Below, one piece after another: positions 1-64,000 of a stretch of DNA of 64,000 bases; positions within the stretch are counted from its first letter, which is position 1; every line of letters begins with the position of its first letter. A program made the position numbers and the translations under genes. The notes beneath the pieces were generated by a model, which worked only from the letters and a program-made list of their open reading frames with translations, was not told the DNA's origin and made no database searches. Source of the stretch: Rutstroemia sp. NJR-2017a BVV2 (Eukaryota > Ascomycota > Leotiomycetes > Helotiales > Rutstroemiaceae); assembly GCA_002946415.1 (NCBI GenBank), contig NJPS01000037.1, positions 124,001 through 188,000 of the forward strand, given 5' to 3'.

Positions 1-1504
1 TTCACTCCCCTCTTGCGTACTCACCCCCAAACTCTTCCTCCTCTCCGCATAAATCTGTACTTCGCTACTCATAATAACCTCCAAACCTGTTATCCGCGAC
101 GGTGCTAATTCTCCGACATGACGAATATCGTCCAATTCGTGATCAGAGGATATAAAATACGAGTTGTACGATTTGAGATGCGAGGATTTTGGGCGGGGAT
201 TGATTTCTGGTTGTGAGTCGTGATGGCAACTTGTGATATGTGATAAGTCGTGAGTGCAGGAAAGACCTGGATCTTTCCAATTGGTGTTGGTGCTCGAAAC
301 TTTGGCGATTAGATCTGCCATTGACACTAGAATTCTGTTAACACTCCTACTCCCGAGGCTTGTAAGTAAAGTAACTTGTGTGATGTGGACATGTCGACGA
401 GGTGATCGAGATGTAATCAGAAGCAACCAATGAAATAGATAAAAGAATGCTCGTCTCATACTTTCAATTTTGAGCTTGACAATATAGGCAAATGGGTGGA
501 ATTGCATATAACTATATTATAACTTATTAACCTTGTAAAGCAAAAGAATGTTAATGGAGACATACACGAAGGAATTCTTTAAGCTCATCATACTAATGAT
601 AAGTATATCCATACTGAGTGAAAAGCCAATAATCCATATATTGAACCGAACGAGCCGGTTATATTTCACCACTGCTAGTGTTAGCTTGACAATCCTCGCC
701 AAAACTAGCTAATGCATTGGAAAGAAGGGTCGAATAGAAAGAGTGACAGCATATCACAAAACTAACCGACACTTATATCTATTTGGAAGGGGAGAAATAC
801 TCTGTCTACTTACATCCTTGATTCACAAGTTGAGCTTTGACGGTGTAGATAAAATACCAATTTAATGCTCCGTCAACTAAAAGATAGATGACTTTCTCGC
901 AGCGATCCCATATATTGTTGATATGCTTGTATTTAGCGGAAACCTGGAGCCTTGCAGGGACCCAGATGCAATATACAGAGATATTAACAGCTGTGATAAG
1001 AATAGCAACCCCTACTCTGAGTCTCATAGCTTTTTGTCGGTCTGTAAGGAGAACTGAAACTCTATTGATGATGATTTGAAGTAGAAACTGGACTTGAAGC
1101 GCCCATGTTGTAACTGCCTCAAATTTAGTATTTTACTGATATGTCGGAGGTCACAGACTTACGGATAATAAAGAAAAATGCAAAACTGTACAGTATTAGC
1201 TCAAGTGTCGAAGAGTCTGGCAAGCCTAGAAGGGTTACCTTGGAGGGATAATGTCGTTCAAATGGAGCCAACATATTATTGAAAATATAAGGCAAACCAA
1301 TATCTCAAGCCAAATCATCCAAATATAAGGGGAATTGAGCTTCGAGTATCCATATCTCCTCTTCATACCCGCCGTTTGCTTGATCGCAGTCCAAGTTGTA
1401 AGGAATCCAAATCCGATTGTAAAGCCCCATGCAAGAGATGCTAGCTGAAGGTCAGCTACAGTGACCGGCTCTGCAGTGTAGTGGTCAGAAAGTAGTGTTA
1501 TCAT
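1..1504 (-). CDS. Seven-helix fungal integral membrane protein (C-terminus off the window)
   Basis: Spliced by eye from six exons read leftwards: 1504-1239, 1185-1163, 1113-814, 671-566, 511-462 and 326-1. The 1071 nt are 357 codons with no stop, so the gene continues past base 1. All five introns have GT-AG ends; exon 2 is only 23 nt. The start chosen is the ATG at 1504, which opens a short extracellular N-terminus before the first helix. Hydrophobic segments can be placed at about residues 18-38, 57-79, 88-113, 131-155, 168-187, 203-225 and 228-245, followed by a hydrophilic tail of more than 100 residues. Seven helices plus a long cytoplasmic tail is the layout of fungal rhodopsin-like or GPCR-like membrane proteins. 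I recognise the layout but no ligand or catalytic motif, so function is not assigned. Intact within the visible part. Confidence 0.8.
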
Positions 1505-2819
1505 GATGGCTGTGTTTTTGTGACGATGACTATGAAGATAACGATGAGTAGAATAGGAAACGTAAAGATGGTAGAAGACAATATACACTGAATCCCAGAA
1601 GCTTATAGAGCTAGCAACGTAGAGATATTTATTGGCGTTTCTCCCTAAGTAAAGACAGATAGTGTCCTATGAGATCGTCAGGTGTGCTATGGCTTTCGAG
1701 GAATATTTAGTGGATTTATTATGAGATAATTAGGAAAGCGGGAATTTGATTGATCGGCGAGTAGAGTCACGACGCTAGCGAATTGGAAATCCTGGATTGT
1801 TGATAGCTTTTGGGCATGATACAAAGGGTTTCATGTCGATGCGAGAAAAAGGAATCAAAGGGTCCTGGCAACCCTTGACCCAACCGTGAGTCTGGGAAAA
1901 AAGTGGGTTGCCTCTTCGCAGTATGGTCGGCTTCAGCAACTAGACAGGTGGTAACCAATGCAAATGCTTGGCTCAAAAGCAATTCAGGGAGGTAAGTCAT
2001 CGGATGCCCGACGCCGTGCCGAAAGGTATGCTACCAAAGGCAAATCTAACGCAGCCCTACTGGACCTACCTTGAGGAGGTGTGCTGAATGCTGCATGGTG
2101 AGATACTGTGGCAGTAATTAGGAGTTTGCAGTGCTGCTTCATTGAAAGTGGCTGAATAGAGTTCTACTAGTTCTTCCTTAGCGGTACGGAAGCTTTCCCG
2201 CACAAAACTTGATGGAAAGGTCTGGTAGCACAGATCATTGTGAACGACTTAGTGATCCATAGCGTAAGCCACAGTCGGAATATGCCACTGCATGCATGAC
2301 TTGCATCCGGTTTGACATTGGCTGGAGACTTCCACTGCAGATTCTAATGGCCGTGAAAGTGCTAGCGCCAAGGGAGGCGGGAAGCTGCGGATGGTCGCCC
2401 GGTCGCTAAGTTCCGAAGCTTGTTAGCCTAGAGGCTAGGCCAAAGTCTTCGGTGGTAAGATTTGGTTTTAACTCGCTTGTGTTGAGCTGAGGAGGGGAAA
2501 GGGGGGTAGGGGAGCTATGCCTCGCGAATAAAACTAGAAATCATTTTGAGGTCGTTATCGCTACTGCAATATTTAGATTTTAAAGGTTTTGTATATTTGG
2601 TATATAACTTTTGAGTTTGGAGATTTGCTTTATTTTCTCACGCACGATCTAGTTCTGCCCAAGACTGGAGTCGAGAGGTATTTGGACTTGGAAATAGGAA
2701 AAGCTGGAACAATCTTAATATAGAAGGCTTCTATCAATAATAGCTTAGATATTTCTCGGAACCACCTTCCAATATACAAGATATCGCTGACGTATATTAT
2801 CGCATTCTGCTATTCTCTA
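1505..2819. other. Intergenic, nothing recognised
   Basis: About 1.3 kb between the membrane protein start and the zinc-cluster fragment. Only short unsupported reading frames occur. Presumably it includes the promoter of the leftward membrane protein gene. Confidence 0.5.
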
Positions 2820-3059
2820 CTATCCTTCTGACGGATAACGACAACGTTGCGGACATTTATACCACGTGCACTGCCCGCATGGCGGGCTTTTGCTGTCGCA
2901 CCGGTTTCTTCTGCGACGGCACTCTTCACACGATCGCGTTAAGTTTTCAGTTTTATGGTGCTCTATTTGGTGAGGCTTCGAAGGTCCGATTTCGGCGTTG
3001 TCTCGGCGAGCATGGAGTGGCTCACCAGCGGCCGAATGGGACGCTAATACATTGTACAT
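2820..3059 (-). pseudogene. Isolated Zn2Cys6 DNA-binding domain fragment
   Basis: A 79-residue frame from the ATG at 3059 contains one fungal binuclear zinc-cluster motif with spacing C-x2-C-x6-C-x6-C-x2-C-x8-C (around residues 44-72) and the basic run CEECRRRRNRC. This domain normally opens a transcription factor of 500-900 residues, but the frame stops at 2820 right after the last cysteine. The next kilobase on this strand has no long frame. A possible donor (GGATA/GTAGAG) overlaps the stop, so a first exon of a longer gene cannot be excluded, yet no middle homology region is visible downstream. I read it as a truncated or decayed transcription factor gene; a single-domain DNA-binding protein is the alternative. 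Confidence 0.5.
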
Positions 3060-3627
3060 AGAGACCGACGGTGATAAATTCGTCCGGCGCTCGCAAAGTT
3101 GATGGTTATAGAACTGGTATGATTCTGAATAGGTGGTAGGAGGTCAACCCCTCTTCAATTTTATCAGCAGCCAGATATGGCCCAAGCGTCACCACAAGCA
3201 ACCTCATCTGCATGTCATCTTTGTCCTCATGTCAAGAGTTGTAGAGGGTTTCTACAATCGTCTATTCTAAATTATCAGCTTTGCTGGATGTTAGTGGAAA
3301 ACAACATGACGTAGGTGCTACAGCTTCTGGGTGAGGTTTTCAGGAACCTGTTTCGGAGACACATAGTTAGATAGCACAGCCTTGGGAGATAATTAGATTA
3401 CTTTGCGTTTGCGTAGGGCAGTCAAAATGAATTTGGCCCAAATCTATCAAGATATGCTATGTTTGGGATATCATATGCACTATAGAACTATACCAATGGT
3501 GCAATTCAAAGATTCTTCCAATAAAGGCCTCATTTCAGACACCAACCAACTTCGTCACACTCCTCCATACACTCCTCCATACATTGGCCATGAGCACGAG
3601 CGACCTGGAATACACTGAGATATGGTA
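3060..3627. other. Intergenic, nothing recognised
   Basis: Short frames only. No transposon ends, repeats or RNA genes seen. Confidence 0.4.
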
Positions 3628-4673
3628 CTAATACCGTAACCCAAGTATCTCTTTAGTTTGTTCTACAGTGCTTTTATCTGCCATTACCAGACGGAAGTCC
3701 GTTTCCTGCTTAAGATATTCAAACCAGCTCATTGAGATATAATTCTGATAATCAGAGCTATTCGGGTTCACAAGCTCCTTGAGCCATGTTTCCCTGAGCT
3801 TTGAATTTGTACCCGTCTCGCCTATGGCAAATGGTTTCTGTTCAGCAGCAGCGAACTGGTCGTAGAAGTCCTTATAGCACCACTCGAAGGTCTGGTTCAA
3901 GCTTTGAGGGTAACAATCGATTCCCACAAGATCGACAGTATCATCACCTGGATACCAATTGTCCAGGTCCGAAGCCGAATTTCCGCCTAGATTATTGGGT
4001 GACCAGAACATTGATACCAGAGGATTATCAGATACTGCTCTGGCCACGTTCTTCCATGCGATTATGTACTCAGCGGGCGTTCCATAATATGGAGGCTCAG
4101 CTGTCTCCGAAGTTCATTAGCAATGATTTGTGAGCTGGGATAGGTTGCCTTCTTACAGGGTCGACATACCAGTTCATCTCATGGGTGAAGCGAAGCCAGA
4201 CCACAACTCCTTTATCTGTGAAGTAACTCATGACCTTTGCAACCTGAGTCGCTACTTCAGGTGTGAAACCGAAGAATCCACTGGATAGCGTAGGCATTAC
4301 GGAAGGTATGAAAACAGCATCTGACGTAATTACATCGTCGTACTCCTCTAGGAGTTCATAGCTATTATAGCTGTCGGAGTCCAAATGAGAGTACATCCCG
4401 TAAGTGCTTGACATGGCACCCAGTTTTTGATTGATCTTCTGCATTGTGTATCTTGGGGGTGTGACGCCCTCGGTAGCATTGCCATTGGATGGGACCCATC
4501 CAATAGCCACACCATCTGTCTTCAGACCACACCATGGCAGTCCGTAGTCATCAACTAAATTAGTTGGAATGACATGTCAGAAGGTGCCTCTATGTACCTA
4601 GTGCCATCCATTGAGGAGATCTCTCGTGTTGAACAATCGGACCATAGAATTCCACGCCCAAGAAAGGATCACG
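3628..4673 (-). pseudogene. GH26-type secreted glycosidase (beta-mannanase-like), broken or unresolved 5' end
   Basis: Three exon pieces can be joined: the reading open from 4673 to 4598, then 4554-4157, then 4104-3628 (the last exon could equally start at 4095 in the same frame). The protein has the GH26-like acid/base region WLRFTHEMNWY and a later IGETGTNS strand that fits the catalytic nucleophile. GH26 enzymes cleave beta-1,4-mannan; in a fungus this would be a secreted plant cell wall enzyme. The N-terminal exon is open back only to a TAA at 4676-4674 and has no usable acceptor or signal peptide in frame. A short hydrophobic signal-like peptide (MLFFKYLVRYAV) is encoded just upstream near 4727 but ends in TGA. 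Either a frameshift has cut off the secretion signal, or the first exon is misread. Fold and family are fairly secure; intactness is doubtful. Confidence 0.6.
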
Positions 4674-5159
4674 TTAATGGTTATTGGATATCACACAGCA
4701 TAGCGCACGAGGTACTTGAAGAAAAGCATGGTACGCCCATCTTTCATCTCGAGGCATTCTTCATCTCATAGGCGACTCCTATGAGAACATCGCACCAAGT
4801 TTTGCAGCTCCTTCACAATGCTTCGTAGGCAGACTAACCTCCTAGACTTTGCTTCAACATGGATCTACTCAGCAACAATCAGCATGTGGAAGATCGTGAT
4901 GACGTGACGAACCTACCACCCGCGACGTGGAGATCTTGAATAAATCTAATCTAATAAAGCTCGAACATTATTAGAATGCAGGAACACGAGTATCAGTTGA
5001 GATTGTTGCTCTAGTAAGTTTATAATCAATTCCTGTACCATTATGACACTAAAGATATTGTCTTGTAGGCTGCGATTCTGGGTCCTAATAAGCCGATAAC
5101 ATGGGGAAAGGATAAGTTTATATAATATCTTAGACCTATAGGAGGTTCCCATAGACCTA
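4674..5159. other. Intergenic
   Basis: Contains the signal-like peptide near 4727 described with the GH26 gene. No other gene seen. Confidence 0.35.
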
Positions 5160-5402
5160 TGGGGGATATAGACCGCTCGGAGGTTCCACGCCAACCTCTT
5201 CAGCGACTTCATCTGTAGCCTCTTAATCGTTATAGAAGCTAATGATGACTCGATCGCCTTTCTTGATGAACTGCACGAGATCTCTGGCCTCTTCCACGAT
5301 AGCGACAGTTTCATGACCAAATGTATAATGTGGCTTGGTGGGCCATCTTCCATGGTAGATGTGCAGACTAGGTTTTCAAGTACCAGCAAACTCGTGTCTC
5401 GC
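5160..5402 (-). pseudogene. Zinc-type alcohol dehydrogenase (GroES-like domain) fragment
   Basis: One frame reads ARHEFAGT, stop, then LHIYHGRWPTKPHYTFGHE and KKGDRVIISFYND, then another stop. HIYHG followed by GHE and a GDRV turn is the catalytic GroES-like domain of medium-chain alcohol/polyol dehydrogenases, where the His and Glu bind the catalytic zinc. No Rossmann domain follows. A long frame on the same strand (4946-5404) is out of phase and is a shadow. The TGA and TAA stops could come from C-to-T changes in CGA and CAA codons, as expected from RIP, but this is inference. A dead gene fragment, probably of a sorbitol/threonine-dehydrogenase-like enzyme. Confidence 0.5.
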
Positions 5403-8544
<3,142 letters not shown>

Positions 8545-9668
8545 ATAATGTATATGTATTAATGCTGCTCAAGCGCCCTGTACGGTCTAGCCTCGTGCCA
8601 TCTCACCGATGAGAAATATGAGACATTATCCCGTATGAGGCAATGGTTACAGATCTTTTGCTCGGTGCGCTCTCACAAGTGATTTGATTCGGATAATAGA
8701 AGAGTGACTGAGTCCTTTTTTACCTGATTAGGCAAGTCCACGAGAGGACTGGCCTCTTGCTGTGTCATTCTTAATGATCAGAATCCCGGAGGGCGAAAGA
8801 GCGCGAACAACGGACCAAGCCCGAGCCTGTTGGCTAGAACGATCCACAATGACCAGCCGGACAAGTCCAGATGACAGCGTTCGTGTGTTATTCTATTCTC
8901 TACTTATCTCTACTTTATGAAAGTACAAACTCATCTTACAAATCATTAATCGAGTTTATAAGTATCCAAAATAATATTTTGGTGATGATGTGAGGTGAAG
9001 CTGGAGCTTTCAAGCTTCAATAGACCTTGCACCCCCAACTCCCACTATTACATCATTGCACCAAAATATCACCAGATCTAACATACTTGAAGTACCCATT
9101 CATGTACCAAAATCGACCACTTTATATATCACTCCATATCACCACACCTACAGCTCTCATAAAGACTCCGGCAGAATGGTCAATCTCTACATTTCATACT
9201 GCGCCGTCCCATCGCAGCAGCTACTTCCTCCACCAATCGCACGATATCAGTTCGCACTCCTACGTCGGCTTTGATGGCCACGAAGTCCTCGCCCGCTTTT
9301 TTGAGGACTCCGGGACAAATTCAGCCTCGTCTGACAGGTGTTGCTGGCGCATGGCGAGACCAGAACCAATGAGCGTGAAGGTGGTATTGGCGAGAAGAGG
9401 CATCTATCCAATTGGCAGGCTCAGAGCGGCAGAGGAGAACCCAGCTCCCCCACTTGTTTATACCCAGGCAAATTGTACACAACATTGTAGGCGGACGCTC
9501 TGGCATCTATATCTAGATATTATATACAATATCCTAAGTAATATAGTTATAATAATCTATACATATAGATATGTTTCGGATATATTAAGTTATATATTAT
9601 AAACAAATATTATAAATATCTTAAATTTTTATTACAGATATTTATTAGTTAAATATAAATTTTAAAAA
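8545..9668. other. Intergenic with AT-rich tract
   Basis: Bases 9510-9668 are strongly AT-rich (repeated tata/atta), a likely RIP-affected remnant that also overlaps the last codons of the leftward gene ending at 9669. A mixed reading frame at 9027-9602 is not supported. Confidence 0.4.
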
Positions 9669-11595
9669 TCAAGTTAACTCAAAGAAATTAAAGATTAAAA
9701 ATCCTAAACTAAATAAATAGATATTCCGCAAACTTTTTATTGCGACTGCAAATGATGTTTTGGTAGAGTTGATTATACTCTGGCCTTTATATGATAAATC
9801 GATCTTGGCATCTTCCCTTGTATACGCCGCAACTCCTAGAGGAAGGCCATCAGCGACTGTGAAGTTGAATGACTGACCTGGCGAGGCAGACGACGATCGG
9901 AGATATTCGAGCCCAGCTGAGTCAAAAACCGAAAGATCCAAGACAGACCCGTCAAACCCGAATGAGACATTATACGTTCCAGCCGGTAATTCGGGGAGAG
10001 ATCCAAAGACCCAGCCAACGCCGCTCCTGGCGCCGGGACGACGATCTTGTAGCCATGAGCTGTTGGATCCAGAAAACTCGTTTGCCACGACGCGTTTCTG
10101 CACGCTTTCGGTGTGGTCATACGAGTTAGTCGTTGAACGCTTATGCTTGGTAGCGGATGCGAACGTACCACAGGTCGGAATGACTCGGACGATGAACTTT
10201 TGTTGTGGTTGCAATTTGTAGAGCCAGCGGTAGCTTTGTATCAGTTTGCCGCCGAGTTGGTTCTGGAGTTTATCGATGCACATGACATGTGAGCCTTGGG
10301 CGCTTTCAACACTACTGGCTGTGGGAGTTAGCAATGATTATGGGTGCGGCTTATTGTGACATACCTGGTGGAAACTCATCACATTCGTTCTCGCGGGGGT
10401 AGTTGGTGTTTTGTTTCTGTCCGATACCTGATCATGAAGTCAGGCATCAGTTCATGGTTTGGGAAGATCTACCTACTGCTACAGTATCCCGAAGGACAGT
10501 TTTTCCGTCTCCTCGTCGTTGCGCCAGCCGGGCCATCACCAGCCCAAGTGAGAAGAAGCTCGTCGGTGCCACCGAATTGACTGATCCCTAGTAAATGTCA
10601 GTGGAACTAAGAAATGGCCTGTGCAACAGAGTGCAAATTACCTTTGCATGTGCTCTCTATGAGCTCGTCAGTCTCACCGGGGAACCATGGGAAGAGCATG
10701 ACCGGGATTTTCTCATCATCTATCTCACAGAAATCCTCAAGACCGCTATCAGACTCATCTTGCCGCTTGGAAAATGTTGGATTGGAAGCACTCCAGTTGT
10801 GCAGGTCTTTGATAGGCTCCGGAATTGCGGTTCTTTTTGTGTTCGGAATGGAGTATGATGGCGTGCTCTTACATTTCAATTTTGGAGGCTTCGGATCTTT
10901 CGGTAGACTGGGCGATGGACTTGGTTGACGTGGTGGACTCGGGTTCGCAGCTCTAGATGTTGACGATGATGTTGACGATGATGTTGACGTGGAAGTGGTA
11001 GATCGTATAGCCTCACATTTTCCAGGGTTGGAAATGCTGCATTTGGTTCCCGCGTAACAACCTGTAATTCCCAAAATCAGTTTTAGGTCAACTAGTCACT
11101 TTGAAGCTTACATTTTCCATCCTCACAAGCGCTCATTCCGGGAAGACAGCAAGTCTCCCTTCCACCAGGCGATTTTAAACACACATATCCTTGGTTGCAA
11201 GCACCCGTTGAGCAGCAAGTTTGCCCAGGTGAAAGACATAACCCCTTGCCGCAAGTTTCGGATGCTTTCGGACAGCATCCTTTTGGGTTACTATAGCAGT
11301 TTGACTCGACTTCGCAGCAGCCGTTGACATTCGTGCAGCAATATTGGCCAGCCAAACAGCAGCCACGAGCACCACAATCGACGGGTGCGTTTGAGGGGCA
11401 GACTGCCTGTTGTCGCCGAATTAGCTGCAGCAGGTCTAAACTTCCTCGAGGGCTTTCGACGCCAAAGATCTGAAGACCTCCAGTGAGATCGTTGAGAAAA
11501 CCACCCTGGAAAGAAGCAAGCTGGGCAGAGGCAAAGTGGAATATGAGAACGATTGAGACTGTCCAAAGCGACCGGATTCTACCTTGAAGTTCCAT
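9669..11595 (-). CDS. Secreted cysteine-rich protein with NucA/NucB-type nuclease domain
   Basis: Five exons read leftwards: 11595-11112, 11061-10642, 10587-10477, 10427-10365 and 10318-9669, giving 575 residues. The ATG at 11595 begins a signal peptide (MELQGRIRSLWTVSIVLIF). Residues about 60-170 are a dense cysteine module with repeated CC pairs (CGARGCC, YCC, GCC, TCC). A Ser/Thr/Pro linker at about 180-240 follows. Exons 3-5 encode RRRKNCPSGYC, then NYPRENECDEFPPASS. The CDEFPxAS motif is the core of the DNase NucA/NucB fold, best known from secreted bacterial nucleases and found in some fungal killer-toxin-like proteins. After it comes a Cys-poor tail of about 200 residues. It is probably an exported nuclease; target and activity are unknown. 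The last 30 residues lie in AT-rich DNA, so the C-terminus may be altered. Domain call from motif only. Confidence 0.72.
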
Positions 11596-12151
11596 CTTAT
11601 CCGATAATACTGACTTCAAGCTAGCGAGACCTCCGAAGATCGTGTAGTGGATCAGTCGGAGGACTTTCATGCGGAGAAGAGGATATAGAGAACGGTGGAA
11701 CGAATCTTCTCCAGGATCAAAACTTTTTCTGTTATATAGCTCGTATCCTTTCGATCCCATTTCAAACTATACCCTAGTAAAGATAGCGCAGCCATTAATG
11801 ATCTAATTTGCTCATCGCCCAGAACGTGGCTAGAGGTTGTTCCAATCCGCGGCCTCAATATAGCCTCAATTTGGCTTTGTATATAATTCCAGCTTTGATA
11901 TAGTTTTGGTTATACTATAGTATTAATTGCTATTCTAGAATATAATATTTCAAATAAAATAAAAATAATATTATAATATTAAAGTTAAAATCTATATCCA
12001 AATTAATTTTAAATATTTTTAGTTTTTGATTTTTATTTGATAATATAAATTAATATTTAAATTCAACATTTAAATAATTTCTTAAACATAAACTAATTAA
12101 TTAGCATTTTTAATTTCGACGAAAAGAGTTAATATACTTTAATATCAATAT

Positions 12152-12199
12152 CAGCCCGAGTGTTAACCCAAGTGTCAGCCCGAGTATCAGCCTGTTGAG
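12152..12199 (+). repeat. Four-unit 12-bp tandem repeat with RIP-like unit
   Basis: Units read tcagcccgagtg, ttaacccaagtg, tcagcccgagta and tcagcctgttga. Unit 2 differs from unit 1 by one C-to-T and two G-to-A changes, which is the RIP pattern. Confidence 0.6.
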
Positions 12200-12949
12200 G
12201 TTGTGGTGTGCGGCGCAGCAAGAAGCTTTCAGCGCAGACATGGATCGCTCCTTCCCGATTTTCAGGATGCGACGAGGCAACCTCGCACCTGCAACTCATT
12301 CTAAGGGAATTACGTCCTAACTTCGAGATATGACTGTTGCAAAATCTCTTGGGAACTGTTGGGACGAGTGGCAAAGCGCATTCACTCGTACTGGAGGTAA
12401 TCTCCACCACTTTTAAGTGAATGGAATTTGTAATTAGTCTACAGCATTGCACCATTTCTGGTGCATATAATAAGGGCTACAATGCACACCCAGAATAAAA
12501 GAACGATGCATCATCAACTGTTAATTTGGCCACTTCATAGTAGTGGGTAAGGTGACGAACTAACCTGATATATACCAACAGGAACTTTGCATCTATACTC
12601 TCCCGGCGTTGCGATCGCTTTTCATGATATGCGGGAGGGCAACTACTGTATAACCATCTTCTCACCCGCAAGTGACACGACTCCAACCTTAGCAGCCTTA
12701 TCCGGAAGTTAGGTGGTGGACTGGACCATCTCTAGATCTCAAAGATAGAGGATCCTGTATAGCGAGAGGGAAAATGGCTTATAGAGAAGATACATCGATA
12801 GTATAGCATGGATGGAAAAATCCTCGGGACGAGGTTCGAGTTGCTGGTCAGCAACTGCATTGAAATGTAATATTGGTCCTCCATATATTGTCTATCTTCT
12901 TATTTAGCTTTGAGTAACATAGCCTTATAGTTTATCTAACCTTGTTTAT

Positions 12950-13000
12950 CGGCTGATTAATCTCCCCTTCCCCGCTCCTGCGGGTGGTCAGCTCCTTAAA
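12950..13000 (+). repeat. GATTAATCTCC repeat, copy 1
   Basis: The core gattaatctccccttccccgc matches two other copies, at about 14361 and 33540. No gene is seen directly downstream of this copy. Confidence 0.55.
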
Positions 13001-13840
13001 CCTCAGCTCTTTCATTCCATCCTTTGACGCCAGGTTACACATTGGCTTTGTAACACCCACTTTGATAGTAAGCAACCTCTGCTTCCCCGCTTCTCTAGGT
13101 GAACGATCTGCACTTACCTCCTATTGTCCCTACTAGCCCGTTTTTTTCAAAGACATTGTCGTTGAACATATATCTGCCTTACAGGATATACGAAAGGACG
13201 AAAATAGCTTAGATTGAATAGTTCGAATGTTTCGGACCAAACTCTCTGAAATCGCTCCAAAGGAAGATATCTCTCTAAATTGGCGGTCGGCAGGGAATAT
13301 AAGTATAATATCGAATCTTGCGAGGCAGAAATAGGCAGCAAGTTAAACAGCCATATATATGGGCTCGTAAGTGTGGCTTGGAAGACAAACCGAATTTCTG
13401 AAGCGCAAGGGCATTGGAAAACAAGTAGATGATTGGTTGGTTAAAGCTTCTGCCAAGAAGCAAAATAAATATGTCGATGGTCAAGCTTTCTTCGCATTAA
13501 ATGTTCATTCAAGGCTCCAAGACGCCTCGTTCTTATGCAGGACAATTCATACTACCTATATGAGGCAGGTTAGACATCAAGTACATTCTGCAGCACACAT
13601 TCTACGTCTCACTTCGCCCTGCCAATTCGCCCTGTGCAGCAAAATACGCCAAGTGAATCTACGAAAGAAGCAGTGTAGACTACAGTAATCCATTTACGAT
13701 CTACAGTCGCAGTACGTAGCACAACATCCCCGCTGACCGAAAGATCTGAAGTACGAGTTTGACAATATCAGGTTGGTGGAAATCTCAGACGATCACTAAA
13801 AACTAGAAACTAGAGTGACTTCTTCATTTATTCACTGCTT

Positions 13841-14197
13841 TCAAAGTTCAGGTTTGATCACTTGTTCATCCTTTTCACAGCCATCAGGCATAAGGCAGGC
13901 GTTGAATCCATCCACCATACCCCTTCTAGCCACTATGCCAGCACCTCTTGCAACAGCAAACAAGCTCTCCTCGCCGTTATCAGTATAACTTTCTACCAAT
14001 CCAAACCTTCTTTCCGGCTTATGTTTCTCCATAATAACCCTAATGATCCATCGAAGTTCCTCTTCCGCGTCACTACCTTCAAAACCCAGGAAAATAATCC
14101 GGTCAACACTTTCTTCCTCCGTAACAGAATCCTCAATCACCCTCTTCACATCCTCCCAGTATTTCTCCGGGTTCTTTGTACGGAGCGGTGAACCTTT
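13841..14197 (-). pseudogene. 3' part of an unrecognised protein gene, truncated at an AT-rich tract
   Basis: The frame is open from about 14197 to the stop at 13841 and reads as ordinary protein, with charged helices, the segment DRIIFLGFEGSDAEEEL and the C-terminal stretch FAVARGAGIVARR. The latter loosely recalls the AVARGAA helix at the end of Hsp70/actin-type ATPase domains. That is only a hint. Upstream the frame is cut by a stop and then runs into an AT-rich tract (14220-14330), so the 5' half is missing. Best read as the surviving tail of a larger gene. Confidence 0.4.
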
Positions 14198-14199
14198 TC

Positions 14200-14489
14200 C
14201 CGAGTTCAGAGAGAGTTATAAAAATATTACTAGATTATAATAATATAGTTAGAGTTTAAATATAAAGTTTTAATTAAAGATAAACTAATTATTATCAATT
14301 ATTTTTCTTTATTACTGTTCTTTATAAATAGAATCTTCGGGGTAGAAGCCCCGCTCCTCGCTCGATTAATCTCCGCTTCCCCTCTTCTGCAGGTAATTAG
14401 CCCCCGAAACCTGGAATCCCCCTTCTATACCCTCTAACAATTCGTCATCGCATCGTTACTCGTCCTCTTCGAGCCTATCTATATTATAG
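14200..14489. other. AT-rich tract plus GATTAATCTCC repeat copy 2; leader of the HET gene
   Basis: Bases 14220-14335 are AT-rich. A small hairpin (cggggtagaagccccg) follows. Then comes cgattaatctccgcttcccc at about 14361-14380, shared with the sequences near 12957 and 33540. Confidence 0.5.
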
Positions 14490-16843
14490 ATGGAGCCGCG
14501 TGAATGGATTCGAGGCCATAAGTGTTGGCGCTTGTTATCTTACACAATCCAGCCATTCAAGCAGAGTTTAGGTTCGCTGAGCATGCTGGGACAGAGAATT
14601 CGCTGTCAGGCGTGCCAGACTATTTATCAACATCTTCGAAAAGAAATTGACGTTATGGAAAGAAATTACAGTCCCGAAAGTGCGGTAGAGTGTAGCATTG
14701 TATATTACCTTGGGCTTGAGTGGTACTTTCACCTTGACACGGTAGTTCAAAACCATTTCACTGTTCCTAAAGAATTAGTATTGACAGCACATAGATTGGC
14801 GCCGGTCCCTCCTTGCTCGAACATACGACTCTCCACCCGATCGGCGACTTCACTCAAGGTGCTAGGCTAATTAACAACTTGTGGATCTCCAGCAATGCTG
14901 TGAAAGGCTGGATGACAGAGTGTATTAGATGTCACAATCTTTGTGGAACGCCTCTTGCATGGCCTGATAGTTCAACAAAGCTATTACTTATAGATGTGGG
15001 TGCAGAGTACTTGGTGGAACAAGAAAACCCAGCATGCTATCTTGCCCTGAGCTATGTCTGGGGGGCAAAACGAGGATCTATACTTCTAACCAGTACAAAT
15101 CTAGAAGCACTCAAGCAGCCAGGCTCACTTGGATCAACTAAATGCACTCTTTCAAAGACAATACGAGATGCTATGGGTTTCACCGTAAACATTGGATATC
15201 AGTATCTGTGGATTGACCGGTTATGCATTGTTCAAGACGATGAGGTGAATAAACAGACACATATCAATCGAATGGGATCTATCTATACACATGCCGACCT
15301 GACGATCGTCGCTGCAGATGGGGATGATCCTGAATACGGTCTGCGGGGTGTAAGAGGCTGTTCACCCCGTTCAAATGCCCCCTTTACGATTGTGGAATTA
15401 GAATCCGACCAAAAGTTTGTCATACGTCCCAATTACTACTATCTTCTTGATCCTAAAACATATTTCGGTCGGGGCTGGACTTTCCAGGAGTACAATCTCT
15501 CTTCTCGTTTGGTTGTTTTCATTAACGACACTGCAATCTGGAGATGCAAGGAACACGAACGCCATGAGCAATTACTTGCCCCACTCGGCGACTTTTTCTT
15601 TCTACCTCAGACTGTGTCAGAAGTGGTTCGTCCAGGCCCGGCTCTAGATTTCTATGCACATCTTGTTCAAGAGTACAGCACGAGGAAACTAACCAATGAT
15701 GAAGACGGCTTATCAGCATTCTCCGGCATTGTTGAAGTGGTAAGCTTGCAGTTTCCCGGAGATTTTACTCAGGGTCTCCCTGAGTTTCAATTTGATACAG
15801 CCTTGCTATGGCAGCCTAATAATCCAATGAAACGACGAAAGACGCAATGGAACAACCAGCGTTACTTGCCAAGCTGGTCATGGGTTGGATGGGAAGGAGA
15901 CTTGGATCTAGATCTCTGGGAACGGGGAATCATCCACCCGATGATGGAAATGCAGGAAAGGTCACTTAAGAGCTTGGATATTCGGCCCATAACGAAATGG
16001 TACAAGAAGAAAGTCGACACAACGGATACACAGCCCATTAATAATATCTGCCATCAGTGGTACAAATTCTGTCCGTGGAGTTCTACTCGTAGACCTTTGC
16101 ACACGCCGTGGATAATATCATCCGCAATATTCAACATTGATCGGCAGCCTTATCCTCCAGAGGCCCAGTTTCCTCACTTAGATCTAGCAGGTTGGGTACG
16201 TTCTTCATTTCATTTCTTGAATGAGAAAGTGGCACCTGCGCGCCAAAGAGACGAAAGGCTACCATGCTACCGTCACATGTCAAATATGTCTCAAGCCTAT
16301 GCGTATCCTTTCCCAATCCCATCGTACAACGGAACGCGATCTTTCGAACATTTCTCGCTCCTTCAATTCAGAACAGCTCGAGCGTTTCTCTCCATAGGCT
16401 CAGCACTCATTAGGGAAGAGTCGAACAGGCCGCTGGATTGTATGTCAGTCCAGATTCTGGATAGGTCAGGAAAAATAGTTGGAGCAATGCGATTGAATTC
16501 AGTAGAGATGTCAAGTAATATTGGACAAGCCTGTGAGGTGATTGCTATATCTATGGGAAATGTTGATTTAAGAGATAGTTATGCAGAATGTTGGTTAGAG
16601 GAAATTAGCAATCGGGACGCTTTGCTCCAGATTGCGAATACTCAATGTCGCGCATCGGGAGACAGGCAGCTGGATCGTTTGACTGCAAGTGAGTTAAGGG
16701 AGTATATCGGAGTTTACGAATTTTACAATGTTTTATGGATTGAACGGGAGAAGGAAATATCATTCAGAAAGGCTCTTGGAAGGGTTTTCAAAGAGGCATG
16801 GGAATCTCACACACTCTCTGAGATTGATGTGGTATTAGGGTAA
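14490..16843 (+). CDS. HET-domain heterokaryon incompatibility protein 1
   Basis: Two exons, 14490-14741 and 14795-16843, give 766 residues. The 53-nt intron (ACG/GTAGTT ... ACATAG) brings the N-terminal cysteine-bearing segment (RCQACQTIYQHL) in frame with the HET domain. HET hallmarks in order: LALSYVWG near residue 169, a SKTIRDAM helix, YLWIDRLCIVQDD near residue 221, the IYTHADLTIVAADG strand, and RGWTFQEYNL near residue 309. HET proteins trigger cell death when genetically different hyphae fuse, and many act as NLR-like non-self sensors. The 400-residue C-terminal region has no domain I recognise. No stops interrupt it, unlike the third HET locus at 33691. The GATTAATCTCC repeat sits 110 bp upstream of the start. 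Confidence 0.88.
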
Positions 16844-17366
16844 CGTGTAATATTTATAATAGAAATTACAATGGGATTCGAAATCGGCGTCACACCTACA
16901 GTATCACTCGAAGACCTTGGAATGTAATGGTGCATAGTAATATAGTTGCCTCAGTGTACGGCTATGGTTCGGCTCCCGGGTGGGTTATTTTCTTGTGCAG
17001 TCATGATTAGCGTAGGCATCTCGACACAAAAGATAGACAAACCACACTGCATCAGTATGCTTTGACGCTGCGACTATTAACAACGGCACTAAATTACAAC
17101 GTAGTCGATCTCCTAATTTACTGTAACAAGTGGCATGTCTGCACTCATGAACGGGTGGTATAATTGAAGGAGGTAGAGGTGCCTTTGAAAGCCAATATTG
17201 ATGACCATCCTAGAGACGTCGAATCAAGCTAACTTGACGGCTTCACAAAAGTGGATATATATAGGGAAATACAAACTTGGTGTCAGACAGATCGAAGAAT
17301 CAGCACGGTCATAGTGGGTAGACCCGTTTTGACCATAAAATGCTTGATTATAGTCATGGTATGGAG
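16844..17366. other. Intergenic, nothing recognised
   Basis: The 3' flank of the HET gene, up to the LTR-like repeat. No features seen. Confidence 0.4.
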
Positions 17367-17700
17367 TGTTATGACCTATACAGAACATATGACTACAGGG
17401 ACCTTAGGCTTAGAGATTGGAAGGCCAATCAAATTAGAACCCTAGTAGGAGTTATATGATCTAGCTCGTTCGCTCGAAGACTCGACAGCTTGGCCAGCGA
17501 GATAGCGAGATAGCGAGGTCTATATAGCTAGATAGTTTTCCTTAGTATATAGAGCTTCGTGCTCAACGCCAATTACTACTTATTTACCTACTTTTAGTTT
17601 TATCGATTCCCTATATGACTGTTTTCAATAATAAACCTACGATAATACTATCGATCCCGCCGACCGTTAGTATTCGAGATCTTGACCACTTCCACGTGAC
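17367..17700 (+). mobile_element. Solo-LTR-like repeat, copy A
   Basis: Begins TGTTATGACC and includes ccttagtatatagagcttcgtgctcaac at 17540-17567. It ends near gaccacttccacgtgac at about 17683-17700. Segments in the same order recur in copy B (21010-23516, minus strand, split by a transposon) and more loosely in copy C (26258-26500). The TG start, the length of about 330 bp and the absence of any coding sequence fit a solo LTR of a Copia/Gypsy element. No target duplication was found, so the ends are approximate. Confidence 0.55.
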
Positions 17701-18375
17701 TCAGAAGACAAGCATTCGTAACACACTCTCGGAACGCTAATTTTCTCAATAGCAAGCTATGGGAAGAGCTTGAGCTGACCTCTCAATAAACGCCACCGAC
17801 TGCACAGCCCCAAACGCCTATCGCGCACCACCACTCGTTGCGATCCATGCGTGATATGTCATATATAGAAAACATAAACAAATCAAGTGATTTCTATCAC
17901 CGCACTGGGCGACGCGAGTTGCCTTACACATCTTCGAGGACCTCCAAGGACTTATGTCTGTACTTAAGGACGACTCAATTCCGAAAATTCAAGTACTCGC
18001 TGTTGTGGTGGCTTTTCGTCTTAATGCAGTCTCAACGTCCTACATGTCTTACCTACCTCCGCCAATATCGAACGGCTTGACTTAGGCACCCTCTGGGTTT
18101 AGCGGGTTCCCCGCCTACCTAGGTTGCCTATTCCAAAAACTTCAGCTGATCACGTATTATGCTTCATGTCGTATTCCCCTGTAGCTTAGACTAAGCCCAC
18201 CTGTAACGCGTTCAGCCGCTCCTTTTTGCACTTTATGAAGGCAATCCATATACCTTCCTTCCTCGCTTCTCAAGCCTCGAATTACATCCCTCAAACCATC
18301 TCCTACGCATCTTATATATTCTAGTCTTGCTCTGTTATCAGCGATCAGAAGCCTATCCAGCACACCGAAGAGAAG
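17701..18375. other. Intergenic, promoter of HET gene 2
   Basis: No coding sequence supported. Ends in a pyrimidine-rich leader before the ATG at 18376. Confidence 0.4.
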
Positions 18376-20833
18376 ATGGCAAACCCGTTACCGCCAGATC
18401 GACGAGGCTATGGCTCACTTTTTCGAACATCCCAGGTGATGAAAGTTCCTGCCCGGTTCTTGATCCCATACCCGTCAAGCTTTCCAAATACACACGATGA
18501 CCTTCTACAGGACACATTGTGCAACATCTGTGAAACGCGTGGTAATGTGAAGAATTTTGATCCGCTTGCGATGGGTGATGGAGCACTAGAGGATGCACCT
18601 GAGACAGGTCGAACATATTTGTGGTCAATTCCAATGCTCGAAAGAAACCACAGATGCTCCCTGTGTAGACTGGTATGGAGGACCATGCAAACTTATTTCC
18701 GAGAATTATTGAATGATAGTCCGCCAAACGCGGTAATGGGGCTGAATATGAGTGTTGAGCCTGGTTGCACTAGATGGATTGAATTGATTGCGATGGTTTT
18801 CAAGAATACCTTAGACAATAAAGATCAGCATGGTAGTGGACAAGTCGTAAGTATAATACAGATTGAGGCCTCATGGCAACGACTGATAGTCAAAGTTCAT
18901 ATACGAAGACGAGCGTGTCCCACATTTCATTGTTACACAACGGGCGATGAGCGATTATTCCATTGCGGGAAAAGCGACTTTACAAGAGTGGCGCCAGAGC
19001 AAGATACTCCGGAACGATGAAATTGACTTTGGTCTGGTGAAGAGATGGATAAACCTATGCAAGCACGAACATGGCGCAGTGTGTAACAGGTCGGAAACGA
19101 GGAAGTCACCTGCTAAGAGACTTATTGATGTGGAGAAGAATTGCATTGTTGATGGTTCAAATGTCGACGAGTACTTCACATTGAGTTATGTCTGGGGTAT
19201 GGCTGCGCAGTTCATGCTTACCAAAGACGTAGTCAATGACTCAAAAACCGAAGGGTTCTTCAGCTCCATTAGTACTAAGATTCCTCAAAGCATAAGAGAT
19301 GCAATGCAAGTCTGCCGGAATATAGGAGTGCGCTACCTCTGGGTTGATGCACTTTGTATTGTCCAGAATGACGAGCAAGACAAAAACGACCAAATCGGAT
19401 TGATGGACGAAATATACGGGCAGGCCTTAGCAGTCCTAATTGTCGCTGCTGGAGACGGCGCCGAGCACGGAATACCTGGGATGGGCCAGCGAACGAGAGC
19501 ATTAATCAACTGTGAAGAGGCGGTGAATGGTAAAATACTAATGACCTCTTTAGCCTCAACGACAAACTCAGCCAAACAATCGCATTGGAACACTCGAGCT
19601 TGGACATATCAAGAGTATATCCTCGGTAACAGGCTTCTTGTCTTCACTGAGACATATGTCTTTTTCAGATGCGCAAAAACCATATTCAGAGATGGGGAAG
19701 TGCTTTCTGCCACGGAGGAGCCAACACCGGTGCCAGCTCAGTCAAGTGATGACTGGATCTCGGTGACCGCGAATGACATACCAGAAGATATGGATCCAAA
19801 GGAGGTTTGGAAGCAATACTATGATGGCTTATTGACCTTCTATCTCCGCCGTAACATGAAGTTCGACACAGACTCTCTTGCCGCCTTTTCCGGTGTTCTC
19901 AAGGTGCTTTCGAAGAGACTTGGTCCGTTCCACCATGGCCTCCCAAAGAAATATTTCGGTCGCTCATTGCTATGGAATGATGCTCACCATGGAATTTTCG
20001 AGAAACGGAAGTGCTTCCCAAGCTGGTCATGGGCCGGATGGAAGTGGAATTTCGATTTTTTCGACTCAGAGAAAGGTACAGTTGGGGCATATGGGTACGA
20101 AATGCCTAAGGAATCAGTGCCGATGAAGTTTTTCATTTTTGACAATGAAGGAAAGCTCCAGCTCTTCTTCCATGAAGGACCAGAAGTGACAGAGGAGGTT
20201 CCCAAGACTAGGCAGCAGACAAACGAGCTCATGGATTGGTTCATGATGGCCAATCAACAGGTGCAGGCATATCCTGATCTGCCCCCCGAGGAGCTCACTA
20301 TGAAACTTTTGGGCAACATGATGAGGAAACAGGCACTTGGGCAGACACAACCAACTAAAGAGAGCGATGAGCAAGAGAAGGAATGTATAGCCAGGCTGAT
20401 GGCTCAACTGGAAGCACCAGAAGATTACCAAGAGGTCAACTGCAAAAGTCAGTTAAGGCAACACACGTGTCCAGGTCATCTCGTAGCCTTTTACACAAGC
20501 GTTGCCTCGTTGAAGGTACCACTTTTAGCCAGCCAAAAGGCCGAGCAGGGGTCAACACTTGACTACGATGTGCATGGTCGTGATGGACAGCGACTTTTTA
20601 GCTGCTTCATTGACCCTGCTTGGCGGTCGAATCAACCTGAGCATCTGGAGTTTGTTGTAATTGGGGTAAAGGAAGGGGGTAAGGGAGTGGCATTGCTGCT
20701 CCTTGAAGAGATTGATGGGATTCACTATCGAGTGAATTGGAATTGGAAATTGTCGCAACACCTGGAGATCAAGGACTGGATGGCGCAGGGTCCTGTTCAG
20801 AAGCTGATCATTTGGGTTGATCATGTCGACTGA
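18376..20833 (+). CDS. HET-domain heterokaryon incompatibility protein 2
   Basis: Two exons, 18376-18846 and 18890-20833, give 804 residues. The 43-nt intron begins GTAAGT and ends CTGATAG. The N-terminal part carries paired cysteines (LCNICETRG and HRCSLCRLVW), a common zinc-like preamble of HET proteins. The HET domain follows: YFTLSYVWG near residue 253, YLWVDALCIVQNDEQ at 306, and TRAWTYQEYILG near 392. The remaining 350 residues include a charged helical stretch at about 560-640 of unknown role. It lies in the same orientation as the HET gene at 14490 but differs clearly in sequence outside the motifs, so it is not a recent duplicate. Expected role: non-self recognition and fusion-triggered cell death. 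Intact. Confidence 0.88.
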
Positions 20834-21130
20834 TGCTATAAAGCCATACTCAGCAAATTACAGATCAGTGGCTGTTGCAAGTCGGAAGGCTCGCAATAGG
20901 AAGGATTCGTTTTGTTTCATTCTGTTTGGAAATACCCGCTCTGTATTCGCAGCTTTGACTCGGATGATAGCCTGAGGCAGGAAATTATTGTTACGTCATG
21001 CCTCCAGGAATCACGTGGAAGTGGTCTGGACGTGGGTTTGTATTGATAAACAACAGGTAGGCAATTGAAATCGGACTGGCAGTAGTAACTAAGTAATGGA
21101 ATTACTAATTGAGTTGAGCACGAAGCTCTA

Positions 21131-23310
21131 AACTATATCCCGGCTCAGAGCACGCCCCACCTTAAAGCACACCTCCAAAAATCATATTTTTTACTACAAC
21201 TACAACCTTCAACCATAGATAGAATCAGCTACGAAGCCTGTATGTAGTCAGCGCTTGCTGATTTGGATAAACAAGACCCTCCGAATTATAGTAAAGCTGC
21301 TAGAGACTATGGATTATCCTACAGTGCTGTCTCTCGTCGATACAGAGGCTTGACTGCCTCGAGAAAGGAAGCCACCTCTATATACTGTTAACGACTAACT
21401 CTAGAGTAGGAACAGGCTCTAATCTCTCAGATTAACAAGCTTTCAGCCTGCTCTATAACTCCTATAAGTTGTATCGTCAGAAACCTTGCAGAAGAGATTA
21501 TAAACGGTATTATAGGCAAGAACTGGATAGCCGATTTCGTGAAGTATTATAAAGATATCCTTCAAAGTCGGTATCTTCGCAATATCGATAATCTATGTAT
21601 TAAAGCTGATTCTATTTAATACTTCCAATATTTTTATAATCTGGTTCAAGCTATTTCGTATTGTTGTTGTCTTTTAAATAATTATTGATTACTTTGGCTA
21701 ATTCCTCCTTTTCTACTTAGCTTGCCGCTGCTGTTGAAAAATATGATATAAAGCCCCGGAATATATACAATTGGGACGAGAAAGGCTTCTTGATTGGGAT
21801 TGGAAGATCGATGAAGAGGATTATGATATGTAGTTCTTATGATCAAGGAAAAGCTACCAAAGCACTATAGGATAGATCCAGAGAATTTATAAGTTTATTA
21901 GCCAGTATCTATATAGATAGAACTGTATTACCTCCTATACTGATTTATCAAGGTGCTTCTGGAGATCTGCAAGATTCCTGGGTAAAAGATATCGAAATGG
22001 ACTTTATATACTACTTCGGAGCTTCAGCAAATAGGTGGTCAAACAATAATTTCGGCTTAATCTGGTTAATAAACGTCTTCGATCGATATTCTCGATCTAA
22101 AGCGAAAGGATTAAGATATCTTTTTATTGTTGATGGCTATTCCAGTTATATTAATATGGAGTTTATCAATAAATACGATATTCTTAAGATTATCCTTCTG
22201 ATTCTCTTACCTTATTCAACCTATCGATTACAACCTCTCGATGTAGGCTGCTTTTTGTCTCTTTCTACTCGATATAGTGTCTATCTCAATAATATAATCT
22301 CAGTAGGCGATGGGCATATTAGTATAACGAAGGGTATGTTTTATAGGGTCTTTAAGTATATATTCCAAGATGCCTTCAATAAGAAGAATATTCTTTCTGT
22401 ATTCGAAAAAACTAGTATATATCCTCAGAATTCAGCTAAAACTATCCTATAAATCGTTCCCTTATATTCTACTTCACCTCCGCTATTAGGTTCTTCGCTT
22501 TTAAAGACTCTATATTCAGCGAAAGTACTACATCGGCTCAAAAAAGAGATTTATTGTTATCCAAAAGAGACCCTTCTCGAGAAGCTCTTCAAAGCTAATT
22601 TAACTCTTGCTGTCTATCGTTCGATTTCTGATTACCGAGCTAGAGGCTTAGAAGAAGTATTAAAGCTAGAAAAGAAGAAGAGAAGCTGTGGAAAGTGATT
22701 GAACCTTGTAGGCGAATCAGATGGTAGTGCTTAGTTGTTCTCCCCCTCCCGAATTATATATGTAAGAGACTTCCAATAGCAGAAGCTGGCTTCAATTGAA
22801 GCTGAGAAGCAGGCCAAAGCTATAGAGAAGGCTAGGAAACAAGAAGAGAAGGAAAGAAAGAAGCTAGAGGCTATAGTAAAGACTATACAGAAGGAGATGG
22901 ATCGATAAATTACGAAGGAGATTAAAAGCATTCAAAAGAGAGCTCCTAAGGCTAAGAAAGCTTTAATTAAACCAGCTCAAAAGGCCACTATAGGAGCTAG
23001 AAAACCTAATATATAATCTAAAGCAGTCCCTAAGGTTTCTACGGGCTCAAAGGAGGTTATAATCGAAAAAGGAGGGGAGGGTAGTATAATACGATCAACT
23101 CGGGGCCGTAAGATTACTCTTCCATCCCGCTTCAAGCAATAGGAGTTCTGGGTATATAAATCTTTTACTCTATTCTATCTCTACATAAATCTTCAATTTT
23201 TATCGTGATATCTTATAAATTTGATTTTTAATTAATATTGAAGCAAAAGTAAGAAATGTCTAATGGGGGTGTGCTTTGAGGTGGGCTGTGCTTTGAGCCG
23301 GGATATAGTT
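21131..23310 (+). mobile_element. Pogo/Fot1-family DNA transposon, RIP-inactivated
   Basis: A 2180-bp element flanked by TA on both sides (21129-21130 and 23311-23312). Terminal inverted repeats of about 46 bp start AACTATATCCCGGCTCA at both ends and differ at about five positions, mostly C/T or G/A. Inside is a decayed transposase. There is an N-terminal Psq-like helix-turn-helix near 21243-21400 (ARDYGLSYSAVSRRY). DDE_1 domain pieces follow: YNWDEKGFLIG near 21765, LFIVDGYSSYIN near 22120 and STYRLQPLDVGCF near 22210. The tail has a coiled coil and the RGRKITLPSRF motif near 23100. Almost every in-frame stop is TAG or TAA where the family has Gln, which points to CAG/CAA mutation by RIP. 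Length and layout match full-length Fot1-like elements, so this is a whole but dead copy. Confidence 0.88.
21243..23150 (+). pseudogene. Dead pogo/Fot1 transposase
   Basis: The transposase reading frame of the element above is broken by many TAG/TAA stops and small frame losses. The longest open piece (21997-22452) carries the second catalytic Asp (FIVDG) and the QPLDVG block. An intact enzyme would bind the inverted repeats and cut and paste into TA sites; this copy cannot. Confidence 0.85.
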
Positions 23311-23697
23311 TATATACTAAGGAAATCCATCTGTTTATATAGACCTTCGTTTTCCGTTGTCCTATCGCTCCTACTATGTCCTACTGCCCAAATCCCAGGT
23401 GGGACCGATGGGACTCAGTGGGACAGTCAGATTATATGATGCCTTCCCAGAGTTCTACTATGGTCGACCAACCATTGCGCCTAAGATCCCCGAGTCACAT
23501 GTTGACTGTCGTAACATAGAAGGGGGTTTTGATAAGGGGTAGTATTGCAACTTGAGAGAGACTTAGAGGGAATGTTGTATCTAGGTCGCTTAACTGTCCC
23601 CTATAGCTAAGTGGCCCCGCGTGCCCTGGACCCCGCGCCTAACTAGCCTTTCGCTCGCTGGACATCACTTCGTTCACGAAATCAGTCCCTAAACCAC

Positions 23698-23741
23698 GGT
23701 GCGAGCAGAGCTCGCACCGCCCCAACCCTACCGGGTTGGGG
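23698..23741. repeat. Two adjacent perfect hairpins
   Basis: The first is ggtgcgagc-aga-gctcgcacc (9-bp stem, 3-nt loop, 23698-23718). One base later comes ccccaaccc-tacc-gggttgggg (9-bp stem, 4-nt loop, 23720-23741). Both are perfect and GC-rich within AT-rich repeat DNA. They lie in the stretch 23517-24047, which otherwise has no gene. Confidence 0.8.
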
Positions 23742-24047
23742 AATCTATAGATACCTATTGGCCGTGCCACCCCTACTTGGGTTGTTGGGTGGGTTCTTGG
23801 TGGATCGAAGGTGATCAATGGATACCTAATTCGCATCCTATATGTTGTACGTCTCTATAGAATATAAGTGGGAAATGTATACTGTATAACATGGAGAAGA
23901 TGGGGCGGATCACAGAGAATTAGGGTCTACCGCAAAATATCACCAAATGTACTTATGTACCTTCACGACGAGCTTGTTCACAGATATCGAGATTGAACCG
24001 CTGTATAAGCCTAGAAATTGCTTCCTTGTTTGGTGCGCGACACCAAA

Positions 24048-24395
24048 CTACCCCCAGTACCAGCAGCGAAAAGAATTGAACCTTTGAGAGTTCTTCGCGC
24101 AGTTCTGACCGTCTTGATTCCACCTCGCCATAACATACGTTCCAGAGCAATCGCTCGCTTGATGGAATTGACACCAACAGTCTTTGTTGTTCCGACAGGA
24201 TGCGACGTTGACCGAGTTACCGTATCTGTACTTGTAGCAGTTGAACCCGTTGTTACTTGGGATCCAGTCGACGTCGACCTGTGCAAGGTAATTGGTACAT
24301 GATTGGTCGTTATAATAGTTGACTTGGACCTGCTTCGTTGCACTGACTCCTGAGAGGAAAAGGACGAGGCCACCGAAGAGCGTGGATGGGTGCAT
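24048..24395 (-). CDS. Small secreted cysteine-rich protein (effector candidate)
   Basis: A 115-residue single-exon protein starting at the ATG at 24395. An 18-20 residue signal peptide (MHPSTLFGGLVLFLSGVSA) is followed by a mature domain of about 96 residues with eight cysteines, enough for four disulphides. The spacing includes CRNNKDCWC and ends FRCWYW. The mature part is rich in Asn, Tyr and Trp and has no catalytic motif. Size, secretion signal and cysteine content fit fungal apoplastic effectors or small antimicrobial proteins. It sits about 740 bp from the pogo element and 530 bp from the inverted-repeat element, a repeat-rich neighbourhood typical for such genes. Family unknown. Confidence 0.72.
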   Translation of the reverse strand: MHPSTLFGGLVLFLSGVSATKQVQVNYYNDQSCTNYLAQVDVDWIPSNNGFNCYKYRYGNSVNVASCRNNKDCWCQFHQASDCSGTYVMARWNQDGQNCAKNSQRFNSFRCWYWG

Positions 24396-24922
24396 TTTTG
24401 ATTATAGTTGGTTTGAGGGGGTGTGTTCAAGTAAATCTATTTGTCGATTAGTTTTGGAGATGAACTTGAATCTCGAAGAAACGTGAGATAACTTACTGCG
24501 GGTATTGATCAGGAGCTTTTCACACTATGTGAGATTTGATTTTGTTGTAATGTAGTAAACTTCCACGAGGGAAATTATCCTATATAAGTAGTCAAATGGT
24601 ATCTGATATCCATAATAACTCGTGCTTTGGTAATACTCCAACTTCAGGCTCACTTGATAATTACACCGCTTGAGCTTAAGATACATATGTAACCGACATC
24701 CTAGAAGAACCAACCACCGAGGTGTATAGAAAAAGCAGAAGGGATTGATGAGACAGTTCCACTCAAATTGGGAGTTTTTTACTTCACGTGAATTATTACA
24801 GTTTGATGCAGTGGGGCTGTATAGTCTGTGCTGAATGCGGGATGAACTTACTGATCGTATTGCCAAGATGCCATGCCTCGAATACGATAGTTAACATTAA
24901 CTGACAAGGACCAGTACAGTTG
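24396..24922. other. Intergenic, effector promoter side
   Basis: No supported gene. Short minus-strand frames at 24525-24999 lack protein-like composition. Confidence 0.4.
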
Positions 24923-25352
24923 CAATAGTGGGTGTCAGAATTCCGTGCGCAGCTTATCAAAAATCCCAAATTTACTACGATTTCAATAATTAATAACAAA
25001 TTGAAGTTATAAGATATTTCTATAAATATAGGTTTATTATTTATTTAGAGCCTGATTCTTTAGTTTTATAAGTTCGATTTTAATTTTATAAATTACTTAG
25101 CTATAAATGTTTATCTTTAAAAGTTATAACTTTTAATATATAATTACTAGTTAAACTATTCATATTATTGAAATACCACCGGTTAGAAAGTTATAGTTCT
25201 TAATCTTAGCTTTAAAATGATATCTTTATCAAAGATTTATATTAAAAATTGAATTAGTTATTAATTATTGAAAATATCACAAATAGTGATTTTTGTTAGG
25301 GGATATTTGTCGCTTATAGCTCGTGCGCACGGAATTCTGACATCCACTATTG
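24923..25352. mobile_element. 430-bp inverted-repeat element (MITE-like)
   Basis: The left end CAATAGTGGGTGTCAGAATT continues to 24951. The right end, read on the minus strand from 25352, gives the same 29 bases with one mismatch (G to A). GTTG flanks both ends and may be a 4-bp target duplication. The interior is about 370 bp of very AT-rich, non-coding DNA. Short length, inverted ends and no transposase make it a MITE or a deletion derivative of a larger DNA transposon; the superfamily is not recognised. Confidence 0.75.
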
Positions 25353-25616
25353 GTTGATGATTATCTGATTATTCACAGATTCTCAATGACTCCACTATGG
25401 AGTTCTTGTACTCTATGAAGATAATAAAGAAAAAGGGCGGCAAATAACACACATAGGAGCAGGCAATATTACAGATATAAAGGCCTTCGCCCATCCTTCT
25501 TTGGAAAAATTATCGACAATCAACCAGCTCCTCAAACTTACCAAGAGCACCAAACTCATTATCTTCTACTATCCTGTAAATCTCATTTCCAATCTCAACA
25601 ACAGAGCCTCTTGACA

Positions 25617-26117
25617 ATGCATCTTCCTACGATCTTGATTGCCTTTACTGGCATTCTAGGCGGAGTCCACGCTGCTGCCCTTCCACTCGAAGTTGAAACC
25701 AATTTAGTCGACACCCGCGACGCTTCAGCGAATAGCTCTATGCTAGAGGCACGAGCTACCACACTTTTCACTATTGGGTATGCTCTGTGTGGCTCTGGAA
25801 AGACAAACAGCGAGTCAATATTTCCTTGGCCTGGACAGATTGATGTCGGATGCTCGGAGTTCAACTCCGCGCAGCAGTTCTTCAGCAGTGGGCAAGAAAG
25901 CGCATTCAGCATGACTGTCTGCGGTGTCAAGACCAACTTCTACCGCAATAATGGGAATTATGATTTCTATAAAGACAATGGCGATGGGACAATCAGGGGC
26001 ACGTGTTATCCACGCTCAGCTGCGCACAAATCCTGTCTTGTGCCGCTCGGCTCTTGTGGTCTCTCTTCCCTATACCGCTGTGAGTATGTTGGGAAAGGAC
26101 TGAAAATTTGCAAATGA
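25617..26117 (+). CDS. Secreted cysteine-rich protein with propeptide-like N-terminus
   Basis: A 166-residue single-exon protein. The true start is the ATG at 25617 (the frame is open six bases further without ATG). The signal peptide MHLPTILIAFTGILGGVHA is followed by an acidic segment ending LEAR at about residue 46, a possible processing site. The mature domain then has eight cysteines (CGSG, GCSEF, VCGVK, GTCYP, KSCLV, GSCGL, RCEY, KICK). No enzyme motif is seen. A pyrimidine/A-rich leader lies just upstream. Candidate effector or cell-surface protein; it faces away from the other small secreted gene, with the 430-bp element between them. Confidence 0.72.
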   Translation: MHLPTILIAFTGILGGVHAAALPLEVETNLVDTRDASANSSMLEARATTLFTIGYALCGSGKTNSESIFPWPGQIDVGCSEFNSAQQFFSSGQESAFSMTVCGVKTNFYRNNGNYDFYKDNGDGTIRGTCYPRSAAHKSCLVPLGSCGLSSLYRCEYVGKGLKICK

Positions 26118-26257
26118 ACAAAGGGTGCCTTTGCTCTCTATGGAGGTGGGCGGGGATAAGGAGATTGTAGGATGAGATTGTGATGGTTTGATGGAGATGA
26201 AAGAAAAGGAGGGTGTAATAATCGTGCAGACGCTATGATCATGAGTTTCAAGCCTCA

Positions 26258-26500
26258 CGTTATGAAGAGACCCTGTCGCAGATTGGGGGCCCTAGGCTAG
26301 AGATTACTTGTAATTATAGTAGGAGTCCTTGTCAGTATAAAAAGTTGGGACGAATGAATGTAGGGACGAATCTAGGGTTCGACCTACATCGCCAAGATAT
26401 ATCTTCTTGGTGTGTAGAGCTTCGCGCTTAACTCAATCGTGTTCTTATAATTAGTTATCATCGCAATTAAATCGTATCTGCTCTGTTTTGCCGTCTGAAT
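26258..26500 (+). mobile_element. LTR-like repeat, copy C (diverged)
   Basis: Shares with copy A, in order: a gttatga start, ccctaggctagagatta, agtaggagt, and tagagcttcgcgcttaactcaa at about 26415-26435. Similarity is patchy, so this is an older or RIP-altered copy. It lies 140 bp after the secreted protein gene. Confidence 0.45.
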
Positions 26501-27896
26501 CAACTGTATATATCAACCCTTTTCCACCCAGGAGAGTAATGTGATGCATTTACATCGTCGTTCTATGATCTACCGTCAATTACATGACCATCTTCCATGC
26601 CAAATTCGATGTGACTGAACTTTCACCTCTGCTGAGGCTTGCGACCAGGCAAGCAGCCCCGAACAATAGACTTTCGTGGACTTCGAGAACAAAATGGTTC
26701 GCAGATGCTGGACCTGAGACGTGACGTTTTCTAACAGGCGCCTGCCAGACTGTCGTTGATGCAACCGTGATCATATGACAGAAACACACCTTTTGGTATT
26801 GTGACTGTGAATTCGTCGTCCTCACCATAAACTTTCGCAGAAGACAAGTATTCTATGATATATTTTGCTTGTTAAATTTCGGAGTGTTTTCACTTCCCCT
26901 CGGCAGACAGAAGCTATTACCTCGTTTATTTTAGGAACGTCGTTGTAATGTATATATGACTAATTCATTGGAGACCCGATCAAGCCCACCACAATACTAA
27001 AGTAGGGGACCTCTTTACGTCTTAGTACTATCCCTCTTCATAAGGGACGCAGATCAGAGCCAGGTTGCATAGCCAGTAGAATTTTGTCCCTTCTCTGTAT
27101 ATTACCAAGTCAATATGGCGTTGCAGAACCATCTGGCGGATTTTTCTCGCGTAAAAGCGAAAAAGTAACTGCATCATGTGAAGAGAAATTCCCGGTGCCA
27201 AGATTGGAGAGTGGGAAACGAAAGACGAGAACGTGAGAGCCAGGTTCTAGATGTGTCTTTAAAAATCTTGGCATTCAATGAAAATCCAACTGGCCCGACT
27301 ATACACGGGGTAATATCGCTAGTAGTTCAGCTTTCGTATCACAGATTGAACCCTTAATTCACCCGCTGTCGCGATGCATATACACTTAGAACACGCTGCA
27401 GGTTCCCACTTCCAAGGGCTTGGCAACTGACGGAATAGAAACAACGTGTCACATGCTAGGCCAATAATTACTCCTGAATAGGCATAAAATATTTTTTGCG
27501 CTCCCAACCACCAGTGGTACCAATCTCGCAGCCTAGCCAAGAACGCCTCTTCAGCCTCAAAACGCTAATAGACCGCCTACAAACAGCACGCATCCCAAGA
27601 AGCCGAATAAAATGTTGATTTCTGGAGCTCATCTGTGATTGCTCGTTTATGCTCCAATTGCGATCCACGAGGTTGTACAACGCTCAATTGATTCTATATG
27701 CGGCCGGACGCTCTATGTATAAGACATCAAAGAAGACATAGCTTCATCATATATTAGTTAGATTTCTTCCCTCTGGATATTTTCCTTGTATAAACTTTGC
27801 TATCTCTCCGATTTCACAAGTTCCTTTCAAAAATTCAGCACACTCAGTATCACTATCTCTCTTCAATTAAGCTGTTTATTTCCCCAAACTTCTACT
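26501..27896. other. Intergenic; one unassigned minus-strand frame
   Basis: A minus-strand frame open from about 27560 to 27319 reads RDWYHWWLGAQKIFYAYSG and looks protein-like. It lacks a supported start or partner exons and may be a gene remnant. Nothing else seen. Confidence 0.35.
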
Positions 27897-28732
27897 ATGC
27901 TGCTCTTGAAGAAAACTGTTATTTGGCTAGCAATCTTACCTTTTGGTCTAGCTACCGACTGCACATCGTCGAATGCAATCTCCTGGCCTACATCTGATGA
28001 CCCTTCCAGCAATAACTCCAATTCTGGCTATTCTTTAGATGATCCATGTCCTGGATTATGTGGAAACGACATCGTCTGTCTTCAACTCTGCTTAGGAACT
28101 GCAGCGGAAGGCGAGTGTAATTCCATAGCCCTGATAGATGGCTCTGATTGTGTCTCATCCGGTGATACCGACCTTGACGATCTGATAAAAAGGAAAATGA
28201 AAGCACGTACAACTCTTAGCTGCACAAGCAGTGAGAGTTGTTTCATGTATACCGATGGCTCACTCCTATGTATAAACATTGATACTGGTATGAACTTTTC
28301 TCTCTCTCCATAGTCCACGCTATCAAATGAGATAATTTCAAACAGCAGCTAATTTGATTTTCTACTCTTGTAGGGTCTTTTCACGACGATGCTGGGGGGA
28401 GCGGAAATCTTGAAACAGGCGAATACACGGCGGCGAGTGGTCAAAAGACGACGGTCTCAGTAGAAGGAACAACTTCAGAGGGGACAGCTTCGCGTACCTC
28501 TAGAACTGCGGATAAAACTGCAATTTCGACATCACCACATGCTTCGAATACCAAGACCGGAACCGTTGCTTCAAATACCAACACCGAAACCGTTGCTTCA
28601 AATACTAAGGCCGGAACCGCTGCTTCTATCACAAGTACTTCGGCGACTAGAATCTCAACATCTGGAGCTGAAAGATTGAGTAAACATGGTTCTGTCATTG
28701 GAGTTCTGGGTTTGGTTGCATATCTTTTATAA
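27897..28732 (+). CDS. Secreted Ser/Thr-rich protein, probably GPI-anchored
   Basis: Two exons, 27897-28287 and 28374-28732, give 249 residues. The ATG at 27897 opens a signal peptide (MLLLKKTVIWLAILPFGLA). Residues about 20-125 contain ten or more cysteines (CPGLCGNDIVCLQLC and SCTSSESC). After the intron, a Ser/Thr-rich stretch includes three copies of a 9-residue repeat (ASNTKTGTV-like, 27 bp each, about 28543-28620). The protein ends in a hydrophobic tail (HGSVIGVLGLVAYLL) after small residues, as in GPI-anchor signals. Layout: folded Cys-rich head, glycosylated stalk, membrane or wall anchor. No known family recognised; CFEM is the closest layout but the cysteine spacing does not fit well. 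Confidence 0.75.
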
Positions 28733-30300
28733 TTTAGCTATATTAATAGCAGACTGATAATGTTGATGGAATTTGTAGGGCCTGAGGTGAATGGGAGAAG
28801 GATTAGTGAAAGATTAATTGTGATGAAAGATCTGGAAGGTGCTATTTGAGGTACTGTGCCTTTGAGCTAGATAGGAATATATTACATCAGCTGTATATTC
28901 TACAAACTTATAGATTCATAGTTATGCAACTTAACTTTTTGAATATCACTTTCTCTACCTTAAGGTATACCTCGCCAAGTCTATTGGTGATCTTGGCCGT
29001 ATCTCAATTGCTGTAATGAAAATCTGGAAAAGTATTCTCGGATGAACTGAGATAAGAGCACTTATACTGTAATTCCCATATCCCACATCCCACTCATACC
29101 ATTCGGCATATATCGGATATGCATTTTTATCCCCTTAAGATTCGCGGTGGCCGAAGTTGTTCATCTGATGTTTGAAATAGCTATGACTTTCTCTCTGTGT
29201 TTGACCCGAAGATTTGTACTCTCAGCCTAGGGCGTAAAACCAGGGTCGCCGCTAAATTAAGCTTAATTCCTCTACGGCTAAATATCATCTTTCGCCTACA
29301 ATTCCATTGGACTGATGGATAAATATTTTATTAATCCCACCAAAAGGTACCATTTGCTCGTTCGGAAGATTTATAAGTCTCCACCCTACTGATCGCGTTC
29401 GTAGAGGACTTGGAAGTGTGGATTGGTGTATCTTATACGGTCTTGGCTCGTTCACTTTGTCTCTCTATGTGACCAATCCTCACATGCTACCTGGAAACTA
29501 GTATAAATCGTCTCGAGCCTACCTAGTTAGTTAGATATGTCAGTCAAGCGGAAAGAGGTTTCCAAGTCGGGAGGAGTCTTTTCTTTCAATCATCGAACCT
29601 GGCCGAGAGAGCGGACCTCGAGACAACATAGTAAGTTATTCATCTGTTACTCACCCTTCTCTAACGATCTCAAGCATTAAGTCTATAACTTCTTTCCTTG
29701 TACATATGAACTGATGATCAAACTAGAAAATGCATATCATTCTCACCTATTGAGAACAACAAGAACATGAGTTTAGCGACTAATCGTCGTATCATTCTTG
29801 CACCGGAGGTATAGAAGGTGTTGAGTGGAACGTAATTAGAACCTACTGGCATGGAGGTCGACTGAGAGAGTAAAAGTGCATTCTCTATGACGCGACCTGT
29901 GACCTGACTTTTTGCAAGAAGTAAGAGAGGAGGTCAGTAACAGATATATAGGTCTGTACAATGAAGCAAGAGCGGGGCCAGCAGGTAGATAGTTCGTTAT
30001 AGGACTGTAAGAATAGTAGAGTTGGGGCAAACAGCAGGGAGGTGGAACCTGTGAAACTTGGGGAACAGAAGTGCAGAGCCACCTTGAGCGGATAGAGATT
30101 TAATCTAACTAATTTCTTATCCCTTGGGTCCATTAAACTTAAATCAGGAGTAACTCCAGGGAGCATATCAGTAGCTTGACGGCGAATGATCTATAGATGC
30201 GATCGGTTATCAAACTTTTTCAACTTCTAACCCCGATTTCAATAATCAAGATTATAGTTTAAATTTTAGATAGTGAAGTTCAATATCGAACTCTGATATA
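28733..30300. other. Intergenic
   Basis: No supported gene. A 49-codon frame from the ATG at 29537 ends quickly after a possible donor and is left unassigned. Confidence 0.35.
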
Positions 30301-30339
30301 ACGGTCTATTAGAGATAGAGAAACAAATAGATAATAAAT

Positions 30340-30660
30340 AAGTAAATAGATATATAAATAAGTAGGTGAACGCGCGGGCGAACGAGCAGGTGAACGAGCA
30401 GGCAAAAAGGTGTGCGAGCAAGCAGGCGAATTAGTAGGCGAACAAGCAGCGAATACGATTTACAGGTTGATAGATAGTTAGTGAGTACGTCGGTTGAAGA
30501 GCAGAAAGAGAGTTCGTATCTGGCTGACAAATAGGAAGAGGGTTCGTATATTGACGGGCAGGAGTATTTACAGGCTGATAGGTAGGATGTGGGTTCGCTG
30601 GTTGATATACAGGAAGTGTATTTGTAGGTTGAAAGGCAAGAGAAGCGTTGAGAGAATGAA
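30340..30660 (+). repeat. Degenerate tandem repeats
   Basis: Starts with gaacgagcaggt-like 12-mers (30370-30450). It passes into looser units sharing tttacaggttgataga / tttacaggctgataggt / tttgtaggttgaaagg. The 131-residue frame on the minus strand is only a reflection of this low-complexity DNA. Confidence 0.55.
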
Positions 30661-30847
30661 GAAAGACCGAAGTCCTTCATTATAGATATACTAATAAACA
30701 ACAAGTAGTAAAACCTCTTTTACATATACAGAGTGTCGAAGCCTCAAGCGACACATGCAACTTGTATCCAGTATATACTTTTCTAGAAGCTGATTAGATA
30801 AGTAGAAAAATGGTTACAGAAGTGCTTATATTACTTCCTCTCTCTTA

Positions 30848-31803
30848 TTAAAATCGTCGTGCTGTAGGCGTGGCAGTCGCAGTTGCTGAGCTTGAAGTTG
30901 AGGTGCTGCTGCTTGGCCCTTTGGCTACGACTGCTTGTACAATCTGGCCTGCTGTATTGAAAACAATGTTCACCAGAGCTGCTAGCGGCGAGTAGGAGTA
31001 TGTCTTCTGAGTGAGACCACCTTGCAAACTCTTGCTGTCGCCCGTGTATGTCATGTTCTGGAAGTCAAAGTCAGTATAATTCTTGCGCCCATTTTAGCGT
31101 ATGAATAGTGGGCCAGGGCTCAGCTGTGAGAGGATATAGCACAAACACACGAACATACCTTCAGATAGTCTCCCACAATTGTGCTGACACCTCCAACCTC
31201 TTGGACGATGTTTCCAAGATTGTCCACTAGAAAACTAAGGGTAGTTCCTCCTTGGGTGATTGATCCCAACAAACCGTCCACAGCACCCACGACCTCGTCC
31301 ACAATACTTGTTACATTGTTCAGAGCAGTAATGATTAGAGGGTTCAGGTCAAGCGATTGGAAGACCCGGTTGACAACGTCAACAAGATGTCCGAGACGAA
31401 CGATAAGCTCAAGCTCAGCTTCCACATCCGAGATTGTGAGATTGACCTTGGTCACAGAGACTGCAACTCCTGCGTTGATTGAAACAAGACTTGCGACATT
31501 GGCAGCGAGATTAAGGTTGGCTTGAAGATTCTCCACGTCAAGCTCGATACGTCCTACCGACAGCTTTGGTACGTTGAGATAAACGTCCGGGGCAGTAGAC
31601 CCAGTCGCACTGCTACTTCCAGAAGTTGTCGGTGTGGTGCCATTTTGTTGTTTTGAGGTAGATGTACCGGTCAAAGGAGGGGTGCGAGATGATGTTGTCG
31701 CACGAACTGTCGTTGATTTCGTAGACGTCGGCTTGACCTGAGCAGACACCAGTGTGGACAGGATGCTCAGGAACAAAATAAAGGTTGAGAGACGAGACAA
31801 CAT
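30848..31803 (-). CDS. Secreted coiled/amphipathic protein, divergent paralog 1
   Basis: Two exons read leftwards, 31803-31159 and 31057-30848, give 284 residues. The ATG at 31803 starts a signal peptide (MLSRLSTFILFLSILSTLVS). A Ser/Thr-rich spacer precedes a conserved-looking core, PDVYLNVPKLSVGRIELDVE, followed by repeated amphipathic strands with many Val/Leu/Asn. The core continues to DLNPLI and then VDNLGNIVQEV. The C-terminal exon ends in another Ser/Thr run and ARRF. The neighbouring gene at 32313 on the opposite strand has the same order: PDV-LN, -I-LDV-N-, DLNPII, VDN-G-I. I know of no function; the pattern is seen in uncharacterised ascomycete secreted proteins. Probably extracellular or wall-associated. 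Confidence 0.78.
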
Positions 31804-32312
31804 TGTGCAAAGTAGCGAGTGACGAAAAAATGAATGGCAGCTACAGAACACATAGTGGAAGCCAAAGTGGGAGTCAACACAACTATAGATACGCTCTAGA
31901 AGGGATCTCAGGGGGTCCCAGATGAGGTTCCGGCAAACATTGGTACCTGTCCGGACTAAGCCATTCAATTACGGATAAAGGGAATTTTTGACATCATTAT
32001 ATGGCATTTATAGGGCAAAACTGGGAAATAATTGTGGGTCACCCACATTTACCGTTGTGGAGGTATGCACCTGTGATCCGAGATTAAGCATTACAGGGAT
32101 CGATCAATGCAACCCCCAGTTGGGGCCAATTAGGGTATCTTAAAATCTCCATCACATTGATCGGATTGCTGCAGATGGGAAATTTCCATGCTTATGCGAC
32201 CGCTTTAGAAACGGACAAGTCGATTCCTCGCGAGCTGATATCTCCCCTGGGTCTGCTGTCTTTGCAGACCCAGTGCGCTGTATCTCTCGTCGCTCTTCTC
32301 ACTCACTTCATC
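31804..32312. promoter_or_regulatory. Shared divergent promoter of the paralog pair
   Basis: 509 bp between two head-to-head start codons. It is free of other genes and likely controls both. Confidence 0.5.
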
Positions 32313-33288
32313 ATGTATAATAATATTGTTTTCAACGCAGTCACTCTTTTCGCTCTCTTTGCCTCATTCGTTGCTGCTCAGACCGCTACAAGTTCTGGTG
32401 GTTACATTGGTTATACTCTTATCCCGTCCAATGACCCAGAATCAGTAGTTTACGACACTGCTTCGACGTCCGCGAACACGTCGCTCACTATTCCAGAGCC
32501 AGATGTCTTCCTGAATGCCTCATTATTTGTGGGGGAGATCTATCTGGATGTTCAAAATATCAGTGCGAAAGTCAACTTGGATGCCCAAGTACTAAATCTA
32601 CTCTATTTCAATGCTGGAGTAGACGCATCAATCGACCGAGTGAGCCTGCTCATCCAAAATATCTCTGCGCATGTTACGCTTGAAGCGAGGTATATTGCTT
32701 GCTCGGAACCCTTTTTGTTTTCAGAAACTGACCTACTGCACCAGACTCGAAAACCTCGTTACCATGATATCAGACGTCCTTGACTCTATCGATCTGAACC
32801 CCATTATTGCTACTCTCTCGCAAGACATCTCGTCCATCACCGACACTGCAGTCTCCGCTGTTGGGGGCCTTGCTGGCTCAGGCAAGGCGTCGTCCAGCTC
32901 GATCTCCAAGCGTGATCTCCACGACTGGCAGCTCGAGCACAACATTCTGTACTCTATCAATGATTATTCAGGTAATACTCATACGAACCGTATTCTGAGC
33001 CAGAACGGAACCATTGTGGATCAAAAAATCGACAACATGGGAACGGTAACTCAACAGATCGAGGTGGGAAGTTTTAGAGGAGACATGACTTTTAATGGCT
33101 ACAATACTACAGTCACAAAGAACGGACAACAGGTGCGGGAGGAGGAGTATGTGTACGAACCATATGTGGGACTGAGCGTTGTCAGTGCGATCTACATCGA
33201 TCAAACAGGTGTAGTTGTGGGGACGCAAGTCCTCAGTGAGAGTGCAGGCGGCGGCAGCAGTACTATTGGGAACTCGGAAAGAGTTTAA
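32313..33288 (+). CDS. Secreted coiled/amphipathic protein, divergent paralog 2
   Basis: Two exons, 32313-32689 and 32745-33288, give 306 residues. The ATG at 32313 starts a signal peptide (MYNNIVFNAVTLFALFASF). The intron acceptor is CACCAG at 32744; an AG 21 bases earlier would shift the frame. The core EPDVFLNASLFVGEIYLDVQ and the DLNPIIATLSQDISSITD block parallel the leftward gene. The C-terminal part is longer and different, with DNMGTVTQQIEVGSFRGDM and a run of Tyr/Val-rich strands (YVYEPYVGLSVVSAIYIDQ). Many N-x-S/T sites suggest glycosylation. Function unknown; probably secreted with its neighbour. Confidence 0.78.
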
Positions 33289-33690
33289 GGGAGATGAGGT
33301 TGTTTGCAAATTCTTTGCTTGTGCAGTCAGGATATGATACCTATATAGTGTGCACATGAAACAAGGGCCTTTCGGGGGGAGTGGGTGAATGTTAGGGGTT
33401 GCTTGTAAGGGTAACAGTAGATTGTAGTAACGTCGCAGCAGTCTAATAGGGCAATTTTAGGTAAAAACTAATTACTGCTGTTCTCCCTTTTCCTTCTTTT
33501 CAATAGACCTTTGAAGCTAAATATTAACCCCGCCTTTCGGCCGATTAATCTCCGCTTCCCCACTTCCTTCGAGTGATTAAGATCAACTCTTTATAGATTT
33601 CTTCTTTAGAGTTGATTCTTTTATATCAACTAGTCTGTTTCTCGTCTATTCTTTTCTTCCACTTAAGTAAGTATATCTTAGATACTAAGA
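33289..33690. other. Intergenic; GATTAATCTCC repeat copy 3
   Basis: ccgattaatctccgcttcccc at about 33539-33560 matches the leader of the HET gene at 14490. It lies 130 bp before the dead HET gene below. Confidence 0.5.
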
Positions 33691-35389
33691 ATGGCGACAA
33701 GTTCTCTCATGGAATTAAATGTAGCGAAGGCTGCAAATGATAACGATGAAGCAAGCCGATATCCCTTCTGCCGAGCGCTGCCTGAGTTTGCTATTACGAA
33801 TAGACTAAATATACCGCCGATAAATATCTCTATCGATCTTATAGACAAGTCGGAAACAACTCCAGAGGACGTTACAAAGTCTAGTAATTACGAACTTTTT
33901 CTTGTCGTCCAGCCCCTATACTATGTCTGGTCTGGAAAAGATCAGTTTCCAACTATAGGTCGTCGTTATAGCAAGTACAAAAAGGATATTTATATTAAAA
34001 AGGTATTTCTGCTTACCGATCCAATAACTCCAATATGTATTTGTCCTAAGTCAAGATACAAGATTAGGTATCACTAACACGATCATAAATAACCTAGATA
34101 TATTCTCTTCGCTTCCTGAAAGATATATGCTGATATATAAAGATCCTTACAGTCCTCTCGTAATCAAAAGGGTCCAGTAATGGATTTCGAATTGTAATGA
34201 AAATTATCCTACCTATTATATTAACGAATCTCCTCTATTACCCATCCGCATTCTCGACATTGGTTGCCGTGATTCTACTTATATTGTGAAATTAATAGAA
34301 TCTACCAAGGATCAGCGAGGTATATATATTACACTAAGTTATTACTGGGGCAGATCCAATATATTCATAACTACCCGAGATAACTTCATACAGATACAGA
34401 ACAGATTCTCCCTAAGTATCGCCCCAGTAATATTTCGAGAAGCAATTTGGTTTTCCCAAATACTAGGAATACATTATTTATAGATCAACTCTCTATATAT
34501 TATCCAGGGGGATAAGAAAGACTAGGAAATAGAAGCTTCTAGAATAGTACAAGTCTACCAAGGCGCCGTTCTTACACTATCAGTATCATACACCTCAGCT
34601 GACTCAGAAGGTTTCCTGAAGCACCGGCTATTACTTTATTCAACAGTTAAGATAACCTCATCCTCGGGTCAGAGCATAGAGATATATCTCGCTGACCAGT
34701 CTCGGCTCATTGGGAATCGATCGTAGACAGGCCCAGAATATAACGTTATACCACCCCTGGATACTCGTAGATGGTATCTGCAAAAGTATTATCTCTCTAA
34801 TCGATAGCTCAAATTCTTGAATACCAAGATTCTCTAGTCATATCGAGATATGGACTTCGATGAAGGAACATCAGACCGGCTAGATAGTGCACTAACTATT
34901 CGAGGAACTGACAAATACTTCATATATCTTTTTCGAGGTAGCCAAAAGCTAAGATATTGTACTCTTTCGCTGCTTCCTACTCGGGGATTATTTCACAACT
35001 TCTGGATACAGAATTCTGGCAGTAATCCATATGGCCAAGTTGACGACACCTGCATCAAGCTCGAGGCCCCGCTCATTTCGTTGCAAGGAAATAGAAATAC
35101 AATCTGTATTCCAGATATAGTGACCTCAGGAGGACGAACGGAGGTAACCTTCGACTCGGAAGAAGAAAACCAAGGAGATAGCTTAAGTGCCCTCTTTTTA
35201 CTCCGTCGTCTACTGTATAATGTTACCTCTGATAACGAAGAAGTCATACTCTTCGGACTGATCGTATATCCTGTCTCAAGCCCTTCGCAGAATCATAGGC
35301 ATCTAGAGGTTGAGGTTACAACTGGGTTCTATAATGGAGTTGGGTTTATTCAAATGTGGACTTCTCTCAATAAGGAAGGTAAATATTAG
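33691..35389 (+). pseudogene. Third HET-domain gene, RIP-inactivated
   Basis: HET signatures survive in order: GIYITLSYYWG near 34320, a LGIHYL-stop-INSLYIIQGDKKD block near 34460-34520, and VYQGAVLTLSVSY near 34555. A C-terminal open piece runs from 34850 to 35389. The stops after HYL and KD sit where HET proteins have Trp (TGG to TAG), the change expected if RIP mutated CCA on the other strand. The 5' piece starts ATG at 33691 and is open to 34075. It cannot make a full protein. It differs from the two intact HET genes, so it is a separate family member. Confidence 0.8.
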
Positions 35390-36745
35390 CAAACCCCCAA
35401 CAAGTTCATCATGCTTGTTTAGCGATATAGTTCCAGAGCGAATGGCTGAATGTCTGTATAACAGCTGTCTATTTACTGGGTAAATATAAGGAGGTAGAAG
35501 ATCCCGGAAGATCAAGAAATGGATCTCTCGTACATGGAAAGACAATTACTATGTTCGTTCGGCCATCACAACCAGTGTTGACAATATTTAAGTATTCGAA
35601 GCGACCCCCCCCCCCTTTCCATTACGAAGGCGGATAGTGGAGACACCAAACGCGATTGGCATAAACTACCCGGACCCACGGGCTCCTCTTGGTTTTAGGG
35701 GGCCATCATAGATCGCTGTATAGCTTCGTAGTTTGGGTTGCATGGCTTGTCAACTTAACTTGGTCTACGGTGCCGAGCCCGTGACCGTAATTCTTGACAG
35801 TGAACTAGAGATAGATATGGTTTACTATTGCTGCCATCTACATCTGAGCCTTTCAAGCCCTACTTGAAAGCTTGTCCTAGTCTTCCCATCCAACCTCGAG
35901 ATTAGACAATGGATGATAACTAGGACTTCGTCCTTCTGAGGCCCAGCTCACTCTGTTTCCCACACAAGTATGTGCCTGACTGAACTGAGCACATTAACAA
36001 CGGGAATAAATGGCTTTTCTAAATACCATGCGCACGGTTTTAATCGCGGCGGGTTGTTCTTAGGGGGCGGAATAGGCGGAGGGAACCGCAAGTTGTGCCA
36101 ACGAGTGGGGGCCGTTGTCGGGAATGAAAGTAAGGGTTCGGGTTCATGAAAACTTCATGCTCCCTTTCCGCTTGATAATCCCGGATGTCCCCTTAATTAC
36201 TCCCTGGCTGTTATCATCAGCCTGTAGGAAATCCGAGATATACGAATCCATGTCCACAAAACTTCACCTCATTACAATGTAAGATCTTACCATCACTCAG
36301 CCCGCGAGCGGCGATCGCTTCAACAACATGGATATCACCAATAGACATATATTTCCATTACGGACTCGCTTCTATCTGGCATATCCGAATCAATAGCCTT
36401 TGGTTAATCCATATTACGTGACAAGGCCTTCTCCAGTGAATCCTGCGAAGGTCCAGGTTGGTTATATGTTGTCAAAGGATTTGAGGATGGCCAAACAAAT
36501 TGATAAGTTTCTCCCGGAAATTGTGTCTCAACCTAGGTGGTCCGCCACCAGAGTAAACAGGAGAGTTATTTGAGTGATTATCGATTTCAATACTGAAGTT
36601 CATGAGATTATGATTTGGACTTGGTTACTTCGTGGGAGTTTCTCTTGGTGTAAATTTAACTTTGTCTGTCTAACTAACTAAAAACTTAACCACTAATAAC
36701 ATCGCTAGAGGCCTAGAGGCTTGGCCAATAAAAATAGCGCAATTT
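35390..36745. other. Intergenic between dead HET gene and ABA cluster
   Basis: No coding sequence seen. It includes a C homopolymer of about ten (near 35606) and the 3' flank of aba3. Confidence 0.4.
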
Positions 36746-38077
36746 TCAAACTTGTACCTCAAAATAAGTCTTCAACTCGGGAAAAACCTTTGTTGCACGC
36801 TCAACAAAACATTCTAGGTACTGTCTCCACGACATCTTACAATCGCTGCATAGTTCAACACCACCAAACTGGTGAGAAACCTCTGCGCCGTACGACTCAC
36901 GATATCTGCATGTATCACAAACCCCGTCACCGCCTATCTCAAGGAACTCGGCAAGGCCGGGGAACATGAGTTCTTCACTGCGAGCGACGAGAGTCTTGTA
37001 TCGTGGTGTGTTACGAATCGATCTTTTGTTGGCATCTACTCGATTCCAGAGCTTGAAGTTCTTCCGGGTTTGATCAACGACTCTCTCGGTCTCTGACTTG
37101 CCGATTGTCAAATTCTCTTCAACGAATCGGTAACGACGCATCATCATGTGTATAGGACCACCAAAAAAGCGCACAAAATTGATAACATTGACTAGCTTAG
37201 GATTTCGTGCCCAGGCGGCATCAAGGGCCCATAGTATCTCGCGACACTCGCTGTAGGCTTTGATACGCAAGTCCTCCGGCATATAGGCAAAGGTGCTGTT
37301 TGTCTCACCCTCAGCACGATGTTTGTAGAAAGCTACTGCATCATAAAGAGTGTCTCCAATCTCGGTCAGAATTTCGAATTGTTCTTCAGTGTACCAGATG
37401 TCGTCGAGGTCATTGCAAGCTAGAGCTGAGGCAATCGTGAACCTGGCCAGCGCGTCACAGTCCCGCATGCGGAACCAGTGTCTTGGTGATTGCACAAGTG
37501 CGTTCACATAGCGTCTGAATAGCTCGCCATCGCGTCTATCACTCGCCTTGTCTGCTGTGATGAGCAGAAAAGTCTTGTACTCTCGTGCCATTTCTTTATT
37601 TCCTGGGGTCCCCTCAAACAGAGCTGCAAGAACAGCATCCAGATCGTAACCAAGAATGTTGTTACTGGCAGTGACATCTACCATCTCGCCTCGAAACTCG
37701 GCGATCACACCGATGATAATAGTGCGCATGAATGCAACGTATCTATCCCAGTTTGTATAGTTAGGAATGACACATCGGGTATATTCCCAAGCGCATGCAA
37801 AGATCTCTGCCTTCAATTCGGCAGGGAGGTCGATAGATTTCAAATCGTTCGCAATATCAGGAGGATAGTACCAGGTGTCCCTATGCTCCTTGATATGGGT
37901 GGCGGCAGTCATTGCTGCTGCCGCTGTTTGATCCGAGTCTTTGGCGTGAATAGGTTGATCTTGGCCCCAATGCTTGTTACTGTCGATGCCTGGGCCTTTG
38001 CTTGTTTCGCTCTTTGTCCGTTCTGACATTTGAACGAACTTATCATCGATAAGTGTCTGGGTGATAACTTCCTGCAT
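36746..38077 (-). CDS. aba3: Alpha-ionylideneethane synthase (ABA cluster sesquiterpene synthase)
   Basis: A single exon of 443 residues from the ATG at 38077. The sequence is recognisable as the Botrytis BcABA3 family, for example KEHRDTWYYPPDIANDL, AWEYTRCVIPNYTNWDRYV and MPEDLRIKAYSECREILWA. Known role: converting farnesyl diphosphate to 2Z,4E-alpha-ionylideneethane, the C15 skeleton of fungal abscisic acid. It does so by a mechanism unlike class I terpene synthases, and indeed no standard DDxxD...NSE pair is seen. An acidic stretch NDLDDIW lies near residue 218. The C-terminus has CDTC and CSDC about 25 residues apart, a possible zinc knuckle. It reads away from aba1; the 1.9-kb gap between them is a likely shared promoter. 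Family length is matched. Intact. Confidence 0.93.
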   Translation of the reverse strand: MQEVITQTLIDDKFVQMSERTKSETSKGPGIDSNKHWGQDQPIHAKDSDQTAAAAMTAATHIKEHRDTWYYPPDIANDLKSIDLPAELKAEIFACAWEYTRCVIPNYTNWDRYVAFMRTIIIGVIAEFRGEMVDVTASNNILGYDLDAVLAALFEGTPGNKEMAREYKTFLLITADKASDRRDGELFRRYVNALVQSPRHWFRMRDCDALARFTIASALACNDLDDIWYTEEQFEILTEIGDTLYDAVAFYKHRAEGETNSTFAYMPEDLRIKAYSECREILWALDAAWARNPKLVNVINFVRFFGGPIHMMMRRYRFVEENLTIGKSETERVVDQTRKNFKLWNRVDANKRSIRNTPRYKTLVARSEELMFPGLAEFLEIGGDGVCDTCRYRESYGAEVSHQFGGVELCSDCKMSWRQYLECFVERATKVFPELKTYFEVQV

Positions 38078-40005
38078 GTTGATGAGCTACAGGCTAAAGT
38101 AACAATGAAGTTTTTGTATGGAGATTGAATAAAAGCTGAAGTTGATGTTTGTTTGCTCGATAGAAGAGCACCGTCATCGAGTATATAAGCACTTCGGGGG
38201 ACGTAGATGCATCATGAAGCTCAAGCTGACTCTCCTAACTCCGATCGCCTGAACCAACTGAGCAGGACGCCGGAGCTAGTCTATTGCCGATCAGGAATTA
38301 CAGTTGCCCCGAATCAGTATTTTCTGAAATTTACGACTAATCGATTCATGTACAGGCTGACTCTTGCAAGAGCTCTTCCGCTCCATGCACCCTGTCGCAC
38401 TGGCTATTGCCCCTCTCGTCGAAGAATCGTGGCATCGCACTATGGTAGCATTCCAATATGACGATAGAGCTCTGCCTAAGGCCCTAGGCCTAGATCATGA
38501 TTTACGGACTTAACGCATTCTACATATTTGTGTGCTAGCTGATCATTCCCATGGATGTTAACGCTCGGGGATATTCTCAACTAGTCTACCACGTATTTCG
38601 AACGATACATAACAGATAAGGGGCGCCACTTAAGGGTCATTTTCGGGTCATTCTCGGTCAAGAACATGCATTGACTTGCTCATTATCGGAACCCCAGACT
38701 CCGCATAAGATTAAGAGATCGTCCACATGTATGAAGAGATGCCAGAAAGTATGATATTAAGACCCTGAAACTGATATGGGAACCATGCATCCGATCGATC
38801 GAGGAACGAATAGATATACTCCTCGCCGTCTGGGTACTGCGATCGTTTTGCTCGCCAGTTCTGATGGATCTACATATGTATCTACGTATCTGTATCTGCG
38901 TATATAAACCTTAACCTTCCGTATTAGGCCGTTCAACGCTCCTAGAATTCTGTCGTCTAGATATCCACCAGTCGGAGTTCTTGGCTATCAGTTGATGAAG
39001 TAGTTGTTATCATTCATGCCTGTACTTGGCGAGACGCTGAGAGAATCTCAAGGTGGCAGTGAGCTCACAAACTTTCACTAGCGGACTGCGGATGTAACTC
39101 ACTGTCACAGCAGCATAGGATCACTTGTAAAGTATAGGTATATATAGATACCCAATTAGGGAACTTGGTTCAGGAGAGGAGACCCGTAAAGTGCCTACTT
39201 TCTCCCCTTCGATAGAGGATTCAACCGATATATACCAAGCACAATCTTGTTCCAAATGATCTGGTTAGTGCCACGATTATGTAGTCAGGGTTACTATACT
39301 CATTGACTATTGTCCGTTACTTCGTAACGTTCCTAGACACTATCTACCTGTAGAGCTTATGTTGGAAGCTGGTGAGCAGTAGTCTTGTCCCACTTAGCGT
39401 GAGTGGGTTCTTGCATCGCCTTTCTCATTTGCGGACCAATCGGCAGAGATATAGGTCGGATGCATGGTATCACATACACCTTTTTCGGCGCATCGCAGCC
39501 CCCTCATGCTCGGCGCCTGAAACTTTATTTAGACCTCCGGGCGTAACCGATCAGAAAGCTTAAAATTTACCCGGGCGAACAACCCTCGATCTTTCGTAAT
39601 GAGGAGCTTGAGATCATGCTCCCCCACGAACAAAAGTTAAACACTTAGGTAGTAAGCCGCATTAAAGTTTGACTTTTGTCCTGGGGAGGGGAGAGTACAG
39701 AGAAGGCCCAACTAATCATCTGCACTGCGCGATAAAGCTTGATGTGGAAGTCATTGAAACCAGGATATCTCTTTCGACGTTATATGCACGCGGTTTTTAT
39801 TTATCGCCACTTGCGGATTTACATTTGGAAAAGAGTTTTGCACACATAAGCCGCCTTGCACTTCATATTACAATTTCTTGATTCTTCACGAACGCACAAT
39901 TCCGCTTTACATTTGATATATTCTCCTACAAGTTCTTTTTACATGTTTTAGGTCTTAACAAGATACAACACAGCGAGCGACTAAACTTCCTACAAAGAAA
40001 AAGAC
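38078..40005. promoter_or_regulatory. Divergent aba3/aba1 intergenic region
   Basis: 1.9 kb with no supported gene. On the minus strand a TATA-like cttatatac at 38181-38189 lies about 105 bp before the aba3 ATG. The aba1 side ends in an A/C-rich leader. It probably carries the control sites for both genes; no binding site was identified. Confidence 0.5.
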
Positions 40006-41780
40006 ATGGTTACTTCAGTATTGAACCTCGGCTCCTTCGTTTGCTTGTTGAGTCTGGTGTCTATAGTCCTCTGGTATATTATCAGTGCAGTCTTAGCTTG
40101 GTATCCTCTCCGAAAGGTACCTGCGCCATCCTTTCTCGCTACATTCTCGTATCTTTGGCTTGCCAAAACAACTTATAGCGGGAAACAATACTGGGTCCAC
40201 CGTGATTTACACAAAAAATACGGCCCGCTGGTGCGAATTGGACCAACAGATATCATTACAGATGACCCTGAAATCATCAAGAAGATATCCTCAGCACGCA
40301 GCTCCCATCGTCGAGGAGACTGGTACTTGACCGGTCGATTCAATCCATATTATGACAACATGTTCACGATGCTGGAGCCGGGCCCTCACGCCAAGGCAAA
40401 AGCAAGAACTGCAGCAGCCTACAGCGGACGCGATATGCCTGACTTGGAAGTCGGTGTTAATGCTCAGCTTCAAACTCTCATCGGCTTACTGCGCTCCAAA
40501 TACGCATCGAATGCTATCAAGCTGCATCAGCCGTTGCTTGATCTTGGTGAAGTGTCGTGCTTCTTTACGATGGATGTGATTACTCGGCTTGCCTTCGGTC
40601 AGGAGTTTGGCTACCTCAAAGAAGAAACAGATCAATACAACTTCCTCCGCGGGGTACGCGATCTCTGGCCACGTATGTCAACATCAGCGGATACCCCCTG
40701 GATTAGAAAGTTCCTCTTTTCTCCCCCTTTTCTCAAAGTTCTTGGCCCAAAGCCTACTGATAAAACGGGGTTCGGTGCTTTAATGGCGTAAGAGAGAGCC
40801 CTTCGTTCGATTCCAACTTTACTAATAACACATAGGGTAGCAGAACATCATGTGGGTAAAAGATTTGCACCAGATGCAAAGGAAAAGCAAGATATGCTCG
40901 TAAGTATTCTGTTCACGTAAAAATTGAATTCAGTTAACCTAGTGCTAGGGTTCATTCATCCGACACGGGTTGAATCAGCAAGAGTGCGAAGTCGAAGGCC
41001 TCTTCATGATTGTTGCCGGAACGGAAAGCACTGCATCCGCTATTCGGTCTACATTGATACATATAATGACTTGTCCTCGTGTATATCAGAAGCTTAAGGC
41101 TGAGATCAACCTGGCCGTTGAAGAAGGAAAAGTTTCAAGTCCCATTAAACTCGAAGAGGCGAAGTCACTTTCATTTCTCCAGGTTAGTTTTTCTTTGCAT
41201 CCGGACTTGGCAATACTGTCTTACTCTTCGCTCCTATTATGAAAGGCGCTTACTTAGAACCTAGGCTGTCATTTACGAAGGTATCCGAATGCGTCCTCCC
41301 CTTTTAGGACTCTTCCCTAAAATTGTCCCGAATGGTGGGGAAGAATTTCATGGAATGTTCATACCAGCCGGTACAGCAATTTGCATGAATACCTCCTCTC
41401 TACTGAGATCTACAGCTCTTTTTGGAGATGATGCCGACGTTTATAGACCAGAACGTTTCATGGAGCTCGAAAAATCGAAGAGGAGTGAGATGGAACGGAA
41501 TGTGGAACTCGCCTTTGGTTATGGTCAATATATGTGTGTTGGCAAAACGGTCGCTTTCATGGAGCTGAACAAATCCATCTTCGAGGTTCGTAGCTGACCA
41601 TATTGTTTGACGAATTTCGAGCTAACTTGAATCTTTCTTCAGATACTGCGAGCATTTGACCTCCAATTGTTGAGCCCCGCCAAACCATGTGACGTGTTCA
41701 GCTATGGGATCTTTCTTGAGTCAAACATGCTTGTTAAAGTTACTGAAAGTGAGGGAGCAGAACCGAAGATAGGTCAATAG
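40006..41780 (+). CDS. aba1: Cytochrome P450 of the ABA cluster (first oxidation steps)
   Basis: Five exons, 40006-40787, 40836-40899, 40949-41182, 41265-41585 and 41643-41780, give 512 residues. An N-terminal membrane anchor at about residues 8-30 is followed by a Pro-rich hinge (LRKVPAPSFLA). The I-helix has AGTEST, the K-helix YEGIR (E-x-x-R), then YRPERF, and the haem loop FGYGQYMCVG with ligand Cys at about residue 451. By position and sequence this corresponds to BcABA1, which in Botrytis oxidises alpha-ionylideneethane towards alpha-ionylideneacetic acid in the endoplasmic reticulum, fed by a P450 reductase encoded elsewhere. All splice sites keep frame; the GTTCGT donor of intron 4 is a weak match. 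Intact. Confidence 0.9.
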
Positions 41781-43034
41781 GAGATCTATGGAATCTCAAT
41801 CAAATGTTCATAGATGTATGGTTTAGCTATCTCAGATTGGCATGATGATGCAAATAGAAGTTCATTACCGTTATTGTTGTAAACATCTCAACCTCTCTCT
41901 AGCAAAACTTCCGCATATTCGACGTTAGGCGGCGCCTATTGTGAAATTACACCATCTACTCCTTTGCTTCGGGGAGTAACCAACGACTGCGTGTTTGATT
42001 CTAGGAATCAATCATTATGTGCAGATTGCGTAAGCCTCACTTACTTCATTTATCTAACTTTTTGTGCCGATTAAAACATTCTAGCCCGAGGTATTTGCCA
42101 TCGGCACAGATACACCTTAGCTTACGTACCATATTGCTCCACATGTTCTTGCAGATCTTGACGCGATTGCAACGGGCCGTCCAGAGATGTCGATCTCAGA
42201 AATGGACACGGTTATGAAAATAAAGAAGGGTTCATTCCGGAACTCGTCATCGCCCCTTCGCCCCTGCGCGGCTGCGCCCCCGTTTTTAGTCACGTTCGCG
42301 TATAGCATGCACAATCGAGCACCGAGAGATCAACCAGCTTCCTATTAGAGAAGGACTCGACAGATAGCCGAGCTTTTAGTTTCACTGTAACCGAGAAGGT
42401 AGGATTGTAATTTATACTTTCGAGATGGCACGCAAATAAAAAGCTATATCGGAATAACAAGGTATCATATCGTAAATGATCAACTGGTGTGTTGTCATTG
42501 CAGTATTAATGCGCGCAGAATCACCCCCGTATTAAGTTTGAGGTAAGTATAAATTTCGTATCGATAGGCAATTCTGAAAGCGTGTTGTGCGGCCCCCTGA
42601 AAGAAGGTTATTTAGTGGAACACTTACAGGGTGATTACGAGGTAGAGTACTTACCCCAGCTATGGATGTAGCAACATGGAAATAACTTAATCGTTTCGGA
42701 ATCACGAACCATCATAACCCTTATGGAGTCTTGTAAGTCAAGAGTTTTCACAAGACTAGTAGAGAAAGTGACGCATATCGTTGCCCGCGAAGATTTCCAA
42801 GATCTGAAGTAGATAGCGGAGTTAACTTTCCCTCCAACTCAATCGTGGTCCCTGTTTCTGACGTTGAATTGAAGCTTATTGTTTCCTCTAAGCATATACA
42901 TCTCAAAATTCTTCCTCTCCATTCCTTCGGTGATTATGCCCATTGTTCAAAACTCTCATGATAAGAACGTACTCCTCAGATCAATCATTATTCATAGTTA
43001 CTCTCGTGAAAGTTATCTTTCCTGAAAGGACATC
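41781..43034. other. Intergenic between aba1 and aba2
   Basis: 1.25 kb without a supported gene; it includes the aba2 promoter. No transposon ends noticed. Confidence 0.4.
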
Positions 43035-44842
43035 ATGCTGCTTGACATCAAAGACCTGTCTGAAAAATACATGATGCTCCTCGACATTAAAGATCTTTCG
43101 TCACTTAAAACAACTGCTGCGGTTCTAGTGAGTCTATCCTTCGTATTAAAGAGCAGACAAGTTCTCAACGTCATCAGATCACAGTTGCTGTTATTGCACA
43201 AGTCCTTTGGAGACTTTTCTTTCACCCCCTCAGTGCCTTTCCAGGGCCGTGGTTCAATCGCATATCCGAAATACCAGGCTCATGGGTTATTGCGACTGGG
43301 AAACAGCACTCGTACTACCGGCAGCTTCATGACAAATATGGTGAGTAACTACTCCTGTACCTAATTCACGCTCCTAAAGAAGAAATTCATGCTAAAACAA
43401 ATTCAGGTCCAGTTGTGAGAGTTGCTCCAAATGAGCTCAGTTTTATTGGTGATCGTGCGTGGGATGACATATATGGGATTCAGGTGGGCGATGTCGAATC
43501 ATGACTGAATGTATAGCGATTGATGAAAGGCAGAAAAACGGTCCCAATTTCGAGAAAAGTCCGATATTCATAGGAGCGGTTTCCCCTCTGGACGGCCAGA
43601 CAGGAATTAGCTTGGCACCAAATGAAGTTCACACTCGACAACGTAGAGCTTTGGCACATGTCTTCACCAACACAGCATTATTGCAACAACAAGAGATTAT
43701 GCGAAGCCATGTCGATAAACTCGTTGGACAGATGAAGAAAATGAGTGCGGAGAATCGACCAGTTAACTTCTCGAATTGGTGTAAGTGATACTTCGTTAAA
43801 TCGCATGCCGATAGTTTTAACTAACAATGGAGGCATAGACACCTACACAACCTTTGATATGATGGGTGATCTCTGCTTCGCAGAGCCATTCGGATGTCTA
43901 GATCAAGGCGGGGCCACAGAGTGGTCCACATCGGTTATCAATGTCTTTAAATCTGCCGCATGGGACCAGTCCATACGTAGAGTAGCTGGCATAAACACGT
44001 GGCTTCAGAAGTTGATGGTGAAGCTTCTTATTCCATCCGAAGCTGCAACGTGGAGAAAAGTCCATTTCCTAAATTCACGCGAGAAAACACTGCGGCGTCT
44101 TGCAGATGGAGATCGTGAGCATAAGGACTTCATCTACCATATTCTAAAGAACAAGGAGGCAAAGAACTCATTGTCGCAAACGGAAATCATTCTTAACATG
44201 GTATTGCTCATAAGTGCCGGGACAGAAACCACCGCGAGTCTACTCACGGGTTGGACCTATTTCATTTGTACTCACCCCAAAGTTTATAAACGCCTTACAG
44301 ACGAAATCAGGGGGAGATTCAACTCCGAGCTGGATATCACTTGGGAAACGGTCAAAGATTTGCCCTACCTCCATGCAACACTCAGCGAGGCACTTCGTTT
44401 ATACTCGCCAGCGCCTGCGAATCAGCAGCGAGTTGTTCCTCCAGGAGGCTCTGTCATTGATGGACACTTCGTTCCAGGTAAAACCACCGTTGCTGTAGCA
44501 CCTTGGGCTGCCGTAAACTCATCGTTGAACTTCAAGTACCCTCAAGAATTTATTCCGGAACGCTGGCTTGGTGATGAGAGGTTTGTAAATGACAAACTCA
44601 ATGCTTCTCAGCCGTTCAGTCTTGGACCTAGAGGATGTATAGGAAAGAACTTGTCCTTTTTCGAAATGAGGCTTATCACGTCCCGTTTACTCTGGGCATT
44701 TGACATGTCACTAGTGAAAACTGGAGAACATGGAGAAACCAATAAACTATGGGATATGAACGGTGCGGGCAAGTACATGAAAGTCTATCAGACATGGAAT
44801 AAGCCCGATTTGTGGGTCTTGCTAAAAGAGGTTCCTAGATAG
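43035..44842 (+). CDS. aba2: Cytochrome P450 of the ABA cluster (ring hydroxylation)
   Basis: Five exons, 43035-43127, 43178-43340, 43407-43483, 43534-43780 and 43839-44842, give 527 residues from the first ATG. The ATG at 43074 would give 514. A membrane anchor (ITVAVIAQVLWRLFF) is followed by HPLSAFPGPW, the hinge typical of pisatin-demethylase-like P450s. Then come SAGTETT (I-helix), SEALR (E-x-x-R), PERWL, and the haem loop FSLGPRGCIG with Cys near residue 460. It corresponds to BcABA2, which adds ring hydroxyls to alpha-ionylideneacetic acid. Oddity: the first nine codons are repeated 39 bp downstream with only synonymous changes, so either ATG could be used. Intact. Confidence 0.9.
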
Positions 44843-45230
44843 GAGGGTCCGGTTGATCTGATGTTCAAGCAGGAATTTTGGGCTTTCCAATGTCTTTCTT
44901 TGTCCTATTTGGTTTGAGTTGCTTTGGTAGTTTAGTTTGATATCTTGATAGTTCCGAAGTATTGCTTGTTCAAACATAACCTTTTATTAGTACCGCTTCA
45001 ACTTGCCTTTCTTCGTTTTCTATGTGTCGAGATTGGCGATGTTTGGCTGTAGCAGAACCGATAACTTCTTGAAAATTACCCTTGTTGCTACCGAAACAGA
45101 ATGTGATATTGTTTGGATTCCGTAAGGAAGCGGGGTTCCTACGGAGGACAAGAAACTATCCTGCCGGAACCTATCCAGTGGTAGAGGACTCAAGTCTACC
45201 TGTCCATTTGCACAAGCTAATCAAGGAAAT

Positions 45231-45240
45231 TTATATAAAA
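45231..45240 (+). promoter_or_regulatory. TATA-like box of aba4
   Basis: ttatataaaa lies about 80 bp before the aba4 ATG, a normal spacing for a fungal TATA element. Confidence 0.5.
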
Positions 45241-45316
45241 CATCATATTCCACATCTTTCAGAACAAAGTAGACATTCCTCAAAGCTAATACCTTATCTC
45301 GCTATATCATAGTGTC

Positions 45317-46158
45317 ATGTCCTGTCAACAATTCACGAACAAAGTTATCGCCCTCACAGGCTCAGCTTCGGGCATCGGCCTAGAAACGGCAAGGTTGCTT
45401 GCAAGTCGTGGAGCGAGATTGTCGCTTGCCGATATCCAAGAAGAAAAACTGAAGGATATCCAAGCGCAGCTAGAATCAGAGTACCATTTTGACGTGATTA
45501 TCACCAAGGTGGACGTAAGGAAGTTTGAAGAGGTGGAAGCATGGATTAGAAAGACCATAGACCACTTCGGAAGGTTAGATGGTTCAGCCAATCTGGCTGG
45601 TGTCGCTCCGAAGTCCATTGGACTGAAAAGTATCGTTGAGCAAGATTTGAACGAGTGGGAGTTTGTCTTGGGAGTCAATTTGACCGGGACAATGAACAGT
45701 TTAAAGGCTCAGCTGAAAGTCATGGCTAACAACGGATCAATCGTGAACGCTTCCTCTATTCGGGGACTATCCGGGGCAGCAAAAAACGCCTCTTATTCGT
45801 CAGCTAAGCATGGGATCATTGGGCTCACAAGAACGGCAGCAAAGGAAGTAGGCGGGCGAGGAATTAGAGTGAACGCAATTTGCCCGTAAGTGATCGGTGT
45901 TCTATCTTATCGTGGCCATGGTGTTTTTGGGTTCTAAAGACTAGCTTTAGGGGCCGCATCTCTACACCAATGCTAAGCGCCGCGGAAGACTCGATCGGTA
46001 TTCACCTACAACCTGGAAGTGCAAATTACCCACCAATTGCACTGGGCAGAGACGGAGAAGCTAAGGAGGTTGCTCAGCTGGTCGCATTTTTGTTGAGTGA
46101 TGAGTCGACGTACATTTCAGGAGCTGATGTCAGCATTGATGGCGGATGGAGATGTTAA
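45317..46158 (+). CDS. aba4: Short-chain dehydrogenase/reductase of the ABA cluster
   Basis: Two exons, 45317-45885 and 45951-46158, give 258 residues. Classical SDR layout: the cofactor loop TGSASGIG near residue 14, a NLAG strand in place of the usual NNAG, catalytic Ser-147 (NASS), Tyr-160 and Lys-164 (YSSAK), and a C-terminal ISGADVSIDGGW. The spacing of 13 residues between Ser and Tyr is standard. It corresponds to BcABA4, which oxidises the 4' hydroxyl of 1',4'-dihydroxy-alpha-ionylideneacetic acid to the ketone, giving abscisic acid. It lies 470 bp after aba2 in the same direction with its own TATA-like box. Intact, soluble, probably NAD(P)-dependent. Confidence 0.92.
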
Positions 46159-47019
46159 GGTTAGAAAGTGGATGAAGCGAACCGAACCGAGCCGTCTATG
46201 TGCTCTGTCTGGTGGATGTTCATGAGGAAGACCAGTTTATACTTTAGAATCTTACGACTCGGAAGGACCTCGGAGCTCCCCACTCTTGCAGTGCATTTCG
46301 TCATCAAATTGAGATATTAAGTTTCGTGGATTGCTGGCATTATCTCGCGACCTGTGTTCACTGTTCACTGTTCGCCGTTAAGTAATCTCACCGGCTGCGT
46401 CTTACGTAGTTCCTCCGGACTTAAGAGTGTCCCGACATTTCGCCTGTGGTTGACTCGCGGCCTCGCCAAAATGATACGGGGGTCTCGGGGGTGCACCCTA
46501 GTTTCCGCGGAGAGCCACGTGTGAAATTAGTCTGTAGGAGATAAGGTTAATATATGGGAAACTTTCTTCTCGCAACGACGGTCGGCTTCCAGTACGAAGT
46601 ATGCTCCATGATACGAAGTAAACCTTACTGTATCTCACCCCAAGTCATACCCGGCCCCGTGAACCATTACCCATTCCTTTCTCCGCAGAAACGTCAGTTC
46701 GTCGTTGGAGAACGATAGGAGGGAAGTGGATGTTTTTGCCGGCCAGGCCCGGCACTTCCACCTGCAGGTTTCAGCTCGCCGGCTAGGTCATGATAGTACT
46801 GATCTCGTGAAAAGGAAATCTACGACGAGAATCCTGTTCATCTGAAGGCCATTTTTGAGCCATGTATCAAAGTATTATGGAAATGTTATGAATTATTCTT
46901 ACTCGTACAATAAAAAAGATAAAATCGAATTTAGCGCGAAAACACACAAACACACAAACCCACTCGTGCCACTGCACGAACAGCCCAACGCCGCATCAAA
47001 GCTACAGATACAAATATGA
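46159..47019. other. Intergenic, right flank of the ABA cluster
   Basis: No gene recognised. The GC content is higher than in the repeat zones. Confidence 0.4.
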
Positions 47020-48090
47020 TTTGCCTCTCACAAGCACAGCTCATGGCCCGCACTTATCTCCAGTGCCTGACTTTATACGGGCCATACTCCTCGACCACTG
47101 CACCACTCGACTCTTCGTTCATCCGCTTGAATGCACTGCCGACCACTTACTCGCTCTCAGCGTCGATCGCGTCATTTCTGCCAGTCCGCGGGAGCCTGTA
47201 GGAGAGGAATTAGACGCCAGGTCGACGAGAGTACACTAGTCTTAGGAGCTGTGTGGGATCTAGAGCGCGCTCCGGCCGGCGGGAGTAAGAGACAAGCAGA
47301 CGCGAGAGCTTGTCCAAAGACCGGAAGAATTACAAAAGCTGGATCTTGTGGAGAGTACGTTGTTCTTCGAGTATACGAATCGCCACATCGCTCGACTCTC
47401 TCCGCTTATACTCGCCTGGCATCGACCTACATCTGTGGAGCATTCCGGAATTTCGATCGGGCTTACACTGATTACAAGTGGACATCTGCCGCTCGACGGG
47501 AACGCTACACATCTAGGAAGAAGTCATGGGCCTTTGCTACCAAAGAAATCGAAAGCGAACATGGACTCGTTATTGATCGCTCTGGCTCAATTAAGAAGGA
47601 GACGTCGTATGCAAGGACCGAAATCGCATCAGGTACACTGTTCTTGTCCAAATTAAAGGAAATCCTAATCCAATTACAATAGGTTACTCTTCTTGTTCCT
47701 GAGCACGAATCAAACGCAGAAACCTGTACTCCTCGATCGAGCACGACCAGCCTCAATTCCCCAAAATATCAGCCCCCTTCGAAGCAAATAATAACGAAGC
47801 TTGTACAGTACACACCCGACATTCCATCCATATACTTGCAGAAGTTTCAGGACCCATACGAGTTCTATGATGCTAGCATCCACATTGGGAAAAGGATCTT
47901 AACGACCAGCGAACCCGCGATAATCTTTCAACCTATGAAAACTGCTCTTCACGATAGCGGGTGCTCGTAAACTTTATCTCCAACTTCTGCCTCGAAACGA
48001 AACGCACTTGGGATGCTGCATCTCAATACCGGAGACCAAAAGCCAGAAAGAAAGCGGAGGAAAGTTTCTCCTATATCAGATTGAAGTCGA
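47020..48090 (+). pseudogene. Unrecognised decayed coding region
   Basis: Three stretches in different frames read as protein but are split by stops and frame changes: 47021-47239 (PDFIRAILLDHCTTRLFVHP), about 47284-47656 (DLVESTLFFEYTNRHIAR and LSPLILAWHRP), and about 47683-47970 (KLVQYTPDIPSIYLQKFQD). Splicing does not obviously join them. Composition is protein-like rather than repeat-like. I do not recognise the family. It may be a dead gene at the edge of the ABA cluster. Confidence 0.35.
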
Positions 48091-48894
48091 GCCGCATCAG
48101 TTTCATGTTAAAGCTAAGCATGGAAAAATTCATCGACAATTGTGCCGGTGTCTACATAAATTAAAGTACTGCAGATCTATCGACATATGCCATTATCCAT
48201 TACCGTATGAGTGTGTAATTCTCCGAGGCTTCTGTCTGTACTTTGTAACGACTCCCTTGGTAACATCGCTATTGTACACTCGCACGGTATTATACTACCA
48301 GACTAGCCAGTCTCATAGGTTCTGTGTGCGCTGGGGGAAATCGGATTGCTTGCATAGATCATTTGGAGATTGGTAAGGGTAAATACTACATCGAGAATGA
48401 ACACTGTCGATTCTCTTTCTTTTCACTCAACAAGCGGGAACCTGGGATGTCACGCCGATAGTGTAGACCGGAAAATAGTATTCAAGTCTACAGATTTGCT
48501 ATAAAGTAGTGTGCAAGTTACTCATCATGACCGGATATGCTTCCCAAGGAAATAGTATTAAGACCGCTACACTCCATCGAGCTGGTTCTAGTGGTCTGGT
48601 ATATCCATATTGGAGGGGTAGTCAATGGAAATCTTCACATTTTAGAAGCCGTGGGGCAAGGCACCGTAACAACATTGCAAGTTTGTAAGCATAAACAGAA
48701 AATATTGTTAGTTCAACAGCTTTGAAATGCTTGATTAATCAAATATTTGTGGTCAATTATAGAACACGATAATCCCGTTCAGTACGCCTTCGGTTTGCAT
48801 CTATTCGTCTTTCAAAGGGTGATATTATGATTGCTGCTTGTTGACCTTTCTCACATCTCCCACCGAGAAAGTTATTAAAGCTTCATTGGAGTCG
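48091..48894. other. Intergenic, nothing recognised
   Basis: Short frames only. Confidence 0.35.
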
Positions 48895-49770
48895 TTAGTT
48901 GTATTTGTGATGCGAGAATTTTATAGTACTCACTTTACTTATTATGTTGCCCTCGATCGCTGCATAGCCTTCGTTCTCCATGCTTGCCAGTATTTTCCGT
49001 AGGTTCAGGAACCCGACCTGTAGTACTTCATCTCCGGATCCTTTTCGTAAAAGCTGCCTAAAAAATTGGCTCGCTTCTGCGTCACGATGCAGCATTTCCG
49101 GGTCATCAACATCTTTCAAAAAAGCTTTGCCTTCGGTCCAATCATTTGATCCCGAGAAGACAAAGGTCTTTTCATCAAAAGTGGCAGTAGGAGAGATACA
49201 CATCTTTGACCGATGTTTTGAGCTAATTTGCCCCGCTATCATTTCATGTACACTAGAAGGACAACTCGTGTCCGTTTCGCGGATCCATTGTGGTGCTGGG
49301 AAGGCCTCGGTGATATAGTTTGCGAACTGTACCAACGATGTGATGACTTCGGCCAAGCTTGTCACCCAGATCCCTTGAGGGTACTCAGAGAGAGCTGTCA
49401 TGAAGAGGTTGGAGAACAGCAGACGTTTCATGCTAGTCTTTCGATGTTTGGGGTGTATAACAGTAATTCCTGTATGCAGCACAGGGGTTTCAAGTCCATC
49501 GATGACAATAAACACCCCTGAGACAAATCCAATCAATTTGTGTCCTTGTCGAATCGTCACGATAATCTTATCATCAAGGGCAGTAGGTGATGTCAAATCA
49601 AACACCTGATAACGTGGAAGCGGATCGAGACATACTCGGCCAAGTGCGCACAGATCAGCTTGCAAACTAATTCTCTGCTCGCTATTGGGAAGAGTAAGTC
49701 CCGGGCGGAGAAATACGTCTGTGTCGTAATCAAGAAGCATGTTGAAAGTAGCTGTATGACAAACGTTCAT
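48895..49770 (-). CDS. Uncharacterised protein with acyltransferase-like (GNAT-like) strands
   Basis: A single exon of 291 residues from the ATG at 49770 (an internal ATG at 49740 is possible). The middle part has the order expected of a GNAT-type fold: a beta strand DDKIIVTIRQGHKLIGFVSG, the strand TPVLHTGITVIHPKHRKTSM whose basic turn resembles an acyl-CoA-binding loop, then the helix LLFSNLFMTAL. A hydrophilic C-terminal half of about 130 residues follows. No signal peptide or membrane segment. I know the layout from uncharacterised fungal proteins, but no substrate can be named. It lies between the dead region beside the ABA cluster and a PlsC gene. Confidence 0.65.
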   Translation of the reverse strand: MNVCHTATFNMLLDYDTDVFLRPGLTLPNSEQRISLQADLCALGRVCLDPLPRYQVFDLTSPTALDDKIIVTIRQGHKLIGFVSGVFIVIDGLETPVLHTGITVIHPKHRKTSMKRLLFSNLFMTALSEYPQGIWVTSLAEVITSLVQFANYITEAFPAPQWIRETDTSCPSSVHEMIAGQISSKHRSKMCISPTATFDEKTFVFSGSNDWTEGKAFLKDVDDPEMLHRDAEASQFFRQLLRKGSGDEVLQVGFLNLRKILASMENEGYAAIEGNIISKVSTIKFSHHKYN

Positions 49771-50509
49771 GAATGTCCCGAAACAAAGGAGCTGAATATA
49801 TGTAAATACTTAAAGATAGCCAGTAGCAGAATCAACGCACGGCTGAATCGCTGAGTAACCCGATGCAGCAAGTGAAATGTGGTCTTCTCCTGCATAAGGA
49901 TTACTAGGAGTTCTAGCTGCAACAGATCTGACTAAGCTTATATCCTCTTTGGACAGATTGTTCTATCTATTTTGGATCTGTACAGTACGCAACAAGCTGA
50001 GAACCCCTGCCAAGTCCGAGTTGATCCACTATTTGAGATATGGTACAGGGGAAAGATTTCCAATAGCCGATTCTCATTTACCCGCTCTCACATCAGAAAT
50101 CGCTGTGATAGCAAGTCCCTGCAGAGCAGAAAAGAAAAAAAAACCGAATTTTGACGAAGTCTCGTAGTTGATTACCATCTCCATACCACTATCCTAATGA
50201 ATCTAAAACAATACAATGTTATCACTGTCCAAATGTCTTTTGGGTGTTGTTGTCGGCCTATTTTTACGCCCCGGGAGAGCCCGTCTATATTTTGCCTAGC
50301 GAGTGACATAATCAGCAGTTATGATTCTTACTCTAGAGAAACAGAAAGCATTACTCAGCTCAGACGCTCGCGTGTTCACTATCTCAATTGAGCTATGTTC
50401 CATTGTTGTTTATTTCTCTTCGAAGTTCTTACTGCTTGCTTATATATAGGGAACGGTTCCGAATACCAGAATAGGGCACTCATATCTTCTCGGAATTTCT
50501 AACCCTATA
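49771..50509. other. Divergent intergenic region
   Basis: No gene supported; holds the promoters of the flanking leftward and rightward genes. Confidence 0.4.
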
Positions 50510-51446
50510 ATGCGTTCGTTATCCCAACTACGCTTTTATTTCGTTTTGTTCTGTACTGGTACTATATTCTTCATATGCTTCTGCTACTTTATACTTACAT
50601 TGTGTCTCTTTAATTTATTCAACGAACACAGTCTCGCGAATTTTACTACTTCCAACCTTTGCTGGTATCTATTCTCCAAAGTTACCTGCATCAAGCTAGA
50701 GGTAGAAGGCTCTGATATTATAGATAGATACGGTGGTCGCTACACAGATACTTCAGAGCCCCAAAAACGCTGTGTATTCGTATTAAATCACCAGTCAGAA
50801 TTAGATATTCCTATCCTAGGCAAGGTACATCATTTTCACCCTTTCTCTGTAGTTCACACCCAGTTATAGCCTTGATCTGATACAATAGTCCTGCTCTCAG
50901 CTTGCTCCAAATTATACTCTCCGGAGCGCAACATGGCGTGTTAAGAGAATGCCTTTATTTGGATTGTATATGCAACTCTCTCGATCTGTTTTTCTGGATC
51001 GACCATCAACATCAGGCACCACAAACAAGCAAGTTCTCTTGGACACTGCAAAGATACTTCAGGAAGGTAATCTCAATATAGCCATTTACCCTGTAAGTCA
51101 GTTCCTGGCTTTCGGGGCGCTCATATGGATGACTAATGGCGAGGGTTTACAGGAAGGCCGGTTGAGCCATTCAAAGACGCCCAACCTTCAACCAATGAAA
51201 CGAGGCGCATTTGTGATTGCCATGGAGGCTGGAAATATGCCTATAGTCCCGGTCGTAACCGCCAATTATGCACACATTTTCCATGTGCCAACAAGACATG
51301 CTAGTAGTGGTACAATTAAAATAAAAGTGCTCCCTCCCCTCGAATGGACACAGGTGAACGGAATGGATAAACAGAGCGCAATTGATGAAATGATGGAAGC
51401 AGTGAGCAACAAAATGCATGAGGGATTGATAGAGATATCAAAATAA
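50510..51446 (+). CDS. 1-acyl-sn-glycerol-3-phosphate acyltransferase (PlsC family)
   Basis: Three exons, 50510-50824, 50901-51092 and 51153-51446, give 266 residues. One or two N-terminal membrane helices (residues 10-40) precede the four PlsC blocks. Block I is LNHQSELD (NHx4D), block II is VFLDR, block III is YPEGRLSHS split by the second intron, and block IV is NMPIVPVV. The enzyme moves an acyl chain from acyl-CoA to lysophosphatidic acid to make phosphatidic acid in the endoplasmic reticulum. Length fits fungal SLC1-like enzymes, though it is slightly short. The presence of all four blocks across three exons supports the splicing. Probably a paralog of the housekeeping enzyme, given its place beside accessory genes. 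Confidence 0.88.
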
Positions 51447-51752
51447 ACCAACTTTACAAGAGTCTTGGAACAGCTTTGCAGAAGTAGCTAATTTTTCAAA
51501 GAACCCTTGGCCCGGGCTCAACAAATAATTAGACATATCAGAAAATAATATTGAATCAAGGTTTTCTGGTAGTCGGGTAGAGGCAAGTGTACCCATTGGT
51601 GACCTAGTATTTCATGAAAGTTGAGATAGATATTTATGCTTTCGTGGATCACAGTAAGACTGCCGACTCAGTTGTCTGCTGCACGGGACCTGGAGCGAAA
51701 CTAATACATTCACAAGATTTCGAGCTACGGATAAACTATCGATGAAGTTTGA

Positions 51753-52083
51753 TCATTCTTCCGCGTCCAAATTCTCCAGAGCTTCTGGATTATGAGCAAC
51801 TTTATGTCCGTGTTGATCGTGGAAGACAACTGAAATCCTTTAGCGTTTGAGCCTAGCACACAGGTTCTGGGCTTGATGCCTTTCGGGGGATTCTTGACTT
51901 TCTCCTCTGCAGCTTCTTCCTTCGTGGTGACTATGTTCTCGACCTGGATCTCTCAGAATGAGTTTAATAGTGTTCTAGATAGTTACTCACCTCTCCTTCT
52001 CGCTTGCCACCTCTAATTTTGGTGAAGACTCTGTCACCTTCATCGATAGTATTTCCATGCTTGTCTTCGACCCTTGAAGACAT
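51753..52083 (-). CDS. HVA1-type Tudor domain protein
   Basis: Three exons read leftwards, 52083-51991, 51943-51880 and 51829-51753, give 77 residues. It reads VEDKHGNTIDEGDRVFTKIR, then EEAAEEKVKNPPK, then VVFHDQHGHKVAHNPEALE. This is the hypervirulence-associated (HVA1) Tudor domain, a small beta barrel common in fungi whose role is not settled. The second intron starts with GC rather than GT (AAAG/GCATCA) and ends TTTCAG; without it the conserved C-terminal strand would be lost. Too short for automatic gene finders at default settings. Family confident, biology open. Confidence 0.82.
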
Positions 52084-52407
52084 AATTGCGTTCTTGATAT
52101 TTGATATTTTTTGATTCTCATATTCTAGATTGAAGAGAATTGTGGAGAGTAATTTGCTTATCCCCGAAGGATCAGTCCACCAGAATCCTTAAGTTGCAAA
52201 CGTCATTTTCCATGAACCCCTCCTTCGGCACCCATACCAATCCATGCTGATGACCACCAATTACTGGAAGCTGTGGACTGAGAATAGATATTGACATCAT
52301 CGCAAGATACACAGGGGTATCATGATGATTCGGTTTTCAACGCGACATCGCAAGACCATCTTTCAACAACGATTCTGCTTTTGAATCACTACTACGTCTT
52401 CTCAAAT

Positions 52408-53005
52408 ATGCATTACACAGGATCATGTTACTGCCGCGCTGTCAAATACAGCTTTGACGTGTCTCCATCCGAAGCCAGGACATCTCTATGCCATTGTCAC
52501 AACTGCAAGGTAGCTTCTCTCATTGCTTGTTGAAATGCGACTTACTCATCAGCACCCTGTAGAAATACTTTGGCACCAACTATGGTCTAACGACCAAGAT
52601 ACCCGCCTCTTCGTTCAAGATTACTGAAGGCGAGCCTAAGATCCACGAAGCAGATAATGGGTCAGGAAGTCTGCTTCACAGGGAATTTTGTGGGGTTTGC
52701 GGAGGTGGGATTCTAGAATATGGTGTGAGTACAGCCTTTCAGTACGGGGATGTACCTATAATGCGCCTACGCAAGGACTAACAATAACATCTATAGGAAC
52801 AAGCTAAGGATCATTTCAGATATGTGATGTATGGAACGATTGATAAACCCGAAGGTCTGGATCCTAAGGGGGAGTTCTTCTGCAAGTACAAGGAGGAGTG
52901 GATGCCCGAGATTAAGGGTAATGTGATGAAAATTTGTATGATAGAAGATACGATACTAACATCGCGTATATAGGAATATTCCACAAGCAGGAACTTAAGG
53001 AATGA
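52408..53005 (+). CDS. GFA / CENP-V family zinc protein
   Basis: Four exons, 52408-52509, 52563-52724, 52797-52917 and 52974-53005, give 138 residues. Zinc-binding motifs in order: GSCYCRAVKY, SLCHCHNC at the end of exon 1, and EFCGVCGGG in exon 2. This is the GFA fold, named after glutathione-dependent formaldehyde-activating enzyme. Most fungal members have unknown substrates and may bind glutathione adducts. Length matches compact family members. Intact. Confidence 0.88.
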
Positions 53006-53486
53006 TTACCTAGGGACTAGATGTGGAACCATATGGTCAAGTACTGAAATATCCATATTACTTTCGGTGAATCATAGATACATCCTTCTTCACGTTTTCG
53101 GTTTCTCTTATAGTTGTGACACTCAACTCTTGTAGACGCAGAATATGATCGTGAAAATCGAAATGTCGTGAATAGATATGTGGAAAAGAGTACACGGAGA
53201 TTCGAACATCATTACAGTACTCTACTTTGCTCCACGGAGCTGCTGGGCCTGAAATAATGATCCGGTGACTCATCACTCAAACTGATCGAAATCAATTATA
53301 TCAATTCGCCTCACATAACTTCATGCTCTCCTCTACAACCACTTCGATAGACACTTGAATAGGGATAAGGAGAGAAAGTGCATGAAATGTTGGATTTTGA
53401 GCATCATATTTTAACCAAACCTGCGTCTTGAAGCCTCCCGACGGTATGGGCCAACCGAAGACGGACAACTTCGCGTCAACGACCAC
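53006..53486. other. Intergenic between convergent genes
   Basis: 3' flanks of the GFA gene and the oxidoreductase. Nothing seen. Confidence 0.4.
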
Positions 53487-54476
53487 TTAGTCAATGGCCA
53501 TCACTATCTTCCCATTTGCCTCATTAGCCTCCATGACTCTATGCGCGTTCCTAATTTCCTCTTCTCCAAACTGAAAAACCCTGGCTGGCTCAGCCTTGAA
53601 CTTCTTATCTGTAACCATCGTTACAATATCCTTCAAAGGAACGTCCGATAGAGGAAATCCAGGAGTACCAAATGAAAAACTCCCGAAGAAACTAAAATGT
53701 ACCCCACTAGCCATTTGTAACAATGGGTTGAAATCTGAGATCGGCGCCAATCCTCCAAGAAATCCAGCTAGACATACCCTCCCGCCTCGGCGAACCATTT
53801 TGAGAGTATCCAAGATCGTGCTGTTCCCAATCAAATCTAAGATGGCGTCGAATTTTTCCGAAACTTGTTGCGATAAGTTCGGACCTTCGAGCTTGACTCG
53901 GTCTGCACCCAGCGCCTTCAAAGATGCAAAACGTTCTTCTTTCCTCGTAGTCGCCACAACCTTCACTCCCTTCTCCACCGCCAAGTTCAGCGCCGCTTGA
54001 CCAAATGCCGATGTAGCTCCTCTGATTAGAAGACTCTGACCCGTATCCACTTCCAAATTCCTAAACAAACACGTCCAAGCCGTAGCGTACGACTCCGGAA
54101 TAACCGCTAACTGAGCCCACTCCAGTCCCGCAGCTGAAGGTCCCAAACAAACGACATTCTCAAATTTGGCTTTAGTATACTCGGCATAGCTGCCATTAAT
54201 AGTACGGCCTAGTCCTCCCATTAATGAAGCTACTGGTGTTCCTTCCTTCAATTCTCCACCAGGACAAGAGGCGACGATCCCGACGCATTCGATCCCACTG
54301 ACTGGCATCCATTCTGCCCATTCGCCTTTGCGCATGTGAAGTTCGGCGTGATTGAGGCCGAAGGCTTTGATCTTTATAAGAACTTCGCCAAGGTCGGGTT
54401 TCGGGATTGGGATTTCCTTGAGGACTAGGCATTCTGGACCTCCGAATTTTGAGATTATGATCGCTTTCATATTCAT
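53487..54476 (-). CDS. Zinc-free medium-chain oxidoreductase (quinone oxidoreductase-like)
   Basis: A single exon of about 329 residues. The best start is the ATG at 54476 or 54470 (MNMKAIIISKFGGPECL); the frame is open further up but the added residues are not family-like. The N-terminal GroES-like domain has FGLNHAELHMRKG. The Rossmann domain has RGATSAFGQAALNLA and VVATTRKEERFASLKALGAD, which bind NADPH. No structural zinc cysteines, as in the quinone oxidoreductase branch of the MDR superfamily. It ends EANGKIVMAID, the standard last strand. Expected to reduce quinones or enals in the cytosol; the exact substrate is unknown. Confidence 0.88.
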   Translation of the reverse strand: MNMKAIIISKFGGPECLVLKEIPIPKPDLGEVLIKIKAFGLNHAELHMRKGEWAEWMPVSGIECVGIVASCPGGELKEGTPVASLMGGLGRTINGSYAEYTKAKFENVVCLGPSAAGLEWAQLAVIPESYATAWTCLFRNLEVDTGQSLLIRGATSAFGQAALNLAVEKGVKVVATTRKEERFASLKALGADRVKLEGPNLSQQVSEKFDAILDLIGNSTILDTLKMVRRGGRVCLAGFLGGLAPISDFNPLLQMASGVHFSFFGSFSFGTPGFPLSDVPLKDIVTMVTDKKFKAEPARVFQFGEEEIRNAHRVMEANEANGKIVMAID

Positions 54477-55947
54477 GGCAGCGTTTACCTTCGTTATGGT
54501 ATGAATTTGGAGTTGGTATATTCGGATAAGTTTTGGATATTCTGGAAAATATTGCAGTCCATATTTAGGATGGGATCGAGGCTTCAAATATTCCACAGGA
54601 TAAATTGCACAAGGAAACTGTTCTCCTCACAAGATATGTATGTAAGCAGCCTTTGTACAGCCGAAGTATCTTTGTCGGCGAATCAAATGAGCGGCAAGGA
54701 AACACGCACTGCAGCCACTATTGTAAACATAAACACAGGTTATCGCAGGCTGCGAATCTAATCCATATTTGGAGATACCTACTAGTAGTTTGTCAGCATA
54801 CTATGTGCTCGCCTTGGGGACATCCATTCACGATGGGCATGGCTATCAATGAAGCATTTGTCATGGTTAATGACTCTGATTACCTGATGAATAGGCTATG
54901 CATAATAATGAAAACCTTGCGTGGGCTGGGGGCATAATTTTGAATGGTTGGCAGTGTACACCTTTCAGTGTCAGGGCCAGGCTATTTGACAAGATCTATG
55001 CTAAGATCTTTGCTTTACGGAACTATCCTTCCATATATTGACGGGCTGAGGGAGAGTGAGGATCCACGGCCGCCTTGATGAACTCATCGCAGGCATTTCG
55101 AAGACGATCAGGTGTTGCGACCTTGCCTCTTCCTATGTCGTTCCAAACACGCATGTCGTTGAAAATAACCTTACATTATGTCAGGAGAGCAACCGCTTTT
55201 GCTTTCGAATGCGGTCACTGAACCGTCCTTCTAGAGCAGAGTAACAGAGTAACTCTTACACTTCCGAGCTTCAATGTCAAGACTCGGACGATCAAGGCTC
55301 GTGTGATATTTCGTTTAAACAGGTACGACGATTCCCGGAATAGGCTAGCTGAAGCGCAGGCTGCTAGAAATCCGTCAAGCGGGGAAGTGGTTATCGAGTT
55401 ACTATTATCAAGCAATCGACGGGAAAAATACATGATGTGTGCAAAAAAAAGGTATGGGTGCTGGACTGGTTCTCCCGCTTTTTCTTACGAAAGGCGTTTC
55501 TGGGCATCCGGCTTCTCCGGGTTATAGAAGGATCTTCATCAGCTCCGCAGCAACGTCCCTGACTTCAAAGATAATGGTATTCAGGAGCAGCACGTTGTAG
55601 GTAGAACTCGATGTAGAAGTCAAAGAGCGGCATGCATGACTCTGTTCTTGGCAGCACCGTTTCCCATGCAGAATAGTAGTCAAGCTTGCGCTATAAAGGG
55701 AAGGGCATGGGAGAATAAACATACAAAGACATGGCTAGTCGAAAAGGAACAAAATTCTGGACATACAATGGATGGATAAAGTTGTCGTAGGCTTATGGAT
55801 TGTTGTATTGAAGTAGATATACTAGCCTCACGCCTCCCCTTACTAATTCCATCCGCAAGGAGCTTTATCTTAGTGCATAAGCTCCCGATAAAGACCATCC
55901 ATCATCTTGCAGGGCTAGAACATCATAACCATCAACAAATAACAACA
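54477..55947. other. Intergenic, nothing recognised
   Basis: About 1.5 kb between divergent genes. Small frames only. The last part is the Atg29 leader. Confidence 0.4.
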
Positions 55948-57628
55948 ATGTCGAATCCCGAACCAGAAGCAGATCCTGTATATACTGTATTTATACGACT
56001 ACCGTTCCCCCGTGGCGATTTCGTTGATCCTCCATCTGTATGCGACTTTGTTCATAGTCAACAAACCTGTACTAACTTTTGTAGGTTGAATGGGATGCCT
56101 CCAAGGATAAGGCGCTCTGGAAGATACTCTCCAAAGCCTCCAAGAATAGTGATATAGATTGTGAGTTCTTTTTCCGGTATTCTTTTGCGCGATATGCTAA
56201 TAGTAGTAGGGGCTGCTCTGTATGCATTATCTATGCGACCAAGCAAACCCCAGCTGACACCGAAGATAGAGCAACGAAATTCGAAGTAACTCTTTCATTC
56301 CTCCTTCAACAAGCAGCATGGCTCTACGAGCGACAGCTTTCCCAAGTGCGCGCACAAATGCGCAAAGTCGGAGTTTCGAAAGGTTCACTGGCGCCGTCGC
56401 CAATTCCAGGAAGCACATCAGAAACAGGGGCGGGTGAAGCAATGAAAAGGACTGGATCAGGAGGCGCAGGTAGGGTTGGAATCGCACATGTCTGCGAGGA
56501 GAACGCTTATGATTTACAGGGCCGCGTATACCTTCTGCTTTATCAACTAGGAGGGACTCACCAATTCTCAAGAATGATGGAAGTGTACCAAATACGCCGG
56601 CGCGCGCAATGGGTATGAAGCTCGCCATTCTCCTTTTCTTCCAATTTAAGCACCTTGCTAACATACCGTAGCACCTCCTTTCTCACGCACATCGTCTGGC
56701 ACTGTTCAATCTCGTATTCTCGCACCTGCTAGTCCGCGCCCGACCCATGCGACAGTTCATCAGCGTTCCCTATCTCCAAAAGCAAGATTCCGACCGGTTT
56801 CAATAGGGATCGAGCAACCACCACGAAGCTCACCCCAACAACCACATCTGCCATCTCCGTCCGACTCTGATTCCGATTCGTCTTCCTCTGCACCAGTGCA
56901 ATCTCGTCTTCTCCGTCGACGTTTCCCCTCCGCCAAGAAGGACAAAGAAAAGGAATCAAATGAAAATGAACCCTCCTCAGATTCCGATGAATTGGCCTTT
57001 CTCCCTGCCTCTCACGATCCATCTGCGACACTGCGCGGCGACCCGCGTCATCTTTCTCGCCGCAACCCAGTTCATTCTAAAAAACCTTTAACGAGGGAAT
57101 CGCAAACGTCCGACTCATCAACCAGTTCCAGCGCACAGGTTATCCGAAAACCGGAAATCGTACCTCTACATCATCGAAATATCGGACAGAGACGACCACC
57201 GACAGGTCCGTTGAGTCCGAGAAGGACGGCGGAATTACAAAGCGAGCGAAGTGACGGAGGGACCCCGAGTATGGGGAGCAGTTTCAGTGATTTGGATGGT
57301 GGGTATTCTCCGTTTGCTCCATGAGATCGTCTCAGTTTCTTTTGTAATTTCCTAGCTCCTATAGATACCCCTTGTTGCTATCCTCAACTTCATGTGTAGC
57401 TCTTTCCCATCCAAAAACTCTATTTCATTTTTTCAACCTAACCATCCGATCGCGTGGATCTGAACAAGTACTCTTGACAAAAGCTAATTCAGACTCTCCC
57501 AACAAACAGATGCATCGGTAACGCAAAGCGCCCTCGAAGAAGCCCTAGCAAGTAACATGCAAGCGGGAGGTGGTATGGCTAGTAGGATGAGCACGATCAG
57601 TCAGGCCTTGAGAAGTAGATACCTATGA
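55948..57628 (+). CDS. ATG29: Autophagy protein Atg29
   Basis: Six exons, 55948-56037, 56085-56160, 56254-56469, 56520-56612, 56672-57298 and 57510-57628, give 406 residues. The N-terminal Atg29 signature is clear: YTVFIRLPFPRGDFVDPP, then ALWKILSKASKNSDID, then TLSFLLQQAAWLYERQLSQV. A long Ser/Pro-rich disordered region follows, and the end is SALEEALASNMQ ... ISQALRSRYL. Atg29 works with Atg17 and Atg31 as the scaffold of the phagophore assembly site, and its disordered tail is a phosphorylation target. Oddity: the usual Asp-Trp at the exon 2/3 junction becomes Asp-Ser with the only acceptor that keeps frame (CCCCAG at 56248-56253), so this junction needs transcript support. Confidence 0.9.
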
Positions 57629-58012
57629 TGTTCGCGCCGACACGGCTGAGGTCATCATTTCGCATTTTTTGGTTTCATTTTGGCGTTCGAAGTCGGTTTG
57701 GAATGGCTTGCATTTATACAGTTTTGGCCTTAGAGGACATATAAGGGAGGAACATACGGAGCCCGTGGAACAGGAACAGGAGGGCCGGGATTTGATCTGG
57801 ATATGTATGGATATGTGTATGGTTTTGCACTCCGAATTTGGATTAGGGATTTTGTAATTTTGGGATAGAATTTCTCCTTTGAAATCCTCGCAAGAGAATT
57901 AAGAATGTCTTTCATTTAGGTATCATGCCGTCATAACATCTACTACGTCTATCATTCTATTTCGGATCATAGCAAGGTGTTTTGGTTCCGCATCGATTCC
58001 TTCCAAGCCCGT
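57629..58012. other. 3' intergenic between convergent genes
   Basis: Nothing recognised. Confidence 0.4.
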
Positions 58013-58973
58013 TTAGCTCTCATAAACCATTCTCCTGTCCCCAATCACACCCCACAGTTCCTCCACGATATCCTTCTGTCCACTCGGCGCGCCCCTAATG
58101 GCCAAGAACTTCCTATTATCAACCTCAATCTCCCAATCACCTGGATTTCCACCAACCATTATCCCACCTGCTTCTACCAAGATACACCAACCAGCAGCAA
58201 CATCCCAAGCCCAACACCCGCCTTCCCAGAAGACGTCCTGCTGCCCAGTCGCTACGAGAGCTATATTCAAGGCCGCACTTCCTACGCATCGAAGAGAATG
58301 CACCATTGCCCCTCCATCCTCTTTTGCCGCGCACAGCTTCTTGAACACTTCAGTCTTGATCTGAAAATTTACACCAGATCGATCAGAACCCCATTCTGCA
58401 CCAACAAGACATGTGCTCAAATCCTTCAATGGCTCGGGGTCCTTCTTCAATGGCAGACGGAACTTCTCTCCGTCCTTGCGAGTAACAAATGACCCTTTGC
58501 CCTTGATTCCTGTAAAGAGGTCTCCTGTGAACGGGTTGTATATGACTCCTACGCTGGGGATCTTTTCGACGACGAACCCGAGGGAAATGCAAAATGCAGG
58601 GAAGGCATGGACGAAGTTTGTCGTGCCATCTATGGGATCGCAAATGAATGTCGGAGCGGACGTAAGTTTGGTGGTGCCCGCTACGAAGGTTTCCTCGCCG
58701 ATGAAAGAATAGGTTGGGTATGCTTCATGGAGACGCTTTGAGACCATGGCTTCGACTGCTTGATCGGTCTCAGTGACAAGATCAGCGGCTATTAGGTTGC
58801 AATGTTAGAGGATGTTGTGGAATTCGGTGAATTGAGGTGGTGTGGCATGGCATACAGTTCTTCTTGGTGCCGGAATCAAGGTACGATGGTGTCGCAGCTA
58901 TCATCATACGACCTGCATCATGAGCAATCTCAATCAAGAGGTCATGGATTTCCTGCAGATTGACGTCCGCCAT
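58013..58973 (-). CDS. Inositol monophosphatase family protein
   Basis: Two exons read leftwards, 58973-58856 and 58788-58013, give 297 residues. The ATG at 58973 opens MADVNLQEIHDLLIEIAHDA. Metal and phosphate motifs: the acidic site FIGEE, then DPIDGTTNFVH, and the C-terminal WAWDVAAG. All are intact. The enzyme removes phosphate from inositol-1-phosphate with magnesium, recycling inositol for phosphoinositides. Related fungal proteins (QutG-like) act near quinate metabolism, but no quinate genes are nearby. Length is typical. Confidence 0.92.
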
Positions 58974-59889
58974 CTTGAACAGAATTTGAAACTCTGCCCT
59001 GGAAGGATATTCTGGCCTAGAAATAACTCCTCGCTTTGCAAGAAAGAGGACCAGGTCGGGCAAACAAAACTGTTCGTGAAGAGACTATACGTAGGTGCGT
59101 CGTACTAGCAAACGGGACGGGGCTCAAGAAAGGAATCGACAGAAACAAAATAGAGAATATAAAAGACAGTAAAGATGTTGAGTGGAATGACACCAAAAGT
59201 GAGCATCTATGGTGGGGTGTGAAGATGGGAGGGATGTCGTGTCTATCTTATCAGCACGTGGGGGATGGTTTGGGCAGGAACGATGTGCTTGTCTGCCTCG
59301 TCTGCCTCGTCTGCCTCTGCCTGAATCGAACTGAGTGGAATCCATGAAGGCTCTGAGGGGAGGAAGAGTAGACATCGTTTCTTCGTGTCCTCTATGCACA
59401 AGATGGAGCAGGGAAGAAACTGTTAGTAAACTGCCCCGTCATTTGGCTTGCAACCTTCATGCTGAAGATGAGTGCGTTTAGGGATACCGAACACGCTGAT
59501 CTGCCAGAAATTAGACCGCTTCAACAATAATCAAGTCTGCTTGCTTTACCAGGTGGCAGATTCATATCGGAGAAACGGGAGCTGCAGAGTGTTATGGTGA
59601 GGAGATCACGCTATACAGTAGCTGTTGATAGAAGCAGCTTGTGGAGCTCAAAGTCTTGCTTGGAAATCCCGTCACTGATCCACATATTAGAAGAACCAAT
59701 TTTCTAGAGACTGAAATGTACATTCGTATCGTCCTTGCCGGTCGATGAAACTTCATAAGAATACATGCACGAGAATGCAAAATTTTCGAGTCCGTAACCC
59801 ATCGTAAGAAGCGCCATAAGAAAGTCGTCCACGGTCTCGTCCTCCTACCTGATCTGACCTCATGCCACAATCTACTCAGATCCATCCCT
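58974..59889. other. Intergenic with 9-bp microsatellite
   Basis: Contains a short run of gtctgcctc units at about 59290-59325. No gene. Confidence 0.45.
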
Positions 59890-60606
59890 CTACATGTTCT
59901 CTCTAAACATTGACCTCCTCTCTGACGGACTATCATCCACGCTGTCCTTAACCTTGTGTGCCTTCCCACCCGTTTCTATTGGACGTGGACTAACCCCCCT
60001 CAACTCGGTCGGGTCATCGAATGGATTCGCCTTCGGTCTCACTCCCATCTCCTCATCATACCGTCTATCAAGCCCAGCCTGCGACCCTCCAATGTATGGT
60101 TCCGGTTCGCGACTTAAGCTTCTGCCTCGAGATGGGCTTCCGAAACCCGATGGTCCCGCTCCTCCTGCACCACCGGATTGATGTCCGCCATGTAAACCAA
60201 GCTCTTGCTCTTCATAGTAGCCTCCTGGCCCATATGCATCCGCTTCAGTTCCTACGCGCGCATCCCATGCGTCGTCAGGATCGAGAGGACCAAATCCTCG
60301 GTTAGCTCCACGGCCTCGGACATTGCTGCTCAACGGTTCTTCGTATGCACCGCCAGCGGATCGATTATTGCGATTTTTGAAGCCGCTGACCTTATCTTTT
60401 ACCCATCCAACCATTCCGCCCTGTCCACCTGATCCTCCATATCGATTTCCGCCGCCTCCGAATGGATTGTAGGATGATAGTGTGGGTTGAGGTAAGCCTA
60501 ATCGTCGCGCGCGCAGATGTGTGTAAACGACCCAGATGATTGCTCCGGCGACTGCGACGAACAAGATTATGATGAAGAAAGCACCGACGCCAGAAATGTG
60601 CGCCAT
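59890..60606 (-). CDS. Single-pass membrane protein with Gly-rich disordered tail
   Basis: A single exon of 238 residues from the ATG at 60606. A short lumenal N-terminus (MAHISGVG) and one membrane helix (AFFIIILFVAVAGAIIWVVY, residues 9-28) are followed by a conserved-looking juxtamembrane stretch THLRARRLGLPQPTLSSYNP. The rest is Gly/Ser/Pro-rich and disordered, ending in a charged region. This layout is widespread in ascomycetes and is sometimes labelled 'acid phosphatase-like', but no phosphatase motif (RHGxRxP) is present, so that name is not supported here. Probably a small endomembrane or plasma membrane adaptor. Confidence 0.82.
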   Translation of the reverse strand: MAHISGVGAFFIIILFVAVAGAIIWVVYTHLRARRLGLPQPTLSSYNPFGGGGNRYGGSGGQGGMVGWVKDKVSGFKNRNNRSAGGAYEEPLSSNVRGRGANRGFGPLDPDDAWDARVGTEADAYGPGGYYEEQELGLHGGHQSGGAGGAGPSGFGSPSRGRSLSREPEPYIGGSQAGLDRRYDEEMGVRPKANPFDDPTELRGVSPRPIETGGKAHKVKDSVDDSPSERRSMFRENM

Positions 60607-61911
60607 TTTCGATATGCTGTGTTGTTGATTGACAAGACGATGTTCGGGTTGTTGTGTAGGTAAGGCTTTGGGCTAGAGAGGCTGGACTGAGCGCAATGTT
60701 TCGTCACAAATGGAATGGCACGCCCCAAAACTTAGAAACAAGTCGCACGAAGGTCGGTAGTGAATCAGGAGAAATCGCAGAAGTCACCTATCAGCGAGCC
60801 ATCATCAATGGGGTCCAAATATAAGATGAGGTAGCTGAGGTGAGTACTTGATGGCCTGCAAACATTTGGCGGCACAGAATCCTGAACGAATTGCGAACTC
60901 TTCGCAGTTCCAAGCGGCCGATCGCAATGAAGCTGCAGTCACGTGAGTTAATGACGTGTTGCACATATGGTCGGTCTTTTGACCGTAGGCCGTAGATATG
61001 TGCGTGGACCGCGTTAAAAATGTCTTCAACCCCGCCATGGATGCATCAAGTTCAGTATTCAGATCGTATGCATATGACTGCGGAGCTACTTCGCTGCTTC
61101 GCTACTTCGCTACTTCGTAGATAGAATGTATATAGCAGTAAGGAGTTGTCTGCAGTTGGCGATTCTTCCACACAAACCGTGAGCTTGCTTCGTAAGATTA
61201 CATGACTGCGTATATTCTATTTCGTATCTTGGGTACTAATGCCGATTCCCGGAGCTAGAGCATGCATATCCATACTCAGTACCTACGAAGTACAGAGTCA
61301 GTCTGCCCTAGCTGTTCAGATGCACCACCTGAGACTACCCACTTCTTTCATCGAAATCCCTCAGGTCCCCGGTAATCTCTCCATCAGATAACACGGATCA
61401 CCATGGATCACCACCAATTACCTGCGCGGGAAGCTGGGGCTTACAAAGTACTTCGTACACAGTAGAAATTTTTGACATGCATGTGCAGCAGATGTGGCAC
61501 ACCTGTTCCCACCAGCAACAGCCAGGGCTCACTCCGGAAGCACTGCAGTGCAAGCTCTATGAAGTAAGTTATTCATCACGGGAATTTATCGACAAATGAG
61601 CGGCCAGACCAAGATCTGATAAATGTTTGTTTCCTGGAGCGACTTGGCGATGTACTTTTCAGGCTTTTGAGACTGACTTTCCATGACATTATTAGCACGC
61701 TTTTTAGAAGAGACGATTACCGCCGTTCCCGCACGCATTCCCGCAAGCATTCCCGCAAGCATTCCCGCAATACCACACTAGCCACTAAGGAATCGCGCCT
61801 TTGCCCTTTTCACCACTTTCCGCCTGCATCCCTCACCTCACCCCTCCACCTCTCGCTGGACCAAGTCTCAGTGGGCCCGACAGCGTGCAACTATGATTCC
61901 CACCTGCATAT
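60607..61911. other. Intergenic; OPT gene promoter and tandem repeat
   Basis: Repeated cttcgcta units occur near 61085-61118. A 12-bp repeat gcattcccgcaa (about three to four units) lies at 61727-61771. It is probably promoter and leader of the transporter gene. No gene recognised. Confidence 0.45.
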
Positions 61912-64000
61912 ATGACATCCCGCCCACCTAACATCTCCGCGACAGGCGGCAGAAGGAGAAGAGGATCGGGTGACTCTGAAGATTTTATAGACCGGGAAGG
62001 ATCAGGCGTCCCCCTCGCCAGCCTCTCTTCATCGTCTCATTCACATCCCAGGCTCCCTACGACTGATTCGTTTAGCCCCCGCCATCACCATAACCACCAC
62101 GATTCCGACGAAGACGAAGATCTCTTCCCTGAATCCTTCTCCTCTCTCCTTAGACAACATAAACACGATTCCGCAGAAACCCAGAACGATGATCCACGTC
62201 GCACATCAGCAGCCGATGATCACACAGACTCGATAAATATCTTCCAAACAATACATAGACTAATGTCTAAAACCCCTCTCTTATTACGGTCGTCGCCTGG
62301 CTTCGGCACAGGCTCATATGGAGCGGCGCCGGTAGGGGCATCGACAGAGAATAGTGAGGAAGACGAGGAAGACGTTCTGAGAAGAGAAAAAAAGAAGAAG
62401 AGTGCATCTGCTTTGAGAACTCTAAGAAATGCTGCCAGTTCGGCCACAATCAAGTCTTCCAGATCCAACTCGGGACCCTCTTCATCTGCGAATGCCAGCG
62501 CTCAGTTAAGGACCAGGCGACGAACACAAAGCAATACACAGGCTGATGGGCCAGACGGGGAGCATGGAGGCCCACCTGCGATCATGATCCGCGATGGAGA
62601 CACCGACTCTATCTCAACGGATGAGGACACGGAGGAAGCCCTACTAGATGACGATGGGGACGACGATGAGACATCCATAAACGAGGAAGATCCACCGGAT
62701 AACTCCCCATATGCTCAAGTTCGGGCTTCGGTGTCTGCGATCGACAACACAACATTATCAATCAATACCCCTCGAATGTGGGCGCTTTCTATGCTCTTTG
62801 CCATACTCGGATCTTCTACAAATCTTTTCTTTTCTTTACGATACCCCAGCGTTTCCATTACACCTGTTATTGCCCTTTTACTTGTTCACCCGCTTGGATT
62901 ATTATGGGATCGAATTTATAAACGACATGACGACCCCAACGAAGAATTTATAGACGGACATCGAAGTCCAAACAACGAATCTAATGAAGGAGATAGAAAG
63001 CCGGCCAGTATTCTCAGGAGTGTGAGATTATGGTTGGCACAAGGAAGGTGGAATGAGAAAGAGCACAGCTGCGTTTACATCAGCAGCAATGTATCTTTTG
63101 GCTTCGCGTTTGCGACCGATGTCATTGTCGAACAGACGCATTTCTACAACCAGAAAGTAGGAATTGTATATCAACTACTACTTATTCTGTCTACGCAGAT
63201 CCTAGGTTATGCATTTGCAGGCCTCACTAGACGCTTCTTGGTTCGCCCCGGTGGGATGATATGGCCGGGGACCTTGATGTCTGCTGCTATGTTTACAACG
63301 TTGCATAAGGAGGAGAATGCGACGGCGAATGGATGGAAAATTACGCGATGGAAGTTTTTCTTCGTTGTTTGGTTCGGCTCATTCTGCTTCTACTTCCTTC
63401 CGGGACTCTTGATGCCGGCTTTGAGTTACTTCAGCGTTATCACCTGGTTCGCGCCCAAAAATGTCGTGGTCGCAAATCTGTTTGGCGTTGCTTCCGGGCT
63501 GGGACTCTTCCCTGTGACTTTTGACTGGGCTCAAATTGCATATATCGGATCACCACTTTTGACACCATTCTGGGCAGCGATGAACGTTGTCGGAGGTCTT
63601 GTTATAGTCATGTGGATCATCGCCCCTATCGCTTACTACAAGAACGTATTCTTTTCCTCATATATGCCTATTTTATCGTCATCTGTATTCGACAACACCG
63701 GCAAAATTTACGATGTCAGCAAGATATTGACACCAGATTTCCTATTTGACAAAGAAGCATATCAAAACTATAGTCGGGTATTCTTACCCATTACCTATGT
63801 CTTGAGTTATGGACTTCAATTTGCAGCTCTAGCATCACTTCTAACGCACACGACTTGTTGGCATGGAAGAGATATCTGGAAGCAGTGGAAAAGGTCGCTG
63901 AAAGAGGTAGAAGGAGAAGGTAAAAGTGAATATGATCCATTACCGGGTGCGAATGGTAAGGGGCATTCGAGGGGACCATCGTCAACCGGTAGCCACAGAC
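61912..64000 (+). CDS. OPT-family oligopeptide transporter (C-terminus off the window)
   Basis: One frame is open from the ATG at 61912 to the right edge, 696 codons without a stop. Residues 1-275 are an acidic, Ser-rich cytoplasmic tail with runs such as DSDEDEDLFPE and DDDGDDDET. Then the OPT core begins: TPRMWALSMLFAILGSSTNL, FSLRYPSVSITPVIALLLVH and GLLWDR. Later markers are GGMIWPGTLMSAAMF, SYFSVITWFAP and GLFPVTFDWAQIAYIGSPL. At least eight membrane helices are visible. OPT proteins import small peptides, glutathione or metal chelates with protons across the plasma membrane. The long acidic N-terminus is unusual for the family. The remaining helices lie past base 64000. Confidence 0.9.
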   Translation, partial: MTSRPPNISATGGRRRRGSGDSEDFIDREGSGVPLASLSSSSHSHPRLPTTDSFSPRHHHNHHDSDEDEDLFPESFSSLLRQHKHDSAETQNDDPRRTSAADDHTDSINIFQTIHRLMSKTPLLLRSSPGFGTGSYGAAPVGASTENSEEDEEDVLRREKKKKSASALRTLRNAASSATIKSSRSNSGPSSSANASAQLRTRRRTQSNTQADGPDGEHGGPPAIMIRDGDTDSISTDEDTEEALLDDDGDDDETSINEEDPPDNSPYAQVRASVSAIDNTTLSINTPRMWALSMLFAILGSSTNLFFSLRYPSVSITPVIALLLVHPLGLLWDRIYKRHDDPNEEFIDGHRSPNNESNEGDRKPASILRSVRLWLAQGRWNEKEHSCVYISSNVSFGFAFATDVIVEQTHFYNQKVGIVYQLLLILSTQILGYAFAGLTRRFLVRPGGMIWPGTLMSAAMFTTLHKEENATANGWKITRWKFFFVVWFGSFCFYFLPGLLMPALSYFSVITWFAPKNVVVANLFGVASGLGLFPVTFDWAQIAYIGSPLLTPFWAAMNVVGGLVIVMWIIAPIAYYKNVFFSSYMPILSSSVFDNTGKIYDVSKILTPDFLFDKEAYQNYSRVFLPITYVLSYGLQFAALASLLTHTTCWHGRDIWKQWKRSLKEVEGEGKSEYDPLPGANGKGHSRGPSSTGSHR

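What the first reader, a model, noticed from the sequence alone, without database searches (positions are those of the whole stretch)
36746..46158. Complete abscisic acid biosynthesis cluster (aba3, aba1, aba2, aba4)
The four genes match, in family and motifs, the Botrytis ABA pathway: an unusual sesquiterpene synthase, two P450s and an SDR. All four have intact frames and catalytic residues. Fungal ABA is made from farnesyl diphosphate and can alter plant stress signalling, so this strain probably can make a plant hormone. Order here is aba3 leftwards, then aba1, aba2 and aba4 rightwards, within 9.4 kb.
Basis: partly seen in the sequence, partly recalled or inferred. Interest (0 to 1): 0.85.

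Follow-up and report, generated by a model that had tools for sequence, protein, structure and literature searches.

The report
Fungal abscisic acid gene cluster
This fungus, apparently a relative of grass-infecting Rutstroemia fungi, carries what looks like an intact copy of the four-gene set that the grey mould Botrytis uses to make the plant hormone abscisic acid, laid out in the same order; it is a known kind of cluster in a further fungal lineage.

Summary
The finding is real and its reading holds. Window 36746-46158 carries four intact genes in the Botrytis cinerea order and orientation: aba3 leftwards, then aba1, aba2, aba4 rightwards. ABA3 is 86% identical to Bcaba3 over its full length and 93% to PDB 8zad 'Aba 3 protein' over 376 residues. 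ABA2 is 92% identical over 527 residues to a Botryotinia calthae protein. Intron counts equal those of bcaba1-4 in strains TB-3-H8 and T4; the older B05.10 models differ. Four published bcaba4 oligonucleotides match at 89 of 95 bases. ABA1 was not aligned to BcABA1; it rests on position, exon count, length and 16 of 21 bases at its start, while its reverse primer found no good ungapped match. A pectin lyase gene lies 20.7 kb beyond aba4; Botrytis has one at the cluster's right border, a hint of one ancestral locus. Activity is inferred from orthology; expression and ABA production were not tested.

The parts
36746..38077 (-). aba3: alpha-ionylideneethane synthase (noncanonical sesquiterpene synthase), intronless, 443 aa
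   Evidence: 86% id/100% coverage to Bcaba3; 351 of 376 aligned residues identical to PDB 8zad; 131/131 columns invariant among 13 chosen relatives kept; bcaba3 primers match 17/20 at the start and 18/20 inside the 3' end
40006..41780 (+). aba1: cytochrome P450, 5 exons (40006-40787, 40836-40899, 40949-41182, 41265-41585, 41643-41780), 512 aa; proposed to oxidise C1 of alpha-ionylideneethane
   Evidence: PF00067 E 1.6e-44; haem motif FGYGQYMCVG, ExxR; bcaba1 has 4 introns, 509 aa in TB-3-H8 and T4; forward cDNA primer 16/21 at the start codon, reverse primer best 11/19 in the coding sequence. No alignment to BcABA1 was possible
43035..44842 (+). aba2: cytochrome P450, 5 exons (43035-43127, 43178-43340, 43407-43483, 43534-43780, 43839-44842), 527 aa; proposed C1'/C4' hydroxylase
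   Evidence: 92% id over 527/527 to Botryotinia calthae P0121; bcaba2 527 aa, 4 introns in TB-3-H8; cDNA primers 17/20 and 20/20 at the two ends
45317..46158 (+). aba4: short-chain dehydrogenase/reductase, 2 exons (45317-45885, 45951-46158), 258 aa; proposed final C4' alcohol oxidation
   Evidence: bcaba4 is 842 bp, 258 aa, 1 intron: same here; four published bcaba4 oligos match 22/24, 25/26, 20/22, 22/23; 62% id over 221 aa to the SDR half of P0124 of Colletotrichum tanaceti
38078..40005 (.). divergent intergenic (promoter) region between aba3 and aba1, 1928 bp
   Evidence: coordinates of the flanking start codons
6646..8544 (+). GH20 beta-N-acetylhexosaminidase used as placement and synteny marker (not part of the pathway)
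   Evidence: PF00728; 97% id to Rutstroemia sp. NJR-2017a WRK4, contig length 182770, the contig length listed also for WRK4's ABA2 orthologue P0122

Best explanation
It is an intact orthologue of the B. cinerea abscisic acid cluster in a Rutstroemiaceae-like leotiomycete. ABA3 cyclises farnesyl diphosphate (via allofarnesene) to alpha-ionylideneethane; [quoted passage not shown] the SDR ABA4 oxidises the C4' alcohol to give ABA. Shown here: order, orientation, intact frames and motifs, conserved synthase residues, and gene identity by alignment for ABA2 and ABA3. Inferred: ABA1's identity and, from the Botrytis work, each catalytic step. Not shown: expression or ABA production in this strain.
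For: ABA3 86% to Bcaba3 over 100%, grouped with Botrytis ABA3 at SH-aLRT 100 in a tree of 39; 93.4% over 376 residues to PDB 8zad 'Aba 3 protein'. ABA2 92% over 527/527. Exon counts and lengths match TB-3-H8 in PMC4227169 Table 1. cDNA primers mark the same ends in aba2 and aba4 and the same start in aba3; internal aba4 qPCR oligos match 20/22 and 22/23. Gene order aba3-aba1-aba2-aba4 (PMC4227169 abstract and passages). Orientation: the arms for deleting the whole cluster lie downstream of the stop codons of bcaba3 and bcaba4 (PMC12804166, passage), so bcaba3 points outwards as here. Sufficiency of the four Botrytis genes: passages in PMC9920419 and PMC13288456.
Against: No BcABA1 sequence was retrieved: none of the 120 hits listed (of 1840) is closer to ABA1 than to ABA2, the bcaba1 reverse primer matches at best 11 of 19 bases in the coding sequence, and the forward primer has a better chance site (17/21) elsewhere in the window. 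No expression or metabolite data. The solid-culture study of Rutstroemia capillus-albis lists five compounds, ABA not among them (PMC6100615, abstract and passages). B05.10 with the four genes makes no ABA in axenic culture.
Confidence: 0.92

Rival explanations
1. The cluster makes a related cyclofarnesane (for example the 1',4'-trans-diol of ABA or a deoxy-ABA) rather than ABA itself, because one tailoring enzyme, above all the unaligned ABA1, differs in specificity.
For: ABA1 was assigned indirectly; its I-helix reads AGTEST, not the form that I recall as usual; ABA3 relatives occur in fungi and bacteria far from Botrytis, for example Mycena and actinobacteria.
Against: ABA2 and ABA3 are 92% and 86% identical to Botryotinia/Botrytis proteins, and four bcaba4 oligos match at 89 of 95 bases, so a different product is unlikely.
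Confidence: 0.05
2. The genes are intact but silent: a remnant without a role in this fungus.
For: B05.10 carries the four genes and is reported to make no ABA in axenic culture; the Rutstroemia culture study lists no ABA; fragments that look to me like a decayed HET gene lie left of aba3, though Pfam found no domain in them.
Against: All four frames and splice sites and 131/131 conserved ABA3 columns are kept at 8% (ABA2) and 14% (ABA3) amino-acid difference from Botryotinia/Botrytis, which points to continued selection. dN/dS was not computed. In B05.10 the ABA genes are tabulated as expressed in infected leaves.
Confidence: 0.2
3. The cluster reached this lineage by horizontal transfer from a Botrytis-like fungus rather than by descent.
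For: Transfer of ABA clusters among fungi is proposed in PMC10482981 (passages); the cluster is absent in S. sclerotiorum, lacks three genes in B. fabae and its key gene was found in four of nine further Botrytis species. BcStc5, another terpene synthase, is stated to be 74-85% identical to Rutstroemia and Sclerotinia homologues, against 86-92% here.
Against: The window's ABA3 groups with a metagenome sequence (SH-aLRT 85) beside B. cinerea, not within it (one Botrytis row only). A pectin lyase gene lies 20.7 kb right of aba4, as bcpl1 lies at the right border in Botrytis; 0.005 PF00544 loci expected that near by chance, one of three border families tried.
Confidence: 0.2

Closest known systems
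bcaba1-4 abscisic acid cluster of Botrytis cinerea
   Same: Four genes, order, orientation; intron counts and near-equal protein lengths of TB-3-H8; ABA3 86% identical to the B05.10 protein; ABA2 92% to Botryotinia calthae
   Different: Rutstroemiaceae-like host; no ferulic esterase gene of two families searched on this contig; pectin lyase 20.7 kb away instead of at the border; 1928 bp between aba3 and aba1, where B05.10 has a 10.9 kb retrotransposon insertion
Rutstroemia sp. NJR-2017a WRK4 (uncharacterised)
   Different: P0122 is apparently mis-spliced in its N-terminal part (79% overall); the rest of its cluster was not seen
ABA-BOT clusters of Colletotrichum tofieldiae and Diaporthe helianthi (PMC10482981, passages)
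   Same: ABA synthase and P450 genes clustered
   Different: No sesquiterpene cyclase (PF19086) match in this window; the nearest on the contig is about 146 kb from aba3
PDB 8zac (alpha-ionylideneethane synthase aba3) and 8zad/8zae (Aba 3 protein)
   Same: Homologous over the full query (8zac) or residues 67-443 (8zad)
   Different: 25 of 376 aligned residues differ from 8zad; the source organism of 8zad was not shown

Membership tests
BcABA-type abscisic acid cluster | ABA3-type alpha-ionylideneethane synthase | tested here: met
   by sequence; activity not tested
BcABA-type abscisic acid cluster | P450 orthologous to BcABA2 | tested here: met
   92% over 527/527 to Botryotinia calthae P0121; bcaba2 cDNA primers 17/20 and 20/20
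BcABA-type abscisic acid cluster | P450 orthologous to BcABA1 | tested here: inconclusive
   P450 by Pfam, position, 4 introns, 512 vs 509 aa, start primer 16/21, reverse primer best 11/19; no BcABA1 alignment
BcABA-type abscisic acid cluster | SDR orthologous to BcABA4 | tested here: met
   842 bp, 258 aa, 1 intron as bcaba4; four oligos 89/95 bases; a full alignment to BcABA4 was not made
BcABA-type abscisic acid cluster | Gene order aba3-aba1-aba2-aba4 with aba3 divergent | tested here: met
BcABA-type abscisic acid cluster | Produces ABA | not testable with these tools
   needs LC-MS and deletion mutants
ABA-BOT fused cluster | A canonical sesquiterpene cyclase gene (as in botrydial clusters; that its family is PF19086 is recalled) beside the ABA genes | tested here: not met
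   of 7 PF19086 matches in the genome none lies in the window; the nearest on the contig is C31:14417; other botrydial genes were not sought

The most novel reading that the evidence does not exclude
Grass-infecting Rutstroemiaceae (dollar spot, 'bleach blonde' disease) make abscisic acid in planta through this cluster, and fungal ABA helps to cause the bleaching and premature senescence; the cluster was already in the common ancestor of Rutstroemiaceae and Sclerotiniaceae, near a pectin lyase gene, and was lost in Sclerotinia and in some Botrytis.
Probability: 0.2. Interest if true: 0.65.

Novelty: new member of a known kind. Interest (0 to 1): 0.4.

Why it matters
It extends a complete hormone pathway known from Botrytis to what appears to be a second leotiomycete family, one that contains turf and grass pathogens whose disease signs (bleaching, early senescence) are of a kind that ABA can promote (recalled). 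It names genes to delete and a metabolite to measure. The nearby pectin lyase gives a synteny handle on whether ABA clusters are inherited or transferred.

Tried and rejected
One combined P450 profile (ABA2 plus ABA1, alignment A2) was searched to reach both families with one of three protein searches; all 120 listed hits are closer to ABA2, so ABA1 stayed without a direct relative. NCBIfam has no match for ABA3 at E <= 0.01. Ferulic esterase families PF07519 and PF10503 have 18 and 3 matches in the genome, none on contig C31; that these are the right families for bcorf2 is my guess. 5.8S rRNA was not found (39 of 1390 candidates scored), so no ITS identification. No telomere-type repeat in the window. 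A search with the alcohol dehydrogenase at 53487-54626 led nowhere. Searches of the paper library for Clarireedia or Rutstroemia with abscisic acid (5 and 9 papers) listed none that, by title and start of abstract, reports an ABA cluster there; I read passages of only some of them. PMC13288456 names Rutstroemia once, for BcStc5; PMC10482981 names neither genus in its main text; PMC9849252 on Clarireedia genomes holds 'abscisic' 0 times in its main text; PMC5987419 on Monilinia holds it only in a reference. Nothing else was searched for print. No structure was predicted, because solved homologues exist.
Full report
What is there. The window is part of a 43.4 Mb assembly of 79 contigs (C31:124001-188000). 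Stop-to-stop frames and hand-built splice models give four genes in 36746-46158: aba3 (minus, no intron, 443 aa), aba1 (plus, 4 introns, 512 aa), aba2 (plus, 4 introns, 527 aa) and aba4 (plus, 1 intron, 258 aa). All 9 introns are GT-AG; aba1, aba2 and aba4 each hold a single, terminal stop, and aba3 is open over 443 codons. aba1 had 8 open splice combinations in the regions tried and aba2 48; I chose those with the most usual splice signals, and the aba2 protein then aligns over all 527 residues, at 92%, to Botryotinia calthae P0121. For aba4 two acceptors stay open, giving 260 or 258 aa; the 258 aa form equals the published length. aba3 has one match in the genome.

Identity of each gene. ABA3: the best named hit is Bcaba3 of B. 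cinerea B05.10, 86% over 100%; a metagenome protein is 90% (413 proteins at E <= 0.001, 120 listed). All 131 columns invariant in 13 chosen relatives are kept. In a quick tree of the window and 38 of the 120 listed proteins, the window, the metagenome protein and Botrytis form one group at SH-aLRT 100. Solved structures of the family exist: 8zac is 'Alpha-ionylideneethane synthase aba3' and 8zad/8zae 'Aba 3 protein'; 351 of 376 aligned residues equal 8zad. ABA3 has no DDxxD or NSE motif, in line with the statement that BcABA3 is not homologous to usual sesquiterpene synthases (PMC9920419 and PMC13288456, passages). ABA2: as above. ABA4: four published bcaba4 oligonucleotides match at 22/24, 25/26, 20/22 and 22/23 bases (oligos), and a Colletotrichum tanaceti P450-SDR model (P0124) is 71% to ABA2 and 62% to ABA4. 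ABA1: P450 by Pfam with haem, ExxR and PERF motifs, in the bcaba1 place with its exon count. The start primer matches 16 of 21 bases at the start codon, though one site elsewhere in the window matches 17; the end primer matches at best 11 of 19 in the coding sequence. I could not align ABA1 to BcABA1. The closest other P450 stretch in this genome is 40% identical to it.

Same cluster, same layout. PMC4227169 (abstract, passages and Tables 1-2) gives bcaba3, bcaba1, bcaba2, bcaba4 in this order. For strain TB-3-H8 it lists 0, 4, 4 and 1 introns and 440, 509, 527 and 258 aa (T4: 440, 509, 528, 258). The B05.10 models in the same table differ (bcaba1 493 aa; bcaba2 443 aa, 3 introns; bcaba3 422 aa, 1 intron). 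The paper also gives only 88%, 87% and 83% identity of ABA3, ABA1 and ABA2 between TB-3-H8 and B05.10, so the 86% seen here against B05.10 is near the range it reports within B. cinerea; part of that may come from the differing models. The deletion arms described in PMC12804166 (passage) lie downstream of the bcaba3 and bcaba4 stop codons, so bcaba3 is divergent there too. I judge this far beyond chance; no probability was computed for the layout.

Which organism. The hexosaminidase at 6646-8544 is 97% identical to Rutstroemia sp. NJR-2017a WRK4; the other 119 listed hits are at most 82%. Its apparently mis-spliced start repeats a wrong-frame peptide of this window over about 40 residues. Rutstroemia and Clarireedia are Rutstroemiaceae. 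That WRK4 belongs to the cheatgrass fungus collected at Whiterocks (PMC6100615, passages) is my inference from the isolate code. The assembly size resembles C. jacksonii HRI11, 43.35 Mbp (PMC9849252, passages), which is weak evidence. I do not name the species.

Mechanism. By the Botrytis work (passages in PMC9920419; PMC13288456): ABA3 makes alpha-ionylideneethane from farnesyl diphosphate via beta-farnesene and allofarnesene; [quoted passage not shown] ABA4 oxidises the alcohol to ABA; the four genes suffice in A. oryzae and S. cerevisiae. That ABA1 makes the C1 acid is recalled. For this strain every catalytic step is inferred from orthology.

Origin. The cluster is absent from S. sclerotiorum (PMC3158057), three of its genes are missing in B. 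fabae (PMC10971195), and its key gene Bcaba4 was found in four of nine further Botrytis species (PMC6417074); transfer between fungi is proposed in PMC10482981; passages only. Here, a pectin lyase gene (PDB best hits pectin lyase B and A; PF00544) has its Pfam match 20.7 kb to the right of aba4, just outside the window (G000:C31:190896, in L017). Botrytis has bcpl1, similar to pectin lyase A, at the right border. The genome has eight PF00544 matches on five contigs; counted as five loci, 0.005 are expected within that distance. This was one of three border families tried, and that it is the orthologue of bcpl1 was not tested. The left Botrytis border, a ferulic esterase-like gene, has no counterpart on C31 in the two families searched. 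BcStc5, another terpene synthase, is stated to be 74-85% identical to Rutstroemia and Sclerotinia homologues; against that, 86-92% here is on the high side, which leaves transfer open.

Limits. Whether the fungus makes ABA is open: B05.10 does not in axenic culture, though its ABA genes are tabulated as expressed in infected leaves, and the five compounds listed from R. capillus-albis do not include ABA. The premature senescence in that disease makes the question worth asking, no more.

Noticed in passing
L002, L003, L005, L006 (bacterial loci): Three of eight bacterial loci with an ABA3 relative (L002, L003, L005) carry a P450-like frame directly upstream on the same strand; L006 has P450-like frames on the opposite strand (phmmer with ABA1/ABA2, E <= 1e-5, frames of 100 aa or more). 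Bacterial ABA3 relatives as such are known (PMC9920419).
   Followed up: partly
ABA3, window 36746-38077, residues 387-413: A C-terminal CxxC...CxxC pair is invariant in all 14 aligned fungal and actinobacterial ABA3 proteins; it looks like a metal site, checkable in 8zac.
   Followed up: no
tree: Six actinobacterial ABA3 proteins form one group (SH-aLRT 97) beside the fungus Thozetella (99) among fungal rows (quick tree, midpoint root): a possible transfer between kingdoms.
   Followed up: no
14795-16843, 18890-20833, L017:5825-6727: HET-domain genes lie on both sides of the region; fragments that look like a decayed HET gene lie at 33682-35389, though Pfam found no domain there.
   Followed up: no
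21871-22452: Frame with a DDE_1 (transposase-type) domain.
   Followed up: no
G000 contigs C25 and C74; C9:125487-127207 and C31:359837-361557: Hits with the same scores at identical or mirrored coordinates suggest duplicated contigs or segments in the assembly.
   Followed up: no
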